From the NCBI GenBank assembly GCA_031265955.1, contig JAISBY010000010.1:186001-250000 (forward strand): a DNA stretch of 64,000 nt, read 5' to 3'. The translations under genes were made by a program, and so were the position numbers. The stretch is from Mycoplasmataceae bacterium (GTDB taxonomy: Bacteria > Bacillota_I > Bacilli_A > Mycoplasmatales > Mycoplasmoidaceae). Below the pieces are notes generated by a model. That model did no database searches, was not told the origin of the DNA, and worked only from the letters and a program-made list of their open reading frames with translations. Shown piece by piece: positions 1 through 64,000 of this stretch. Numbering within the stretch: position 1 is the first letter of the stretch; every line of letters starts with the position of its first letter.

Positions 1-139
1 CATCAGCAAATTTAATTCCACAATCAATGATAAAAAGCTCATTATCATGTTCAACGACATACATATTTTTTCCGATTTCTTCAATCCCGCCTAATGCATA
101 GATGTATGTAGGTATTTTATTTATAGTGTTAGTTTCCAT
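1..139 (-). CDS. rnj: Ribonuclease J, N-terminal part (runs off the window)
   Basis: The first 46 residues of a minus-strand protein are visible. They read [18 protein letters not shown] and continue with a [13 protein letters not shown] block, which is the N-terminal beta-strand region of RNase J metallo-beta-lactamase ribonucleases. The family processes and degrades mRNA with endonuclease and 5' exonuclease activity. The catalytic HxHxDH motif would lie beyond base 1. The ATG at 139 has an AAGGAAAA-like ribosome site upstream. It lies about 30 bp downstream of def on the same strand, so the two may be cotranscribed. The call rests on a short but characteristic segment. Confidence 0.8.
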
Positions 140-169
140 TTTTCCATTTTCCTTTATTTAATATTTAAT

Positions 170-706
170 TCATTCTGGTTGAATATTTAATGGGTGGTTT
201 TTATTGATGTGATCATAATATAGAACTCCAGATAAATGATCAATCTCATGTTGCAAGCATATTGCCAAAATTCCATCAGCATCAATAGTAATGTCCTTTT
301 TATTTATCAAATCATAGGCTCTAATAATGATACGATTGCGACGTTTAACAATTCCTTCGTATTCAGTATCTACGCTTAGGCAGCCTTCGCCTTGTTCAAT
401 ATATGCACAAACCATTGACTCAGAAATTATTTTAGGATTAGCAATCAAGTATTTATATTCTTTTTTATTGATATCAAAGTGAAGATATATCACTTTTTTT
501 AATAATCCAACTTGTGGTCCAGCTAAAGCAATTCCAGCGCGTATTTTATATTTTTGTGTTTCCTTGTTATAACAAGCATCAATATAAGAAATCATACGAT
601 TAATTAATTTTTGATCATCATTACTAACTGGTAAAATTAAATCAACTGTTTTTTTTCTCAACATTGGATCTGCATCGCTTAATAATCAAGATTTATTAGG
701 TTCCAT
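170..706 (-). CDS. def: Peptide deformylase
   Basis: A 178-residue protein that removes the formyl group from the N-terminal methionine of nascent proteins. The three deformylase motifs are present in order: GIALAGPQVG (motif 1, with G in place of the usual second A), EGCLSV (motif 2, metal-binding Cys) and QHEIDHLSG (motif 3, HExxH metal and catalytic site). Under code 4 the reading frame extends upstream through a TGA tryptophan to an ATG at 706, adding MEPNKSWLLSDADP, which matches the usual N-terminal helix of type 2 enzymes. It precedes rnj on the same strand. Confidence 0.95.
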
Positions 707-791
707 TTTATGAAAATAAATTATATATTCCGAATAAGTTGACTACATTATAGTAAAAAATGGTAAAAAAGAATAATTTTAAATAGTTTTG

Positions 792-3638
792 CTAAGCTTT
801 AGACTTACTACGTTTTAAATATTTGCGCAAATATTCAGCTGTATATGAAATATCAGTTTTAGAAATCAATTGTTCCGGCGTGCCAGTTGCAATTATTTTT
901 CCACCTAGTTCACCACCTTCTGGTCCTAAATCAATAATGTGATCTGCACATTTAATTAATTCAAAATTATGTTCAATGACAATCACCGTTGCGCCGTGGT
1001 CAACAATTCGATTTAAAACATTAATTAAATTCCCAATATCATGAGTATGCAAACCGGTTGTTGGTTCGTCAAGAATTAGCAAGGTGTTGTTAGAAGCGCG
1101 TTTTTGTAAGAATTTTGCTAATTTAATTCGTTGTGCTTCACCACCTGATAATTTAGTGGCGGGGGTTCCGAGTTTTATGTAACCTAAACCAACATCGTTC
1201 ATTAATTCCAATTTATGGCGAATGTTAGGAATGTTTTTAAAAAAATCTAAAGCCTCCACGACGCTCATTTCTAATACATCATAAATAGATTTGCTTTTGT
1301 ATTTGATAGCAAGTGTCTCGTCGTTGTATTTTTTGCCATTACATTCACTACAAGTGATGTACACATCTGGTAAAAAATGCATTTCAATACGAATGACCCC
1401 ATCTCCTCAACATTTTTCACAACGGCCTCCGGGAACATTAAACGAAAATCTTCCTTTGGTGTAACCACGAGCCTTTGCTTCTGGTAACAAAGCGAATAAT
1501 TCTCTAATGTCATCAAACACACCTACGTAAGTTGCTGGATTACTTCTTGGTGTTCTACCAATTGGTTCTTGTGATACTAAAATCAATTTATCTAAACCAT
1601 TGATACCTACTAATGATTTAATTGGTGGAGCACTAACAAACGGCATAAACAACATTTTTTGAATGTTCTTAGCCAGTGTCTCATTAATTAGAGTTGATTT
1701 ACCGCTGCCAGACACGCCTGTAACTACAATAAACTTTCCCAAGGGAAAGACAACTTCTAAATTCTTAAGGTTATGTTCGTTAGCACCTTTCAAAATAATT
1801 TTTTGACCATTACCTGAACGACGTGATTTAGGAATTGGAATATTAAGCTCACCACTCAAATATTTCCCGGTTAATGAATTGGGATTTTTCATAACTTCTT
1901 TTGGTGAACCAATTGCTACAACTTTTCCGCCGAATTCACCTGCACCTGGTCCAATATCAACGATGTAATCACTATTAAGCATTGTGTCTTCATCATGTTC
2001 AACCACAATTAAAGTGTTGCCTAAATCACGCATTTTCTTTAACGTCTTGATCAATTTGTCATTATCTTTTTGATGTAAACCGATTGAAGGCTCATCTAAA
2101 ACATATAAGATGCCAGTTAACGATGAACCAATTTGTGTAGCCAAACGGATTCTTTGTGATTCCCCACCAGATAATGTCGCAGCACTTCTTGATAATGTTA
2201 AGTAATTTAAACCAACATTATCTAAAAAAGTCAATCGATCAACAATTTCCTTAAGAGCCAATTTTGCAATTTGTTTTTGTTGTTCTGTTAATTCTAATTC
2301 CAATAAAAAATTAATCGCTTCACGAATAGATAATTCAGTGAGATCAATAATATTCTTGTTATTAATTTTAACCGCTAGTGCTGCTGGTGACAATTTTTTA
2401 CCGTGGCAAATTTCACAAGTTTTCTCTGACATATATTTTGAATAATATTGTCTTGCCATTTCTGATGTTGTTTCTAAATGACGACGCTTTACTAGTTCCA
2501 ACACACCTTCAACGTAATCATATTTTTTATAGGAATTACCACTACTTGAATGTAATTCAATGTTAATAGGTTCTTGTGATCCATACATAATCAAATCCAA
2601 TTCCTTTTTAGTAAATTTACTTAGCGACTTAGATTTATCAATTTTATAATACTCCAACATGACATTAAATTTTTGCCAATCAATGGAAGTAGTATTAACG
2701 GTGTTTTTAAAATAATCTATTCCACCATCATTGATTGACAGGGATTTATCTGGTATCATCTTATTTTCGTCAGGTTCATAAGTGAAACCGAGGCCTTTGC
2801 AATGTTCGCATGCTCCTAAGGGAGAATTAAAAGAAAATAGGCGTGGTTCCATTTCAGGAATGGTAAAACCACAAACTTTGCAGGAATGAGATTGAGAATA
2901 TAGAGTTTCTTTTTCTCCATTTACAATTAGTACTTTTCCTTCACCATATTTAATAGCGGTTTCTAACGCGTCGTAGATTCGACTTCTGGTATCTTGATCA
3001 TTATGAGCAATAATACGGTCTACAATAATGTGTAAGTTGTGAAATTTATTTTTTTCTAATTCAATTTTTTCATCTAGAGAATAGTTATTTCCGTCAATAC
3101 GAATTCTTAAAAAACCTTCACTCTTAAGTTTTTCTAATTCAGTTTTAAAAGTTCCTTTTTGGCGATGTACAAAAGGAGAAAGAATCTGTAATTTATCACC
3201 GTCTTTAATGTTGTCAATTACCTTATTTAAAATTTGCTTGGTGGTTAATGTTTCGATAGGGCCATGGCCATTCGGACAAAAAGGAGTACCTACACGAGCA
3301 TACAAGACTCTTAAGTAGTCATAGATTTCAGTAACTGTGCCTACGGTAGAACGTGGGTTGTGTGAGGTTGATTTTTGGTCAATACTAATAGAAGGAGATA
3401 ATCCCTCAATCAAGTCAACATCAGGTTTTTCATTTCCTCCTAGAAATTGTCTTGCATACGAAGATAATGATTCTAAATATCGACGTTGACCTTCTGCGTA
3501 AATTGTGTCAAATGCAAGCGATGATTTTCCTGAACCAGATAAACCTGTAATAACAACTAATTTATTCTTAGGGATTTCGACATCAATATTCTTAAGGTTG
3601 TTTTCACGCGCCCCTTTTATAACTAATTTATCATCCAT
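792..3638 (-). CDS. uvrA: Excinuclease ABC subunit A
   Basis: A 948-residue UvrA, full family length, which recognises DNA damage in nucleotide excision repair. Both ATPase modules are visible. Walker A motifs are GLSGSGKSS near residue 32 and GVSGSGKST near 650, and ABC signatures are LSGGESQRI and LSGGEAQRI. Two zinc modules are present (CKVC...CEHC near 253-280 and CEKC...C near 743-765). A TGA tryptophan follows the CEKC motif and splits the gene under the standard code; reading it as Trp restores the family sequence through [10 protein letters not shown]. uvrB is not adjacent. Two short genes lie immediately upstream, 3 bp away. Confidence 0.97.
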
Positions 3639-3641
3639 TAT

Positions 3642-3986
3642 TTATTTCCGCTTTCTAAGATTATTTAACGATTTTGATACAGCATCGTTGGTAGTCTCAA
3701 TTATTTTATTCGCTTTATTAGCAACTTTGGCAGTGTCAATATTTTTAATTTTATCTTTTAGTAGTTGTATTTCTTTATCAATTTTAATACGAAACGTCTC
3801 ATCTGATGCATCTTTAGGAACTGTTAAATATGTATGAACATCGTCTAAAGTTTCTATAATTTTTGGTTTAGTTTTTTCAAATTCTTTGAAAATTGTTCTA
3901 CGTAAATCATCATACTTTTTATTAGTAAATAATTGATAACCAATATAGATGACAGCTGCCAACGCAATTTTCTTAGTTACGCTCAT
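3642..3986 (-). CDS. Small protein with N-terminal hydrophobic segment
   Basis: A 114-residue protein of no family I recognise. Residues 4-20 ([17 protein letters not shown]) form a single hydrophobic stretch suited to membrane anchoring. The remainder is charged and helical, with many Lys, Asp and Ile residues, as in YtxH-like stress proteins. It sits 2 bp downstream of the next membrane gene and 3 bp upstream of uvrA, so the three are probably one transcript. Function is unknown; YtxH-like is a resemblance in layout only. Confidence 0.7.
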
Positions 3987-3988
3987 AA

Positions 3989-4336
3989 TTATTTGTCCTT
4001 TGAGACAATATCTTTTAATTTACTAACAAATTTACTTGTTGTTTCTTTGTTTTTGGAAACAAAACTAGTTAATGTCTCGGCATTTTGATTAATCAACGAT
4101 TCAAACAAATCAATGAAATTAGCTACTTTTGCTAGAGCGTCAACTGTGGGTGTGAGAATTTCTGATTTATAAGTTAGATCTTCAACCAAATAATCTAATT
4201 TCTTAGCAACAATGCCGATTTTACGATAAGCAATAAGCATATAGATTAGTGTTAGAAAGAGAAAAACTAAGACAACACACCCAACAATAATAAGAACGGT
4301 GATGCCGGTTTCGTTGGTAGAGCCTAATTTATTCAT
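3989..4336 (-). CDS. Membrane-anchored helical protein, DUF948-like layout
   Basis: A 115-residue protein starting MNKLGSTNETG, with one strong transmembrane helix at about residues 12-34 (TVLIIVGCVVLVFLFLTLIY) followed by a helical tail carrying repeated hydrophobic heptads. The architecture resembles DUF948/YtxG proteins, which often neighbour YtxH-like genes as here; that is inference from layout. An in-frame ATG further upstream at 4369 lies inside the divergent promoter region, so I chose 4336. It is transcribed divergently from rmuC. Confidence 0.7.
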   Translation of the reverse strand: MNKLGSTNETGITVLIIVGCVVLVFLFLTLIYMLIAYRKIGIVAKKLDYLVEDLTYKSEILTPTVDALAKVANFIDLFESLINQNAETLTSFVSKNKETTSKFVSKLKDIVSKDK

Positions 4337-4398
4337 GCAGTAATTATAATGAGTTGTTTTACACAACAAATAAATTATTCGTGTATAACAATGTCGTT

Positions 4399-5589
4399 AT
4401 GAAACCGCTGGAAATAGTATTAATCGTAATTATTGTGGTATTACTATTAGCATTGACTGGTATGTTTGTATTAAATTTTTTTAAACCTTCCAAAAAAGTA
4501 GATGCTAGTAGTTCTGAAGCTAAAAATAAATTAGAAGACATTTTAATTCAAAATCAAAAGTTGCAAGCACAGCTAGATATGATGCAAAAAACTTATATTG
4601 CCTTAAACGAAACTATTAATAAGACAGGAATGGATTCAAGCAAAAATATTGCTTTTCTTTCGGAAAAAATTGAAACATTAGATAAATACCAAAAAGATTT
4701 GAATAAATTTAATACTGAAATCAAAACCAATCTAGAAAATATCCATACTACCACTAAAAACATTCCTTCTATTTCTAGTGAAATCAAAGGGATTAGTGAT
4801 ATTTATAAAAACAGCAAACACCGTGGCAACTTTGGTGAAATTCAACTGAAATTAATTTTTGACGATATTTTTGGAAATAATCCCGATTTTGTTCAGGGAC
4901 AATATAAGATTAAAACAGGTGCAGTTGTTGACTATATTATTAAAATCGGAGATCATATTGTTCCGATTGATTCAAAATTTCCATTAGATAATTATCGCAA
5001 GGCAAACGAGGCTAAGAACGAAATAGAAATTACTCATGCGAAGCAGTTGTTTAAAAAAGATATCGTTGCCAAATTCAAAGAAGTTATTAAGTATGTTAAT
5101 CCAAAAGAAGGAATAGAAAATGCAATTGTGTTTATACCGTCAGAAGTGATGTTTGCTGATATTCTTGCATGATATAGTAACGACATTCTGCTAGAAGCGA
5201 GTAATAATCATGTTTTATTATGTTCACCCACAACAATTATCGCTATGTTAAAATTATTTCTTGTCAACCAAAAAGATCGTCTTTTGTCGAAGAATATTGA
5301 GGTTGTTAAGAAACAAATTAGTAAAATATTCGTTGATTTTCATAATGTTCATAAAAATTGATTGGAATATATTAGAACCTTATCAACCCTAACTAATAAG
5401 GCTAAACAATTGACTAATACTAATACTCAGATACTAAAACGCATGCGACGTGTTGAAGATAGTAATCAAGAATTTTTAGAAGACGTTACACACACCATTG
5501 ATGAGTCAATGGAAACTAAAGAACAGCTTGAAAAAGATATATCAAGTTTGCGTTCTAATTTTGATGACGATAATAGCGAGGATTTGTAA
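4399..5589 (+). CDS. rmuC: RmuC family DNA recombination protein
   Basis: A 396-residue protein with an N-terminal transmembrane helix (residues 4-24), a coiled coil to about 140, and the RmuC core with motifs KHRGNFGEIQL, VDYIIKIGDHIVPIDSKFP and AIVFIPSEVMFADI. The restriction-enzyme-like fold of RmuC is thought to limit inversion and recombination at short repeats, which is notable beside the repeat-rich surface genes in this window. TGA tryptophans after FADILA and near VHKN join what look like separate standard-code ORFs. A -10-like TATAAC lies about 8 nt before the ATG, so the leader is very short. Confidence 0.9.
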
Positions 5590-5706
5590 TCATTCTTTAT
5601 TATTAAATTAACAAAATTTAAAAATAATTTAGTCATTTCCATTTTTTTCTTGAATTAGTATATGAGGGACATCATCTCAATGTTCCGATTTAATTAAGGG
5701 GAAACT

Positions 5707-5865
5707 ATGATATATAATTACAAAGTGCTTAAACGAAACTCTAAAGATAACGGACAAGTTGAACTAAATAAAGTTAAAGGTGAAAAAACCATTTCTCAAA
5801 AGTTAGACGAACTTGTAGATTTAGTCCATAAAGTGATTAAGTTAAACAACTTAAAAACGAAGTAA
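5707..5865 (+). CDS. Small basic protein, 52 residues
   Basis: A short ORF (MIYNYKVLKRNSKDNGQVEL...) preceded by AAGGGGA seven bases before the ATG. It is lysine-rich and has an amphipathic C-terminal helix (LDELVDLVHKVIKLNN). I recognise no family. The good ribosome site and helix pattern support a real gene. It lies between rmuC and the rplK promoter and ends 43 bp before the -35 box. Confidence 0.6.
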   Translation: MIYNYKVLKRNSKDNGQVELNKVKGEKTISQKLDELVDLVHKVIKLNNLKTK

Positions 5866-5908
5866 ATTTTATTTAGCTAAATGCTGGTTGGAATGATACT
5901 TGGTTAAT

Positions 5909-5936
5909 TTGACAAATATGAACCAAATGCTATAAT
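5909..5936 (+). promoter_or_regulatory. rplK-rplA promoter
   Basis: A near-perfect housekeeping promoter: TTGACA at 5909-5914, 16 bp, then TATAAT at 5931-5936. The transcript would start near 5943, giving a leader of about 100 nt before the GTG of rplK. It is the best -35/-10 pair I found in the window, in keeping with a highly expressed ribosomal operon. Confidence 0.8.
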
Positions 5937-5942
5937 CATTGT

Positions 5943-6012
5943 CCCTATATAAGCATATATAGGACGATTATTCGTAGCATGTGGAAGAACATAATTGTTC
6001 GTTAGACCACGT
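5943..6012 (+). promoter_or_regulatory. rplK leader: 5' hairpin and probable L1-binding site
   Basis: Two hairpins fill the leader. The first (5941-5965) pairs GTCC and TATAT with ATATA and GGAC around a bulged C. The second is ATGTGG (5979-5984), two A, GAACA (5987-5991), loop TAAT, TGTTC (5996-6000), GTTAGA, CCACGT (6007-6012). It is a stem, an asymmetric internal loop and a second stem. That layout is the known form of the L1 autoregulatory site that mimics 23S rRNA in L11-L1 operon mRNAs. The pairing is seen in the sequence; L1 binding is inferred. Confidence 0.55.
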
Positions 6013-6042
6013 AGAGATACAAAACATTTAGGAGGTATTCTT

Positions 6043-6504
6043 GTGGCTGCAAAAAAAGAAATAGTTAGAATTGCAAAAATTCAATTAATTGGTGGACAGG
6101 CAAAACCAGGACCAGCATTGGCATCAATTGGTATTAACATGGGTGAGTTCACCAAACAGTTTAATGATAAAACAAAAGCACGTAATGGTGAGGTGGTGCC
6201 TTGCGTTATTACCGCTTTTAATGATAAATCATTTACTTTTATTACCAAAACATCACCAACAAGTGTCATGATTAAAAAAGCTGCTAAAGTGGAAACGGCT
6301 GGTAAGAACCAGCTAACTGACACAGTGGCAACCATTACCAAGGCACAAGCCTTAGAAATTGCTAAATACAAGTTGATTGACCTTAACGCTTACGACGAAG
6401 AAGCGGCTTTAAGGATGGTTGCTGGTACTGCTAAACAAATGGGCATCAAAATTGATGGTGTTGATTTAACGCCGAGAAAAACTGCAAAGAGTGATGGTAA
6501 ATAG
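6043..6504 (+). CDS. rplK: 50S ribosomal protein L11
   Basis: A 153-residue uL11, the protein of the GTPase-associated centre. Family sequence is clear: [18 protein letters not shown] near the N-terminus and a basic C-terminal domain. The start is a GTG at 6043 with GGAGGT six bases upstream; an earlier in-frame TTG at 5995 lies inside the leader hairpin and is not used in my reading. Cotranscribed with rplA, 2 bp downstream. Confidence 0.96.
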
Positions 6505-6506
6505 TT

Positions 6507-7193
6507 ATGAGCAAGAATAAAAAATATACTGCTGCTAATGCTTTGGTTGATCATAAGAAAGCTTATTCAATCGAAGAAGCTGTTGCTTTAGCAAAAAAAA
6601 CATCAATCACTAAATTTGATTCATCAATTGATATTGCAATTAAATTAAACTTGGATACGACTAAAGCCGAACAACAACTACGGGGTACAATTGCTTTGCC
6701 TCACTATTTCGGCAAACAGACAAGAATATTAGTGTTAAGCGATGACATTACATCAACACAAGTTAAAGAAGCTGGTGTTGATTATTTTGGTGGGAAAGAT
6801 AAAATTGATGAAATCAAAGGTGGCTGGCTAGAGTTTGACACTATTATTACAACTCCGAAATTTATGCCTGAATTATCTAAACTAGGAAAAATATTAGGAC
6901 CAAAAGGTTTGATGCCAAACCCTAAATTAGGAACTGTAACTCCTGATGTATTAAAAGTTGCGAAAGAATTTAAAAAAGGTAAGATGAACTATCGTACTGA
7001 CACATATGGAAACATTCATATGATTGTTGGTAAAGCATCTGCGGCTAGCGATAAGATTGTTACTAATATTAAAACGCTTGTGGAATTTATTCAATCCAAA
7101 CGACCGTCCACAGTAAAGGGCGAATATGTTCAAAAAATATGTATTTCATCTACGATGGGGCCATCAATTAAGATAGATGTCAATAAAAATTAA
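6507..7193 (+). CDS. rplA: 50S ribosomal protein L1
   Basis: A 228-residue uL1 with signature segments LGKILGPKGLMPNPKLGTV and the C-terminal STMGPSIKID. It binds 23S rRNA at the L1 stalk and in many bacteria represses its own operon by binding the mRNA leader, for which a candidate site lies upstream of rplK. The ATG follows the rplK stop by 2 bp. Confidence 0.97.
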   Translation: MSKNKKYTAANALVDHKKAYSIEEAVALAKKTSITKFDSSIDIAIKLNLDTTKAEQQLRGTIALPHYFGKQTRILVLSDDITSTQVKEAGVDYFGGKDKIDEIKGGWLEFDTIITTPKFMPELSKLGKILGPKGLMPNPKLGTVTPDVLKVAKEFKKGKMNYRTDTYGNIHMIVGKASAASDKIVTNIKTLVEFIQSKRPSTVKGEYVQKICISSTMGPSIKIDVNKN

Positions 7194-7542
7194 AAAACAA
7201 TTACGCAAAAAATATTTTGCTGATTTACAAATATTAAAAACAAAATATGAGAAATTAATATCTAAAGATTTACAGACTAAGAAGAAACAACCAAGTCTTT
7301 CTTGCAGTAGTGCTTATGCAAAATATGTTGAACAATTAGATGAATTAAATAAAAAATACAAAAATTCAGTTCATTTTTTAAATGATAAAAATACTAAAGA
7401 AATTAATCAAAAATATAAAAGTGATTTAAAGGAATTGCGTATGAATTATTTACTGAAAACTTTAGATTCGATTAGATCTAGATACATTGTTGAACGTAAT
7501 GGATTAACGAATAAATATAAAAAAGACTTAGGCAATATTTAA
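7177..7542 (+). CDS. Lysine-rich helical protein overlapping the end of rplA
   Basis: A 121-residue ORF that begins 17 bp inside rplA in another frame and runs on past it. Composition is strongly charged (Lys, Glu, Asp, Tyr) with heptad-like spacing, suggesting one long coiled coil (YVEQLDELNKKYKNSV, EINQKYKSDLKELR). No family recognised and no clear ribosome site, so translational coupling to rplA would be needed. The alternative is a chance open frame in AT-rich DNA, but 104 codons beyond rplA without a stop and with coherent helical composition favour a gene. Confidence 0.55.
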   Translation: MSIKIKKQLRKKYFADLQILKTKYEKLISKDLQTKKKQPSLSCSSAYAKYVEQLDELNKKYKNSVHFLNDKNTKEINQKYKSDLKELRMNYLLKTLDSIRSRYIVERNGLTNKYKKDLGNI

Positions 7543-7574
7543 AACTAACGGTAAAGAGAAAGATATAGTTTTTT

Positions 7575-8993
7575 TCAATAATTGAATTTTATCAAATAAT
7601 TTTTATGCTTAGTACTATCGGGTTTAAAAGTCTGTGAATCATGGATGATAGTTTTACACGCGCTCTTAACATCTTTGTATTTTTTACATCCGACCATCGC
7701 TAGAATAACAGCACCTAACGCTCCGCCTTCGGCGGTGTTGATAGTATGAATGTTAATATTTAAAATATCTGCTAATTTTTGCAATCATAGTTTTGATTTT
7801 GCACCACCGCCAATAGCTCGCGCCTCTTTAGGATTAATACCGATGGCTTTAATTGAATTCAAACAATCTAATAAACCAAAGTTGACTCCTTCAATTACAG
7901 CTAAAGACATGTCGCCACGAGTATGACTTAACGATATTTTATGAAATTCACCGCGTGCGTTAGGATTATTAATTGGGCTGCGTTCCCCAGTTAAATATGG
8001 CAAAAAATATAAATTCTCTGCTTTGGATTTATTAAGTTCTTCAAAAACATTATCAAAATTATTGGTTTTTAAAATTTCTTTTACCCATCAATCAAAAGCT
8101 CCTGCTGCCGATAACATTACACCCATAATGTGATATTGACCATTTGCATGACAAAAACTATGCATTGAGCCAGTTGGAATTTCATTAAATGTTTTGTTAC
8201 TAGCAAAAACAACGCCACTAGTCCCTAAAGAAATGCTGAGTTGATTATTTTCTACCGTGCCAGTGCCAACCGCTCCAACCGCTTGATCTCCACCACCGAT
8301 AATAACTTTGGTTTTAATAGACATACCCGTTAGTTTAGCGAATGATGATGAAACATTGCCAATTACTTCATAGCTTTCATATAATTTTGGTAATTGAGAT
8401 TCTTTAATGTTCAAAATATGCAACATTTCATCCGATCAGCGCTTATTTTGAACATCTAAATACAAAGTGCCGCTACTATCGCTAAAGTCACTAGCAAATA
8501 CATTAGTCATCTTGTATGCAGTGTAATCTTTCGGTAGCATAATCTTTTGTATTTTCGAAAATAATTTGGGTTCGTGTTTTTTAACCCACAATATTTTCGG
8601 AGCAGTAAATCCTGTGAAAGCAATATTGCCAGTGTAAGAAATTAATTTTTGTTTACCAATTTTTTCATTTAAATACTTGCATTCATCAATTGTGCGATTA
8701 TCATTTCATAAAATTGCTGGCCGAATTACCTTATCATTTTTATCAAGTAAAACCAAACCGTGCATTTGGCCACAAAATGAAACGCCTTCAATTTTACTTA
8801 AATCAAATTTCTTACCTAGTTTCTGAATCGCTTTAATTTCAGCACGATACCAATCATCCGGATTTTGTTCTGTTCACCCTTCCTTTGGTAAGGAAATTTT
8901 ATAGCTTACTGACTCAGTACCAATGATTTTTCCTTTAAGATCACTTAACACTACTTTAAGTGAACTTGTTCCAACGTCTACGCCTAAAAACAT
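7575..8993 (-). CDS. xylB: Xylulokinase
   Basis: A 472-residue FGGY-family sugar kinase that phosphorylates D-xylulose to xylulose 5-phosphate. Visible family segments are the N-terminal phosphate loop (MFLGVDVGTSSLK), GVSFCGQMHGLV with the substrate-binding Gln-Met-His, AILWNDNR, and GGDQAVGAVGTG and AIGGGAKSK in the C-terminal ATP domain. Four or more TGA tryptophans interrupt the standard-code frame. It starts 6 bp after the xylA stop and is convergent with the rplA unit. No sugar transporter or xylose regulator is adjacent. Confidence 0.95.
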
Positions 8994-8999
8994 GTTCAA

Positions 9000-10322
9000 T
9001 TAATTATTAAATAATATATCGTTGAAGATTTGTTCCAAATATTCTTGTGCGCCACTTGGAATATCAAGTGAATCAATAGGAATATCTTTTGCATACTTAT
9101 AAAGTTCTAGTAAATTAGTTTTATCATTTGTAATTTTTTTGCCTATTGTTGAAGTTTTGTAAGAAGAATATTTTTTTGCAACAAATTTTTCAATACGTCC
9201 ATCTTTAATAATCGCTACTGCTTTGCGTAATCCTAAAGCAAATGCATCCATTCCAGCGATGTAAGAGTAGAATATATCCTCTAGAGAATTCGAAGCTCTT
9301 CGCGCTTTCGCATCAAAATTTAGTCCACCATTTTTAAAACCACCTGCCTTCAAGACTTCATACATACATAAAGTTGCGTCATAAATGTTTGTAGGAAATT
9401 GATCTGTGTCTCATCCCAATAACATATCACCTTGGTTAGCATCAATTGATCCAAAAATGTCATTGACTCTGGCAGTTCTTAATTCATGTTGGAATGTATG
9501 ACCTGCAAGAGTGGCATGGTTGGCTTCAATATTCATGCGGAAATCTTTAAGTAAGTTATATTTTCTCAAGAAGTTAGCACAAGTTGCTACATCAAAGTCA
9601 TATTGGTGTTTTGTTGGTTCCTTTGGTTTTGGTTCAATATAGAAATCACCTTTAAATCCTTGCTTTCGCCCGTAATCCCTAGCCATTTGTAGAAATTTAC
9701 CTAAATGATCTAGTTCTAAACCCATATCAGTATTTAATAGTGTGTCGTAACCTTCTCTGCCACCTCAGAAGACATATCCTTGTCCACCTAATTTAATAGT
9801 AGCGTCAATTGCTGCTTTTACTTTTCCGGCAGCAATTGCATAAACATCAGCGCAAGCACCAGTTGCTGCACCAGTCATAAAAATTTTATGACTAAACATG
9901 TTAGCTGTGCCCCATAATAGTTTAATATTGTACTTTTTTTGTAGTTTTAACAAGTAGTCAGTCATTTCTTTTAGGTAAGCTTCGCTTTGGGCTAGTGTGT
10001 TGCCTTCAGGAGCGATATCAATGTCATGAAAACAATAATATTCAATTCCTAACTTATGCATTAATTCAAAACCAAAATCAGCTTTGGCCTTACACATTGC
10101 CATTTCAGATAAACCAAAGGTTTTATCCATTGTATTGCCACCGAACATATCAGTTCCACCAGCATTAATCGTATGTCATCAACTCATGGCAAACTTGAGG
10201 TGTTCTTTCATTGTTTTACCAAGAATTTTTTCATTGGCATTGTAATGATGAAAGGCAAGTGGGTTCTTGCTGTTTTTGCCTTCGTATTTTATTGCTTGGA
10301 TTTCCTTTATTTTTTTATTCAT
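9000..10322 (-). CDS. xylA: Xylose isomerase
   Basis: A 440-residue enzyme that interconverts D-xylose and D-xylulose, of full family length. Key segments are [28 protein letters not shown] (catalytic His-Asp), [16 protein letters not shown] (metal-binding Glu) and the [18 protein letters not shown] block, with a final FDAKARR metal site. An AAGGAAA ribosome site precedes the ATG. It heads a two-gene xylAB operon that would feed xylose into the pentose phosphate pathway. Xylose use is uncommon among sequenced Mycoplasma species (family knowledge, not checked). Confidence 0.97.
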
Positions 10323-10493
10323 AATTAATTTCCTTATATTTCTTTTGGTTATTATAGTTGCAAACTATAAATATTCATAGTGATTAAATAAAGAATAATT
10401 AAGTTAATTTTGTTATCATTAAGACAAACCTAATTAAATGTATGATAATGCGAAATGAATCGTATATACAAATCAAACTAAGGAATTTGAAAT

Positions 10494-11795
10494 ATGCCTA
10501 AACAAAAACAAATGTTTGCAAAGAAAAATGAATATCAATTATTTAGACTTACGCGCAAACAACTTTTAATTATTTGTACATCAATTGTTGCAACTGTCAT
10601 TGCTTTGATGACAATTGCGGCTTTTTTTGATTATCAAATTGACTGGATTATGGCTAGACCTTGATTGAAGAATCCAAACGTTACAGCAACTGGCACAGAT
10701 AGCATTACAGGAATATCTACTGGTGACATGTACTCCTCCAACATGTTTGCTAAAATTATTGAAATGTTTGGGACTGTTCCCTCAGTTTGTGTGACATTGT
10801 TTTCAATGGCTATCTTTTACCATAATGCTTCTAGAATTAAAAAAAGTACAAAATTAAGAAGAACTGTCAAAGGGTTTTGCGTTGGTTCGGCAACGCTATG
10901 AACTATTTATGCTTTTTTCTTTCAATTCTTTCCTCTATTTGGAGTTTGTATTTATGGTTCTGCAGTTTACGGAGCAAATGTAGCACCGTTGGATCAAAAC
11001 GGCTGATTGAACCCTGCACATATGACGGCTTTTTATACAGAATTAGTATTCGCAATTATTTTGGGTGCAGTTGTCACTTTAGCTACCTTTTTAATATTTA
11101 AACAAATTAATAATCAACTTATGAGTGAATTATTAAGATGAGCTATGGTAACTTCTTGTGCTGGAGTGTTTGCAATGTTAGGGGTAGAGGTGGCTATTAA
11201 AACTACTTTTCAAAGAGAACGTTTTAGAGTATTAATGGCTTATGGTAATGTAGATCCTAACAATATGTGAAATGTACCAATGTGAGTTTCTGTTAATGCT
11301 CCATGAATGTGAAACGGTCAGTCTATTGATGGTCTAACAAAATGATGGGCAAATGGGGGCCAAGCTTTTGGTGGATATGGGTGAGATAATGTAGATCCAT
11401 ACGGCGGATTTCATCCATGATATGCTTTGCCCGTAACTCCATATGGCTATGGCAGTACTGGCAATACCCCGTTATTATGTGAAGATCAAACTAAATCTTT
11501 CCCAAGCGGGCATGAAACAGCTGCTGGGATGGGATTCTTATCGCTAATTATTTTACCTTTTACAACTCATAAATTTAGTAGCAAAAAATGAAGATATATT
11601 TTATTTACTACAGCGATTGCGGGAGTGCTGTTGGTTGGCTTAGGAAGAATTGTAGCTGGAGCACACTACTTAAGTGATGTCGTAATTGGAGCGACAATTG
11701 CTGGAGGTTTATTAGCTTTTTTCTATTGATTGAATTGCTATCATGCAAGTTTTTTAGACAAATGATGTGGGTTCGCAATTAAGGAGGCAAGATAA
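10494..11795 (+). CDS. PAP2 superfamily membrane phosphatase, Trp-rich
   Basis: A 433-residue integral membrane protein, intact only with more than fifteen TGA tryptophans. The PAP2 acid phosphatase motifs are present: KTTFQRERF (KxxxxxxR, the usual following Pro replaced by Phe), PSGH (catalytic His) and GRIVAGAHYLSD (RxxxxxHxxxD). A Trp- and Gly-rich extracytoplasmic loop of about 60 residues separates motif 1 from motif 2, longer than usual. The substrate is probably a lipid phosphate or diphosphate. It leads a three-gene membrane operon; the next gene's ribosome site (AAGGAGG) lies within its last codons. Confidence 0.88.
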
Positions 11796-11796
11796 T

Positions 11797-12228
11797 ATGA
11801 CAAATACATTACAAGCAGTCAGCCATTCTGGTGCCAACATTTGATTGGTGATTGGTTTAACTATTATTATTGCTTTTCCTTTCTTAGGATGTAATATCGC
11901 TATGCCAATAGTTTTAAGAAAAATGAAAACGCACGAGTTCAAAGCTTCTGATCGTTCCAAAAATGAAAAATTTTTTACTCTAAAGGAACACAAAATTTGA
12001 TCGGCATTGTTTTTAATCACAATTATTTTTGAATTTGCATTAGGAATTTGTGGTATCGCATTTATTGCTTTAAGCGTAAAGGCCGGACAATCTAGTTCGC
12101 TATCGGTTCATGATTCAACACAATTAATTGTTGGTATATGTATGTTGGTATTGGTGGGTTTGTCAATCGTTAACTTATTAATAATCACAACTAAAAGACA
12201 TATTTTATTGGATAAACTTAGGAAATAA
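11797..12228 (+). CDS. Membrane protein with about three transmembrane helices
   Basis: A 143-residue protein starting 1 bp after the PAP2 stop, with AAGGAGG 11 bases upstream. Hydrophobic helices lie near residues 12-35, 68-92 and 106-126, with a charged cytoplasmic loop (RKMKTHEFKASDRSKNEK). I do not recognise the family. Tight coupling to the phosphatase suggests a partner role in the same membrane process, which is inference. Confidence 0.8.
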
Positions 12229-12230
12229 TT

Positions 12231-12434
12231 ATGAATAAAGAAAAATTAGATAAACCATTTAAAATTTCATGAATTATTGCAGTAACATCGTTGATTGGTT
12301 TTGTTGCGGGCATTCTTTGTTTCTCATGGAATGATAAGCCAGTTAGCCATTACTTTGGGTTAATTTTTGTAGTTGTGTCGTTAGTCGGTTTAGCACTATC
12401 TTTTTTTGTAGGTAAATTTCTTAAAAAAACTTAG
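12231..12434 (+). CDS. Small two-helix membrane protein
   Basis: A 67-residue protein (MNKEKLDKPFKISW...) with two hydrophobic helices around residues 12-29 and 41-60 and a short basic tail. It follows the previous gene by 2 bp, with an AGGAAA site in that gene's 3' end. It is the last gene of the PAP2 operon and converges on pyrD 6 bp away. Too short for the usual ORF cut-off; no family recognised. Confidence 0.7.
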
Positions 12435-12440
12435 GACTTA

Positions 12441-13361
12441 TTACTTTCAAGCTTTTCCTATGATATTAGCAAGATTATCAATCTTAAGTTTTTGCATGAC
12501 TTTTGGTAAATTGTTAATGATGTCACGACAGGCATGGGGGTTAATTAAGTTTTCAGAACCAACTTGAACAGCTGTTGCTCCCGCATACATCATTTCAACT
12601 ACATCTTCTGCAGAAGTTATACCACCACAACCAATGATAGGAATATTGACATTTTGTGAACACAAATAAATTGCTCTCAGTGCAATCGGCTTAATTGCTG
12701 GCCCGCTTAAACCACCAACTTTATTTGCCATGATTGGTTTACCGGTGTTTAGATTAATACGCATCGCTGGAACGGTATTAATTAATGTTAAACCATCTGC
12801 ACCAGTGCTTTCGGCGGTTTTAGCCATTAAGACGATATCAGTTACTTGCGGTGCTAGTTTAATATAGAGAGGTTTTTGTGAGACTTCTTTCATCGCTTTA
12901 ATTAGCAAGGTTAATGAATCGGGATCAGAATCAAATTTCATGCATCCTTTTTCTACGTTGGGGCAACTAATATTTACTTCATAAATGGCAATGTTGTCGT
13001 GATTGTTTAATTTTTTAATTAATTCCAAGTATCCTTCAATTGTAGTTGCGGCAATATTAGCAATAACTTTTTTGCTAAAAACTTTTTTGAGCTCTGGTAA
13101 ATGATATTTAATTACATGGTCAACACCATAGTTTTGCAAACCAATGGAGTTAATCATACCTGATGGAGTTTCACAAATTCGTGGTAATTCATTGCCGTAA
13201 CGAGACTCTGGCGTAATTGCTTTGAGACTAATTGAACCTAAGATGTTAAGATCGTAGTAAGGGGCGTGCTCAATTCCAAAACCGAATGTTCCACTAGCTG
13301 GAATAATTGGATTATCCAAAACTCAACTACCAAGTTTTACTTGCAATGATTTATTTATCAT
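12441..13361 (-). CDS. pyrD: Dihydroorotate dehydrogenase B (NAD+), catalytic subunit
   Basis: A 306-residue FMN enzyme of class 1B, oxidising dihydroorotate to orotate together with PyrK. Segments seen: NPIIPASGTFGFG, NSIGLQNYGV, EVNISCPN (catalytic Cys region of class 1 enzymes), KLAPQVTD, LINTVPAM and GCGGITSAEDVVEMMYAGATAVQVGS. The last codons read A-W-K-stop because a TGA there is Trp. The start overlaps the pyrK stop by 4 bp. Last gene of the carA-pyrD operon. Confidence 0.95.
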
Positions 13362-14071
13362 AATAAATCCTCGCTTTTAAAAATTGGACCATTTTTACAA
13401 ATACGTTGTTCCCCCTTACGAGTTTTAATTGAACATCCCATACAAGCGCCGAAACCACAACCCATACGTTCGTCAAGTGATAATTGACCCTGTTTGTTAT
13501 TTTTAAAAATAGCTTTGAGCATATTGGTAGAACCACATGTAAAATAATAATGATTTTTTAAGTTATGCTTATTAATAATTTGTACAACATTACCTTTTTC
13601 ACCGAAACTACCATCATCAGTACAAATTATTGCATTAGGATTAATTTTTTTGATTTCTGATACTAATGCAACTTTACTTTGATTTGGAAAACCACAAATC
13701 CAATCGTATTGAATATTGTCTTTATTCAATTGTTTTGCCAGACAATAGATTGGTCCTATTCCACTGCCACCAGAGATCAATAATGGTTTACCATGATCTT
13801 TTCTGTAGTGAAATGTATTACCAAGGTCTTCTAGAATATCAATTTCCTGATTTGGTTTCATCGTTGATAGTTTGTCAGTACCATTTCCAATAATTTCATA
13901 AATAAAACTAAAACTATCATTGGTGTAATCACAAACAGCCATCGGTCGTCTTAAATAAAAACCCGGAATTTTAACATTAATAAACTTACCAGGTTTAATT
14001 CAACCAGTGTCTAGACATGAAACCGTCATACGATACACAAATTCATTTAATTTTTCGTTTTTTAAAATCAT
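13358..14071 (-). CDS. pyrK: Dihydroorotate dehydrogenase B, electron transfer subunit
   Basis: A 237-residue FAD and [2Fe-2S] protein that passes electrons from PyrD to NAD+. FAD-binding FYLRRPMA near residue 43, the NAD domain (GGSGIGPIYCLAKQL) and a C-terminal cysteine cluster (GCGFGACMGCSIKT...RICKNGP) are all visible. Under code 4 the frame extends upstream of the standard-code ATG to 14071, restoring the N-terminal barrel. Its overlap with pyrD is typical of the class 1B pair. Confidence 0.95.
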
Positions 14072-14078
14072 AGTATCA

Positions 14079-15311
14079 TTATAAACTTTCTTTACTATCG
14101 TAAACGACCCGTCCATTACAAACGGTATAACAGTTTTGACTTTTAACACGTTGTCCATCAAATGGAGTAGAGTGTCCTTTAGATTTAAACTTTTTAGAAT
14201 TTATGGTCCATTCTTGGTTTAAATCAACAATCATTAAATTGGCTTTAGCATTAATACGAATTGAGCCACCACCATCAATGTTAAATCGTTTTGCAGGATT
14301 GGTTGACATTAATTGTACTAATTTGATTAAAGAGATGGAATAAGGATTTTTTATTGTGACGAGTTGAGTATAAAGTAGACTAAATGCGAAGTCTAATCCA
14401 ACAATACCGTTCAGTGCCCTTTCATAACTAACATTTTTTTCATTTTCACTGTGTGGAGCATGATCGGTGGCAATCATGTCAATTGTTCCGTCAATCAGCG
14501 CTTTTCTCAAAGCATCAACGCTTTGCGGTTCTGCTAATGGCGGGTTCATTTTATAAGCGCCATCATCTTTAATATCCTTTTTGCAAAGTAAAAGATGATG
14601 TGGTGTTGCTTCACACGAAATATAATTTGATTGTTTTTTCGCATCGCGAATTAAAGTAATGCTTTCTTTAGTGGAAACGTGGCAAATATGAAACTGACAA
14701 TTTGTTTCTAAAGCTAATTTTAAATCTCTCTCTACTTCTTTATATTCAATTGCATTTCCAACTTGTGTAAGATCTTCACAATGTGCCACTAGCGGTTTAT
14801 GATACTTTGCGCAAAGGAGCATTGCTTCCTTCATTATATTTTGCGATGCAACACCAACGCCGTCATCACTAAAAGCAAAACATTGTTTTGCTAGGTTAGT
14901 AATATCAATTAATTCTTTTCCTGCTTGATTGATGGTGATAGATACATAAGGTAGAACATTGATAATTGCATCAGATTGAATAATGTTTTTTAATATGTTT
15001 AATTTTTGTTCATCATCAATAATCGGCTTGGTATTAGGCATACAACAAATTGTGGTGTATCCACCTGCTGCGGCAGCCTTAGCACCAGTTTGAATTGTTT
15101 CTTTATATTCATATCCTGGTTGACGTAAATGGACGTGAACATCAATCAGCCCAGGCAAAACCGTGAGGTTTCTGGCATCAATGGTCCTATTAACATTAGC
15201 TTGAATATTTTTGTCAATTTGAATAATGCGCCCATCATTAATTAAGATATCATAATTTTCTTTAATTACATCGTTTAGCAATACGTTACCTTGTTTAATT
15301 AATAAATCCAT
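14079..15311 (-). CDS. pyrC: Dihydroorotase
   Basis: A 410-residue zinc amidohydrolase that cyclises carbamoyl aspartate. The metal motif DVHVHLRQPG, the loop AAAGGYTTICCMPNTKP, CHVSTKES, CEATPHHLLL, MNPPLAEP and MIATDHAPHS identify a class I bacterial enzyme. It is free of internal TGA. It lies 2 bp after pyrB and 7 bp before pyrK. Confidence 0.97.
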   Translation of the reverse strand: MDLLIKQGNVLLNDVIKENYDILINDGRIIQIDKNIQANVNRTIDARNLTVLPGLIDVHVHLRQPGYEYKETIQTGAKAAAAGGYTTICCMPNTKPIIDDEQKLNILKNIIQSDAIINVLPYVSITINQAGKELIDITNLAKQCFAFSDDGVGVASQNIMKEAMLLCAKYHKPLVAHCEDLTQVGNAIEYKEVERDLKLALETNCQFHICHVSTKESITLIRDAKKQSNYISCEATPHHLLLCKKDIKDDGAYKMNPPLAEPQSVDALRKALIDGTIDMIATDHAPHSENEKNVSYERALNGIVGLDFAFSLLYTQLVTIKNPYSISLIKLVQLMSTNPAKRFNIDGGGSIRINAKANLMIVDLNQEWTINSKKFKSKGHSTPFDGQRVKSQNCYTVCNGRVVYDSKESL

Positions 15312-15313
15312 AT

Positions 15314-16183
15314 TTATTTTTTAAAAGCTCTTTCAAGTACTGCCATTCGCACAAAAACACCGTTTTGAATTTGCTTAAAAATGCGAGATTTATCACATTC
15401 AACAACATCATCACTAATTTCAATATTACGATTAACTGGCGCGGGGTGAATAATGATTGCTTTAGGTTTCATCATATTGACTCGCTTTAAATTTAGTCCA
15501 TATTGTTTGACATATGTGTTTATTGATAAAGACATTTTAGTATCTAAACGTTCATTTTGAATTCTTAACATATTAACAACATCGGCTTGTTTTAAACCGG
15601 TTTCAAAATCAATGTATTGATATTGCTTGTCTTGAAATTCCTTAGGGGCACTAATCAATACTTTCATACCGCATCGCTTCATTGCTTTGATATTTGAATG
15701 CGCTACACGGGAGTGCAAGATATCACCAACTATTAGGACGGTTAAATTTTTAAATTTTTCGAATTCTTGATAGATGGTTAATAAATCCAATAGTGTTTGT
15801 GTAGGATGATCAAGTGTACCATCGCCCGCATTAATTAACGGAGTTTTGATATTTGTCAATTCACGATATCACTCATTTTGTGAACTGCGAATAATAATGG
15901 CGTCTGTACCAAATTGGTCAAAGGCTTTAACGGTATCGCAAAATGTTTCACCTTTAGTAATGGAAGATGAACTTGGAGAAAAATCTAATATCTTACAATT
16001 TAACTTATGTTCAGCAGTAATAAAGCTATAGTGGGTTCTTGTTGACGGTTCAAAAAACAAGTTAGCTACAATTTTATTGTTTACTTTAGTCTTTGCGCCA
16101 TTACGGAATTGTTGTGCGCGTAATAAAATATCTTGAACTTCTTTAGTATTTATATTTTCTAACTTTAATAAGCTCTTGTGCAT
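15314..16183 (-). CDS. pyrB: Aspartate carbamoyltransferase catalytic subunit
   Basis: A 289-residue enzyme joining carbamoyl phosphate and aspartate, slightly shorter than the roughly 305 of Bacillus. Carbamoyl phosphate motif FFEPSTRTHYSF, HPTQTLLDLLTI and the aspartate-binding region (PAPVNRN) are present. A TGA tryptophan after SSQNE splits it under the standard code. No regulatory subunit gene (pyrI) is adjacent, as in Gram-positive relatives. Confidence 0.96.
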
Positions 16184-16185
16184 AT

Positions 16186-19100
16186 CTATACCCTCGTAAT
16201 ATCAATTGGTGTCAAATTTTGTTCGCTTTTGCCATCTTTAATAGCGTGTCGTAAAGCTTTAACAGTGTCAAGTGAGGTAAAACATGGAATTTTATGTTCA
16301 ACCGCTAAGCGACGAATTTTAAAACCATCACTATTAGAATTTTTTGCTAAAGTGGTAGGAGTATTAATAACCATATTAATTTTATTTGATTGAATTAGAC
16401 TTAGAATACTATTATCACCTTCTCATATTTTTTGTACTACATGTACATTCACGCCATTATTCTCAAGAAATTTACCAGTACCAGGCGTAGCATAAATACC
16501 AAAACCAATATCCACATAACGATTGACGATTGGTAATAACTCTTGATAATCCTTTTCACGCACGGTCACGAGCATATTACCAGCTTGCGGAATGTTAATC
16601 CCGCCTGCAATAAATGCTTTTAATAGAGCGTCACTAAATAATTTGTCAATTCCTAAGACTTCTCCAGTGGATTTCATTTCTGGCCCAAGAGAAATTTCAC
16701 TTCCCTTAATTTTTTCAAACGAGAATACAGGTAGTTTAACGGCGATGTGTGAAGCTTTTTTGTATAACCCAGTACCGTAAGGCATCTTTTTCAATTTCTC
16801 GCCAAATATCACGTTTGTAGCGACATCAATTACTGGTAAATTAGTTACCTTACTTATGTAAGGTACAGTCCTAGATGAACGCGGGTTAACTTCAATGATG
16901 TACACGCGATCAGAAGAAATGATGAACTGAATGTTCAATACACCAATGATGCCTAATTCTAAAGCAATCCTTTTGGTATATTTGCAAATAGTTTCAATAT
17001 GCTCTTCGTAAATTGTGTGGGCTGGATAAACTGAAATACTATCGCCTGAGTGAACGCCTGCTCTTTCAAGGTGCTCCATCACACCCGGTATTAAAATATC
17101 TTGACCATCACAAATTGCATCTACTTCACATTCGCGCCCCATCATGTATTTATCAATTAGGATTGGATGCTTTTGTTCAACTTTATTAATTTGATTCACA
17201 TATTTAGCTATGGAAGCATCATCATAAGCAATTGCCATACCTTGTCCACCTAAAACATACGATGGCCTAACTAGAACTGGATAGCCTAATTCATTAGCAA
17301 CTTTAATTGCTTCCTTAATTGTGTAAATAGTACCGCCTGCGGGCTGGGGGATATTACATTTCTTTAAAGCCTGATTGAACTCCTCGCGGTCTTCAGCACG
17401 ATCCATGTTATGTTCGCTTGTGCCAAATATCTTAACACCCATGTTGCGTAAGTGTTTAGTGAGTTTAATTGCGGTTTGTCCACCAAATTGAACAATCGCC
17501 CCATCAGGTTTTTCCAAATCCACAATATTTTGAATATCCTCTTTGGTAAGCGGTTCAAAATATAGTTTATCTGCAATATCAAAGTCAGTGCTAACAGTTT
17601 CGGGGTTAGAATTAACAATAATTGTTTCATAACCTCGTTTTTTTAAGGCCCATACGCAATGAACACTACAATAATCAAATTCAATGCCTTGACCAATTCG
17701 GATTGGACCAGAACCAATAATTAATATTTTTTTTGGTTTTGTTTTTTTAGTATTAACTTCGTTGCCTTGATCATAACTTGAATAATAGTATGCACTCTTT
17801 GCGTCAAATTCACCAGCACAAGTATCTACAGTCTTGAATTGAGCAATAATATTATTTTTTAATCTCTTCTCACGAATTAATGATGATGATTTTTTAGTTA
17901 AGGCAGCAATAGAATCATCGGTAAAACCATATTCTTTTGCCTGTCTTAATAAATCAATTGCCAATGGTTTGGTTGTTAATATTCTTTCCATTTCAACAAT
18001 TCTTTTTACTTTGTGAATAAAGAAAGTATCAATCGTAGTGATTTTATTTATTTTATCAATAGAAATATTACGACGTAACGCTTCTGCAATTGCTCATAGT
18101 CTTTCATTATTCACTGTATGAAGTTCAGCTTCAATTTGTTTATTAGTTAAATTATTTAATTTAAAAGACTTTAAACCATCGATATTACTTTCTTCTAACG
18201 AACGAATAGCCTTCATTAACGCCATCTCAAATGAAGAACCGATCGCCATAACTTCACCAGTTGCTTTCATTTGCGTTCCAAGAATTTCGGAAGCAGTTAA
18301 GAATTTAGCGAATGGTCATTTTGGAATTTTAACAACAACATAATCTAAAACCGGTTCAAAACTTGCGAATGTTTTATTAGTGACAGTATTAACAATCTCA
18401 TCTAATGTGTATCCGATTGCAATCCTAGTTGCTACTTTTGCAATTGGATAGCCAGTAGCTTTAGAAGCTAAGGCAGAAGAACGGCTTACTCTAGGATTAA
18501 CTTCAATAACGGCGTATTCAAATGAGATTGGATTTAGAGCATATTGAACATTACAACCGCCCTCAATTTTTAGCTCACTAATAATTTTTAAAGCAGCAGT
18601 TCGTAGCATTTGTAATTCTCGATCTGCAAGTGTTTGGCAAGGAGCGATTACAATACTATCACCAGTATGAACGCCTACCGGATCAATATTTTCCATGTTA
18701 CAAATCGTGACCACATTTCCTTTACAATCACGAATAACTTCAAATTCAATTTCTTTCCATCCTGAAACACAACGTTCAATTAAAATTTGTTTAACTCGTG
18801 ATGCTCGTATTCCAGATTCAGCAATCTGTCGTAATTCTTCATTATTGTTAGCAATACCACCACCACTACCACCAAGTGTGTAAGCAGGTCTTACAACGAC
18901 AGGGTAATTAATTTTTTTGGCAAAATTAATTGCATCGCTTACAGTTGTTACAACTTTAGACGGAATACAAGGTTCGCCAATTTTCTCCATCGTATCTTTG
19001 AACGCTTGACGATCTTCAGCTTTTTTAATTCCAGCAGCAGAAGTACCCAATAGAGTTACATGATGCTTATTTAAAAAACCGCTTTCATAAAGTTCCATCG

Positions 19101-19395
19101 CTAAATTTAATCCTGTTTGTCCGCCTAGATTAGGAAGAATGCTGTCGGGTTTTTCTTTCGCAATTATTTTTTGTAATGTACAAACAGTTAATGGTTCAAT
19201 GTAAATTTTGTTAGCCATATTCTTGTCGGTCATGATTGTTGCTGGATTAGAATTAACTAACACAACTTCAATACCCTCTTTTTTAAGTTCACTACACGCT
19301 TGTGTACCAGCATAATCGAATTCCGCCGCTTGTCCAATAACGATTGGGCCAGAGCCTATTACCAATACTTTTTTTATTAAAGGATTCTTAGGCAT
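16186..19395 (-). CDS. carB: Carbamoyl phosphate synthase large subunit
   Basis: A 1069-residue two-domain synthetase, close to the family's 1070. Both halves show the ATP-grasp core: [17 protein letters not shown] and GGQTGLNLA in the N half, [27 protein letters not shown] and [12 protein letters not shown] in the C half. The C-terminal MGS-like allosteric domain (VINTPT...) follows. Four TGA tryptophans interrupt the standard-code frame, including one at the boundary of the allosteric domain. Its start overlaps carA by 8 bp. It draws ammonia from CarA glutaminase. Confidence 0.97.
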
Positions 19396-20464
19396 GTTTG
19401 TATTCCTTTATAGTTGTAATAAAGTCATCGAACAAATAAGCTGTATCCTGTGGACCAGCACAAGCTTCAGGATGAAATTGAACAGTGACAATTTTTTTGT
19501 GTTTATATTTTAAACCTTCGATTGTTTTATCATTAACATTGCGATAAGTAACAGACGCCACTTTAGAATCAAGAGTATCTTCGTCAATGTAATAACCATG
19601 ATTTTGAGAAGTGATGAATACTCGGTCTTTTTCACTATTTTTTACTGGGTGATTCGGACCACGATGGCCATACTTTAGTTTTTTGGTATTAGCGCCTGTA
19701 GCTAAAGCCAAAAGCTGATGTCCTAAACATATGCCTAAGATGGGAATATGAGTTTGGTAGAGTTCTTTAATTGTTTTAATGGCAATTTTATTATCCTTAG
19801 GGTCGCCAGGACCATTGGATAATAAAATACCATCTGGTTTAATAGATAGTATTTCTTGACTAGTTGTAGCGGCAGGAAATAAAGTAATGCGAGTGTTTCT
19901 TTTTAATAGTGATTTTACAATATTACCTTTAACACCGAAATCATATAAGGCAATATTATATTTACCATTTCCTAGTTTAGTCGGCTTTTTACAAGTAACC
20001 TGAGATACTGGATCTTTTGGTTGATAATTTTTAATTTCTTTAATAATAGATTTTACATTGTTAATGTTGGAAGTAATTTTCCCTCTCATTACTCCAGCAT
20101 CTCTCAATATTTTTGTTAAAGTCCTAGTATTGACGCCTTCTAATCCAGGGATTTTATGTTCAATTAAAAAATCGTTGAGGTTTGATTCTTTGCGGAAATT
20201 TGAAGAATAATCAGCTAACTCGTGGACGATTACTCCTTCAACTCAAATTTTTTTAGACTCTGTGTCACTACGCATTACCCCATAGTTTCCGATTAAAGGA
20301 TAAGTAAAAACAATACCTTGTCCCACATATGAAGGATCAGTAAGAGTTTCCATATAGCCAGACATCGCCGTATTGAAAACAACTTCAAAGATGGCATCTT
20401 TTTTATAACCAATTCTTCTCCCTGAAAAAACCAAGCCGTTTTCCAATACTAGGTATCCGACCAT
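19388..20464 (-). CDS. carA: Carbamoyl phosphate synthase small subunit
   Basis: A 358-residue glutamine amidotransferase subunit. Catalytic triad regions are [13 protein letters not shown] (Cys), QNHGYY and [10 protein letters not shown] (His, Glu), with SNGPGDPKD before them. The ATG at 20464 has GGAGG five bases upstream, which decides the start over an ATG 12 bp earlier. One TGA tryptophan after TESKKI. First gene of the pyr operon. The roughly 60-nt leader shows no terminator or PyrR-type anti-terminator that I can see, so regulation by PyrR attenuation is unlikely. Confidence 0.96.
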
Positions 20465-20569
20465 CGTTGCCTCCATTAATTATTATTCCAATAATAATAT
20501 CACTTATTTTGTTGTTGAACACTCATAATATTAGTGAATCTTGTTTTTACATTTTTATCTTTATTAAAT

Positions 20570-20624
20570 CCGAAAAATATCCGAAAAAATTCCGAAAGGG
20601 TTTTTATATTTTTTATTCTATCAT
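20570..20624 (+). promoter_or_regulatory. CCGAAA-box promoter, copy A
   Basis: Three tandem 11-bp units begin at 20570, 20581 and 20592 (CCGAAAAATAT, CCGAAAAAATT, CCGAAAGGG). A -10-like TATCAT begins at 20619, exactly 27 bp after the third unit, and the ATG follows 30 bp later. The same layout, with the same 11-bp and 27-bp spacings, occurs at 36849 and 49200. There is no TTGACA-like -35 box; the repeats occupy the -35 to -60 zone on one face of the helix, as expected for an activator site. Divergent from carA. Confidence 0.75.
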
Positions 20625-20648
20625 TGTCATTCCAGAAAGGAGGTAAAT

Positions 20649-20906
20649 ATGCAATTAATGAAAGAAACAGATAAAAAGCAAATTAATGGTGGCATTGCAC
20701 CAATGTTATTATGAATAATCATTATGGGCGTTAGTATGGCAATTAGTGCAATTACACATACAACTACAGCAATAATTGATGCTAAACAATCACACAATCA
20801 ACAAGCCGACAGTAAGAAAAGTCATTATTATTCTTCTAAGAGTAGCAATGGTTACGTACGATTGTCACCTTATCCATCACGTTCAACAATGATGATGCCG
20901 TTGTAA
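20649..20906 (+). CDS. Double-glycine-leader peptide, bacteriocin-like
   Basis: An 85-residue peptide whose first 15 residues, MQLMKETDKKQINGG, match the class II bacteriocin/pheromone leader type cut after Gly-Gly by PCAT peptidase-transporters. The mature part would begin IAPMLLWIIIMG, a hydrophobic segment as in lactobin/cerein-type peptides. It is followed by a Ser/Lys/Tyr-rich hydrophilic tail unusual for that class. An exact AAAGGAGGT ribosome site lies 5 bases before the ATG. A TGA tryptophan falls in the hydrophobic core. No PCAT transporter is in the window. It may alternatively be a surface or membrane peptide with a chance GG; the leader pattern makes me favour the first reading. 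Confidence 0.65.
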
Positions 20907-20934
20907 GTATTAAAATTTGAAAGGAATAAAATTA

Positions 20935-21036
20935 ATGAACAGAAAAAGCAACAAGAGGACACGGAATGAATTATTGTGAGTATGGTTACTAAACTACGAC
21001 TATCTTTGAAATGAACTCAAACTAAGCTTCGCTTAA
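20935..21036 (+). CDS. 33-residue peptide downstream of the GG peptide
   Basis: A short ORF (MNRKSNKRTRNELLWVWLLN...) with AAAGGA eight bases before its ATG and two TGA tryptophans. It is basic at the N-terminus and hydrophobic in the middle. It lies 28 bp after the GG-leader gene, so the two are probably cotranscribed. An immunity or companion peptide is possible but only by position. Confidence 0.45.
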
Positions 21037-21081
21037 TCGGAGAAGGGAAACAAGGGGTTCAAACGGTCGTATAATACTAAT

Positions 21082-21417
21082 ATGGAAATTGTAACTAGTT
21101 CAACAAATTATCAAATAACTAAATCTGATCACGACCCAGTAAAACGTGGCGACAACATTACATTAACTCGTAAGAAAAAACCGCGTGGTCCAGGCCTAGA
21201 TGTTATTATTGATAAGCCTCCACGTATGACTCTAAACAAACTTGCCGAGATATTCGTTGAATTCAGAGATGAGCAACGCGAGCAGAATACACAAGTTAAT
21301 ACTCGTTTCGATAAAATAGAATCTCGCCTAGATGGACATGATGAATTCAATAAGGTTGTAAAAGACTATAATGGAATCTCATCTTTAAATTCGCAATTCA
21401 AAAATAAACTGTTCTAG
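21082..21417 (+). CDS. Protein with C-terminal coiled coil, leaderless
   Basis: A 111-residue protein with a basic, Pro-rich N half (RKKKPRGPG) and a coiled-coil C half (VEFRDEQREQNTQVNTRFDKIESRLDGHDEF). The RFDKIESRLD pattern recurs in the product at 51842-52246 (RFDKLDERLN), so the two belong to one coiled-coil type common in mycoplasmas. TATAAT at 21070-21075 is only 6 nt from the ATG, so the mRNA should be leaderless. Function unknown. Confidence 0.7.
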   Translation: MEIVTSSTNYQITKSDHDPVKRGDNITLTRKKKPRGPGLDVIIDKPPRMTLNKLAEIFVEFRDEQREQNTQVNTRFDKIESRLDGHDEFNKVVKDYNGISSLNSQFKNKLF

Positions 21418-21419
21418 AT

Positions 21420-21472
21420 TAAAATCATGGGTTGAGGCTGTTAAAAACTTACTCACCATGATTTTTTCTTTT
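21420..21472 (+). terminator. Intrinsic terminator
   Basis: AAAATCATGG and TGAG pair with CTCA and CCATGATTTT around a 15-nt loop, followed by TTCTTTT. It ends the 20.6-21.4 kb cluster. Confidence 0.85.
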
Positions 21473-21563
21473 CCTACATTTTTGATTATCGTCATAAATT
21501 AAATGGATGCGAACTTCAATCAGATTTGACAAGTGAAGTTTGAATTTTATATAATAAATTGCC

Positions 21564-22211
21564 GTGAAAAATAATCGTTTAGATTGGATTATTAAAGAAA
21601 TCAAAACGAACGGCACAGTGATTGATGTAGGGAGTGATCACGCCCAACTAGCAATTAAGTTGTTAACTCGAAGAAAAGCAAAGCATGTTTACAATATTGA
21701 AGCTAACAAGAATCCATACCAGGTTACTATCAAGAATCTGCGAAATAAAGGGTTGATAGATAAAACAACAAATATTTTGGGCGATGGACTAAAGACATCA
21801 ATAATTAACGAGAAAGTTGACTATTGTGTAATTGCTGGTATGGGTGCTAAAAATATCATCAATATTTTGAAAGAAAAAAATAAGAGAATCAAAATTGATA
21901 ATTTTATATTAGTTCCCAATAATCATGTAAATGTTTTAAGAGCATATTTAAAGAAGATAAAATATCGGGCTAAATTCGAGCGGATTATTGAAGATAAAGA
22001 TTATTACTATTCACTAATAGTGTCTTCACTAACAGAAGGATTGCCTATTAAGACTAAAAAAGATATTTATTTTGGTCCTTATAACTTAATTCATCCATCT
22101 AAGACACTCAAATGTATGAATCAAAAACGCTTAAACTACATTGAAAAACATAAAATCCACTTACACAATCAACAAATTAATCAAGAATTAAAAATGCTAA
22201 AAGAAAGTTAA
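21564..22211 (+). CDS. trmK: tRNA (adenine(22)-N1)-methyltransferase
   Basis: A 215-residue class I SAM methyltransferase modifying A22 of tRNA. Motifs: GTVIDVGSDHAQLAI (SAM loop), YNIEANKNPY, ILGDGLKT and CVIAGMGAKNIINIL, then LVPNNHVNVLRAYL, the TrmK/YqfN pattern. The start is a GTG at 21564, 7 nt after TATAATAAATT, another near-leaderless gene. It is followed 4 bp later by a NIF3 gene, the same order as in Bacillus and other mollicutes. Confidence 0.9.
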   Translation: MKNNRLDWIIKEIKTNGTVIDVGSDHAQLAIKLLTRRKAKHVYNIEANKNPYQVTIKNLRNKGLIDKTTNILGDGLKTSIINEKVDYCVIAGMGAKNIINILKEKNKRIKIDNFILVPNNHVNVLRAYLKKIKYRAKFERIIEDKDYYYSLIVSSLTEGLPIKTKKDIYFGPYNLIHPSKTLKCMNQKRLNYIEKHKIHLHNQQINQELKMLKES

Positions 22212-22215
22212 CAAA

Positions 22216-22977
22216 ATGAAAATTATCGAAATCGACAAAATTATTACTAATACTTACCCATTAAAACAACAAGAGGAATGAGACGAATCTGGTTTTCGTT
22301 ATTTAACTAGCAAATCTGCTGATGTGAACGGAGTATTTGTTTGTTTAGATTTAACTAAAGAAATAATTGAATTAGCTCATAAAGCTGAAATCAACTTTAT
22401 CATCAGTCATCATCCTATATTTCTAAAGAATAAAGATATTAAACCTACAAAATATGAACTAGAAATGCTAAAACTTCTAAAGGAATATCAAATTAGCTTT
22501 GCAAGTTATCATACTAACGTTGACAATTCTCTTGATGGTATTAATATGTACGTGGCAAAACAATTAAGTTTGCATCAAATTAAAAACATTCCTGGAACAG
22601 GAATTGTAACTGGTAGGATCAATTTTGCTTATCGTCCAAAAGTATTTGCATCAACTATGAAAAATACTTTTGACTTAGAGAGAATTATTTATACTAGTGA
22701 TGACCAAGTTAGAAATATTGCTATTTGCGCAGGAGCGGGCTTTGATATTTTTAAAGAAAACCTAGCAAAATTTAAAGGTATTGATTTATTTGTTACTGGC
22801 GATGTCAAATGGCATGATTGACAATTTGCTAAATTACATGATATGAATGTAATGGACGTTGGACATGATTTAGAAAACACCTTTATTGAAATAATTACTA
22901 AATTAATTAATGAAAATGTTAAATTACTAAAAATTCAAAACTTGGTTAACAAACAAGATATTAAAATCGTAATTTAA
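22216..22977 (+). CDS. NIF3/DUF34 family metal-binding protein
   Basis: A 253-residue protein with the NIF3 signature: VFVCLDLTKEIIELA, INFIISHHPIF (metal-binding His-His), ASYHTNVDNSLDG (His, Asp) and the C-terminal DVKWHDWQFA...VMDVGHDLENTF. Often annotated as GTP cyclohydrolase 1 type 2 homolog; the true role is unsettled. Two TGA tryptophans. The last 4 bp overlap the convergent gene at 22974. Confidence 0.9.
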
Positions 22978-23402
22978 ATTTTTAATAGATTAATTCCAAC
23001 TTCCTTGTCAAAATAACGAGGAAGTTTTTTATTTACTTTGGTTAAGAAAATTTCACAAGTGACTGAGATAATTGCATTATTTAAATGTCCTCCCTTGACA
23101 ATTAGTGAATGGTCACTTACATTAATGTGAGCATGTAAGTAGATTTGATTATTCAAGGTGGATATATTTCCTGTTAAACTAGTAATTTCTAATGCGTCTT
23201 TTAAAGTGTGTGAATTATATTTTTTAGTCTTATCATCAAAAATACCAAGAGTTATATTATTAGTAGCTCCGATTCCTGAAAAATAACCACTATTAATTTT
23301 TTGCGAAGCACAAAATAGCTGTAATGACTTAATGATTTCATCGCCTCGTTCTAATTTTAGACAATATTGATTGTTTGATATCTTTAAATATTTCATATTC
23401 AA
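22974..23402 (-). CDS. PPC/DUF296 domain protein
   Basis: A 142-residue single-domain protein. The DUF296 pattern is visible: CASQKINSGYFSGIGATNNITLG, then YLHAHINVSDHSLIVKGGHLNNAIISVTCEIFL with the His-x-His and GGHL motifs. In plants the domain accompanies AT-hooks; free-standing bacterial forms are of unclear function. Two ATG codons (23402 and 23396) are possible. It follows thiT on the opposite side of a 16-bp gap and shares its strand. Confidence 0.85.
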   Translation of the reverse strand: MNMKYLKISNNQYCLKLERGDEIIKSLQLFCASQKINSGYFSGIGATNNITLGIFDDKTKKYNSHTLKDALEITSLTGNISTLNNQIYLHAHINVSDHSLIVKGGHLNNAIISVTCEIFLTKVNKKLPRYFDKEVGINLLKI

Positions 23403-23417
23403 ATATTAATTCAATTT

Positions 23418-23996
23418 TTATGGATTTGCTTCATTTAATTTTTGTAATGGTTTATAGATAATGATGGAAATCGGTAAAGCTACAGTCAAAGTAATGCCGT
23501 AGATGGGTAAATTGAAAATAAAACTTCCATATCAATTATTAGGTGTTCATCACAGCACTCCGGCAATTGTATGAATAAATAACTTTAGAAAAATTAATGA
23601 AATCATTAATAAACTAAAGGAAACGATTTGCATTATTGTTGAAAACATTTTGTTTTGATTTCTTTTTAATAAATTTACTAATTTGTCAAATCAAATAAAG
23701 GGAACGAAAATATATAAAGCAAGAATGTATTCTAGCAATAGGTCTCAAAAATTAATTATTGTTGGCGGAATAACTAATAATAGTCAAGGTGTACTAAATC
23801 AAAACATTCATTTTCATTTAATATCTTTAATTAACATCATCCCATAAACATATCCCGTTATGTAGAGTTCTAACCCATATCCGTTAATGATGGGGATAAA
23901 GTAAAATATAACTTTTAGTATTAATGTAATACTCATTAGAATGCCAGTTAGAGTTAATCAATATACTTGACTCTTATTAGTTTGTTGGGTTGGCAT
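23418..23996 (-). CDS. thiT: Thiamine ECF transporter S component
   Basis: A 192-residue membrane protein with about six hydrophobic helices and ten TGA tryptophans, which hide it completely under the standard code. The LKLFIHTIAGVLWW segment matches the ThiT HTIAGxxxW thiamine-binding region. A TPP riboswitch lies directly upstream on the same strand, which strongly supports thiamine uptake. ECF transporters in mollicutes share one EcfA/A'/T module encoded elsewhere. AAAGGA eight bases upstream of the ATG lies inside the riboswitch expression platform. Confidence 0.9.
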
Positions 23997-23997
23997 A

Positions 23998-24033
23998 TAA
24001 AAATCCTTTCATAAACTCATTACGAAAGGATTT
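23998..24033 (-). promoter_or_regulatory. Riboswitch expression platform: hairpin holding the thiT ribosome site
   Basis: AAATCCTTTC pairs with GAAAGGATTT around a 13-nt loop and runs into a T run, directly before the thiT ATG. The 3' arm contains GAAAGGA, the ribosome site. The hairpin can therefore act as a terminator, as an RBS sequester, or both, when TPP is bound. Confidence 0.75.
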
Positions 24034-24042
24034 ATTCAAAAT

Positions 24043-24136
24043 ATTGAACTCCCTCCGCGAGCATTACCTCGATCAGGTTAAATAGGGTGTTTCTCAACCA
24101 ATCTTACGATTAGTACCCCTGTTGAACATTTTCAAT
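24043..24136 (-). ncRNA. TPP riboswitch (THI element)
   Basis: Read on the minus strand the segment has the conserved aptamer blocks ACAGGGGT, TTGAGAAACACCC, AACCTGATC, GGTAATGCTCGCGGAGGGA, with a closing stem ATTGAA/TTCAAT. These are the hallmark TPP-aptamer sequences (CTGAGA-type, ACCTGAT, GCGGAGGGA). It controls thiT. Its 5' end abuts the CCA end of tRNA-His with no spacer. Confidence 0.93.
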
Positions 24137-24213
24137 GGGGCGTCTAATGGGACTTGAACCCATGAGTGCCTGAGTCACAGTCAGGTGCGTTAGCCAGCTT
24201 CGCCATAGACGCC
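24136..24213 (-). tRNA. tRNA-His (GUG), CCA encoded
   Basis: Full cloverleaf with anticodon GTG in a CCTGA/TCAGG stem, T-arm GGGTTCAAGTCCC, and the histidine-specific extra G-1 paired with C73, followed by encoded CCA. A -10 TATAAT lies at 24235-24230. The 3' CCA runs straight into the TPP riboswitch, so both are probably on one transcript. Confidence 0.96.
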
Positions 24214-24247
24214 ATTTGGTTAGGAGAGTATTATAAACCAAGTATAT

Positions 24248-24649
24248 TTATTGATGAATGTTTAATATTTTAATTTTGTTGCAACGAAATTCAATTAGGT
24301 CTTTATCGCCTGTTAGAACGGCATCCATATTGCCGCAAATCGCGGCATCTAATATGCGATCATCTTTCTTATCTCTTGTATGACAAAGGTATTTTTGCTT
24401 CGGAATGGAATTGATAACTTTAAAATTCATACCAAAGGCAATTCTTTCAATATCTCTAGTAATTCTTTCGAAGCCAATAACTGTATTGACTTTACTTTTT
24501 TTATACATTATTTCTTTAAGTTCCTCTAAAACATATGGGCAAAGGTACAAATCGTTTTTAGATTGGTAATATCTTATTAATTGATTAATATGTCCTTGAG
24601 GTCAATTGATGAAGGAATACAAAATATTAGTGTCTAATAATATTTTCAT
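24248..24649 (-). CDS. PIN-domain ribonuclease toxin
   Basis: A 133-residue PIN protein with the acidic site residues visible: MKILLDTNILYS (first Asp), VLEELKEI (Glu), DDRILDAAICG (Asp-Asp) and LTGDKDLIEF (Asp). One TGA tryptophan (FINWPQGH). The start codon overlaps the stop of the upstream RelB/DinJ-like gene (TAATG), the usual toxin-antitoxin coupling. Predicted to cleave RNA when free of its antitoxin. Confidence 0.85.
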
Positions 24650-24972
24650 TATATTTTTCCTGTCTTTCTGAATCTTATTGCGTCTTCCATGGCTTTAAAT
24701 TCATCATCATCACTATAACCAAACATTTTTCTGAGTTCCTTAGCATCTTTTGCTAATTCTTGCATAGTACGATTAAATTTTTTATTTCTAATATTTCGTA
24801 GATTTTGTTCTTCATTAATCCCGATATTAAACGGAATTCTTTGTTCTTGAATCGTTTTTTTAATGAAACTATTCAATAATGACGAAATGGAAATCCCTAT
24901 CGTTTCAGCAAATATTTCAAGTCTTTTTTTATCTTCAGCGCTAGCTTTGAAATTAATTGTTACACTATTCAT
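24649..24972 (-). CDS. RelB/DinJ-type ribbon-helix-helix antitoxin
   Basis: A 107-residue protein. The N-terminus MNSVTINFKASAEDKKRLEIFAETIGISISSLLNSFIKKTI has the DinJ-like ribbon-helix-helix order: strand, helix, turn, helix. An IPFNI motif follows, also typical of DinJ. The C-terminal half is charged and would wrap the toxin. It overlaps the PIN gene by one base and probably represses their shared promoter. Confidence 0.82.
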   Translation of the reverse strand: MNSVTINFKASAEDKKRLEIFAETIGISISSLLNSFIKKTIQEQRIPFNIGINEEQNLRNIRNKKFNRTMQELAKDAKELRKMFGYSDDDEFKAMEDAIRFRKTGKI

Positions 24973-25145
24973 AATAAAATGGTATAGTCAAAAATATTTC
25001 TTTTTATATAAAAATAACTAACAATTTAGTTGCGTTTTTAAACTGGCAATGGCAATAATGTTGTTATAATTGGTACTAGTAAAAACGATTTTACTTAATA
25101 AATTATTTAATTATTTTATTTGGTATTAATTGTTATAGGTATTTC

Positions 25146-25700
25146 ATGCAAATGGATAAGAAGTTAATAGTTCATGCATACAAGTTCGACGGTAAACTTT
25201 ATCGAACTTGAGAGTTTCCTAATGTTATTGAAGAAAACGATAAATACATTTGTGTTAATCTATTGAATACTCGTGTTATTACAGCGGATGATGCCACCAC
25301 CAACAGATTCTTTCACAGTAAACTTAAACGTCCCACGATTTGATATTTTTTTAAAGACGAATGATACAACATGATTGTTTCCAAAAAAAGTAATAAGTAT
25401 TATTACTATATCAATATTGCTAGCCCGTACATTGTTGAGGATGAGATAATAAAATACATTGACTTTGACTTAGATTATCGTATCCCTGATGCTCATTCAT
25501 CCAAAATTAATTTGCTAGATGTTAATGAATTTAATGAGCATAAAGTGAAATATCAATATCCTGAGAAGTTGATTAAAAAAATTGAGTTAGTTAAACAGGA
25601 AGTTTTAAATAAATTTAACCAGCATGCATTTGATCAATATTTAAATTATGATTTAATTTATCGTCAAAATAATAAAGGGAAAAATGAGCGAACTAAATAA
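25146..25700 (+). CDS. DUF402 family protein
   Basis: A 184-residue protein with the DUF402 layout. A beta-rich start (HAYKFDGKLYRTWEFPNVI) leads to IWYFFKDEWYNMIVSKKSNKYYYYINIASPYIVEDEIIKYIDFDLDYRI, which carries the conserved D-D-D/E metal-type residues. Members act as nucleoside tri-/diphosphatases in Firmicutes. Three TGA tryptophans hide the N-terminal third under the standard code. ATG 25146 has AGGT five bases upstream; an ATG two codons later is an alternative. Overlaps the next gene by 17 bp. Confidence 0.82.
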
Positions 25701-26430
25701 ATATTATCAGGAAACATTGAAAAAAATTGACACTTTAGTTCGTGATAAACAATATATTGAAGCTTTTGAAATTGTAAGCCAAGAGATAGCCTCGCCCTAT
25801 ATTCCAATGGAATTTGTGGAAAGGTTTGAACAACTGTATGTTGATCTTAACAAGATTGTGATGGTTAATCAAATTAAAGATAAATATAACAATATGTCAA
25901 AAATGGAAATGTTGGGTAAAGTTTATGATGGAAAAAAGTTTGATTTAAACCTTTTAAGTTACTTGTTAGGGAAATTTCATAAAGAAATAGACCAAATTGA
26001 TTTGCAATATCTCAATAAAATTTTTTTAGATAAGCACGTCTCTAATGCCGAAAAAATATTTGCATTAGAACAATTAAAACTTTCCGATATACCATATACA
26101 TTTGATTTTTTTAATAATGTTTTAAATAAACAATTTAAAGCAAGCACCAATAGTCAATTCGAATATCATACCCACCCATATTTTTCTATCGTTAAGAAAA
26201 AGACAGAAAATATTTTAATGAAAGATCCGTCTTTAGCGACATTATGTAATGAACTATTGGTAGTAATTTATGAGTATTATTTTGGCAGTCAACCGTCTTA
26301 CGAAGTCAATGTATTAGCTGATAAATTAACTAGATATGTACGCACTTATTTTGAACCAGCATATAAACCCGAGCCTGAATTTAAAACCTGAATCGATAAC
26401 ATTATGGGTGCGAAAAAAATATTGAACTAA
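25684..26430 (+). CDS. Helical protein, mycoplasma-type conserved hypothetical
   Basis: A 248-residue soluble protein made of amphipathic helices resembling tetratricopeptide-like packing (YYQETLKKIDTLVRDKQYIEAFEIVSQE is a TPR-type helical pair). Near the middle is a FEYHTHPYFSIV segment. A TGA tryptophan near the end adds 13 residues. Genes of this kind follow DUF402 genes in other mollicutes as far as I recall (DUF3196), unverified. Coupled to the upstream gene by a 17-bp overlap. Confidence 0.75.
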
Positions 26431-26464
26431 TATATAATCATCATATAAATTGAGAGGAATACAT

Positions 26465-26611
26465 ATGGCGACTAAAAAAACAAAACAAAATAATTCAGTT
26501 GAATCTTATTTAAAATCGATTAGAGATGAATTATTTATTTTAAATAAAACATTGATTAGATACACTGATTTCAAAATGCAAATGATGAAAAAGTGTTGCA
26601 ATAAAAAATAA
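26465..26611 (+). CDS. Small basic protein, 48 residues
   Basis: A short ORF (MATKKTKQNNSVESYLKSIR...) with GAGAGGA 7 bases before its ATG and TATAAT near 26432-26437. Lysine-rich, ending in a CCNKK tail with paired cysteines. No family recognised. Good promoter and ribosome site support it. Confidence 0.55.
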   Translation: MATKKTKQNNSVESYLKSIRDELFILNKTLIRYTDFKMQMMKKCCNKK

Positions 26612-26672
26612 ATACAAGCATAAAAATATCTATATAAATTTGTAATTTCTTAATATATGATATTAAGTTGAT

Positions 26673-28235
26673 ATGGATATGGGTAAGACAAAAAGTCCGA
26701 ATAAAGCAATAGCTAAAATTGGACTTTTTTCTTCTATTACTATTTTAATTAGTGCCGTTGTTGGCATTGGAATATTTTTTAAGAACAAAAGTATTTTAAA
26801 TAACAATGACGGAAATGGTTGAGGGGTATTAATTTCATGAATCATTGCAACCGTTATTACCTTGACAACAGCCTTAGCATTTGCAGAAATTATTAGCGCC
26901 GATAAAAAGCATGATGGTTCTGGTTTAGCCGGATGAGCATATAAAATATGCGGACATAAATTCGGACGATTTGTGCTGATCGTTATGCCTTTATTTTATT
27001 TCTTGTTCAAATTGGTAGATACCTCCTTTTTTGCTGGGGAATCAGTATTATTAATCTTTAATAAACCAACACTTAATGGCGACGGGTCAACCACTATGAG
27101 TATTGAACAAGGGGCATGAGTAATTGTATTAATTGCCTATGTTATTATGGTTACTTTTATTTTTGTTAATGCTATTTCAACAAAAGCTGCAAAAGGAATT
27201 TCGTGGGTTGCGACGGTGTGTAAATTTACTCCGCTAATCTTAATTGGTTTTTTAGGTATTATTTTTGGGGCATTAGATGGCTTTAAAAATTCATTTTTTA
27301 AATCTACATCTATTGCAGTAGCTACTACTAATAGTAGTAATTCATCTTCTATTTCAGTTTTAGGAATATTTGCATCATTACCTGCATTGCTATTTACTTT
27401 TGATTCTTTCTTAACGATAGGAAATGCTGCAACAAATATGGAAAAACCAGAAAAACAAGTTCCTAAAGCTATTTTAATTGGCATTCCTGTCGTCGCAGGT
27501 CTCTATCTATTTGTAACAATTGGCCAATTGTTAACCGGTCAAAGAGATGTTTACGCTTTTTTTGAATATATAGTTCGTCAGGCACATGGTTCGGAAACTA
27601 TAGTCACATCTATTAACATTGTTGTTGGGTGCATTATTATGTTATCGTTATTTGGTTCAGTTAATGCAATGACAATAGGCGCTGTTCGTTCTATTCAAAG
27701 CGGAATAAACAACGGCGACATTATGGGTTCTGATGTATTTAAAAGATTGGGCAAAAATAAACCGTTACGCGCTGGATGTTTGTATGGACTAATAATTGGA
27801 ACGATTTTATGTGGCATAATGGCTATTCCAACCATTGTTTTAAATAGTGATTCAGCCTACGATGGTGTATCTAATTTACCAACATTATTCTTTTTTGTAA
27901 TTTATGCAATGGTTATTCTCTTTGGCTTAATCAATCACTTTAATCACAAAGTGGAAGTTAAGCGAATGTTTATTTATCCTGTCCTTGCTGTTGTTTCAAT
28001 CTTGGGATGCATGTTTGCTTTTGGGTACAATTTATTTTATGAATATTTCATACGTTGTTTCACCGACAATGTTAATGTTAACTGGGGAATGTTTAAAGGG
28101 CAAGCAATTGATCGTCCAATTGCTTCGGCTATAGTTTGAGTAGCATTTATTATTTTCGTGGCGTTACCATTTATCAATGATTTCTGTATTTCTAAAATTC
28201 GTAAAACTAATAATTCAAGATTAATTTGGCAGTAA
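26673..28235 (+). CDS. APC-superfamily amino acid permease
   Basis: A 520-residue transporter with about 12 helices. The first helix carries AVVGIGIFFKNKS, the GxGIF substrate-binding motif of the APC superfamily, and LFTFDSFLTIGNAATNMEKPEKQVPKAILIGIP is the conserved helix 6-7 region. Substrate unknown. A paralog lies at 47257-48843 with the same IGAGIFFKNASIL and EQPHRSS elements. TGA tryptophans occur throughout. It converges on the ezrA-like gene with no gap. Confidence 0.88.
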
Positions 28236-29960
28236 TTAATTAATAGTTATTTTTGATTCTTTCGCCGAAGACAATATGATAGATACAGTTTCAATCATTT
28301 GATCAATAGTATGTTGGTATTCACCTTTCTGATATAAACTCTCTGCGATTGTCAATGATTTGCTAATTTCCTCGTGTTCGTTTCGGTACTTATTCACATA
28401 ATAGATTAATCTTTGCGCATAAATTTTTAAAGTTTGACTATAGGCAGCAGAAGAAATTAATAAACTTGTTTGTTCACGAATTTTACTTAATTCTTCATTA
28501 ACATTTTGGTAATTTTGGAAATAATTTTCAGACAATTGTTGTTGTAATATTTTAATATGCTCAATAATATTTTTTATTGTATCAATACCGTTTTGATCAT
28601 CCTCTTTAAACTGCAATTTTAATCCTAACAATTGTGTTAATGTTAACTTAACATCAGATAATTCATTATTAATAACAATGACGTTTTTATATTTAGTTGC
28701 AATTTCTTCGCTCAAGTTAAATAATAGGAGTTTTCACGATACAATACATTCGCTTAATTCCCTAATTTTATTTAAAAATTCGGTTCTTTGAATTAAACGA
28801 TAATTGGCGAATTCATTTTCTAGATTTTGATAAAAGAAAATAATGTATTTAATATCGGTATTTAAATTAGTTATTTTGTTTATGATTGATCCGTCTTTAG
28901 CGTTTTTAAAATTTTGTTGAATCTTATTGAATGATGTATTTAATTCATTAAATTCTTTAGCTAAAATGCCAATTTGAGCTTTTAAATATTTCATATTTTT
29001 TTGAACTAAAACATTTGTTTGGTCACCAGATTCTATTTTATTTAGTGCACTATTTAATTGTTTAACAGCGATGATGGCATTATTCTTGGCGTCATTAAAA
29101 ATTCCGGCTTTTAAGTTTTTCTCCAACTGAGTAATGTTGCTCGAACCAGTAGCATATGCTGTTTCAATCAAACCGTAATCAGAGCTTGAAAGTATCCTTG
29201 ATGCGGTTTCCATTTCGCTTTTAATGCGTTTCTTTAATGTTTCCAGATACATTAAAACTCGATCTAATGTATACAACTGCGAAGTCATTTTATAGAAAAC
29301 TGATACGCTACTATTTAGATTGTGTAGAAATGTTAATAATTTATCATTATCAAATTTAACAATATATTCTTTGGCTTGAGCAATGTTTTCGTTAATGAAT
29401 TTATAAATGTTGCGAGGAATAGCGTTATTGTAACGTAATGCTAAATTGAAATTATAAAAATGAAGAATATCATCAGTAATTTGACGATATTCAATTAATA
29501 AATCAGATACATTTTTACTATAAGCGGTAGCGGATGATGAAATATTTCGTAAATTATTAACCATTAGTTCACATTTTTTTAAATCGTTTCTAATTTCTTT
29601 AGATAGACGGAAACTTCGCAAGTATAAATAACGAACGTTAATTAAACTTAAGGAAATTATTTTTTGTCGCACTATTTCTAACTGTTTTTCAAATAATGTT
29701 TTCCCGTCGTTAATTTGCGTCATTAAATTTTTAAGCTGAGTATTACTTTTGGCAAGAAGATCCAAATGTTTAAACTTATTTGCTGCTAAGAATTGTGCAA
29801 CTTGATTAAATTTTTCCTGAATTTGATATTGCTGTTGCAATTGGCGACGATGAATGATAAACACAATTGAAAAAAATGCAAAAACAACAATAAAAAAGAT
29901 GCCAATTATTATTAAAGATGTAACGATGGGGTGCATTCCACCAAAATTTGCTAGTAGCAT
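28236..29960 (-). CDS. ezrA: EzrA-like membrane-anchored coiled-coil protein
   Basis: A 574-residue protein formed by two standard-code ORFs joined through a TGA tryptophan (IVS-W-KLL). It has one N-terminal transmembrane helix (residues 14-36) followed by a long helical region with spectrin-like spacing, the architecture and length of EzrA. EzrA modulates FtsZ ring assembly in Firmicutes. Sequence identity cannot be judged by eye; the call rests on topology, length and helical periodicity. The ATG at 29960 has AGGTG just upstream. It follows ackA by 13 bp. Confidence 0.6.
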
Positions 29961-29973
29961 TTACACCTATATT

Positions 29974-31167
29974 CTATTTCTTTTTATTAATAAATTCATT
30001 AACATCTTGAGCGATCATTAATTCCTCGTTAGTTCTAACACAATAAATTGGAAGAGCGCTATTCTTTGCAGAGATTAATTTATAGCTCTCATATTTATTA
30101 TTAATTACTTGCTCATCAAGTTCAAGTGAAATTAATTTAACCTTATCAATTATTTGCTTAACAGTGAACATGCTGTTTTCGCCAACGCCAGCAGTAAATA
30201 CTAATGCATCAATTTTATTTTCTAATTGATTAGCATAATCAACAATATAACGAGCTACACGATTTGCATACATCGTAATAGCTAATATAGCTTTTGAATC
30301 ATTGCTTTCGTATTTAGAAGAAACATCGCGCATATCACTCGAGCCACATAATGCTTGCACGCCAGATTTTTTGTTTAGGATGCTATCAATTTCATCTATT
30401 TTTAATCCTTGTCTTGATAAATAAACTGGGATAGAAGGATCAATATCACCACAACGAGTTCCCATAATTAAACCTTCTAATGGTGTTAATCCCATACTTG
30501 TAGCATAAGATTTATTATCCTTAATAGCACTAATGCTAGCACCATTGCCTAGATGACAAACAATAAGGTTAACACTATTCTTATTTAAAATTTTTTGCAT
30601 TTGTATGGTAATGAAGCGATATGAATTACCATGAAATCCATAACGACGAATCGCATGTTTGCTAGCGACGGTTGGATCAATCGGATAAACATAGTTATGC
30701 TCAGGAATAGTTAAATGGAAGGTATTATCAAAAGATGCAACACTAGTAGCGTGTGGCAATAACTTTTGAAAAATTTCAATTACGGTAAGTTCAGGTTCGT
30801 TGTGTAATGGAGCCAGTTTAATATGTTCACGAATTTTTTCTTTAACTCATGGGGTGGTTTCAACACTTGATTTAATTTCAGCTCCACCTAAAACAGCACG
30901 ATGCCCAATGCCAATAATTTCATTGAAATCAGTAATGATTTGGTTTTTCTTGAGTTGATCTAATACACATTCAATTGCTTTGGTATGATTGGGCATCAGT
31001 GTATTTAATTCCACTTCTTGAGTTTCATTAAATTTCATTTTAAAATAACCATCTACAAAAATTCGTTCACATAGTCCGCTGACAATTACACGATAGTTAT
31101 CCTGTTGAAAGATTTTGAACTTAATCGAACTGCTACCTGCATTTATCACAATAATTTTTTTATTCAT
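29974..31167 (-). CDS. ackA: Acetate kinase
   Basis: A 397-residue enzyme making ATP from acetyl phosphate. The N-terminal INAGSSSIKFKIF, RRYGFHGNSYRFIT, VNLIVCHLGNGASISA, and DALVFTAGVGENS motifs cover the whole ASKHA fold. One TGA tryptophan after VETTP joins the two standard-code ORFs. pta is not in the window. Upstream lies the first structured RNA element on the opposite strand. Confidence 0.97.
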
Positions 31168-31259
31168 ATTTACCTTTTAGTTAAAACTATCAAATTATAT
31201 ATGGATATAAAAATTAACCATTTCAAAAATATTCCTTAAACACGATTACAAATTTTTAG

Positions 31260-31350
31260 TATTATGCGCGCAAGATGGAGTTAATACATACTTAATTTTT
31301 TATGAAAGTAAAAAATTATAGCGCCATGGAATGTGTGCTATACAAGAGGG
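31260..31350 (+). ncRNA. Structured leader RNA element, copy 1
   Basis: This matches the element at 39828-39919 without gaps over 83 nt (56 identical by my count, 53 of 66 outside a variable 17-nt linker). A conserved 5' block TATTATGCGCGCAAGAT is followed by the linker. Hairpin P2 is AATTTTTTA/TAAAAAATT (31294-31317) with loop TGAAAG. Hairpin P3 is ATAGC/GCTAT (31318-31341) enclosing CAT/ATG. The ribosome site GAGGG follows at 31346. Four base pairs differ from copy 2 by double compensatory change. It leads a two-gene unit ending in an LRR lipoprotein. Confidence 0.75.
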
Positions 31351-31354
31351 AAAA

Positions 31355-31657
31355 GTGGCGAAAGATAGTATAAACCGAAAATGAGAAGATATCAAGAAAA
31401 GTGAAAATTATAGAACTATAAGAAGATATAAATTTCATGTGAATAAACAAAACAGCATAATTGAAATTTCTGAAATTAAAAATCAAGACTTAGTTGACAA
31501 GTATTCCAAAATCAAAGGTAAACGTCTTATTTCTAAAGATGAATATTTCTTGGGTTGCAAAGATTGTGTAAACAGAAATATTAAAGGTCCATCTGATTTC
31601 AGTATTGACAATAGGAATAATAGTTATCTTTTTGCCATTCTTAAAAACTTAAAGTAG
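31355..31657 (+). CDS. Small cytosolic protein of an RNA-element operon
   Basis: A 100-residue protein starting at a GTG with GAGGG four bases upstream, inside the end of the RNA element. Sequence (MAKDSINRKWEDIKKSENYR...) is hydrophilic; a CKDC pair lies near residue 69. A TGA tryptophan precedes the standard-code start. No family recognised. It ends 8 bp before the LRR lipoprotein gene, so the two share a transcript. Confidence 0.7.
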
Positions 31658-31665
31658 AGTTTGAC

Positions 31666-32454
31666 ATGAGTTTAATAAGCAAATTTTATAAAACATTGCC
31701 TATATTGGGTCTTGCAACTTTAAGTGTTCTATCTTCAATGTCTATTAGTTCTTGTAGCGATAAAGATCCAACCGATTATGTAGGTAATGCTAATGGCACT
31801 GATTGAAAAGGTTATATCTCCGGAACATTAGAAATTGAATTTAGTGAGAGTATGCATTGTTGTTCAATTAAAAATGCAGATACTTATGTCGCTCACAATT
31901 TATATATACCTAAAGAAGTGAAATTAGGGGAAGAAAAATATGTTCTCACAAGAATAGGCGGTGCTGCTTTTGAAGATCCGAACAGCGGCAATAATCAATT
32001 AATTTCTGGAAAACTATTTTTCCCGGAAAAATGCACAGAGATAGGGGTGCAGGCATTTATTAAATGTATAGAATTAACGGATGTTGATTTATTCAATGTC
32101 GAAAATATTGATATTGGTGCTTTTGGAGGTTGCGTGAAAATTACTAGTATTAATCTAAATGGGCAGAAATTTAATCATGATAAAGCGTTAGGCAATAATT
32201 GCTTTTCTAATTGTACAAATCTCTCTAGTATTTCGCTATTTAAATCAATCAAAAACATAGGATCATATTGTTTTTTAAATATCAAAGATAGTTGTATTTT
32301 AAGCCTGAATGATCTAACACAAGGTCAATCATCTTGTGGTTATCAAATTCAAGCTATTACCACTTGGTGAAATAACGGTAATCCTATTACTTCATTGATA
32401 TTGGGAGATCACACTTTCCAGTTAAATCAAATAACATGAACTGGCAAGCCATAA
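31666..32454 (+). CDS. Lipoprotein with BspA-like LRR region
   Basis: A 262-residue protein. Signal peptide residues 1-27 end in SISSC, so lipidation at Cys28. The mature part contains degenerate BspA-type repeats (LFFPEKCTEIGVQAFIKCIELTDVDL, IDIGAFGGCVKITSINL, LGNNCFSNCTNLSSISL, each about 23-26 residues). BspA-like proteins are surface adhesins known in Trichomonas and oral or gut bacteria. Starts 8 bp after the small upstream gene without a strong ribosome site, suggesting coupling. Confidence 0.82.
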
Positions 32455-32487
32455 AAGTAAAAAAATAAATTAAGGAGAATTTAATTA

Positions 32488-32913
32488 ATGAACAAAAAAG
32501 TGAACAAGCAAAGTAATTTTCACAAAGGTAAACATTTTGAATTATTTGTAAAGCAATATTTCAAAAGAAAAGAACCGACATGGAATTTATGTAACCAAAA
32601 GATAATGACTGGCTTTTATTCTGATAGAGAACGTGAATTTGATTTGGTAGATAAAGAGAAAAAGATCCTTATTGAATGTAAATATATGACATTTACTGCA
32701 AACGGTAATAACCCAAGTGCAAAAATATCGAATTTTTTAACAGATATTTTTAAGCTGTATATTGCACCAAAAGAATACAGAAAAATTATTTGCATCAATA
32801 AATCTATGTCTAAAAGTAAAAATATCACTTTATGTCAACATATTCGTAAAAACTATAGTGATTTTTTGCCAAAGAATATTGAAATTATTGAATTGACACA
32901 GAATAGTATTTAA
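32488..32913 (+). CDS. PD-(D/E)xK nuclease-like protein
   Basis: A 141-residue protein whose centre reads EREFDLVDKEKKILIECKYMTF. The D-x(8-12)-ExK spacing of restriction-endonuclease-like folds is clear, and a preceding Glu lies in the N-terminal helix (GKHFELFVKQYF). Solitary, without a methyltransferase. AAGGAGAA sits upstream of the ATG. It could be a solitary restriction enzyme, repair nuclease or decayed toxin. Confidence 0.65.
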   Translation: MNKKVNKQSNFHKGKHFELFVKQYFKRKEPTWNLCNQKIMTGFYSDREREFDLVDKEKKILIECKYMTFTANGNNPSAKISNFLTDIFKLYIAPKEYRKIICINKSMSKSKNITLCQHIRKNYSDFLPKNIEIIELTQNSI

Positions 32914-32951
32914 ATTTGCTGTTTTTCTGTTTGATTTAATGTGTAGAGATA

Positions 32952-33752
32952 CTAAATTATGAAAAATTTTATTGGCGTTCTATAGTTACCAAAATAGGTG
33001 TTTTGACCATCGTTGTAATTATTTTCAGCTGTTTTATCAAACGCATGACCCTTTACTCGCTTTGAGAAAGAATTGCCTAAATAGTAATGGTCATGCCCAT
33101 TAATGTACTTAATATTTTTTTCTAGTTTTTCCTCACCACTTATTCATGTTCAAGTAGGCTGATGGGTGACTACAATGTCAGCATTTTTTAGATGTGTGGC
33201 ATATAAATCTATTCATTCCTTATATTTTTTTGAAAAATATTGAATATATTTTTTAGATAATTGTTCCACTAACTTTTGCTTCTCACTGTTTAAAAGTTTA
33301 TTGATTGTTTTTAGGAAGTGTATCTCTCTAGGCAAATAAGCACTTTTTTCAAACTCTGATGATATTCAATAACCAGACGACCCCATTATTCTTATGCCAT
33401 TAATTTTTCGAATTTCATTATCTAGAACAATAATTTTCTTAAAATTTTTCTTTTTCAATTCTTTTATTTCATCAATAAATCGTATTTTTTGATTCATTAC
33501 TGTAAATTTTGTAATAGGTTCTATTAAATTTCAAAAATCATGGTTTCCGATAATGAATACACACCGACATTTGATTCGATTATCTATAGTTCTTAATATT
33601 TGAATTCGTTTTTTACGATTGTTGTGAATATCGCCAAAAATTACCAATAAATCTTTAGCGTTGATTTTACTTACTTGATTAATAAAATTTTGAAAACTAG
33701 CATTAGTTTTATCAAAATCAAAATGAGAGTCGCCAGTATAATAAACTTTCAT
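32952..33752 (-). CDS. Metallophosphoesterase
   Basis: A 266-residue calcineurin-like phosphoesterase. Motifs in order: YYTGDSHFDFDK (D-x-H), LLVIFGDIHNNRKK (GDxxx), VFIIGNHDFW (GNHD), then VVTHQPTW and INGHDHYYLG (H, GHxH). Seven TGA codons hide two thirds of it under the standard code. Substrate unknown. Standing alone between a nuclease and an ATPase gene. Confidence 0.88.
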
Positions 33753-33817
33753 AATTTGATTATACGTTCCTGTTTAATAATTCAAGTATGTAGTTATAAA
33801 ATCAATCGTAGTTTCTA

Positions 33818-33864
33818 ATATTCCTAATTATTACCTAACATATTCCTAATTTTTACCATATAAT
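33818..33864 (+). promoter_or_regulatory. Promoter with tandem 18-bp direct repeats
   Basis: ATATTCCTAATTATTACC begins at 33818 and ATATTCCTAATTTTTACC at 33840, a period of 22 bp, two helical turns. The second copy abuts TATAAT at 33859-33864. The ATG of the DUF4143 ATPase follows 6 nt later. Paired direct repeats at 21-23 bp next to the -10 box resemble regulator sites of the LytTR type, but no such regulator is in the window. Confidence 0.65.
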
Positions 33865-33870
33865 TTTATT

Positions 33871-35112
33871 ATGGAAAATAAATATACGATTAAACGTCAT
33901 CTAGAGAATAAGATTAACTCATTGTTAAAACAATTTAAGTGTTTAGTATTGACTGGTCCAAGGCAAGTTGGAAAATCTACTTTACTAAAAGCTATACTAC
34001 CTAATATATACGATTTTGATTATGTTAAACTTGATAATCCTAAGAATAAACTACACGCTATTAACGACCCTGAAGATTTTATCAAACAACACAAGTGTCC
34101 GCTATTTATTGATGAAATTCAGAAGGCTCCAGTTTTGTTTGAATACATTAAAGACATCGTAGATGAAAATGATTCATTTGGTCAATTTGTAATGACTGGT
34201 AGCGAATCGTTTGAATTAATTAAAGGCGTTAAAGAATTTTTATCTACTAGAGCTGTATTGGTTGAAATGAATTCATTGAGTCAATCAGAAATCAATGAGC
34301 AATCTAATTTCATGTATGTACCAGAGCCGGAATTAATCAAGAAAAGAGAACAACCAAAAAAAGATAAAAGTCAAATTTTCGCCTCAATTATCAAAGGATC
34401 AATGCCTGATATCGTTAATGGGAATGTAAAGGATATTCAAAGTTACTACAAAACATATTCTAAAACAACATTGTTAGCTGACATAAAAGAGGATTTGGTC
34501 AGTATCCAAGACAACAAAAAATATGAAAAATTTTTGAAAGCATTAGCAAGTTTGGTGGGACAAGAAATTAATTATTCAACCATTGCAAAATTTTCTGATA
34601 TAGATTACAAAACCGCCATGAATTGAACGAATGCCCTAGCCTCTATGAATGTTATTTTTCTATTACAACCATACACACACAATCATATTAAAAGAGTGTT
34701 AAAATCATCAAAACTGTATTTTTATGATACCGGGTTAGCGTGCTACTTAATGAATTATAAGGATCACAAGATATTAATGAATAGCGAATACGCCGGTCAC
34801 ATATTCGAATGTTATGCAGTTAGTGAAATAGTGAAGGGCTACATAAACGAATGTGTAAATCCATCTATTTATTTTTTGCAAGACCCTAATCATAAAAATA
34901 GAGAAATTGATTTAATAATAGAAGGTGAAAACGGTATTTTATTTCCGATTGAAATTAAAATGAGTATTACTCCGAAAGAAAAGTTTTTTGATAATTTCTC
35001 TCTATTAAAACCTTTAGAAAACAAAGTTGGCCCCATGAGTGTTGTGTGCTGTAGCGAAAAATTTATTTCATTAGGAAAACAACGATACATAGTTCCAGTT
35101 CATTGAATTTAA
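33871..35112 (+). CDS. AAA ATPase with DUF4143 domain
   Basis: A 413-residue protein. Walker A is LTGPRQVGKSTLL (about residue 28), Walker B CPLFIDEIQKAP (about 90), sensor VMTGSESFEL. The C-terminal DUF4143 part includes KLYFYDTGLACYL, GHIFECYAVSEIVK and REIDLIIEGENGILFPIEIK, the last like a PD-(D/E)xK core. Two TGA tryptophans, one near the end of each half. Such ATPases are common mobile accessory genes in Bacteroidetes, Treponema and mollicutes; role unknown. Likely leaderless. Confidence 0.88.
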
Positions 35113-35356
35113 ATTTCTAGTATAGAGATTATGTAGATAATTGCCATCCCCAATGAATATTTGTCTCTTTGTAGCTTAAAAATTAGATTTTAGAAATCAA
35201 TAGTTTTTACAGTTTGACGATAGATATATGTAAATCATAAAAATATTCCTTAAATACAAAAAAACAACTACAATTATTATCGGTTAAAACGGTGGCAGGG
35301 TTTTACTTACTGTAATATAACTGACATTATCTTAACCATATGAATTATTGATTTGT
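35113..35356. other. Intergenic region before a tRNA cluster
   Basis: 244 bp with no open frame I can support. It must hold the tRNA-Ser promoter; a TTGACG at about 35214 and AT-rich -10-like stretches are present, but no pair is convincing. Confidence 0.4.
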
Positions 35357-35447
35357 GGACATTTACCCAAGTGGTTGAAGGGTTCGGTCTTGAAAACCGA
35401 GAGGCGACGCAAGTCGCGCGGGGGTTCGAATCCCTCAATGTCCGCCA
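35357..35447 (+). tRNA. tRNA-Ser (UGA), CCA encoded
   Basis: 91 nt with a long variable arm, anticodon TGA, acceptor GGACATT/AATGTCC, discriminator G and encoded CCA. First of four tRNAs in one cluster. Confidence 0.96.
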
Positions 35448-35450
35448 GTT

Positions 35451-35527
35451 CGCGGAGTAGAGCAGCTTGGTAGCTCGTCAGGCTCATAATCTGAAGGTCA
35501 TGGGTTCAAATCCCATCTCCGCAACCA
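35451..35527 (+). tRNA. tRNA-fMet (CAU), initiator
   Basis: Anticodon CAT in loop CTCATAA. The first acceptor position is C1 opposite A72, the unpaired start of initiator tRNAs. The anticodon stem reads TCAGG/TCTGA, so the usual three G:C pairs of initiators are reduced, with a terminal G:U. Confidence 0.93.
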
Positions 35528-35529
35528 AT

Positions 35530-35604
35530 GGTCTCATGGTATATCGCCTATTATTTCCCCCTGTCACGGGGAAGAGACGGGTTGAACTCCCGTTGAGACC
35601 GCCA
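35530..35604 (+). tRNA. tRNA-Asp (GUC), CCA encoded
   Basis: 75 nt, anticodon GTC in stem TCCCC/GGGGA, T-loop GTTGAAC (variant of TTCGAAT), acceptor GGTCTCA/TGAGACC. Confidence 0.93.
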
Positions 35605-35605
35605 G

Positions 35606-35681
35606 GGCTTCGTAGCTCAGGTAGTAGAGCAACGGACTGAAAATCCGTGTGTGGGGGGTGCAAATCCCTCCGAAGCCACCA
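35606..35681 (+). tRNA. tRNA-Phe (GAA), CCA encoded
   Basis: 76 nt, anticodon GAA in stem CGGA/TCCG, acceptor GGCTTCG/CGAAGCC, discriminator A. Last of the cluster. Confidence 0.94.
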
Positions 35682-35686
35682 TAAGA

Positions 35687-35717
35687 AACTTAACGGCTCG
35701 TTAAGTTTTTTTATTTT
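35687..35717 (+). terminator. Intrinsic terminator of the tRNA cluster
   Basis: AACTTAACG pairs with CGTTAAGTT around GCT, followed by a T run. Confidence 0.9.
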
Positions 35718-35737
35718 TCATTATAATTTTCAAACCA

Positions 35738-36797
35738 ATGAGAGATAACACACACACACACACACACACACACATTTGGTTTCAACAATAATCGTAATTT
35801 TCTATCTATTGAATTATTAAGATTTATTTTGGCAATATTTGTGGTTTTGAGCCATATAGTACTTTCTAAAAATACATTTTCATGAGCAATTCAAACCGGA
35901 ACAGCTGAGGTAGCTGTTCCAGTTTTTGCAATTATCACCGGCTATTTTTTAGCTAATTCACAAAAGCGTCGTTTTTGACCAATTTTCAATACAATTATCG
36001 TTTACATGTTAGTTATTATTTTGCTGACATTAATTTCCGGGATTATTAGTCCAAAAAATTTTGATTGGAAATCATTAATATATATTAATAATTTTCCTTG
36101 AGGAATTTCAGTGGTTTGATATTTCTTAGGAATGTTAATTGTAATGCTAGTTGCACCATGATTAAATCAATTAATAAAAACTATTAATAAATATTATTGA
36201 ATTGTGATATTTATTTTTTGATTTTTTTTATTGAATGCTTATCCCAGAGATGCAACTACTAGTTTTTTCTTTTTAGATCAATTCAAAAATGCAATAGAAT
36301 TGGCGTTTTATTATTGTGTCGGCGCCTGATTGAAGACTTATTTTGTTTACAACAAAAAGAAGCCAATTATTTCATTTTCATTATTGATATATGCAATTTG
36401 TTTTGCTTTACTAGTTTGTATTAACAGAATTAATGCACAGTGAGTAAGTGATTTACACATATTGTTTGGTTGAACTCAGGAATCACTTTGTACGATAGTT
36501 CAATCAATTGCTGTTTTTATTATTTTTATAAATTTAAATCTAATTATTAGAAAATGAAAATGATTGCACTATCTCATCATGTATTTAGGAATGATGTCAA
36601 TTGCTATTATTTTTCTACATCCAACAAGGTTAATAGTATCAGTAATCCTTGGAGCTATAAACAACCCTGGATCATTGTATCTTTTATATTGAATTTTAAT
36701 TTCCATTGTCTTCAGTATTGTATTAACTATTCCAGCAAAATTTTGCATAGATAAATTGAATGGGATGGTTTACAAAATCCATGTTGGGGAAAGATAA
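35738..36797 (+). pseudogene. Acyltransferase 3 family membrane protein, out of frame at (CA)13 (phase-OFF)
   Basis: A 341-codon open frame from 35775 to the TAA at 36795 encodes a membrane acyltransferase. FLSIELLRFILAIFVVLSHIV carries the family's Arg and His, and PVFAIITGYFLA and about nine further helices follow. TATAAT at 35722-35727 lies 10 nt before an ATG at 35738, which opens MRDNTHTHTH through (CA)13 at 35749-35774. The ATG frame is offset by one from the long frame and stops at 35789. One more CA unit (14) puts the ATG in frame. Likely O-acylation of a surface glycan, reversibly switched; the present copy is OFF. Confidence 0.85.
35749..35774 (+). repeat. (CA)13 dinucleotide tract, phase-variation switch
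   Basis: Thirteen CA units begin four codons after the ATG of the acyltransferase gene. Loss of two or gain of one unit restores the frame. Confidence 0.95.
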
Positions 36798-36848
36798 TAT
36801 TTAATTTGTTTCAAATCATGTAACCAAAATGTTTGATAAATTTGATTA

Positions 36849-36903
36849 CTGAAAAAAATCCGAAAAAATTACGAAATGATTTTTTGAATTATTAGTTTAT
36901 TAT
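36849..36903 (+). promoter_or_regulatory. CCGAAA-box promoter, copy B
   Basis: Units at 36849 (CTGAAAAAAAT), 36860 (CCGAAAAAATT) and 36871 (ACGAAATGA) are 11 bp apart. TATTAT begins at 36898, 27 bp after the third unit, as in copies A and C. The ATG of a 52-residue protein follows at 36938. Confidence 0.75.
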
Positions 36904-36937
36904 TGTACTTCAATATTTTAAACGAAAGAGGCAATAT

Positions 36938-37096
36938 ATGAAAAAATTTAATGTTAACGCTACTTTAACTACTACATTCAAGATTTCTAAGCAAATTGAA
37001 GCTAATAGTCTTCAAGAAGCGACGGCTTGATTATTAAAAAATACTCAAACCAAAGATTGAACATCACAACAAGAGTTAAAAACTCATTCAAAATAA
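36938..37096 (+). CDS. Small protein under a CCGAAA-box promoter, 52 residues
   Basis: A short ORF (MKKFNVNATLTTTFKISKQIEANS...) with AAAGAGG 6 bases upstream and two TGA tryptophans. It reads like a small alpha/beta domain (strand TLTTTFKISKQIEA, helix LQEATAWLLKN). No GG leader and no family recognised. Conserved promoter architecture supports expression. Confidence 0.65.
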
Positions 37097-37119
37097 TTGC
37101 GATTAATTAAAACGAACCA

Positions 37120-37230
37120 CTATTTTTCTAGGGCAGCTTTAATTTCATCATCAGAAAAGCCTAAAGCCTTGTAGCTTAATACCATGGCATCTTCTTTAAC
37201 TTTTTCTATACCAATTTTTTCTTTTTTCAT
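37120..37230 (-). CDS. 36-residue helical peptide, leaderless
   Basis: A minus-strand ORF (MKKEKIGIEKVKEDAMVLSY...) ending ALGFSDDEIKAALEK. TATAAT at 37242-37237 lies 6 nt before the ATG, the same spacing as other leaderless genes here. The ending resembles the C-terminal tail of Rpn/PD-(D/E)xK transposase-type proteins, so it may be a remnant. Antisense position relative to neighbours is free. Confidence 0.45.
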   Translation of the reverse strand: MKKEKIGIEKVKEDAMVLSYKALGFSDDEIKAALEK

Positions 37231-37315
37231 TGTTCTATTATATCAAAATCATTTTACCAATAAAACTTGAAATCGAGACTATGATATAATTAATTTTGTT
37301 TTGGGAGACTTATAA

Positions 37316-38512
37316 ATGAAGAGAAAAATATTGATACCAATATCGTTTTTAACGCTGATTCCTGCCATGACATTCATACAGTCATGTAGTACTAGACCGA
37401 GTGAATCTTGAACTGTTTTGGTTTATATGTGCGGTTCGGATTTAGAAAGTGATGGTAGCTGTGCAACGGGAGACTTGGATGAAATGAAAAGAGCCAATTT
37501 GCATGATAATGTAAACCTTCTTATTGAAACTGGCGGTTCAACCCGTTGAGATACTCCCGGAATATCATCTGATCATAACCAGTACTGACAAATTAAAAAT
37601 GGTAAATTGGATAAATTGCAAGATTTGACCACTAACAATATGGCAGATCCTGATACTTTACAAAACTTTATAAGTTGAGGAATAAACACATACCAAACTG
37701 ATAACTACGCATTAGTCATGTGAGATCACGGGGGGGGATGTTGAGGAGCTGAGCAAGATAGTATCACTGGTGGCATTATGACTTTGACACAAATGCATAG
37801 TGCAATAAGCAACGGATTAAGTGCTACTAATATTCAAAAATTTAATTTCTTAGGTTTTGACGCATGTTTAATGGCTGATTTAGAAACACTATATACCTTA
37901 TCTAACTTTACAAATTACTTTGTAACTTCTGAAGAAACTGAACCTGGATATGGATGGGATTACACCCCATGATTAAATTATTTATCACTTAATTCATTGG
38001 GTTCTAATACGGAAAACATTTGTAAAAGCATAGTAGATTCTTATTATGAGTTTTACGCTCCTTATATGGTTCAAGATGCTCGAGTAACTTTATCCGTTCA
38101 AAAATCTGATCACATTGATGCTGTTATTAATAGTTTTGTTGAATGATGTAGCACACTTACCGATTGTAAATCCGATTTAAAAACATTAATGACTAACGAT
38201 TTAAATGTTGGTAAATTTTCTTATGGTGATGGTTACGGATTTGCTGATTTGATTTCGTTAACGAATTTAATACCGAAAACTGATAATTACGACCCAAATT
38301 CGCAAGAAGCATGGGCTTTGCGTAAAGAAATAGATGATGCTGTTGTTTATAACAAATACTTGCAAGGAAGTGCTTTTCAAAATAATCCATCAACCGGTAT
38401 ATCTATCTATTCACTAAACGGCGAAAGTAGTCATTCGGCAACAAATTATGTTAACTTGTGATCCGGACCACAATACTCTATGTTTAGCAATTGAGGTCAA
38501 CTACTTTCTTAA
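37316..38512 (+). CDS. Clostripain-family (C11) cysteine peptidase lipoprotein
   Basis: A 398-residue protein. The signal peptide ends FIQSC, lipidation at Cys22. The C11 catalytic motifs are NYALVMWDHGGGC (His) and KFNFLGFDACLMADLE (Cys in DACLM). Eleven or more TGA tryptophans break it under the standard code. Codons for the HGGG motif are written as a G8 tract (37730-37737), in frame now. Promoter TTGAAA...TATAAT precedes, with GGGAG 9 bases before the ATG. Expected to be a surface protease, perhaps self-processing like clostripain. Confidence 0.9.
37730..37737 (+). repeat. G8 tract inside the peptidase active-site motif
   Basis: Eight consecutive G encode the Gly-Gly-Gly after the catalytic His (GGG GGG GGA). 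A slip of one base would abolish the protein. Confidence 0.85.
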
Positions 38513-38557
38513 AGTTTTGATTTAAGTAGTAATTAGTGAAATAAGTATTTTTTATCT

Positions 38558-39160
38558 TTATTTGATATCAAGAACTTCACTTCAAATTTTTATAAATTTA
38601 TTTTTATTAAATTCAATATTTAATAGTTGTTTATCTGATCAGTATTTATGAAAAATATTTAGAATTTTATCAATATTATCAATTTTTAATTCGTTACACA
38701 ATGCTTTAAAGTCATCAATGTCTTTGGTTTGTTGTCTTTCAACAACAGCCATTGCTTTTGATGCTAACAAGCATTCTTTAGAAACAAAATAAATCTTTAC
38801 ATTTTTAGTCGATTGGTCCCATAAATGTCTATTCAAATTACAATAATGAGGTAAAACATTATCAGAAACAACAACTTCATTATTGATTCAATATTTACTT
38901 AACATTCCTCTGTTATTATCTTTTCACGATTCACGAATTGCATCAGCATTCCTTTGAATTAATTCTTGATTATTAAAAATAGCGTCAATGTCTTGAGTTC
39001 TATGAGTTATATGGTTAGGAAAATAGTAAAGCATTGTAGCCCCACCTATTATTGTTAAATCCATCTTGATATTTTCATTTTCCAATTGGATACAAATTTC
39101 TTTAAGTAATTGCAAGATATCTTTAATATCTAGTAATTTATAGTGTGATATTAAACTCAT
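38558..39160 (-). CDS. AbiEii-like nucleotidyltransferase (putative toxin)
   Basis: A 200-residue protein. LTIIGGATMLYYFPNHITHRTQDIDAIF shows the nucleotidyltransferase GGxA...R.T.DID core of the AbiEii/DUF6036 group, followed by KECLLASKAMAVVERQQTKDIDDFKAL, a typical C-terminal helix with a catalytic-type acidic pair. Its ATG lies inside the last codons of the upstream HTH gene. Known AbiE systems are type IV toxin-antitoxin pairs active in phage defence. Confidence 0.75.
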
Positions 39161-39699
39161 TGTAATTCACCAAGCGGTATAAGGATGTTGTATTTTAAAA
39201 AAACTTTATTAAATTCTTTTTGAAAGTTATAAAGTTTTTGAAGTGGAATTCATTTTTCTTTTAATATTTCATTATCTATATGTGGAATGATGCTGTTACT
39301 AATATTGATTTCTAAATGTTCTCTTAGAGCACAATAAAAAGCTCGTCAATGTTGGTCGATAATATATTTCGAAGGGATAAATTGTGGCAATATTTTATTT
39401 CTAATACTGTTTTCACAAATATTCAAACAAATCGATAAAATTTCTGAGTATTTAGGATGAAGTGCATTCATTCTGTTGACAAGGAAAAAGATATCACCGT
39501 TTTTGTTTGATATCTTTCTTCCGACTAAATCTAAACATAATTCATCCATGATGTTTTTCATTAAGTTGAAGCTTATATCATTTACTTCATTTACATATCT
39601 AAAAAGTGAAGCTTGAGGAATATTTCAAATTTCCCCTAATTGTTTAATTGATAGATTTAAGCCGTTCTTAATTTCTAGAATGATATTTTTACTTTTCAT
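39151..39699 (-). CDS. HTH protein upstream of the nucleotidyltransferase (putative antitoxin)
   Basis: A 182-residue protein. Residues 1-40 read MKSKNIILEIKNGLNLSIKQLGEIWNIPQASLFRYVNEV, a helix-turn-helix. The rest is helical with several TGA tryptophans. The stop (TGG-like W, V, TAA) overlaps the next start by 10 bp. The order HTH-regulator then nucleotidyltransferase is that of AbiEi-AbiEii pairs, but I see no clear AbiEi C-domain, so the antitoxin role is inferred from position. Confidence 0.65.
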
Positions 39700-39827
39700 A
39701 TCTAATCATTATATTACTAAAAATAAATAATAATTTCATTTTTGATAATTAATCTAAAATTGTTTTATAATCATTCGTAAAAATAGTGACACTATCAATA
39801 TTCAAAACAAATGCTGTTTAATTTGAA

Positions 39828-39919
39828 TATTACGCACGCAAGATAATATCCTATATAAAATAATTCTTTGTGGAAGCAAAGAATTATGCCGCTATGCAAT
39901 ATGTGGTATACGAAGGGAA
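39828..39919 (+). ncRNA. Structured leader RNA element, copy 2
   Basis: TATTACGCACGCAAGAT (39828-39844), a 17-nt linker, then P2 AATTCTTTG/CAAAGAATT (39862-39885, loop TGGAAG) and P3 ATGCC/GGTAT (39886-39909) enclosing TAT/ATA. AAGGG follows at 39913. Compared with copy 1, T:A to C:G and A:T to G:C in P2, G:C to C:G and C:G to T:A in P3 keep pairing. TATAAT at 39766-39771 gives a leader of about 145 nt. A further 10-bp stem (AATATTCAAA/TTTGAATATT) precedes this copy. Confidence 0.75.
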
Positions 39920-39922
39920 ATG

Positions 39923-40141
39923 ATGAAAAAGAAAGAGTATGAAGTAGTCACAATCAAAGTGGGAGGATGAACTTTTTGAGGAAATGCTAACAAAACATCA
40001 AGAATCATACAAGAATATTTAAGCGAAGGTTGAGAGCTAGTGCATGAAAATAAACAGACTGCTTATGTAGGCGGTTCTAACGGAAATCCAGGGTTTGGTG
40101 GTTCTGCCACCAAAAGTTTAACTTTTAGAAGGGAAAAATAA
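39923..40141 (+). CDS. DUF4177-like small protein
   Basis: A 72-residue protein (MKKKEYEVVTIKVGGWTFWG...). EYEVVTI...NKTSRIIQEYLSEGWELV matches the short DUF4177 pattern of strand, helix and GWELV turn; a Gly/Ser-rich segment follows. AAGGG five bases before the second of two ATG codons decides the start. First gene after RNA element copy 2; the next gene begins 2 bp later. Confidence 0.72.
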
Positions 40142-40143
40142 TT

Positions 40144-40548
40144 GTGAAATGACTAAAAAAAGATATTTATAAAAAACTGTTTGGTCGTGAAGTGACTATA
40201 CAACGAGGAGCACACAATGCAAAAGGTTATTGTCAGCTTAGCACTCCTAAAGATTGACCACATTTAATTTGATGTGTTTATTTTGATGAAACTCCTAGAT
40301 ATAGCTACGAATGGAAAAATAAATATATTAAAGAAAAGAACGAAATTCAAGAAAAATACACAAAAAATCCCCAGTTAAGTGTTAAAGACTTTAAAAGTTA
40401 TCGCTTGGTAATAAAATAAAATCATGATGGTCCGCCAGATATATTAGGCATTTTTCAAGGTTACAAGCAAGAACAAAAAGACGGATTTATGGTTAGATAC
40501 TTTAAAAAAATAAACGTTTCAAAACCATGATATCAAATAGTAAGGTAA
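40144..40548 (+). pseudogene. Gene interrupted by one in-frame TAA
   Basis: From a GTG at 40144 (AAGGGA upstream) a 91-residue protein (MKWLKKDIYKKLFGREVTIQ...) runs to TAA at 40417. The same frame then continues with 42 more codons (NHDGPPDILGIFQGYKQEQ...IVR) to TAA at 40546, just before the lipoprotein start. Composition and codon use are unchanged across the stop. Either a recent nonsense mutation (AAA to TAA fits) or a natural 91-residue protein with a relic tail. No family recognised. Confidence 0.6.
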
Positions 40549-40553
40549 ATGAG

Positions 40554-41684
40554 ATGAATATTAAAATTAATAAAAGATTATTCAAATCATTGTTAATAGT
40601 ATCACCAATCATTTTGACGGCAATTCCTTTAACATCTTGTAGCGATTCTGGTTCGCCAGATGAAAAAGAAATAGAAAAATGTAACTATACAGTTAAAGTC
40701 TATCAGCAAACATCTGATAACAATTCTTTAAACTTATACATAGGTACTGGAATAAAAGGATATGTTTCTGGTAAATTGTTTATTGATAATTTAACAACAT
40801 CATTTACTTGTGTTATTGTTGGCAGCGAACAATTCGTTGGAGCAAATATTTATATTCCAAAATGGGTTGATGTCAATGGTGTCATATATAAAATAATTAG
40901 TATTTCGGGCAGTTATGATGCATATGCTAATTACGAAGCTAAAGTTGTATTACCTGATAGCATTGCAGAAATAGGAGACTGTGCATTTTATGAAAGTGCA
41001 TTATTAACTAATTTAATACTTTCTGACAGTATTGTTTCCATTGGCTATGCAGCCTTTTGTGGTTGCACAGGTTTAATAGCAATTAACCTTCCTCGCAACA
41101 TTACTTCAATTGGCGGAGAGGGATTCGCTGGTTGCACAGGTTTAACATCAATAAATCTTCCTCATAATATTACTTCCATAGCTTTCGGAACATTCAGGGG
41201 TTGCACAAGTTTAACCTCAATCAATATTCCTCAAAACATTACTTCGATTGGTGGCTCTGCCTTCGAAAATTGCGCTAATATGACTTCATTCAATCTTCCT
41301 CAAAACATTACTTCAATTGATGGTTTTGCTTTCGCTAATTGTACTAATATGACTTCAATTGATATTCCAAACAGTGTTACTACGCTTGGGGCGGCTATAT
41401 TTGGTTGATGTACAAATTTAATATCAATTATCATTCCTAATAGCGTCACTTCCATTGGTTCAAGTAGTATGGGCCCACAAACTTTGTTTGGAGAATGTAC
41501 AAACTTAAAGACAATATTTTTTAGTGGCTTTGCTGAAAATCCTAAATGACCATCATCAAACTTAATATTCTCTGAGGTTTCAGATCAGGGTACGTTGTAT
41601 ACAATCAATGGTAGCTGACAATCTAATGATGCATTAGAATTTTGCAAACTACAAGGTCTTCCACCGGAATGAATTGCTGGATAA
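40554..41684 (+). CDS. BspA-like LRR lipoprotein
   Basis: A 376-residue protein. Signal peptide ending IPLTSC lipidates Cys24. At least eight BspA-type repeats of 23 residues follow (e.g. NITSIGGEGFAGCTGLTSINLP, NITSIAFGTFRGCTSLTSINIP), LRR_5 class, giving a solenoid surface protein, then a non-repeat C-terminus. TAAGGT eight bases before the ATG at 40554 decides the start over 40527. It closes the operon led by RNA element copy 2. Near-identical nucleotide repeats within it could recombine. Confidence 0.9.
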
Positions 41685-41688
41685 TTTA

Positions 41689-41716
41689 AAAATAAACGAT
41701 TATTATCGTTTATTTT
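41689..41716 (+). terminator. Intrinsic terminator
   Basis: AAATAAACGAT pairs with ATCGTTTATTT; T run follows. Ends the LRR lipoprotein operon; it may also stop the tRNAs coming from the other strand. Confidence 0.85.
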
Positions 41717-41721
41717 TCATC

Positions 41722-41812
41722 TGGCGGACAATAGCAGATTCGAACTGCTGCATCGTTTGACCGATCTAAACGCTTTCCAAGCGTTCCCCTTGAGCCACTT
41801 GGGTAATTGTCC
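41722..41812 (-). tRNA. tRNA-Ser (GGA), CCA encoded
   Basis: 91 nt with long variable arm, anticodon GGA in stem AACGC/GCGTT, acceptor GGACAAT/ATTGTCC. Three bases downstream of tRNA-Leu(GAG). Confidence 0.95.
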
Positions 41813-41815
41813 GAT

Positions 41816-41900
41816 TGGTGCACTCGACGAGATTTGAACTCACACATCGTTAGATACTACCACCTCAAGGTAGCGCGTCTGCCAGTTCCGCCACGAGTGC
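41816..41900 (-). tRNA. tRNA-Leu (GAG), CCA encoded
   Basis: 85 nt, anticodon GAG in stem CTACC/GGTAG, acceptor GCACTCG/CGAGTGC. One of three leucine tRNAs in the window; it shares its first 27 bases with tRNA-Leu(UAG) at 57074. Confidence 0.95.
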
Positions 41901-41961
41901 GTTTAACCATTATAAAAGTCTAAATATACTTATCGGTATATAATTGAAATTGTTAATTATT

Positions 41962-43383
41962 ATGAAACAAAACCTAGTTTTAAAGTATTTCACAGAAATT
42001 TGTAAAATACCGCACACGAGCGGTAATGAAGAGGCTCTTGCCAAATATATTACTAGTATTTTAAAAAAAGCAGGTTGCAAGATTACTACCGATAAGCTTG
42101 GTAACGTCCATGTTTCCAAAAATGGGAAGTTAAAAGTGCCTGGTATTTGTTTCCAAGCACATTTGGATATGGTGGGTGAAAAAAATATCGATTCTCATCA
42201 CGATTTTAAGAATCATCCTATCGATTTTTACGAAGAACATGGATGAATCAAGGCAAGAGGAACTACTTTGGGTGCTGACAACGGTGTTGGAATCGCTTTA
42301 ATTCTTGCTATTTTTACAGATAAGACAGTTAACCACGGACCGCTTGAGGCACTTTTTACTGTTCAAGAAGAAACTACAACCATTGGCGCGATTAAGCTTA
42401 AAAATGATTGAATTAAAAGTCCGTATTTAATCAACGTTGATTCTGAGAATGATAACCACATCGTTATCGGTAGTAGTAATTGCTGTGATTTTCATGGCTC
42501 GTTAGCAATAAGACGAAAACCAAGAGAAAACAATACCACCGATTTGAGTATTAAAATTATGAACGGAGCTGGCGGACATTCTGCATCTGAAATCCATTTA
42601 AATAGGGTTAATACCATTGTAGAAGTTTTTAATATTCTTAAAACCGTCTCTAGTAAAAGTAATTTCCAAATTATTGATGTTAAAACTAGTTCGCAATTAA
42701 ACGCCATTCCTAATTATTGTGAAGTAATCGTAAATATTGATCAACACCATGTTAATCAATTAAAACGAATGATATTAACTCAGTTTAATAATTTGTATAC
42801 GGCTTACAGTGAATCTGATAAGCATTTATCACTAGTGATAAATGCTGTTAAGGCTGACAAGGAACCATTAATTCTAAATGATTCTAATAAACTTATTAAT
42901 CTAGTAACAGCAGCTAACAATAGTTTAAATAATTTTGATGTTAATTTCCAAACAACAACTGTTTCCACTAACTTAGGTAAATTAGTTACGAGCAATGACG
43001 AAATACAATTGAGTTGGTTGCAAAGAAGCAACACTGAATATGATTTGGATAAATTGAATAATAAGCTTATTAGCCTGTTCACCATATTGAACGGCTCTTA
43101 TAAAATTATCAATATTGCCAAAGGTTTAAAAGCAGATCTTAATAATAGACTAGCATTACAAATTCAAAAATTGATTTCAACTAAATTTAATCGTAACGTT
43201 TCATTGTTAAATACTCATTCTGTGTTAGAAATTGGGGACATCGTTCGCCACTATCCTACTATTACAGCGGTTAGTATCGGACCAAACATTGAGTATCCAC
43301 ACACTCCAAGAGAACGCGTTGAAATTAAATCAATCCTATACATTTACGATTTGATGAAAGAAATAGTTAAAACAATTAGGTAA
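41962..43383 (+). CDS. pepD: Aminoacyl-histidine dipeptidase (peptidase D)
   Basis: A 473-residue M20-family peptidase. Metal and catalytic segments: CFQAHLDMVGEK (His, Asp), TTLGADNGVGIAL (Asp), FTVQEETTTIGA (Glu-Glu), LINVDSEND (Asp) and AGGHSASEIHLNRVN (His). Two TGA tryptophans. The ATG at 41962 lies about 20 nt after TATAAT; an upstream TTG is in the promoter. It ends on the ATG of the next gene, an exporter/importer family transporter, suggesting peptide breakdown coupled to amino acid exchange. Confidence 0.94.
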
Positions 43384-45254
43384 TGAAATCATCTAATCAA
43401 AAATATATAAATCAAATTCCAAAGCGAATTTTGATAAGCACATTAACCTTTACCTTTGGGTTTATTTTTTTGATTTTGATTCCAACTGTTAGTAGTCATT
43501 TAACCGCGCCTACAAAATTATCATCAGCTCAAATTACAGGCGCTTACATAAACGGAGCCATAATTGTGGCTGTTAGTTTAATATGACTTGCTTTTAATAC
43601 TTATTATGTTCAAAAGCAAATTAAACCGTTTGAGCGTAAGACATTATTACTAATAATGATGTGAACACCATTAGCGGGAGTAATTGTTAACTTTATTTTG
43701 ATTAGACAAGAAAAGCGTAATTCTAATAATCATTCAAAAACAAACACTAGCAAAGAACCGATGCCCGTTCAAATCTTATTGGTAATCTTAACTATTGTTG
43801 TTGTGTTAGTGATTTGAATCGTTTACATCACAATGGGTAATCGTCAACATTCTGTTTATGATCCGCAAACTGGTAAAACGATCCAGGTTGATAATACCAT
43901 TCCTGGTATTTTCGATATTTTCCTTTCCCCTATTAAAGGTTTCATTGATTCGGCTGAAATAATTGTTTACTTATTAATCATGGGGGCATTTCTGCAAGTT
44001 GTCAACACTTCCAAAGCATTAGAAGCCGGTATTGGTAAATTGGTAAAAAAACTACGTGGTAAAGAATTAATTATCATTCCAATTTTCATGTTGTTGTTTT
44101 CGATTGGCGGAGCCACATTCGGAATGTGTGAAGAGACAATTCCGTTTTATGCAATTGTTATGCCGATTGTTTTAGCGGCTGGATTTGATGGTATCACTGG
44201 AGTAATAATTATTTTGTTTGGAGCTGGATTGGGTGTTTGTGCTTCCATTGTGAATCCATTTATGATTATGACAGCAGTTGATGCAGTGAATAAACAAGGT
44301 TTCCTTCCCACGCCATTATCAACTGGTGACGGAATTGTATTTCGAGTAATTATTTATTTTGTATTTTTAGCAATTGGAATTACTTTCACAATGTTGTATG
44401 CTAATAAAGTGCGCAAAAATCCGAAAAAATCATATGTCTATGATTTAAGAAATGTTCATAGCCAAACTTTTAAATTTGATCATAGTGTTGTTCCAGAATT
44501 TACTTTAAAAAGAAAAGTTACTTTAATTATTTTCACTTTATGTTTTGTTTTGTTAATCATTGGAGCAATCCCATGAAGTGATATCACTGGCTGAAATGGT
44601 TTTAATTGATTAGACAACTGATTAACAACTAATTTCCCGTTTATTGCAACGGGCGTCGGAGCAATCGGTAGTTGATATTTAGCTTCGTTTGCTTTGTTGT
44701 TTCTGGTAGGTACAATCATAATGGCAACTTTGAATTGAACTAATGTTAATGATTTTTATAAAAATATTGTGATAGGTGCTAAGGAATTTTTAAGCATTTC
44801 GTTTGTAATTGCTGTGGCACGTGGTTTGTCATTAATATTAACTGATTCTGGTCTGGCAGAAATGATTGCTAATGGTGCATCGCATGCTTTGAGCATCAAC
44901 AGCATTCTTGGCGTCGTCATTTTATTTTTAGCTTTTGTATTAATTTCTATTTTTATTCCAAGCACCAGTGGGTTTGCTTATACGATTTACGGTCCGTTAG
45001 CTGCTCCAGCTATGTTTAATGCTTCAATTCCATATTCCATTTCTGGTGGTATTGCTTCCTCTTCTATGGCAAACGGTTTAGTGAATTTAGCCTCACCTAC
45101 AGCTGGGCCGTTTGTTATTGGTTGTGCAATGGCGAAAGTTCCGTTAAAATATTTTTATAAATCAGCCTGAAAATTACTAGCCATTTTATTAGGAACGGCA
45201 ATTGTTTTGTTAATTATCGGAACATTGCTACCGCAATCAATTGTTGGTAAATAA
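43383..45254 (+). CDS. YfcC family membrane transporter
   Basis: A 623-residue protein with 12 or more helices. VYDPQTGKTIQVDNTIPGIFDIFLSPIKGF and IGGATFGMCEETIPFYAIVMPIVLAAGFD are typical of the YfcC/ArcD-related family, and the C-terminal half has IPSTSGFAYTIYGPLAAPAM. Usual annotation: basic amino acid or C4-dicarboxylate antiporter; the substrate is not proven. Start ATG overlaps the pepD stop by one base. Many TGA tryptophans. Confidence 0.85.
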
Positions 45255-45322
45255 AAGCAATATTTTTCAAAAAGACATATTAACAGCAAACAACATAATT
45301 GTGTTTTATAAATTATTTATGC

Positions 45323-45477
45323 TATAATTTGTTTAATGAGTGAGAGATAAAACATCGTTTTACGACGCATTCAGTCAGTTTTTTTCAACAGCATAATCTA
45401 ACACATATATTACTAACCAGTACTGATATTTTTATCTTCTCATTTCATTTAAAAAATATGAATTTAAAAGGAATAAT
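45323..45477 (+). promoter_or_regulatory. Promoter and long leader of the LRR surface protein, with a mini-ORF
   Basis: TATAAT at 45323-45328 is followed 7 nt later by ATG AGT GAG AGA TAA (45336-45350). A GA-rich stretch sits in this mini-ORF. One extra GA unit would open 20 codons to 45398 or so, passing the T7 run near 45380. The hairpin potential before the T run is weak. The layout echoes the phase-variable leaders at 53.9-57.3 kb, but the repeat is short. Remaining leader to the ATG at 45478 is AT-rich. Confidence 0.4.
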
Positions 45478-47136
45478 ATGAAAAATAAAAAAAATAACCA
45501 ATCTAACAACAATCGTTCTATCGTTTATCGTATGTGAAAAAGACACAAACGTTCCATGGCGCTAATCTCATCATTAGGATGCTTGGCGACAGCGGGAGCC
45601 GGAGTAGGAGTCGGATATTTGGTTTGGCATAATAAGAATTCTAATCCAAATCCAGTTATCGTCGACAACTACTGATTAGTCAAAGATAACGACATCATTA
45701 AAGGTGTTGGTAATACAGTCATACTAACTGCTTACTACAATGGTAGTACTTACACCGGGAATTACGTGGCTGATTCTTCAAATGTTTCCATTATCAATAG
45801 CATCGTCGTTCTTAACGCTCCACCCACTGAAACAACTAAAGTTATTATCACGGAAGTCACACATAATGTGACGACCACTATTACCTTATTACCTGATAAT
45901 CCTGTTCCAGTTCCGCTTGGTGGTAATTTTGCGACATGAGAAGAACTAGATAATGAAACTAACAATATTTTTACTTATGATAATGTTACAAAAACAATTT
46001 CAGGTGTAAATACTGATAATTTAAGCAAAAAAATGACTGCACTAGGAAAAAATGGTATTGATTTTAGGGATAATGTTCTTTTTATCAATAACAATGCATT
46101 TCAAAATTGTCCAAGTATGAATGAAACAGGCACAGTGCAATACCTAAAATTCACTAATGTCGCTTCCGTCGGTAACAATGCCTTCTATGGTTGCACGGGT
46201 TTAAAGCAGATTTATTTAGGGGATGGTAACACCACCACTCATAATCTTTCCATCGGCGAAAGCGCCTTTGCTAACTGCGTGAATTTAGCTTATTTTGGGG
46301 TGGCTGTGGCAGCACGATTTACTTCCGTTGGTACTAGTGCATTCAGGGGTTGTGCGAGTTTCACCAGCCGTGATTTTTTTCAAGTCAGTGATGATAACTT
46401 AGGTACACTTGGTGCATGAGATACTATGACTAATGCAAATAAAGGTGGTTGAATTAAGAATTTACAAACAAATTCAGAATGTTTGGGTTGTATTGCGTTT
46501 GGTGAAATTAACATTACAACGCTTGATTCCATCGGGTCTTATGCCTTTGAAGGTTGCGCAAGTCTTAAAACGGTAGATAGTTGGGCAGATAAAGATGTAA
46601 ACAAAAAAACCATCGGTAATCAAGCTTTTTCTAACTGTACGAATTTAGTTAATATTACAATACCAAGTTTTGTTACTTCCATTGGTAAAAAAACATTTCA
46701 AAATTGTAAGAATTTAACGGGTGTTGATTTATCAGCTACAGTGGTTGCATCCATCGGCGATTGAGCCTTCGCTGATTGTACGAATTTATTAGTGATAACA
46801 TTACCAACTAGTGTCACGTCCATAGGTACTAGTGCTTTCCAGAGTTGTGAGAGATTGGTTAACTTTGAATTTGTAAACAGTGCACCTACTCATAATAATG
46901 ATCTCTCTATTGGCTATGGTGTCTTCAATGACTGCAAGAGTTTAAAATTCATCCAGCTTGCTACAAAAATAAACACAACCGGCATCAACAATACTACTTT
47001 TTATTTATGTTCTAACGCTGGAGTGATTAAATCAAATCAAGTGTCCGGGGGTAACGACGCTGAAACAAACTGAATTCCAAATTTACCAGGTACTGGTAAT
47101 ACAAGATGGTACTTCATTCAAAATCCCGCATCTTAA
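45478..47136 (+). CDS. BspA-like LRR surface protein, membrane-anchored
   Basis: A 552-residue protein. A basic N-terminus (NNRSIVYRMWKRHKRS) precedes a transmembrane segment at about 24-49 (ALISSLGCLATAGAGVGVGYLVW). There is no proper lipobox, so a signal anchor is more likely. A Thr-rich linker leads to about nine BspA-type repeats (SVGNNAFYGCTGLKQIYL, SIGTSAFQSCERLVNFEF). Exported LRR adhesin is the likely role. AAAGGA precedes the ATG. It differs from the other LRR genes in lacking lipidation and an upstream partner gene. Confidence 0.87.
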
Positions 47137-47165
47137 TCAATACATTTTAAAAAATATTTAATTTT

Positions 47166-47205
47166 TCACCATTTGTTAATTGAAATAGCAAATGGTGTTT
47201 TCTCA
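47166..47205 (+). terminator. Intrinsic terminator
   Basis: CACCATTTG and CAAATGGTG pair around a 13-nt loop, then TTTTCTC. It lies between the LRR gene and the permease. Confidence 0.85.
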
Positions 47206-47256
47206 TTAATATTTTTCGTAAGCATATTAGTAATATTTCGTTATACTTTTGACTCT

Positions 47257-48843
47257 GTGTCTACGAATTTAACTAATTCACAAAACCGAATCCAAAATAA
47301 AACTACTACCCAAAAGTTGAGTTATTTTGCAGTAATGTTAATTACTGTTGGTTCTTGTATTGGCGCTGGAATATTTTTTAAGAATGCATCCATTTTAAGT
47401 AACACTGGTTCTATTGCTATGACTATTGTTTCGTGATTAATTGCCATCATCGGTATATTAGCTATTGCTTTTACATTAACAGACTTAGTCAAAGGTAGCG
47501 GTGAACATAATTCGTTAGGAATTATTGGTTGGATTCGAGGATTTTGTGGTAATTATGTGTATAAGGGGTTTCGAAATTTCATGATGTTCGTTTATTTACC
47601 CACCAATTTTTTTGTTATGCCGTATTATGCCGTCATGTCGATTCAAGATGCTTTTAATGTGTTTAATCCTGATAAAGTCGTAATTCCAACTTGAGCAGTA
47701 ATTTTATTAAGCGCAGGAATTATGCTGTATTTCACTACTACTTGTTCGTTATCAATTAAGTTAGCTAGTCATCAAAACATTATTATTACGGCTGTGAAAT
47801 TTTTACCATTATTATTTGCTATTGTTGCTGGTATATGGATTTTCGCTTATCACGGTGGTAAACCAAGTAATCTTCCGGTATGACCAACATCAAACTTTGA
47901 TAAATTGGTATATGAAACAACACCGAAGAAATTTTATCAATTTGCACCCGCTATTCTTGGCGTTATTGCATCAATTCCTGCAATCTTTTTTGCTTTTGAT
48001 GGTTTTTATTCTGCCAGTGCTTCACAGCATAAAATGGAACAACCACACCGTTCTTCTTCGGCAATGGCCTTAGGTATTGCAATTGTTGCTGCAATCTATG
48101 TATTGATTTCAATTGCTTTATTATTAGGCGCTGAAGGTGGTTCTTTCTTCGGACTTAACATTGAAGAATTGAAAAATAAAACCTGATGAAAAATTTTGAT
48201 GTTTATTATGTTAATTTTCGTTGCTGTTGCTGTCTTCGGTGTCATAAATGGGTTTGCAATTTATGGCGCAGATTTTTATAGAGATCTTATTAAAAGAGAT
48301 GAAGCACCATTATCTAATTGATATAAAAATAAATTTGGAATAGAAAGTCGATTCGGTATTATGTTCTATACGATTTCTATTTATTCTATTTCTTTCGTTC
48401 TTTGTACAATTATTGGTTGTTTTTATTTTTACAACGGACCATACAAGCCAACGGATGGATTAACTGACTATTATGGAGATAGAGTTACTAGACTATATAA
48501 CTTCTGTGATTTAATTTCCAATTGAGCATCATTAATTGTGTTTGTAGGATTAGGTGCAGCTATTTTCGGTGCCTTATTTAAGAAATATAAAAATAAAGCA
48601 CATCAAACATCTAAATGGTTTGTGCCATGCGCATTTATTGGAGTGGGTTTAATTGTTATTAGTGTTTTATATGAATATATTGCTAATTTCTATGACCTAT
48701 CATCATCAATTACATTCACAACACAGCATAAAAGTTCAATGAGCGAATTTGTAATTCCTTCTATTTTGCAAACTTTATTATTAATTGGTTTTTCGTTAAT
48801 GCTTGGATTATCTGGCCTTAGTAAGAAACCACTTCGTAAGTAA
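47257..48843 (+). CDS. APC-superfamily amino acid permease (second copy)
   Basis: A 528-residue transporter with about 12 helices. TVGSCIGAGIFFKNASIL is the helix 1 GxGIFF motif and IFFAFDGFYSASASQHKMEQPHRSSSAMALGI the helix 6-7 region. It is a diverged paralog of 26673-28235. The start is uncertain: the preceding frame runs into the terminator, and I chose GTG 47257, which sits 9 nt after a TATACT box, implying a leaderless message. Substrate unknown. Confidence 0.83.
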
Positions 48844-48868
48844 ATTTATACGATTAGAATAAATTTTA

Positions 48869-49120
48869 TTATTTTCCGCTTTCAATATGTTTTACAAGTA
48901 AATCTTTGATTTCACTAATTTGATTGCTTAACTTAACATCTAATGCATCAATTTTACTATCTATATATTTTATTGTAGCTTTTATTTGATTTTCTACAAA
49001 TTCTACTGTTGCATACTTAATTGGCGTAGTTTTCATAGATGTAATTATACACTCGAAGCTACTACCTACCAAATCCTTAGTGTATTTAAGTACGCGTTTT
49101 ATTTCTATTTTTCGATTCAT
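48869..49120 (-). CDS. Small coiled-coil protein under a CCGAAA-box promoter
   Basis: An 83-residue protein (MNRKIEIKRVLKYTKDLVGSS...) with a C-terminal coiled coil (YIDSKIDALDVKLSNQISEIKDLL) of the type seen in the products at 21082 and 51842. AAAGGAAAA lies before the ATG at 49120. The standard-code frame reads on upstream through the promoter, but that part is not translated in my view. Confidence 0.7.
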   Translation of the reverse strand: MNRKIEIKRVLKYTKDLVGSSFECIITSMKTTPIKYATVEFVENQIKATIKYIDSKIDALDVKLSNQISEIKDLLVKHIESGK

Positions 49121-49145
49121 TATGTTTTCCTTTAATGTGGATACA

Positions 49146-49200
49146 ATAATAAAACATATAGTACAAAAATCCTTCCGCAAATTTTTCGGATTTTTTTCGG
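49146..49200 (-). promoter_or_regulatory. CCGAAA-box promoter, copy C
   Basis: On the minus strand units start at 49200 (CCGAAAAAAAT), 49189 (CCGAAAAATTT) and 49178 (GCGGAAGGA), 11 bp apart. TATTAT starts at 49151, 27 bp after the third unit, and the ATG follows 31 bp later at 49120. Copies B and C share TTTTATTATTGTA around the -10. Confidence 0.75.
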
Positions 49201-49280
49201 TTTTATTACTAAATTGAATTGACGTAATTAAAGAATTAAATGAATAATAAATCCACATTATATAATCACTATCACAAAGT

Positions 49281-49356
49281 GCCGACTTAGCTCAATAGGC
49301 AGAGCAACTGACTTGTAATCAGTAGGTTGTTGGTTCGATTCCGATAGTCGGCACCA
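49281..49356 (+). tRNA. tRNA-Thr (UGU), CCA encoded
   Basis: 76 nt, anticodon TGT in stem ACTGA/TCAGT, acceptor GCCGACT/AGTCGGC. Followed by a terminator. Confidence 0.96.
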
Positions 49357-49361
49357 TATAA

Positions 49362-49394
49362 AAACTTAGATAGTGAGTATCTAAGTTTTTTATT
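49362..49394 (+). terminator. Intrinsic terminator of tRNA-Thr
   Basis: AAAACTTAGATA pairs with TATCTAAGTTTT around GTGAG; T run follows. Confidence 0.9.
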
Positions 49395-49444
49395 TATAAA
49401 AATTAGATTGCAACTTAGATAAAATATTACATAATTGTTGTAAG

Positions 49445-50134
49445 ATGCAACACGATGTAATTATTGCTTGTGATTTTGAGAACCAAAATCAATTTAATAA
49501 GTTTATTGAACAATTTGGTAATGAAAAACCATTTTTAAAAATAGGTTATCAATTATTTTATGCTACTGGTAAAGAATTTGTGAGTAATCTAATAAATGAC
49601 GGGTATCGTGTATTTTTGGACCTAAAACTACACGATATTCCTAATACTGTAGAACAAGGTGTGAAAAGTTTATCTAGTCTTGGAGTGGAATTTATCACCA
49701 TTCATGCTAATGGCGGAATTAAAATGATGGAAGCAGCTGCAAGAGGAACTAAAGGGGCTCGCACCAAATTATTAGCTGTAACCGAATTAACTTCAATTGA
49801 TCAAAAGACTTTAGAATCTGAAATTTTAATTGATCGTAAGTTAGAAGATGTGGTTTACCATTATGCCGTTAACGCATTAACAGCTGGTGTTCATGGTGTG
49901 ATTTGTTCAGGGCATGAATCCAAATACATTAAAGAAAAAATTTCTCAGAATCTTATTTGCGTAACTCCAGGCATTAGAATGAATGAAAGTAAAAATGATC
50001 AATCTCGTACGCTCACGCCGAGAGAGGCGCACGCAAATAAAACTGACTTCATTGTAGTGGGTCGTCCTATCACTAATGCTGATAATTCATTGAAAGCATA
50101 TCACTTATATAAAAAGGAATTTCTAGGAGAATAA
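49445..50134 (+). CDS. pyrF: Orotidine 5'-phosphate decarboxylase
   Basis: A 229-residue enzyme, last step of UMP synthesis. FLDLKLHDIPNTV holds the catalytic Lys-Asp-Lys-type residues, and the N-terminal VIIACDFENQN and C-terminal ITPGIR/VVGRPIT phosphate site are present. pyrE follows directly (stop and ATG adjacent). These two genes are 30 kb from the carA-pyrD operon and on the other strand. Confidence 0.96.
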   Translation: MQHDVIIACDFENQNQFNKFIEQFGNEKPFLKIGYQLFYATGKEFVSNLINDGYRVFLDLKLHDIPNTVEQGVKSLSSLGVEFITIHANGGIKMMEAAARGTKGARTKLLAVTELTSIDQKTLESEILIDRKLEDVVYHYAVNALTAGVHGVICSGHESKYIKEKISQNLICVTPGIRMNESKNDQSRTLTPREAHANKTDFIVVGRPITNADNSLKAYHLYKKEFLGE

Positions 50135-50740
50135 ATGAATAAAGTAGCTTCTGAACTGTTAAAAATAAAGGCGGTATTTCTAAATACTGATAAATTATTT
50201 ACATGAGCAAGCGGTATTAAATCACCTATTTACACTGACAATCGTCTAATTATTTCCTATCCCAAGATTCGTGATTTCATTGAATTATCACTTGCAAGAT
50301 TAATTTCTAAACATTATCCTAGCGTCAAAGCAATAGTAGGAACAGCAACTGCTGGTATTCCTCACGCTGCTTATGTTTCCCAAATATTAAATAAGCCAAT
50401 GGCTTATGTGCGGAGCAAAACTAAAGACCACGGTCGTGCTAAAGCAATTGAGGGAGAAATTAAAAGAAATACTCCGGTGGTTGTAATTGAAGATTTATTA
50501 TCAACTGGAAATTCTTGCTTAGAAGTAGTTAATATTTTAAGAACTAATAAAATAAAAGTATTAGGTGTTGCTAGTATTTTCACCTACCAAATGAAGAAAT
50601 GTATTTCTAATTTTAAAAAAGCTAAATGTGAATACATTTCTTTATGCACTTTAGACGAATTATTAATTGAAGCGGTTCAACAGAAGTATATTAATTCTAA
50701 ACAAGCGCAAGAAATATTAAAATTTCGTAATAGTTTATAA
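50135..50740 (+). CDS. pyrE: Orotate phosphoribosyltransferase
   Basis: A 201-residue enzyme with WASGIKSPIYTDNRL, the catalytic loop VRSKTKDHGRAKAIEG and the PRPP motif VVVIEDLLSTGNSCLEVV. AGGAG lies upstream of the ATG. One TGA tryptophan near the N-terminus hides the first third under the standard code. With pyrF it completes the UMP pathway. Confidence 0.96.
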
Positions 50741-50774
50741 CGGTAAACCGTCGGAATGAGGAAACTTGCAATTA

Positions 50775-51629
50775 TTATTTTGCTTTAAACACAAAAGTGT
50801 TTTTATTAACACAAGATAACATTATTAAACCAAATCTGAATGTGAGTCATTGAATGATTTGAGTAAATTTCGGCATACCCAAGATGATTTTTCCTAAACC
50901 AGTATTAACGCCCCCCCCCGTAAAGTCTGTTGGATTATTAAAAACATGGTAAGTGATAATTGTGAAATCACAAGTTAACCACAAACTAATGCCCAAAAGC
51001 AGAACTCATTTACCTTTGCTTAATGTTTTGGAAGTACAAACACCTCTCCAACCAAAAAAACACAAAGCAAAAGCATACAAAAAAAATCCTACATTCTGCA
51101 AGGTACTAATGTGACTACTTCCTGAATAAAAACTAATATAAATTTCAAATATTATGAATATAAAAAAAACGAAAAGAAAACCGATTCCATAAAATAAATC
51201 TGATTTATTGAAACCTTTGGTTAATAAAATAAAATGAACCGCCTCACAAATTAATCCTAAAGCAACGATAGTTGAAAAATAAAAATCACATTTTGGCGAG
51301 GTCCAGTCATATAGGACTTCGGATATAAAACAAAAAATAATGAACAATGTTGTCAGATAGCTATACTTTTGAGTCTGCACCAATTGTGAATACAAGATCA
51401 TTAGCGTAAATAATAAATATGTTAGGACATCAGGAATCAAGTCGTTATATATTCTTGCAGTAGATTTATCAGTTGAAACATTAGGTCACGAAATATTAAA
51501 AAAACTTTCTAGCATTCTTAAAATAAAGATTAGCATAACTAAACATAAACAAGAAATTAAATAACTATTGTGAATCCATCTTTTATTTAATCGGTTGGTA
51601 TTTTCTTTTAACAAAATATCAAATTTCAT
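50775..51629 (-). CDS. Multi-helix membrane protein with a G9 tract in its coding sequence
   Basis: A 284-residue protein with about seven hydrophobic helices, Phe- and Ile-rich; five TGA tryptophans hide both ends. No family recognised. A G9 tract (50911-50919, C on the plus strand) encodes Thr-Gly-Gly-Gly-Val near residue 237. With nine G the frame is open to TAA at 50775. Eight or ten G would replace the last 45 residues. TATAAT lies 11 nt before the ATG at 51629, a near-leaderless message. Confidence 0.7.
50911..50919 (-). repeat. G9 homopolymer in a membrane protein gene
   Basis: Nine C on the plus strand, the longest C run in the window. In frame at present. Confidence 0.9.
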
Positions 51630-51712
51630 TAACTGTTTTGATTATATTGATATTCTGTTAATAGATATTAATCAAATAGTAAAATAATTTAAATGTTTAT
51701 AATCATCAAATT

Positions 51713-51788
51713 GTACCGTTAGCTCAGTTGGTAGAGCAAATGACTCTTAATCATTGGGTCGTGGGTTCGATCCCCTCACGGTGCACCA
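51713..51788 (+). tRNA. tRNA-Lys (CUU), CCA encoded
   Basis: 76 nt, anticodon CTT in stem AATGA/TCATT, T-arm GTGGGTTCGATCCCCTC, acceptor GTACCGT/ACGGTGC with one G:U pair. TATAAT lies shortly upstream. Reads AAG codons. Confidence 0.94.
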
Positions 51789-51791
51789 TAT

Positions 51792-51822
51792 AAAAGTTAT
51801 CGCCACGAGCGATAACTTTTTA
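51792..51822 (+). terminator. Intrinsic terminator of tRNA-Lys
   Basis: AAAGTTATCGC pairs with GCGATAACTTT around CACGA; T run follows. Confidence 0.9.
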
Positions 51823-51841
51823 ATTGATTAAGCACTAAGGA

Positions 51842-52246
51842 TTACTCTTTTAAATTATTAAGTTTAACAATGTTGTTTAAACGTTCATCTAGTTTGTCAA
51901 AACGAGCCATTACCAATTTTTGAAACTCTCGCATTTCTTTTTGAAACTCTAAAAACCAAGCTGGTGGTCGTGATGGTTCAACAATTGTGTCTTTCATTTC
52001 ATCCATTATGATAACACGTTTGGACGATGGTTTGAAATTTATCCGTCCAACTACTAGTAGTTGTATTTCTCGTTTTGCCTTCAACCATAATTCATTATCA
52101 TAAAAATAAAACATGATTGTATTAGTTCTAGCGTCTAAAATCTCTCTTGCTTCATACTTTTGACAAATACGCTTAATGTCTTTAGTATTTCCCACAAATG
52201 TATTTGTAGACATTATAACAATGATAGATATTTTGCTATTTTTCAT
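51842..52246 (-). CDS. Protein with C-terminal coiled coil
   Basis: A 134-residue protein. The N-terminal 80 residues look like an alpha/beta fold (ISIIVIMSTNTFVG...REILDARTNTIMFYFYDNELW). The tail WFLEFQKEMREFQKLVMARFDKLDERLNNI is a coiled coil akin to 21082-21417. GAGGAA precedes the ATG. Function unknown; related genes in mycoplasmas form repeated families. Confidence 0.7.
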   Translation of the reverse strand: MKNSKISIIVIMSTNTFVGNTKDIKRICQKYEAREILDARTNTIMFYFYDNELWLKAKREIQLLVVGRINFKPSSKRVIIMDEMKDTIVEPSRPPAWFLEFQKEMREFQKLVMARFDKLDERLNNIVKLNNLKE

Positions 52247-52379
52247 TTTATTCCTCTACTATGTAATACAAGCGAAATAAAAAAAATGCTAAATTATTTT
52301 TAAATTTTACATTACCAATCTCATAAAATTTGTTTTCTAATATCCATTTTTATTTAATTAATATAATTGTCAGTAACTT

Positions 52380-53090
52380 ATGCCTCGTAAACATTTAGTT
52401 GCAAGCCAAACCAATAAAAAACAACAATTGCAAGCAAAACTTTGACAAAAGTTAGCTCGCGAAATCAAAGCTGCTGTTAAAGTTGGTGGTACTAACATTG
52501 AAGCTAATCCTAGATTAAAGGCAGCAGTTGATAAGGCATTACAAAACAATTTATCAAGAGATTCAATTGAACGTAATATTAATGGGTCCCATAAAGATAG
52601 CAACGAATTATCAGTTAAAGAATTTGAATGCTATGGTCCTAGTGGCATTCAAATTGTAGTTAGTGCTTTAACCGATAATATCAATCGTACTATCAGTAAT
52701 CTCAACGGTTACTTATCAAAGTTACATGGGCAAATCGCCAAACCTAATAGTGTTAAAATATTCTTTGATAATGTAGGTTATATTGTAATTTATAAGAGCA
52801 ACATTAGTGTTGACAAGATTATGGAGACAACACTTGATTACAATATCATTGACATCATTGAACAAGAAGATGCTATTGAAATTAAAACTAACCCTGGTGA
52901 TTTTTATAAAGTTAAAGATGTATTAACAACTATTGGTGTAAAAATATTTAATAGTGAAATTCGTTTATTACCACAAAATCCAATTGAATCATTAGATTCA
53001 GATACAAAGACTAGATTAGAAAAATTTATTGATTCTTGTGACCAAGATGACGATATTCAATGGGTTGTAACGAATTACGAAGGCGAATAA
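52380..53090 (+). CDS. yebC: YebC/PmpR family regulator or translation factor
   Basis: A 236-residue protein with the YebC order: N-terminal KLWQKLAREIKAAVKVGG, NPRLKAAVDKALQNNLSRDSIERNI, YGPSGIQIVV, and the C-terminal acidic domain. Known members either bind DNA or relieve ribosome stalling at proline tracts. One TGA tryptophan hides the start. TATAAT at 52362-52367 is 12 nt before the ATG. The N-terminus MPRKHLV departs from the usual AGHSKW. Confidence 0.9.
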
Positions 53091-53120
53091 TTATTTTTTC
53101 TATATAATCTTTAGTCAATT

Positions 53121-53318
53121 ATGAGTCGTCGTGATCAAATTAGTGGTAAAGGACCGTTGCGTGGTAACAAACGTAGCCATGCTTTAAATCATTCGCGAAG
53201 AGTATGAAATGTAAATTTACAGACAGTTAATATTAAGACTGGTAAAAATACGTCTAAACGTGTTAAGGTTTCTGCTCGTACTGTTAAAACATTAAAGAAA
53301 CAAAATAAATTGGCTTAA
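53121..53318 (+). CDS. rpmB: 50S ribosomal protein L28
   Basis: A 65-residue bL28 ([34 protein letters not shown]). A TGA tryptophan lies at the usual RxWxxNLQ position. TATAAT at 53103-53108 is 12 nt before the ATG, the same spacing as yebC. Too short and TGA-split to appear in a standard-code ORF list. Confidence 0.94.
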
Positions 53319-53444
53319 TGCTTTCAAAGCAATAAAAACCATTCGTCATTAATTGTGGCAAACTAGAAAGATTAACATCTAAAAATCTTTGGTTGTCTTC
53401 AACGTATGCAAATATTTTTTAACTAATTTGTTTTGCTAAACGAA
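53319..53444. other. Short intergenic stretch between convergent genes
   Basis: 126 bp without an open frame I can support and without a strong terminator; only a short GCTTTcaaAGC pairing near 53321. Confidence 0.35.
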
Positions 53445-53921
53445 TTAAGAAGCTGCAACTGTTCAAAAAGCATCAACTTTTATTTTAGTCCAACTAAAAT
53501 TAGACAAGTTATCAGCCATGTTTATTTCATTGTTAGATGAAGCTCATGCCACGATTGTTTGTTTACCTTCTACTGGAGGAATGCTATCAATAAACATTAA
53601 AGTAGCAACATCGCCTTTAGAACTAGAATTACACATTAAATATAATTTTTGTGCAGTACTAAACAAATAATCATCGGAATGAATTCCGTTAGGCTTTTTA
53701 TCATCTTCTGTAGTAATAATCGTTCTATAATCATGAGATTCAAATTTTGCAAAAGATATAAATCCAAAATGGTCATCGGATTCTATTGATATTAATTCTC
53801 CAAAATCTATAGTTATTGTCTCTATTTTGCTACAGCTGGTTAAATTAGTAGCAAGTACGATACTAGATGTTCCTAGTACACCGACAGTACCGATTGTTTT
53901 GATTAGACTTATTCTTTTCAT
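53445..53921 (-). CDS. Lipoprotein with phase-variable leader (G7)
   Basis: A 158-residue lipoprotein. The signal peptide MKRISLIKTIGTVGVLGTSS...ATNLTSC gives Cys31 as lipid site. The mature part is beta-rich with no repeats and no family I recognise. TGA tryptophans extend it 32 residues beyond the standard-code end. AAGGGGA lies before the ATG at 53921. The leader upstream has an 11-bp terminator and a G7-containing mini-ORF. Signal peptides at 56335 and 57336 are similar, so the three form a family by export signal. Confidence 0.8.
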
Positions 53922-53945
53922 TTTTATCCCCTTAAATAACATAGC

Positions 53946-54058
53946 AAAAACCAGACTCTTACGAATGTAAAAGTCTGGTTTTTAGAGAAGAGATTAAATT
54001 AGCACTTACAGTACTATACCACTTAACCCCCCCTATTTAATTTCATAGAAATATTATA
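53946..54058 (-). promoter_or_regulatory. Phase-variable attenuator: leader ORF with G7 and terminator
   Basis: On the minus strand TATAAT (54058-54053) is followed 6 nt later by ATG at 54046: ATG AAA TTA AAT AGG GGG GGT TAA. With seven G translation stops at 54023. With six G the frame reads VKWYSTVSANLISSLKTRLLHS to a TAA at 53961-53959, inside the loop of the terminator AAAAACCAGAC/GTCTGGTTTTT (53946-53983). A ribosome there would open the hairpin. The lipoprotein ATG follows at 53921. Present state predicted OFF. Confidence 0.7.
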
Positions 54059-54136
54059 GTTAAAATTTAATCTCATATAATACTTATCCGATATGGTGAG
54101 TATGAGCCCATATGTTCATAGTATCGTTAATTTTTT

Positions 54137-54213
54137 CGGGAAGTAGCTTAGCTTGGTAGAGCACCTGGTTTGGGACCAGGGGGTCGCAGGTTCGAATCCT
54201 GTCTTCCCGACCA
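54137..54213 (+). tRNA. tRNA-Pro (UGG), CCA encoded
   Basis: 77 nt, anticodon TGG in stem CCTGG/CCAGG, acceptor CGGGAAG/CTTCCCG. First of three tRNAs; a TATAAT at about 54075 may be the promoter. Confidence 0.95.
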
Positions 54214-54217
54214 TGAC

Positions 54218-54294
54218 GGCAGGGTATCTCAGTTGGTTAGAGAACTCGGCTCATACCCGGGGTGTCGTGAGTTCGACCCTCACCCCTGCTACCA
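54218..54294 (+). tRNA. tRNA-Met (CAU), elongator
   Basis: 77 nt, anticodon CAT in loop CTCATAC. Acceptor GGCAGGG/CCCTGCT with G1:U72 and discriminator A, as in Bacillus elongator Met. This separates it from the Ile2 tRNA next to it, which has the same anticodon bases. Confidence 0.85.
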
Positions 54295-54299
54295 TTATC

Positions 54300-54376
54300 G
54301 GAGCTTTAGCTCAATTGGTTAGAGCCCCCGACTCATAATCGGTTGGTTATAGGTTCGAGTCCTATAAGCTCCACCA
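54300..54376 (+). tRNA. tRNA-Ile2 (CAU, lysidine type)
   Basis: 77 nt, anticodon CAT in loop CTCATAA, with GGAGCTTTAGCTCA and TATAGGTTCGAGTCCTATA arms close to the Bacillus AUA-reading isoleucine tRNA. C34 should be converted to lysidine by TilS. Assigned by similarity of acceptor and arms, so less certain than the others. Confidence 0.8.
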
Positions 54377-54422
54377 TGTGCTGTGAGTTTCAAAATTGTT
54401 ACTTGCTGCTAATGTATTAATT

Positions 54423-54449
54423 AAAAAACACCTATTGAGGTGTTTTTTA
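54423..54449. terminator. Bidirectional intrinsic terminator
   Basis: AAAAAACACCT pairs with AGGTGTTTTTT around ATTG. Serves the tRNA cluster from the left and the lipoprotein from the right. Confidence 0.9.
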
Positions 54450-54466
54450 ATTAATATTCTTTGAGT

Positions 54467-56335
54467 TTAAATAATGATTTGATCAATGATTTGTATTAAT
54501 CATATTTTAGCATCTTCTGAACAATACGAAGATTGCGCATATGTCATCAATTGGGTTTTAATAGCGGTATTAAACAATGTCTTGCTTGCTCCGTCTTTTC
54601 CATCGGCATTTATAACATACATAGAATATTCCTCTTGCGAATCTTTTAATGTTGATAAAGTTAATGAAACATCTGCTGTGGCAGGTGTATCTTTTGTAAC
54701 AGATGTTCCGTTGTACGAATATGTACAATCACTATCTGGATATTTTGAGAAAATACTTGAAGAATCTGCTTTGTTACTAAAGAAAAAAAGTGAATTTGTA
54801 GTTACTACACCAGCGGCGGTAGCTATTGGAACTGTGCTACATAATTTGGAAGAAAACAAAGTGTGTATGCCAGAAAAATTTTGCGTGGAACTTGCAACGG
54901 TAGAATTAAATTTACAAAAAATAACTTTAGCATTTTCGCTATTAATTGTAAAAATGCCTGCAACATTTAATGCTGAATTATTTTCGGTATAGTTAAAGTC
55001 TAAACCATAAGCTTTATCATAATCCGAGTTATTATCTGAATGAATGGTGAAATTTCCGTTAATTCCAAAATCGCCTCCTAATCCTTGATAAAATCTGACG
55101 CCTGCAGCATAGTTCAAAGTGGAATTAACATCAAATATGCCATTAATAGTAGTACTAGATTGAACATCTGTGCTATAAACAAGACAACCTACAGCATTTC
55201 AAACAGCGTTTACTAGAAAGGTACCATTGATTAGTAAATTTGATTCTAAATTACTATTAAAGTAAATTGCACAAGCCTCAGGTTCCGTTGGTAAACCACC
55301 AGGGTTAGCGGTATTTGATTTAACTTTAGCAAATCCGTCTATTTCTATATATGCACCATTATATATACCCTTATTAAACCGATAGCCATAGCCATAAAAT
55401 CCAGCGTTAACATCGAAAGTTCCTTTTGTAGTAATTCTTGATGATTCCAAAACTTCTTCTTGGAAATAAACACCGATCCCGATTGTAAAAGAATTAATTT
55501 CGAATGTTCCATTGATGTTAACAATACTATTGACATCGTTATAAAAGAAAACACCAATTATCGTATTGTCTTGACTTATTGATTGTGAACTAGTATTTAA
55601 AACAAAATTACCGTTAATGGTTTGTTTTGACTTTTGTATAGTAGTGGGAAAATCAACACCAATAGCTTTCATAACTCCGCTGATTAGAAATGAACCATTG
55701 ACTATGGTATTTCCTCTGCATACTTCATTGTAATAAACACCATATCCATTTTGAGCATCAATGTTAAATGTACCATTGATTTCCTGAATAGAGTTAACAT
55801 CGGTTCCGTCTATGAAAATACCATAAGCGTCGTCGTTTGTATATAGTTCTGCATGAACAGTAGCATCAATACTCATTGTTTTTGAATATCTCGCCGCTAC
55901 GCTTGATGCTGGTTTTTTGGCAGAACCAACAATTACGCCTCAAACATCGCCAGTCACTTTGCTTTCTGCTGAACCTAATGAAATTTTTGCATTATTGACT
56001 GCACGTAATTTCATTTCTTGATCAAAATTAAGCAAAATTCCAAAATTAATTGTTTCAGAAATTTCAAATGTTTTCGCATTCTTATTATCAGCTGCATATG
56101 CTTGTAAATCCAATAACTTAGTTTGCGTAACAAGAGTACTATCGCTATATCTAGTATAAATAGAACTACCTTCTGTAATTAAATATTTTGAATCAATCTT
56201 GCTATCAATTACTGCTACTACATCATCATTTGGATTATCATTACTACAACTAGTAGCACTAATGATTGTTCCTACACTCGCCACTCCAAGTACGCCGACG
56301 GTGCTAATAATTTTTGATGCCTTAATTTTTTCCAT
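54467..56335 (-). CDS. Large repeat lipoprotein, beta-helix-like
   Basis: A 622-residue lipoprotein, intact only with five or more TGA tryptophans. The signal peptide ends IISATSC (Cys30). The mature chain holds roughly ten repeats of 40-46 residues with the core I-N-G-x-F-x-(I/V)-N...(I/Y)-G-(V/Y)-x-F (e.g. INGTFNIDAQNGYGVYY, INGTFEINSFTIGIGVYF). This suits a right-handed parallel beta-helix, as in surface adhesins. It is preceded by a leader with (AC)14 and a terminator. Confidence 0.83.
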
Positions 56336-56379
56336 TTTTTATAATCCCTTTAACTTTTAATTTATTTATGAACGACAAT

Positions 56380-56506
<127 letters not shown>

Positions 56507-56647
56507 GCGAATTAAGAATCGATGCTGTGATCTTTAATGCTTATTTTGCAAGAAATTCATTCAATATAAGTAAAAACATTATGTCAACGATGGATAAAAC
56601 TGGAATTGAATGTGTTAATTAATGATGTTTCAGTAGCTAAATTAACA
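56507..56647. other. Intergenic stretch upstream of the lipoprotein promoter
   Basis: About 140 bp, AT-rich; no gene, repeat or structure that I can support. It should hold the -35 region of the lipoprotein leader promoter. Confidence 0.35.
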
Positions 56648-56675
56648 AAAATCAACGCTTTTAACGTTGATTTTT
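56648..56675 (-). terminator. Intrinsic terminator after tRNA-Arg
   Basis: AAAAATCAACG pairs with CGTTGATTTTT around a short loop. Symmetric, so it works on either strand. Confidence 0.88.
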
Positions 56676-56679
56676 GATT

Positions 56680-56756
56680 TGGCGCGCCCAGTAGGAGTTG
56701 AACCCGCAACCTTCTGGTCCGTAGCCAGACGCTCTATCCAATTGAGCTATGGGCGC
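56680..56756 (-). tRNA. tRNA-Arg (ACG), CCA encoded
   Basis: 77 nt, anticodon ACG in stem TCTGG/CCAGA, acceptor GCGCCCA/TGGGCGC. A34 is normally deaminated to inosine. Confidence 0.95.
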
Positions 56757-56761
56757 ATTAA

Positions 56762-56836
56762 TGGAGGTGCGGATCAGATTCGAACTGATGAATACGAAGG
56801 TTGCAGCTTCGGACCTTACCACTTGGCTACCGCACC
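56762..56836 (-). tRNA. tRNA-Cys (GCA), CCA encoded
   Basis: 75 nt, anticodon GCA in stem CGAAG/CTTCG, discriminator U73 as in cysteine tRNAs. Upstream neighbour of tRNA-Arg. Confidence 0.95.
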
Positions 56837-56928
56837 GTAATGATTAGAAATTATATATTTACATTTCGCGAATGAAATATTATTAATTTTTTCATTTTAT
56901 AAATTAAGAACGATTATACTTTTAACAC

Positions 56929-57014
56929 GCTCGAGTGGCGGAACGGCAAACGTAGTAGACTCAAAATCTACCGAGGGCAACCTCTTAAGGGTTCAAGTCC
57001 CTTCTCGAGCACCA
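56929..57014 (+). tRNA. tRNA-Leu (CAA), CCA encoded
   Basis: 86 nt with long variable arm, anticodon CAA in stem GTAGA/TCTAC. TATACT at 56915-56920 lies 8 nt upstream. Confidence 0.95.
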
Positions 57015-57017
57015 TGT

Positions 57018-57051
57018 AAATAGCAACTTGTTAGAATAAGTTGCTATTTTA
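57018..57051 (+). terminator. Intrinsic terminator
   Basis: TAGCAACTT pairs with AAGTTGCTA around GTTAGAAT; TTTTATTT follows. Confidence 0.9.
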
Positions 57052-57073
57052 TTTATAATGGTTGTTAATTGTA

Positions 57074-57158
57074 GCACTCGTGGCGGAACTGGCAGACGCG
57101 CTAGACTTAGGATCTAGTTCTTAATAGAGTGGGGGTTCAAGTCCCTTCGGGTGCACCA
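57074..57158 (+). tRNA. tRNA-Leu (UAG), CCA encoded
   Basis: 85 nt, anticodon TAG in stem CTAGA/TCTAG, acceptor GCACTCG/CGGGTGC. Its 5' half is nearly the same as tRNA-Leu(GAG) at 41816-41900. Confidence 0.95.
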
Positions 57159-57161
57159 AAT

Positions 57162-57193
57162 AACTTAGGTAAGCGATATACCTAAGTTTTTTA
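57162..57193 (+). terminator. Intrinsic terminator
   Basis: AACTTAGGT pairs with ACCTAAGTT; T run follows. The T run merges into the -10 box of the next leader. Confidence 0.88.
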
Positions 57194-57306
57194 TATAATC
57201 TTCTCATGCAATCAAATAGGGGGGGGGATTAAGTGTAACGCTGTAGGCGCTCATTTTATTCTCTTTCTAGAAACAAGATCATTACATTTGTAGGGTCTTG
57301 TTTTTT
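57194..57306 (+). promoter_or_regulatory. Phase-variable attenuator: leader ORF with G9 and terminator
   Basis: TATAAT (57194-57199), 6 nt, ATG at 57206: ATG CAA TCA AAT AGG GGG GGG GAT TAA. With nine G it stops at 57232. With eight G it reads IKCNAVGAHFILFLETRSLHL to TAG 57291-57293, in the loop of terminator AAACAAGA/TCTTGTTT (57271-57303, then TTT). Promoter spacing, NRGG start, G tract, peptide and stop-in-loop all match the leader at 54058-53946. The lipoprotein ATG follows at 57336. Present state predicted OFF. Confidence 0.72.
57219..57227 (+). repeat. G9 homopolymer in the leader ORF
   Basis: Nine G, starting four codons after the leader ATG; the matching tract in the other leader is G7 (54027-54033). 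Confidence 0.92.
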
Positions 57307-57335
57307 GCTATTTACATTAATTCAAAGGAAATAAA

Positions 57336-58037
57336 ATGAAAAAATTAAAATTAATAGGTGTTACCAGCGCCATCGTAATTCTAGGGGTTACAGGCATAGG
57401 GATTTCAGCAACTTTAACTAGTTGTAGCGAAAAGCCTAATCTTACAATTAATACTTATGCAGATTTTGAAAAATATTTTGCGAGTGCAAATCATCACGAT
57501 GAATTCAACGACCCTGTGACATTCACTAGAGGTGATAGTCAAAGTGATCAATTAATTGAATATTTTATTACTGAAAAAAGACTTACACCTAACAATATCT
57601 TATATTCTCAGTTGTACAAATCTGTAGAATTTCTTGACAGTTATCAACATTCTCCTATGAACTTGAAAATTGAAATGAACGGCAATCGAATTTCAATAAA
57701 AACAACTAGTAATTTTGAAATTAGGGCAATCAATCAAGATGTAGATTTTCAATATATAAAAAGTTACAAGGGTTTCACTAGCGAATACGAACTTTCAACA
57801 AACGGTTATTATTTTTCTCAAAAAGGTAAGCAGGAAGTAGACGGTGAAGTAATGAATATAAATGGCAGTTATACTTTGCCTTTAAGCGATGCAAAATTAG
57901 CGATATATAACACTAGTGACAACATGTTTTTCTTAGACATTTATAACAAGAATGATGATACTAATTGTGGCTATTTACCAAATTTATCTTTTGGTCCAAC
58001 TGGATGATACAAAGATGTTGTTATTACTCCCTCTTAA
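57336..58037 (+). CDS. Lipoprotein with phase-variable leader (G9)
   Basis: A 233-residue lipoprotein. Signal MKKLKLIGVTSAIVILGVTG...ATLTSC makes Cys31 the lipid site; the segment ATLTSCSE resembles ATNLTSCSK of the lipoprotein at 53921. The mature part is polar and beta-rich with no repeats I can define and no family I recognise. One TGA tryptophan near the end extends it by 10 residues. AAAGGAAA precedes the ATG, 30 nt after the leader terminator. Confidence 0.8.
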
Positions 58038-58059
58038 AACCAAACTATTTTTTTAATAT

Positions 58060-60144
58060 CTAATTAAAAAGAATATCTGCATATGTTGGGAAAGGCCAAA
58101 GATTTTTAGGCATTATTCTTTCTAGTTCATCACAATAATAACGAATAGTTTCCATTGTTTTAAAAACGTTCTTCCGATAGGCAGTAGCTTTTTGTGCTCA
58201 ACCACTAATATTTCTTAAGTTAGCTAACGATTTTAACAATTCATCCCTAGAACGATAAATTTGTTTGATTAAAGTTGAAATATTTTTTAATAAATTTAGT
58301 TCACTACTTGAATCAATTTTTAAGTTTTTCTTTACAAGACATGTTTTTGCTAAATGTTTTTCAAAATTAATAGCTGTAGGTAAAATTTCACGATTAAGTA
58401 TATCAAGCATAGTCAAAGATTCAATCTTGATTGTTTTGCAATATTCTTCTAATAGGATGGTTTGACGAGCATTTACTTCAGCTTCGCTATAAACTCCTTG
58501 TCTTTTAAAGAGTTCAATATTTTTAGATGAGTTATATAAAACCAAAGCCTCTGGAACAGTTTTTAAATTTAATAGTCCTCTTGCTTGCGCTTCTTTTTCT
58601 CAAGCCTCTGAGTAGCCATTCCCATTAAATAAAATGCGACGATGTTTTTTAAATAATTCAGCAATCTTATCTTTGATAGCTTTTTCTTTATTAGAAGCTT
58701 TTTCTAATTCATCGCAAACTTGTGATAACACATCTGCAAATGCAGTATTAATCATAATGTTAACACATGATAAATTCATTGAACTACCAGGCATACGAAA
58801 TTCAAATTTGTTACCGGTGAATGCAAATGGAGAAGTACGATTGCGATCGGAAGTGTCGCTAGTGAAGTTCGCAACGAATTTAACACCGTGTGTGGTGATT
58901 TTTTGTTCTTTATGGTAATAAACTTTAGCGTCGGCGATGGATTCCAAAATTTCGGTAATTTGATCACCAAGAAACATTGTCACTATTGCCGGCGGGGCTT
59001 CATTGCCTCCAAGGCGATGTTCATTACCGGCAGTAGCTACACTAATTCGCATTAAATCTTGGTGTTTATCAACGGCAGACATTAAACAAGTTACATATAG
59101 TAGAAATAAATAATTGCTTTCAGGGTTATCACCTGGATCAAACATGTTACCAACACCATCAACAGATACTGATCAATTATTATGTTTGCCACTGCCATTC
59201 ATATTGGCAAATGGTTTTTCATGAAGTAGACAAACAAGATTATGTTTTTCAGCTGTTTTTTTCATAATCTCCATTGTTAATTGATTATGATCAATACCTA
59301 CGGATACTCTTTCAAAAACAGGTGCTAATTCATGCTGACAAGGTGCAACTTCGTTATGTCTTGTTTTGGCAGGAATACCTAATCTCCAAAGTTCATGATC
59401 TAAATCAATCATGAAGTTCATGACTTGTGTTTTAATTTGCCCGTAGTAATGATCTTCTAGTTCCTGACTTTTTGGGCTTCTCGCTCCAAATAATGTACGA
59501 CCAGTCAATTTAAGATCTAAGCGTTTGTCAAAAACACTTTTATTTATTAAGAAATATTCTTGTTCAGCTCCAACTGTAACTCTGGCATGGTTAGCACAAT
59601 GACCAAATAGATTGACAAATCTTAAAGTTTGTTTTTTAAGCGCAGTGGAAGAACGGTGTAATGGGGTTTTTTTATCAAGGACATGTCCTTGATAAGACAT
59701 AAAAATAGTGGGAATGTATAAAGTTTGATTACGTACAAAGGCATGACTGCTAGCATCTCACGCTGTATAACCTCTTGCCTCAAAAGTACTACGTAAACCA
59801 CCGGACGGGAAAGAGGAGCCGTCAGTTTCGCCTTTAATCAATTGCTTACCAGAAAAATCCATAATGATTGTTCCGTCATTTTGCGGAAGGATAAAACTGT
59901 CATGCTTTTCAGCTGATACTCCATTCATTGGTTGAAATCAATGCGTATAGTGAGTGGCGCCTTTTTCTAATGCTCACTCTTTCATTGCTTTAGCAATTTT
60001 GTTGGCGATATCAATATTTAAAATTTCTTTCTGATCGTCTTTTAGAGATTTCTTAAATTGCTCATATGTCGCAGCAGGAATTCTTTTTTTTAGTTCGGTA
60101 TCGCTAAATACTAATTCACCATAAATTTTTGGAATGGATAACAT
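58060..60144 (-). CDS. glnA: Glutamine synthetase type III
   Basis: A 694-residue enzyme of the large GlnN/GSIII class (about 700). Segments: [24 protein letters not shown] near 90-115, [12 protein letters not shown] (Glu metal ligands), [48 protein letters not shown] and FEFRMPGSS. Seven TGA tryptophans split it under the standard code. AAGGAG lies 8 bases before the ATG. It makes glutamine, the nitrogen donor used by CarA. The leader carries a terminator overlapped by a small ORF. Confidence 0.94.
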
Positions 60145-60156
60145 GTTCTCTCCTTC

Positions 60157-60265
60157 TTAATAAAAATTAAAAAACACTGTAAGAACACAGTGTTTTTTGA
60201 TAATCAGTCTTACATGAGCACAATCTCTTAAAAGACTAACTGTTTTTATCATGAGTTGAATTATA
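60157..60265 (-). promoter_or_regulatory. glnA leader: leaderless ORF read through an intrinsic terminator
   Basis: TATAAT (60265-60260), 7 nt, ATG at 60252. The 31-codon ORF (MIKTVSLLRDCAHVRLIIKK...) runs through the terminator AAAAAACACTGT/ACAGTGTTTTTT (60169-60198) and stops at 60157, 13 bases before the glnA ATG and next to its ribosome site. No simple repeat is present. Translation of this ORF should prevent the terminator and may pass ribosomes on to glnA. ORF and hairpin are seen; control is inferred. Confidence 0.6.
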
Positions 60266-60344
60266 TATAAGAGTTTGAATACGAATGTGTTTTTTATCAA
60301 AATCCAACATAAAGTGGTTATTTTGTGTTAATATATTAGTCCGC

Positions 60345-60435
60345 TGTATCACAATCGTGCAGCTTCAACCGTTCTTAATTGGTCTTAAATTACTTGAATG
60401 TATACCAACAAGACGAGTCTAAGATTGTAGGAGGA
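60345..60435 (+). promoter_or_regulatory. rplU leader, possible L21-type autoregulatory structure
   Basis: Upstream of rplU, GCTG...CAGC closes a short hairpin at about 60354-60374 and a CACAATC segment can pair with GATTGT at 60424-60429, just before the AGGAGG site. Such pairing could regulate translation, as in L21 leaders. The evidence is only pairing potential. Confidence 0.35.
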
Positions 60436-60440
60436 AATAC

Positions 60441-60740
60441 ATGTTTGCAATATTTGAAACCGGTAGTAAGCAATATAAAGTATCAGTTAACGATGTCATC
60501 TATGCTGAAAAAATTGAAGGTAAGATTAATGACAAGATAGAATTTGACAAGGTTTTAATGATTGATAAAGAGATTGGTGCGCCTTATTTAGCTAGTGCTA
60601 AAGTTATTTGTGAAATTCAAAAACAAGGGAAGCAACCCAAATTACTAATCATTAAACACATTAGTCAAAAACACCATACTAAAAGACAAGGTCATCGTCA
60701 ACCTTACACAAAATTAATTGTGAAGGAGATTAAGAAATAA
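60441..60740 (+). CDS. rplU: 50S ribosomal protein L21
   Basis: A 99-residue bL21: [25 protein letters not shown], and the C-terminal [15 protein letters not shown] rRNA-binding motif. AGGAGG eight bases before the ATG. rpmA follows 1 bp later with no ysxB/prp gene between. Confidence 0.96.
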
Positions 60741-60741
60741 T

Positions 60742-60996
60742 ATGGCTAGTAAAAAAGGTGTAGGTTCTACTAAAAATGGTAGAGACTCTAATCCTAAATA
60801 TTTAGGTGCTAAATTAGCAGATGGTCAATTTGCTAAAGCTGGGATGATTATTTACCGTCAAAGAGGTAATAAAATTTATCCTGGTAAAAACGTTGGTCAA
60901 GGTAAAGACCATACATTATTTGCTAAAGCTGCTGGTATTGTAAAATACCTTCGTTTTGGTGATAACAAAACAAAAGTAGAAGTTATTACTAAATAA
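60742..60996 (+). CDS. rpmA: 50S ribosomal protein L27
   Basis: An 84-residue bL27: [29 protein letters not shown], with [14 protein letters not shown] at the C-terminus. It starts directly at the ASKKG core and lacks the cleavable N-terminal extension (LxLFFA-type) found in most Firmicutes and many mollicutes. The Prp protease gene that normally sits between rplU and rpmA is also absent here. Confidence 0.96.
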
Positions 60997-61002
60997 AACG
61001 AA

Positions 61003-62262
61003 TTAAGAAACTTTAATATCAAACACGTTGTGTTTGATTTTATTTTTATGTTTCTTGCTTCAAGTGTGCGCTAAACCAGCAGTAGATGTTTCACGATAAC
61101 CAAATTGTAAAGCTTTACCTGTTTCTAACATTGTTTGAATGATATCATCATAGCTAAACAATTTATGGTTAGGAGATAAGGCTGCAAGATTAACAGCGTC
61201 AATTGCACGTATAGCCGCCAATGCATTTCTTTCAATGCAAGGAGATTGTACAAACCCTAACACTGGATCACAAGTTAAACCGAGGTGATGCTCTAATGCA
61301 ACCGAAGCTGCATCAAAAATTTTGTTTGTTGGAAGATTAAGCAAATAAGCATATGCAGCAGCTGTCATAGAACAAGCTACACCTACTTCAGCTTGGCAGC
61401 CAGCTTCTGCTCCTGCAATTGAACCATTTTGTCTAGCAATATTTCCTATCAAACCAGCAACAGCCAAAGCTTCTATTATTTTTTGTTTAGTTAATTTCAT
61501 TCTGTCTTTAGTGTAAAGTAAAACCGCTGGTAGTATTCCACAAGCACCACACGTTGGGGCAGTAACGACAATTCCACCGCTAGCATTAGTTTCACTAACT
61601 GCAAAAGCATAAGCCATTAATAAATTATGGTTGAGATCTATACCTTGCTTTTTCAATTTTTTTGCAGAAGTGTTGAACAAAATACTTGCACGGCGCCCTA
61701 ATTTAAGTTGTCCTGGTAAAACTCCGGTTTCTTTTAAACCTTTGGTAATTGCTTGTTGCATTACATTTCAAACTTTATCAAGATGATGTCATAACACTTT
61801 GTCTTCAAGACGTTGAATGTACTGATACAAATTTATTTTGTTGTTCTTACATGTTTTAATAATTTGTGTAGCATAGTTATCTTTATAAATTTGTTTGAGT
61901 AACATTTTCTTTTTATCTTCACCTTTAATTCTGATGGCGCCACCACCAATACTAAAAATCCTTGTGGTATTTATTATTTTATCATCATGGTAGGCAATGA
62001 AATCCATGGTATTAGGGTGTTCTATTGAAGTATCGGTTGCATTTCATTCAATCGTTACTTTAGCAGGAGCAAAGGTTTGAATAATGGCTAAATCAGTTAA
62101 GTGTCCTTTGCCAGTCAAAGCTAGCGATCCGTATAGAATAACTTTGAATTCAGTGGCGATGGGATAATGATGTTTGTAGTATTTTGCAGCGTTAGCTGGT
62201 CCCATCGTATGGCTAGAAGATGGACCGTGGCCAATTTTATATAAGGTTTTGATTGTTTCCAT
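61003..62262 (-). CDS. sdaA: L-serine ammonia-lyase, iron-sulfur-dependent, single chain
   Basis: A 419-residue enzyme that deaminates serine to pyruvate. GHGPSSSHTMGPANAAKYY opens the beta domain. The alpha domain holds TAPTCGACGILPAVL, AEAGCQAEVGVACSMTAA and GLTCDPVLGFVQSPCIERNA, whose cysteines bind the [4Fe-4S] cluster. Three TGA tryptophans. The last 14 residues are encoded opposite the rpmA terminator. The start is the ATG at 62262. Provides pyruvate for acetate/ATP formation via AckA (inference). Confidence 0.94.
61019..61046 (+). terminator. Terminator of rplU-rpmA inside the 3' end of sdaA
   Basis: TCAAACAC pairs with GTGTTTGA around GTT (61019-61037), followed by TTTTATTTTT. It lies within the coding sequence of sdaA on the other strand. 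Confidence 0.7.
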
Positions 62263-62289
62263 AATCAAGGATTATGACACATTAATAAA

Positions 62290-63186
62290 TTACGAAAAAA
62301 GTTTTTCCTGCTTTGCAAACTTATATTTTTCAAAACCTGTGAAATGATAGCGATTAACTAATTCCTGAAATAGTTTTTGGTCAATTGGTCTTTTAACAAA
62401 ATCATGAATATTAGTTCCATCAAGAACATTGGTTTGGATGGTTGATAATTGTTTGCACATCATTGCAAAAGCTTTAGATTCATTAAATTTGGTTTGTTGA
62501 GGTAAGGTTAATTTATCGAGCGATTCATAAATACCTTCTAATGATCCGTATTTGGTAATTAATTCAGCCGCAGTTTTTGGCCCAATCCCTTTAACTCCTC
62601 TTAAATTATCGCTGTTATCGCCAGAGACACCTTTGAAATCCACGACTTGGCAGGGTTTTAGACCAAAAAAATTATCGCCGAAGTTATGAATCGTTACTTT
62701 TGTAGTGTTACTAATACCAGTTTTAAATAGATTTACAATAGTTTTATCATTTACAAGTTGTAATAAGTCTTTATCAGAACTATAAACATCAACTTCAATC
62801 TCGTGACTATTCATTATTTTGACAAAACTGCCAATAATATCGTCTGCTTCAATTCCCGGAATAGATAGATGTTTTATTCCGATAATTTTCATTGCATCCT
62901 TGATTAAAGGAAGTTGAGTGAATAAATCGGTGGGCATCGGTTTTCGCCCAGCTTTATATTCGGCAAAGGTATCATGACGTAAAGTTTTCTTTTCATGATC
63001 AAGTGCCATTAATACATAATCGTATTGTGTCTCGTTTAATAGTTTCAAAGTAATTAATAATACTAATTTCAAAGCGTTAACTGGTTGAAGGTTATGTTGT
63101 TTGTAATACTCTAATTGATTATGTGTAGCATAAAATGCTCGATAAATTAAAGAATTACCGTCGATTACTAATGCTTTTTTAGTCAT
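62290..63186 (-). CDS. 5'-3' exonuclease (polymerase I-type flap nuclease domain)
   Basis: A 298-residue stand-alone exonuclease like the N-terminal domain of DNA polymerase I; mollicutes lack the polymerase part. VIDGNSLIYRAFYA, HDTFAEYKAGRKPMP, GIEADDIIGSF, VDVYSSDKDLLQLV and the helix-hairpin-helix GVSGDNSDNLRGVKGIGPKTAAELI give the acidic metal-binding set. It starts at the ATG at 63186, 8 bp inside the end of dnaE. Removes RNA primers and flaps. Confidence 0.95.
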   Translation of the reverse strand: MTKKALVIDGNSLIYRAFYATHNQLEYYKQHNLQPVNALKLVLLITLKLLNETQYDYVLMALDHEKKTLRHDTFAEYKAGRKPMPTDLFTQLPLIKDAMKIIGIKHLSIPGIEADDIIGSFVKIMNSHEIEVDVYSSDKDLLQLVNDKTIVNLFKTGISNTTKVTIHNFGDNFFGLKPCQVVDFKGVSGDNSDNLRGVKGIGPKTAAELITKYGSLEGIYESLDKLTLPQQTKFNESKAFAMMCKQLSTIQTNVLDGTNIHDFVKRPIDQKLFQELVNRYHFTGFEKYKFAKQEKLFS

Positions 63187-64000
63187 GATATTCCTTGAAT
63201 GATAGAGCCTGGTAACCCCGGTCATTAGCTCTTATAGTAACAATAAAGTTATTGTTATTAATTAAAATGCCTTTAATTTTCTCGTATACTCCAGGAAAAA
63301 TAGCAACATCAATAATTTTACTATCATCCTCAATTTTAGCGAAGGCCATTGCCTGATTAGTTTTGGTTTTAATTTCGCGATGGCTTACTAATGTAACTAA
63401 AGCGTGGATTACATTAGGTCCATCCGCTTCACTTAAACTTAAAATTTGATAGTTACCCCTATATTTCTGTTTTAAACTTGTAAGCGGATGTTCGACAAAA
63501 GATATACCTAATAAATTAAATTGTTCATCATCCAATTGTTTTTTAATAGCTATCGTTTCCTCGACTTGTTTTAGAATTGGCTTAATAATAAATTCGCCAC
63601 TAGTGGTTATGGTTTGAATTTTTTTAAATAATTCTGTAAGGTTGGTCAATAAGAAATAACGTGTTTTGTCTTCCAATAGTTGATCAAAGGCACCAACTTT
63701 AATTAAAACTTCCATGGTTTTTTGGCCGATACCATTATTCGCAAGTATGGCAATTGCTTGTGTATAGTTAGTAAATTTTTTATTTTTAACACTTGCACGA
63801 GCTTCTAAAATTTTGTTAATGGTTTCGTTACCAATTCCTTTAATGGCGTTGAAACCAAAAACAATCGTTTTATCCTTAATTTGAAAACTGTAATCTGAGT
63901 CATTTAAGCACGGTGGTAAAACATTGATACCGATCGCTCGTGCACTTTGAACATATACAGCAACTTTATCAACGCTATTTTCACTAGTAGATAACAATAC
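63179..64000 (-). CDS. dnaE: DNA polymerase III alpha subunit DnaE, C-terminal part (runs off the window)
   Basis: The visible 273 codons cover the fingers/helix-hairpin-helix and OB-fold end of DnaE. VQSARAIGINVLPPCLNDSDYSF and FGFNAIKGIGNETINKILEAR are the conserved helix-hairpin-helix region. LLGISFVEHPLTSL follows, then an OB fold (IHALVTLVSHREIKTKTNQAMAFAKIEDDS). The polymerase active site lies beyond base 64000. Overlaps the exonuclease gene by 8 bp, so the two are coupled. Confidence 0.92.
   Translation of the reverse strand, partial: VLLSTSENSVDKVAVYVQSARAIGINVLPPCLNDSDYSFQIKDKTIVFGFNAIKGIGNETINKILEARASVKNKKFTNYTQAIAILANNGIGQKTMEVLIKVGAFDQLLEDKTRYFLLTNLTELFKKIQTITTSGEFIIKPILKQVEETIAIKKQLDDEQFNLLGISFVEHPLTSLKQKYRGNYQILSLSEADGPNVIHALVTLVSHREIKTKTNQAMAFAKIEDDSKIIDVAIFPGVYEKIKGILINNNNFIVTIRANDRGYQALSFKEYHD

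Follow-up and report, generated by a model that had tools for sequence, protein, structure and literature searches.

The window analysed here is a 64,000-nt stretch of the genome of a Mycoplasmataceae bacterium, read with genetic code 4 (its long ORFs hold 154 in-frame TGA vs 38 TGG codons). Near one end lies a lipoprotein gene, preceded by a leader made up of a predicted -10 box, a small ORF running into a G tract, and two hairpins, the second of which is a predicted intrinsic terminator (Table 1). Six bases separate TATAAT from the ATG of the small ORF; the ATG is followed by CAA TCA AAT, then by an A and nine Gs (G9), and then by ATTAAG, and the ORF as assembled reads ATG CAA TCA AAT AGG GGG GGG GAT TAA. 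With one G fewer the ORF extends to 28 codons and a TAG, which starts one base past the 4-nt terminator loop, in the 3′ arm of the hairpin. An earlier, sequence-only reading of the locus had described TATAAT, 6 nt, ATG, G9 and an early stop, and this held exactly (three codons and an A lie between ATG and tract), as did its placing of the terminator: the hairpin leads into a T run and ends 30 nt upstream of the lipoprotein ATG. Its statement that the long ORF, which it had counted as 29 codons, ends within the loop was off by the one base just mentioned. All three frames of the leader ORF end upstream of the lipoprotein ATG and the lipoprotein ORF is intact, so the locus is not a case of in-gene frameshift phase variation. 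The 112-nt leader folds with a z score of -4.8 (0 of 200 shuffles were equally stable), and a comparison of the leader region with Rfam gave tRNAs and sub-threshold matches only. As assembled, the leader is predicted to be in an OFF frame, an inference from its sequence without expression data.

Table 1. Leaders of the window, their parts, and the lipoprotein genes behind them
Feature	Position	Strand	Remarks
TATAAT, predicted -10 box	57194-57199	+	no conserved -35
Leader ORF ATG	57206-57208	+	predicted transcript start on or next to ATG (leaderless mRNA)
Leader ORF, present predicted OFF frame	57206-57232	+	8 codons; stop TAA 57230-57232
G9 tract	57219-57227	+	predicted slippage site; doubles as 5′ arm of hairpin 1
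Hairpin 1	57219-57268	+	G tract pairs with pyrimidine tract (about 57258-57268); inner stem covaries
Intrinsic terminator (predicted)	about 57269-57306	+	hairpin 57269-57305; loop 57286-57289; T run 57301-57306
TAG closing leader ORF in predicted ON frame (one G fewer)	57291-57293	+	just past terminator loop
Lipoprotein gene (putative controlled gene)	57336-58037	+	233 aa; lipobox ...LTSC; code 4; no Pfam family
Second G-type leader	53945-54058	-	TATAAT 54058-54053; ATG 54046-54044; G7 54033-54027; terminator about 53984-53945; predicted OFF at present
Lipoprotein gene behind second G-type leader	53445-53921	-	
(AC)28 leader, like layout	56385-56506	-	TATAAT 56506-56501; ATG 56490-56488; tract 56469-56442; terminator about 56415-56385
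Lipoprotein gene behind (AC)n leader	54467-56335	-	622 aa

The sequence-only reading missed three things: the second G-type copy, the (AC)28 leader, and the spacing that places the predicted transcript start on the ATG. No frame of the (AC)28 leader passes its terminator, and two of its frames stop 1-5 nt short of it. None of the three lipoproteins encoded behind these leaders matched Pfam above the cut-off.

The layout is not peculiar to this window. The genome contains about 30 G tracts of at least 9, some in genes and seven (including that of the leader at 57194) in one type of leader; the minus-strand leader of the window, with its G7, makes an eighth. A covariance model of these G-type leaders, built solely from the tract and the hairpins, found about 10 copies in the same genome and 58 across four genomes of the genus. 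A search of other genomes of the genus had been proposed by the earlier reading; when run, it recovered both G-type copies and related GA leaders, with additional matches to the G-type model in 6 of 35 congeners and, in several congeners, a (GA)n tract in place of the G tract. A second model, for the (GA)n leaders, brought their total to 53 in seven genomes of the genus and had no match among the family's remaining 59 genomes (95 were searched, with matches in the seven same-genus genomes only). (AC)n leaders make up a third class, with 11 loci in the genome under study, one of them in the window. This genome thus holds at least 10 G, 5 GA and 11 AC leaders, or at least 26 genes with a leader. 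One match in this genome (R1, C3:486041) and a few in congeners lacked a tract and were excluded from the counts. When 320 genomes of the order were scanned for TATAAT-ATG-G7, only six single sites came up beyond the known leaders, none clearly of leader layout: five belong to other genera, two reach into tRNA genes, and the sixth (congener G045) looks in-gene. The family of copies, together with the covariation described below, rules out a chance occurrence of the layout at 57194. The genes downstream of the leaders mostly encode lipoproteins (...LTSC) or single-anchor membrane proteins with a GGGIGIGYAIW-like segment, and G and GA leaders precede the same type of gene. At one locus (L239; G000:C11:7715, minus strand), a GA leader stands before a dehydrogenase-like gene and has GTG rather than ATG near the tract; it could be an exception to the surface-protein rule or a chance match.

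Evidence for a role of translation comes from the reading frames. For each leader, the three frames that can follow the tract were read as far as the terminator. One frame, and only one, gets as far as the terminator loop in 53 of 58 G-type leaders, 46 of 53 GA-type and 9 of 11 AC-type, or 108/122 overall; among the G-type exceptions, two frames reach it in three leaders and none does in two. Shuffles that preserve base pairs and composition would give the one-frame pattern in about half of the G-type set. When copies more than 75% alike were removed, the pattern was found in 11/13 G-type and 11/12 GA-type leaders, and these thinned sets, with the 9/11 AC leaders, were set against the null: the shuffle means were 6.3 (G), 4.6 (GA) and 4.6 (AC), and 15, 0 and 15 of 2000 shuffles, respectively, equalled or exceeded the observed number. 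The leaders are paralogues, so these nulls overstate independence, and the non-redundant counts are small. Ahead of the tract, 56 of 58 G-type leaders retain the ATG (of the two copies without it, L161 has an interrupted tract, G5AGGG, and L104 a short one, G7), and no stop precedes the tract in the ATG frame of any of the 56, vs 13 and 43 in the other two frames.

The other (OFF) frames of G-type leaders stop 11 nt or more upstream of the terminator in 114 of 115 cases, far enough away that a ribosome halted at such a stop should leave the terminator undisturbed. ON stops in G-type leaders mostly fall 4-9 nt past the start of the loop or beyond the hairpin; in about half of these leaders the hairpin does not end the ON ORF, which continues through it. 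Among relatives, 26 of G type and 27 of GA type have a stop, TAG or TAA, in the loop or 3′ arm. As a separate observation, in GA and AC leaders (for example L106, L118 and L292) a second frame often stops 1-5 nt before the terminator or in its 5′ arm. Such frames, ending at the base of the hairpin, might be partly ON and give an intermediate level of expression: this is no more than a possibility, raised by analogy because a leader of Streptococcus gallolyticus that ended 4 bp before its terminator was ON (Danne et al., 2014, PMC3894217).

Both hairpins are supported by covariation. Over 45 copies, 94% of the cells of the alignment pair and 28 of 40 pairs have changed on both sides, against 12.6 double-changed pairs in shuffles and 6-10 in slid controls; in the terminator helix alone, relatives show two-sided changes at 15 of 17 pairs. 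Having been fitted to the model, the alignment is biased towards structure. Covariation at this level shows that hairpin 1 and the terminator hairpin are real structures; termination itself was not assayed. The G tract forms the 5′ arm of hairpin 1, and its partner is a conserved pyrimidine tract immediately upstream of the terminator. No competing antiterminator appeared in consensus folds, which show hairpin 1 next to the terminator and compatible with it. The two are not mutually exclusive, which sets hairpin 1 apart from a classical antiterminator, and an attenuator of the trp type was rejected for want of an antiterminator hairpin that would exclude the terminator in these folds.

The spacing between the predicted -10 box and the ORF is regular: of the 54 G-type leaders bearing a TATAAT, 52 have it 5-7 nt upstream of the ATG. 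Given the usual distance from a -10 box to the start site, this spacing predicts that transcription begins on or next to the ATG and that the leader mRNA is leaderless; the start site remains an inference. Leaderless genes seem normal here: among 44 ordinary long ORFs of the window, 5 have TATAAT 6-8 nt before an ATG and no Shine-Dalgarno-like sequence. In GA and AC leaders the spacing is mostly slightly longer (7-17 nt where TATAAT is present). A column profile shows conservation beginning at TATAAT, with unrelated flanks upstream and no common -35. In one genome (G042; L159, L160, L164, L166 and L169-L175), 9 of 18 leaders also have a C tract (5-12) no more than 40 nt upstream of TATAAT, 4-20 nt from the -10 box and at 4-5 nt in five. 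These C tracts could conceivably be a second, promoter-level switch acting on the same gene.

The tracts themselves vary. G tracts are 7-11 long in nearly all G-type relatives, and their lengths differ in 51 of 56 pairs of near-identical paralogue leaders. In the assemblies, 16-17 G-type leaders are in the predicted ON state and 39-40 are OFF, close to the one third expected under random phase. Such a share would be expected if the tracts slip freely and one frame in three is open, but tract lengths were taken from metagenome assemblies and variation within a population is inferred, not directly seen. Slippage by RNA polymerase or ribosome on the tract might also blur the two states. Repeats in other positions were noted as well. 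Elsewhere in the genome, G9-G10 tracts lie in or beside the codons for the signal peptide in genes of predicted lipoproteins or exported proteins (L002, L009, L011 and L025), as in classical in-gene switching. In the window, an ORF at 35738-36797 (plus strand) has (AC)27 soon after its ATG (ATG AGA GAT A(AC)n), with TATAAT 10 nt before the ATG; the tract leads into the frame of an acyltransferase-like membrane protein, currently out of frame, and this is an ordinary in-gene phase-variable gene. Close to the 3′ end of the reading frame for a 284-aa membrane protein (50775-51629, minus strand) there is a G9 tract within that frame (50911-50919), and the assembled frame is open.

These observations are best accounted for by a phase-variable transcription attenuator, in which tract length controls antitermination by the ribosome. 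In this model, RNA polymerase would start at or next to the ATG and produce a leaderless mRNA, and a ribosome translating the short ORF would enter the G tract. Its reading frame beyond the tract would be set by strand slippage there during replication. With an early stop, as in two of the three frames, the terminator hairpin would form and the transcript would end ahead of the lipoprotein gene (OFF). In the remaining frame, the ribosome would get as far as the terminator hairpin and stop just past its loop or run through it, and the blocked hairpin would allow the lipoprotein gene to be transcribed (ON). Copies of the cassette with G, GA or AC tracts before many surface-protein genes would each switch alone, with about one third ON. 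The sequence-only reading had proposed that tract length sets ON/OFF expression through attenuation and not through the gene's own frame. This likely holds: comparison of 122 leaders supports it because there is one open frame, the ATG is conserved, OFF stops come early, paralogues differ in tract length, and the hairpins covary. Switching and readthrough are inferred, and there are no expression data.

Several points weigh on the attenuator model, among them the leaders with two reaching frames or none, the window's AC leader, the ON ORFs that pass through the hairpin, and the GA and AC frames that stop at its base. The model requires coupling of ribosome and polymerase, which is unshown in this genus: expressomes have been described in cells of Mycoplasma pneumoniae, whereas Bacillus subtilis is largely uncoupled (reviewed in PMC7858274). 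As a proxy for coupling, terminator positions in the window are too few (only 8 were found, 6 of them 20-33 nt after a stop codon). Against the model, hairpin 1 covaries although a simple version in which the ribosome blocks the terminator does not need it. It is possible, purely as an inference, that hairpin 1 pauses polymerase and lets the first ribosome catch up.

Other readings of the tract can be considered. The most serious is that it acts through RNA structure and not translation, its length altering the pairing of hairpin 1 and thus pausing or terminator folding. The G tract does pair with the conserved pyrimidine tract, and the covariation of hairpin 1 is real. However, the adjacent hairpins can coexist, so that no antiterminator competes with the terminator; a run can gain or lose bases and still pair through G-U and G-C; and the idea leaves unexplained the ATG, its stop-free frame and the single open frame of three in three repeat classes. 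This reading is unlikely. Less likely still is that the layout was inherited through gene duplication, with an ORF that has no role and a tract that is a hypermutable relic of a shared upstream region. The members are paralogous, and common descent could account for part of the frame pattern, but conservation starts at TATAAT with unrelated flanks upstream, the same frame logic is seen in non-redundant G copies and in GA and AC leaders of different sequence, and the frame readout persists across strongly divergent terminator stems.

An effect of the tract on promoter activity, through distance or the initially transcribed sequence, is also very improbable. Control of promoters by repeat length is established in mycoplasmas, and the C tracts upstream of the -10 box in 9/18 G042 copies could be counted in its favour. 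The G tract, however, lies 19 nt downstream of TATAAT, beyond the ATG and within the transcribed region, so the locus does not fit a mycoplasma promoter-spacer switch, and promoter effects, being independent of multiples of three, would leave the frame pattern unexplained. Finally, a small RNA or protein could bind the G tract in the 5′ leader and regulate post-transcriptionally. In Helicobacter pylori, the small RNA RepG acts on a G repeat of tlpB, and a transcribed G tract of variable length is a point in common. This can be all but dismissed: GA and AC leaders have the same layout with a different tract sequence, and neither the terminator nor the frame pattern would be explained. The ribosome-mediated attenuator remains the preferred reading.

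The mechanism is not categorically new. The sequence-only reading had known of no such arrangement, and this needs correcting: the same principle has been shown experimentally for the pil1 and pil3 loci of S. gallolyticus (PMC3894217). GCAGA repeats in the leader-peptide gene of pil1 shift its frame; leader peptides of the longer kind finish within or beyond a stem-loop terminator, and the pilus operon is then transcribed more strongly; pil3 is similar. The evidence included variants, deletion of the terminator, mutation of the start codon and insertion of stops. As in pil1 and pil3, a simple repeat lies within a short leader ORF upstream of the gene and its number sets the frame; the long form of the ORF reaches or passes an intrinsic terminator (predicted here) and short forms stop before it; a surface structure is controlled (putatively here); and about one third is ON (of cells there, of assembled G-type leaders here). 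There are also differences. The streptococcal system uses a GCAGA pentamer at two loci, the pil1 leader has a ribosome binding site, and no hairpin formed by the repeat was described; here the tracts are G, GA or AC, the ORF is predicted to be leaderless, the tract is an arm of a conserved hairpin, TGA is read as Trp, and there are dozens of loci per genome in a mollicute.

Other comparisons are more distant. In the pyrBI attenuator of Escherichia coli, a ribosome translating into the terminator prevents its formation, and UTP is sensed through polymerase pausing; the blocking of the hairpin would be alike here, but the signal would be a heritable repeat length instead of UTP. A leader peptide and a terminator upstream of the gene recall trp attenuation, unlike which no competing antiterminator was found. 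Surface lipoproteins of mycoplasmas are known to phase-vary through promoter-spacer repeats, in-gene repeats and promoter inversion (for promoter inversion, see the review PMC11868660). The leaders resemble these as heritable switches of surface lipoproteins in mollicutes; unlike the classical switches, the repeat stands in a separate, transcribed leader ORF and would act through a terminator, and the same genome has in-gene G tracts too. No mycoplasma or other mollicute example of a leader-ORF attenuator switch was found in the literature searched (in a 2025 review of phase variation, the strings 'leader', 'terminat' and 'gallolyticus' are absent), and to our knowledge none has been described. 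What is new, on the evidence of sequence without expression data, is the occurrence in a mollicute, the G, GA and AC tracts, an ORF predicted to be leaderless, a tract that serves as one arm of a hairpin, and the sheer number of putative switches, which runs to dozens.

A bolder reading, which seems to us slightly less likely than not, is that a portable cassette (-10 box, leaderless ORF, hypermutable tract of any of the three repeat units, pausing hairpin and attenuator) is the general means of surface diversification in this genus. Dozens of genes per genome would then switch independently at the level of transcription, and GA and AC frames would give three levels (early stop, stop at the hairpin base, and passage through the hairpin). 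If the attenuator reading is true, annotators would have to allow for switches made of repeats that stand ahead of intact genes, a kind missed by frame-based scans for phase variation. The leaders would also be evidence for ribosome-polymerase coupling in these cells and for leaderless initiation able to drive attenuation, and the expressed surface repertoire would be predictable from tract lengths in sequence reads. A mechanism shown for two pilus loci of one streptococcus would then be a genome-wide strategy, built on three repeats, in a genus of mollicutes.
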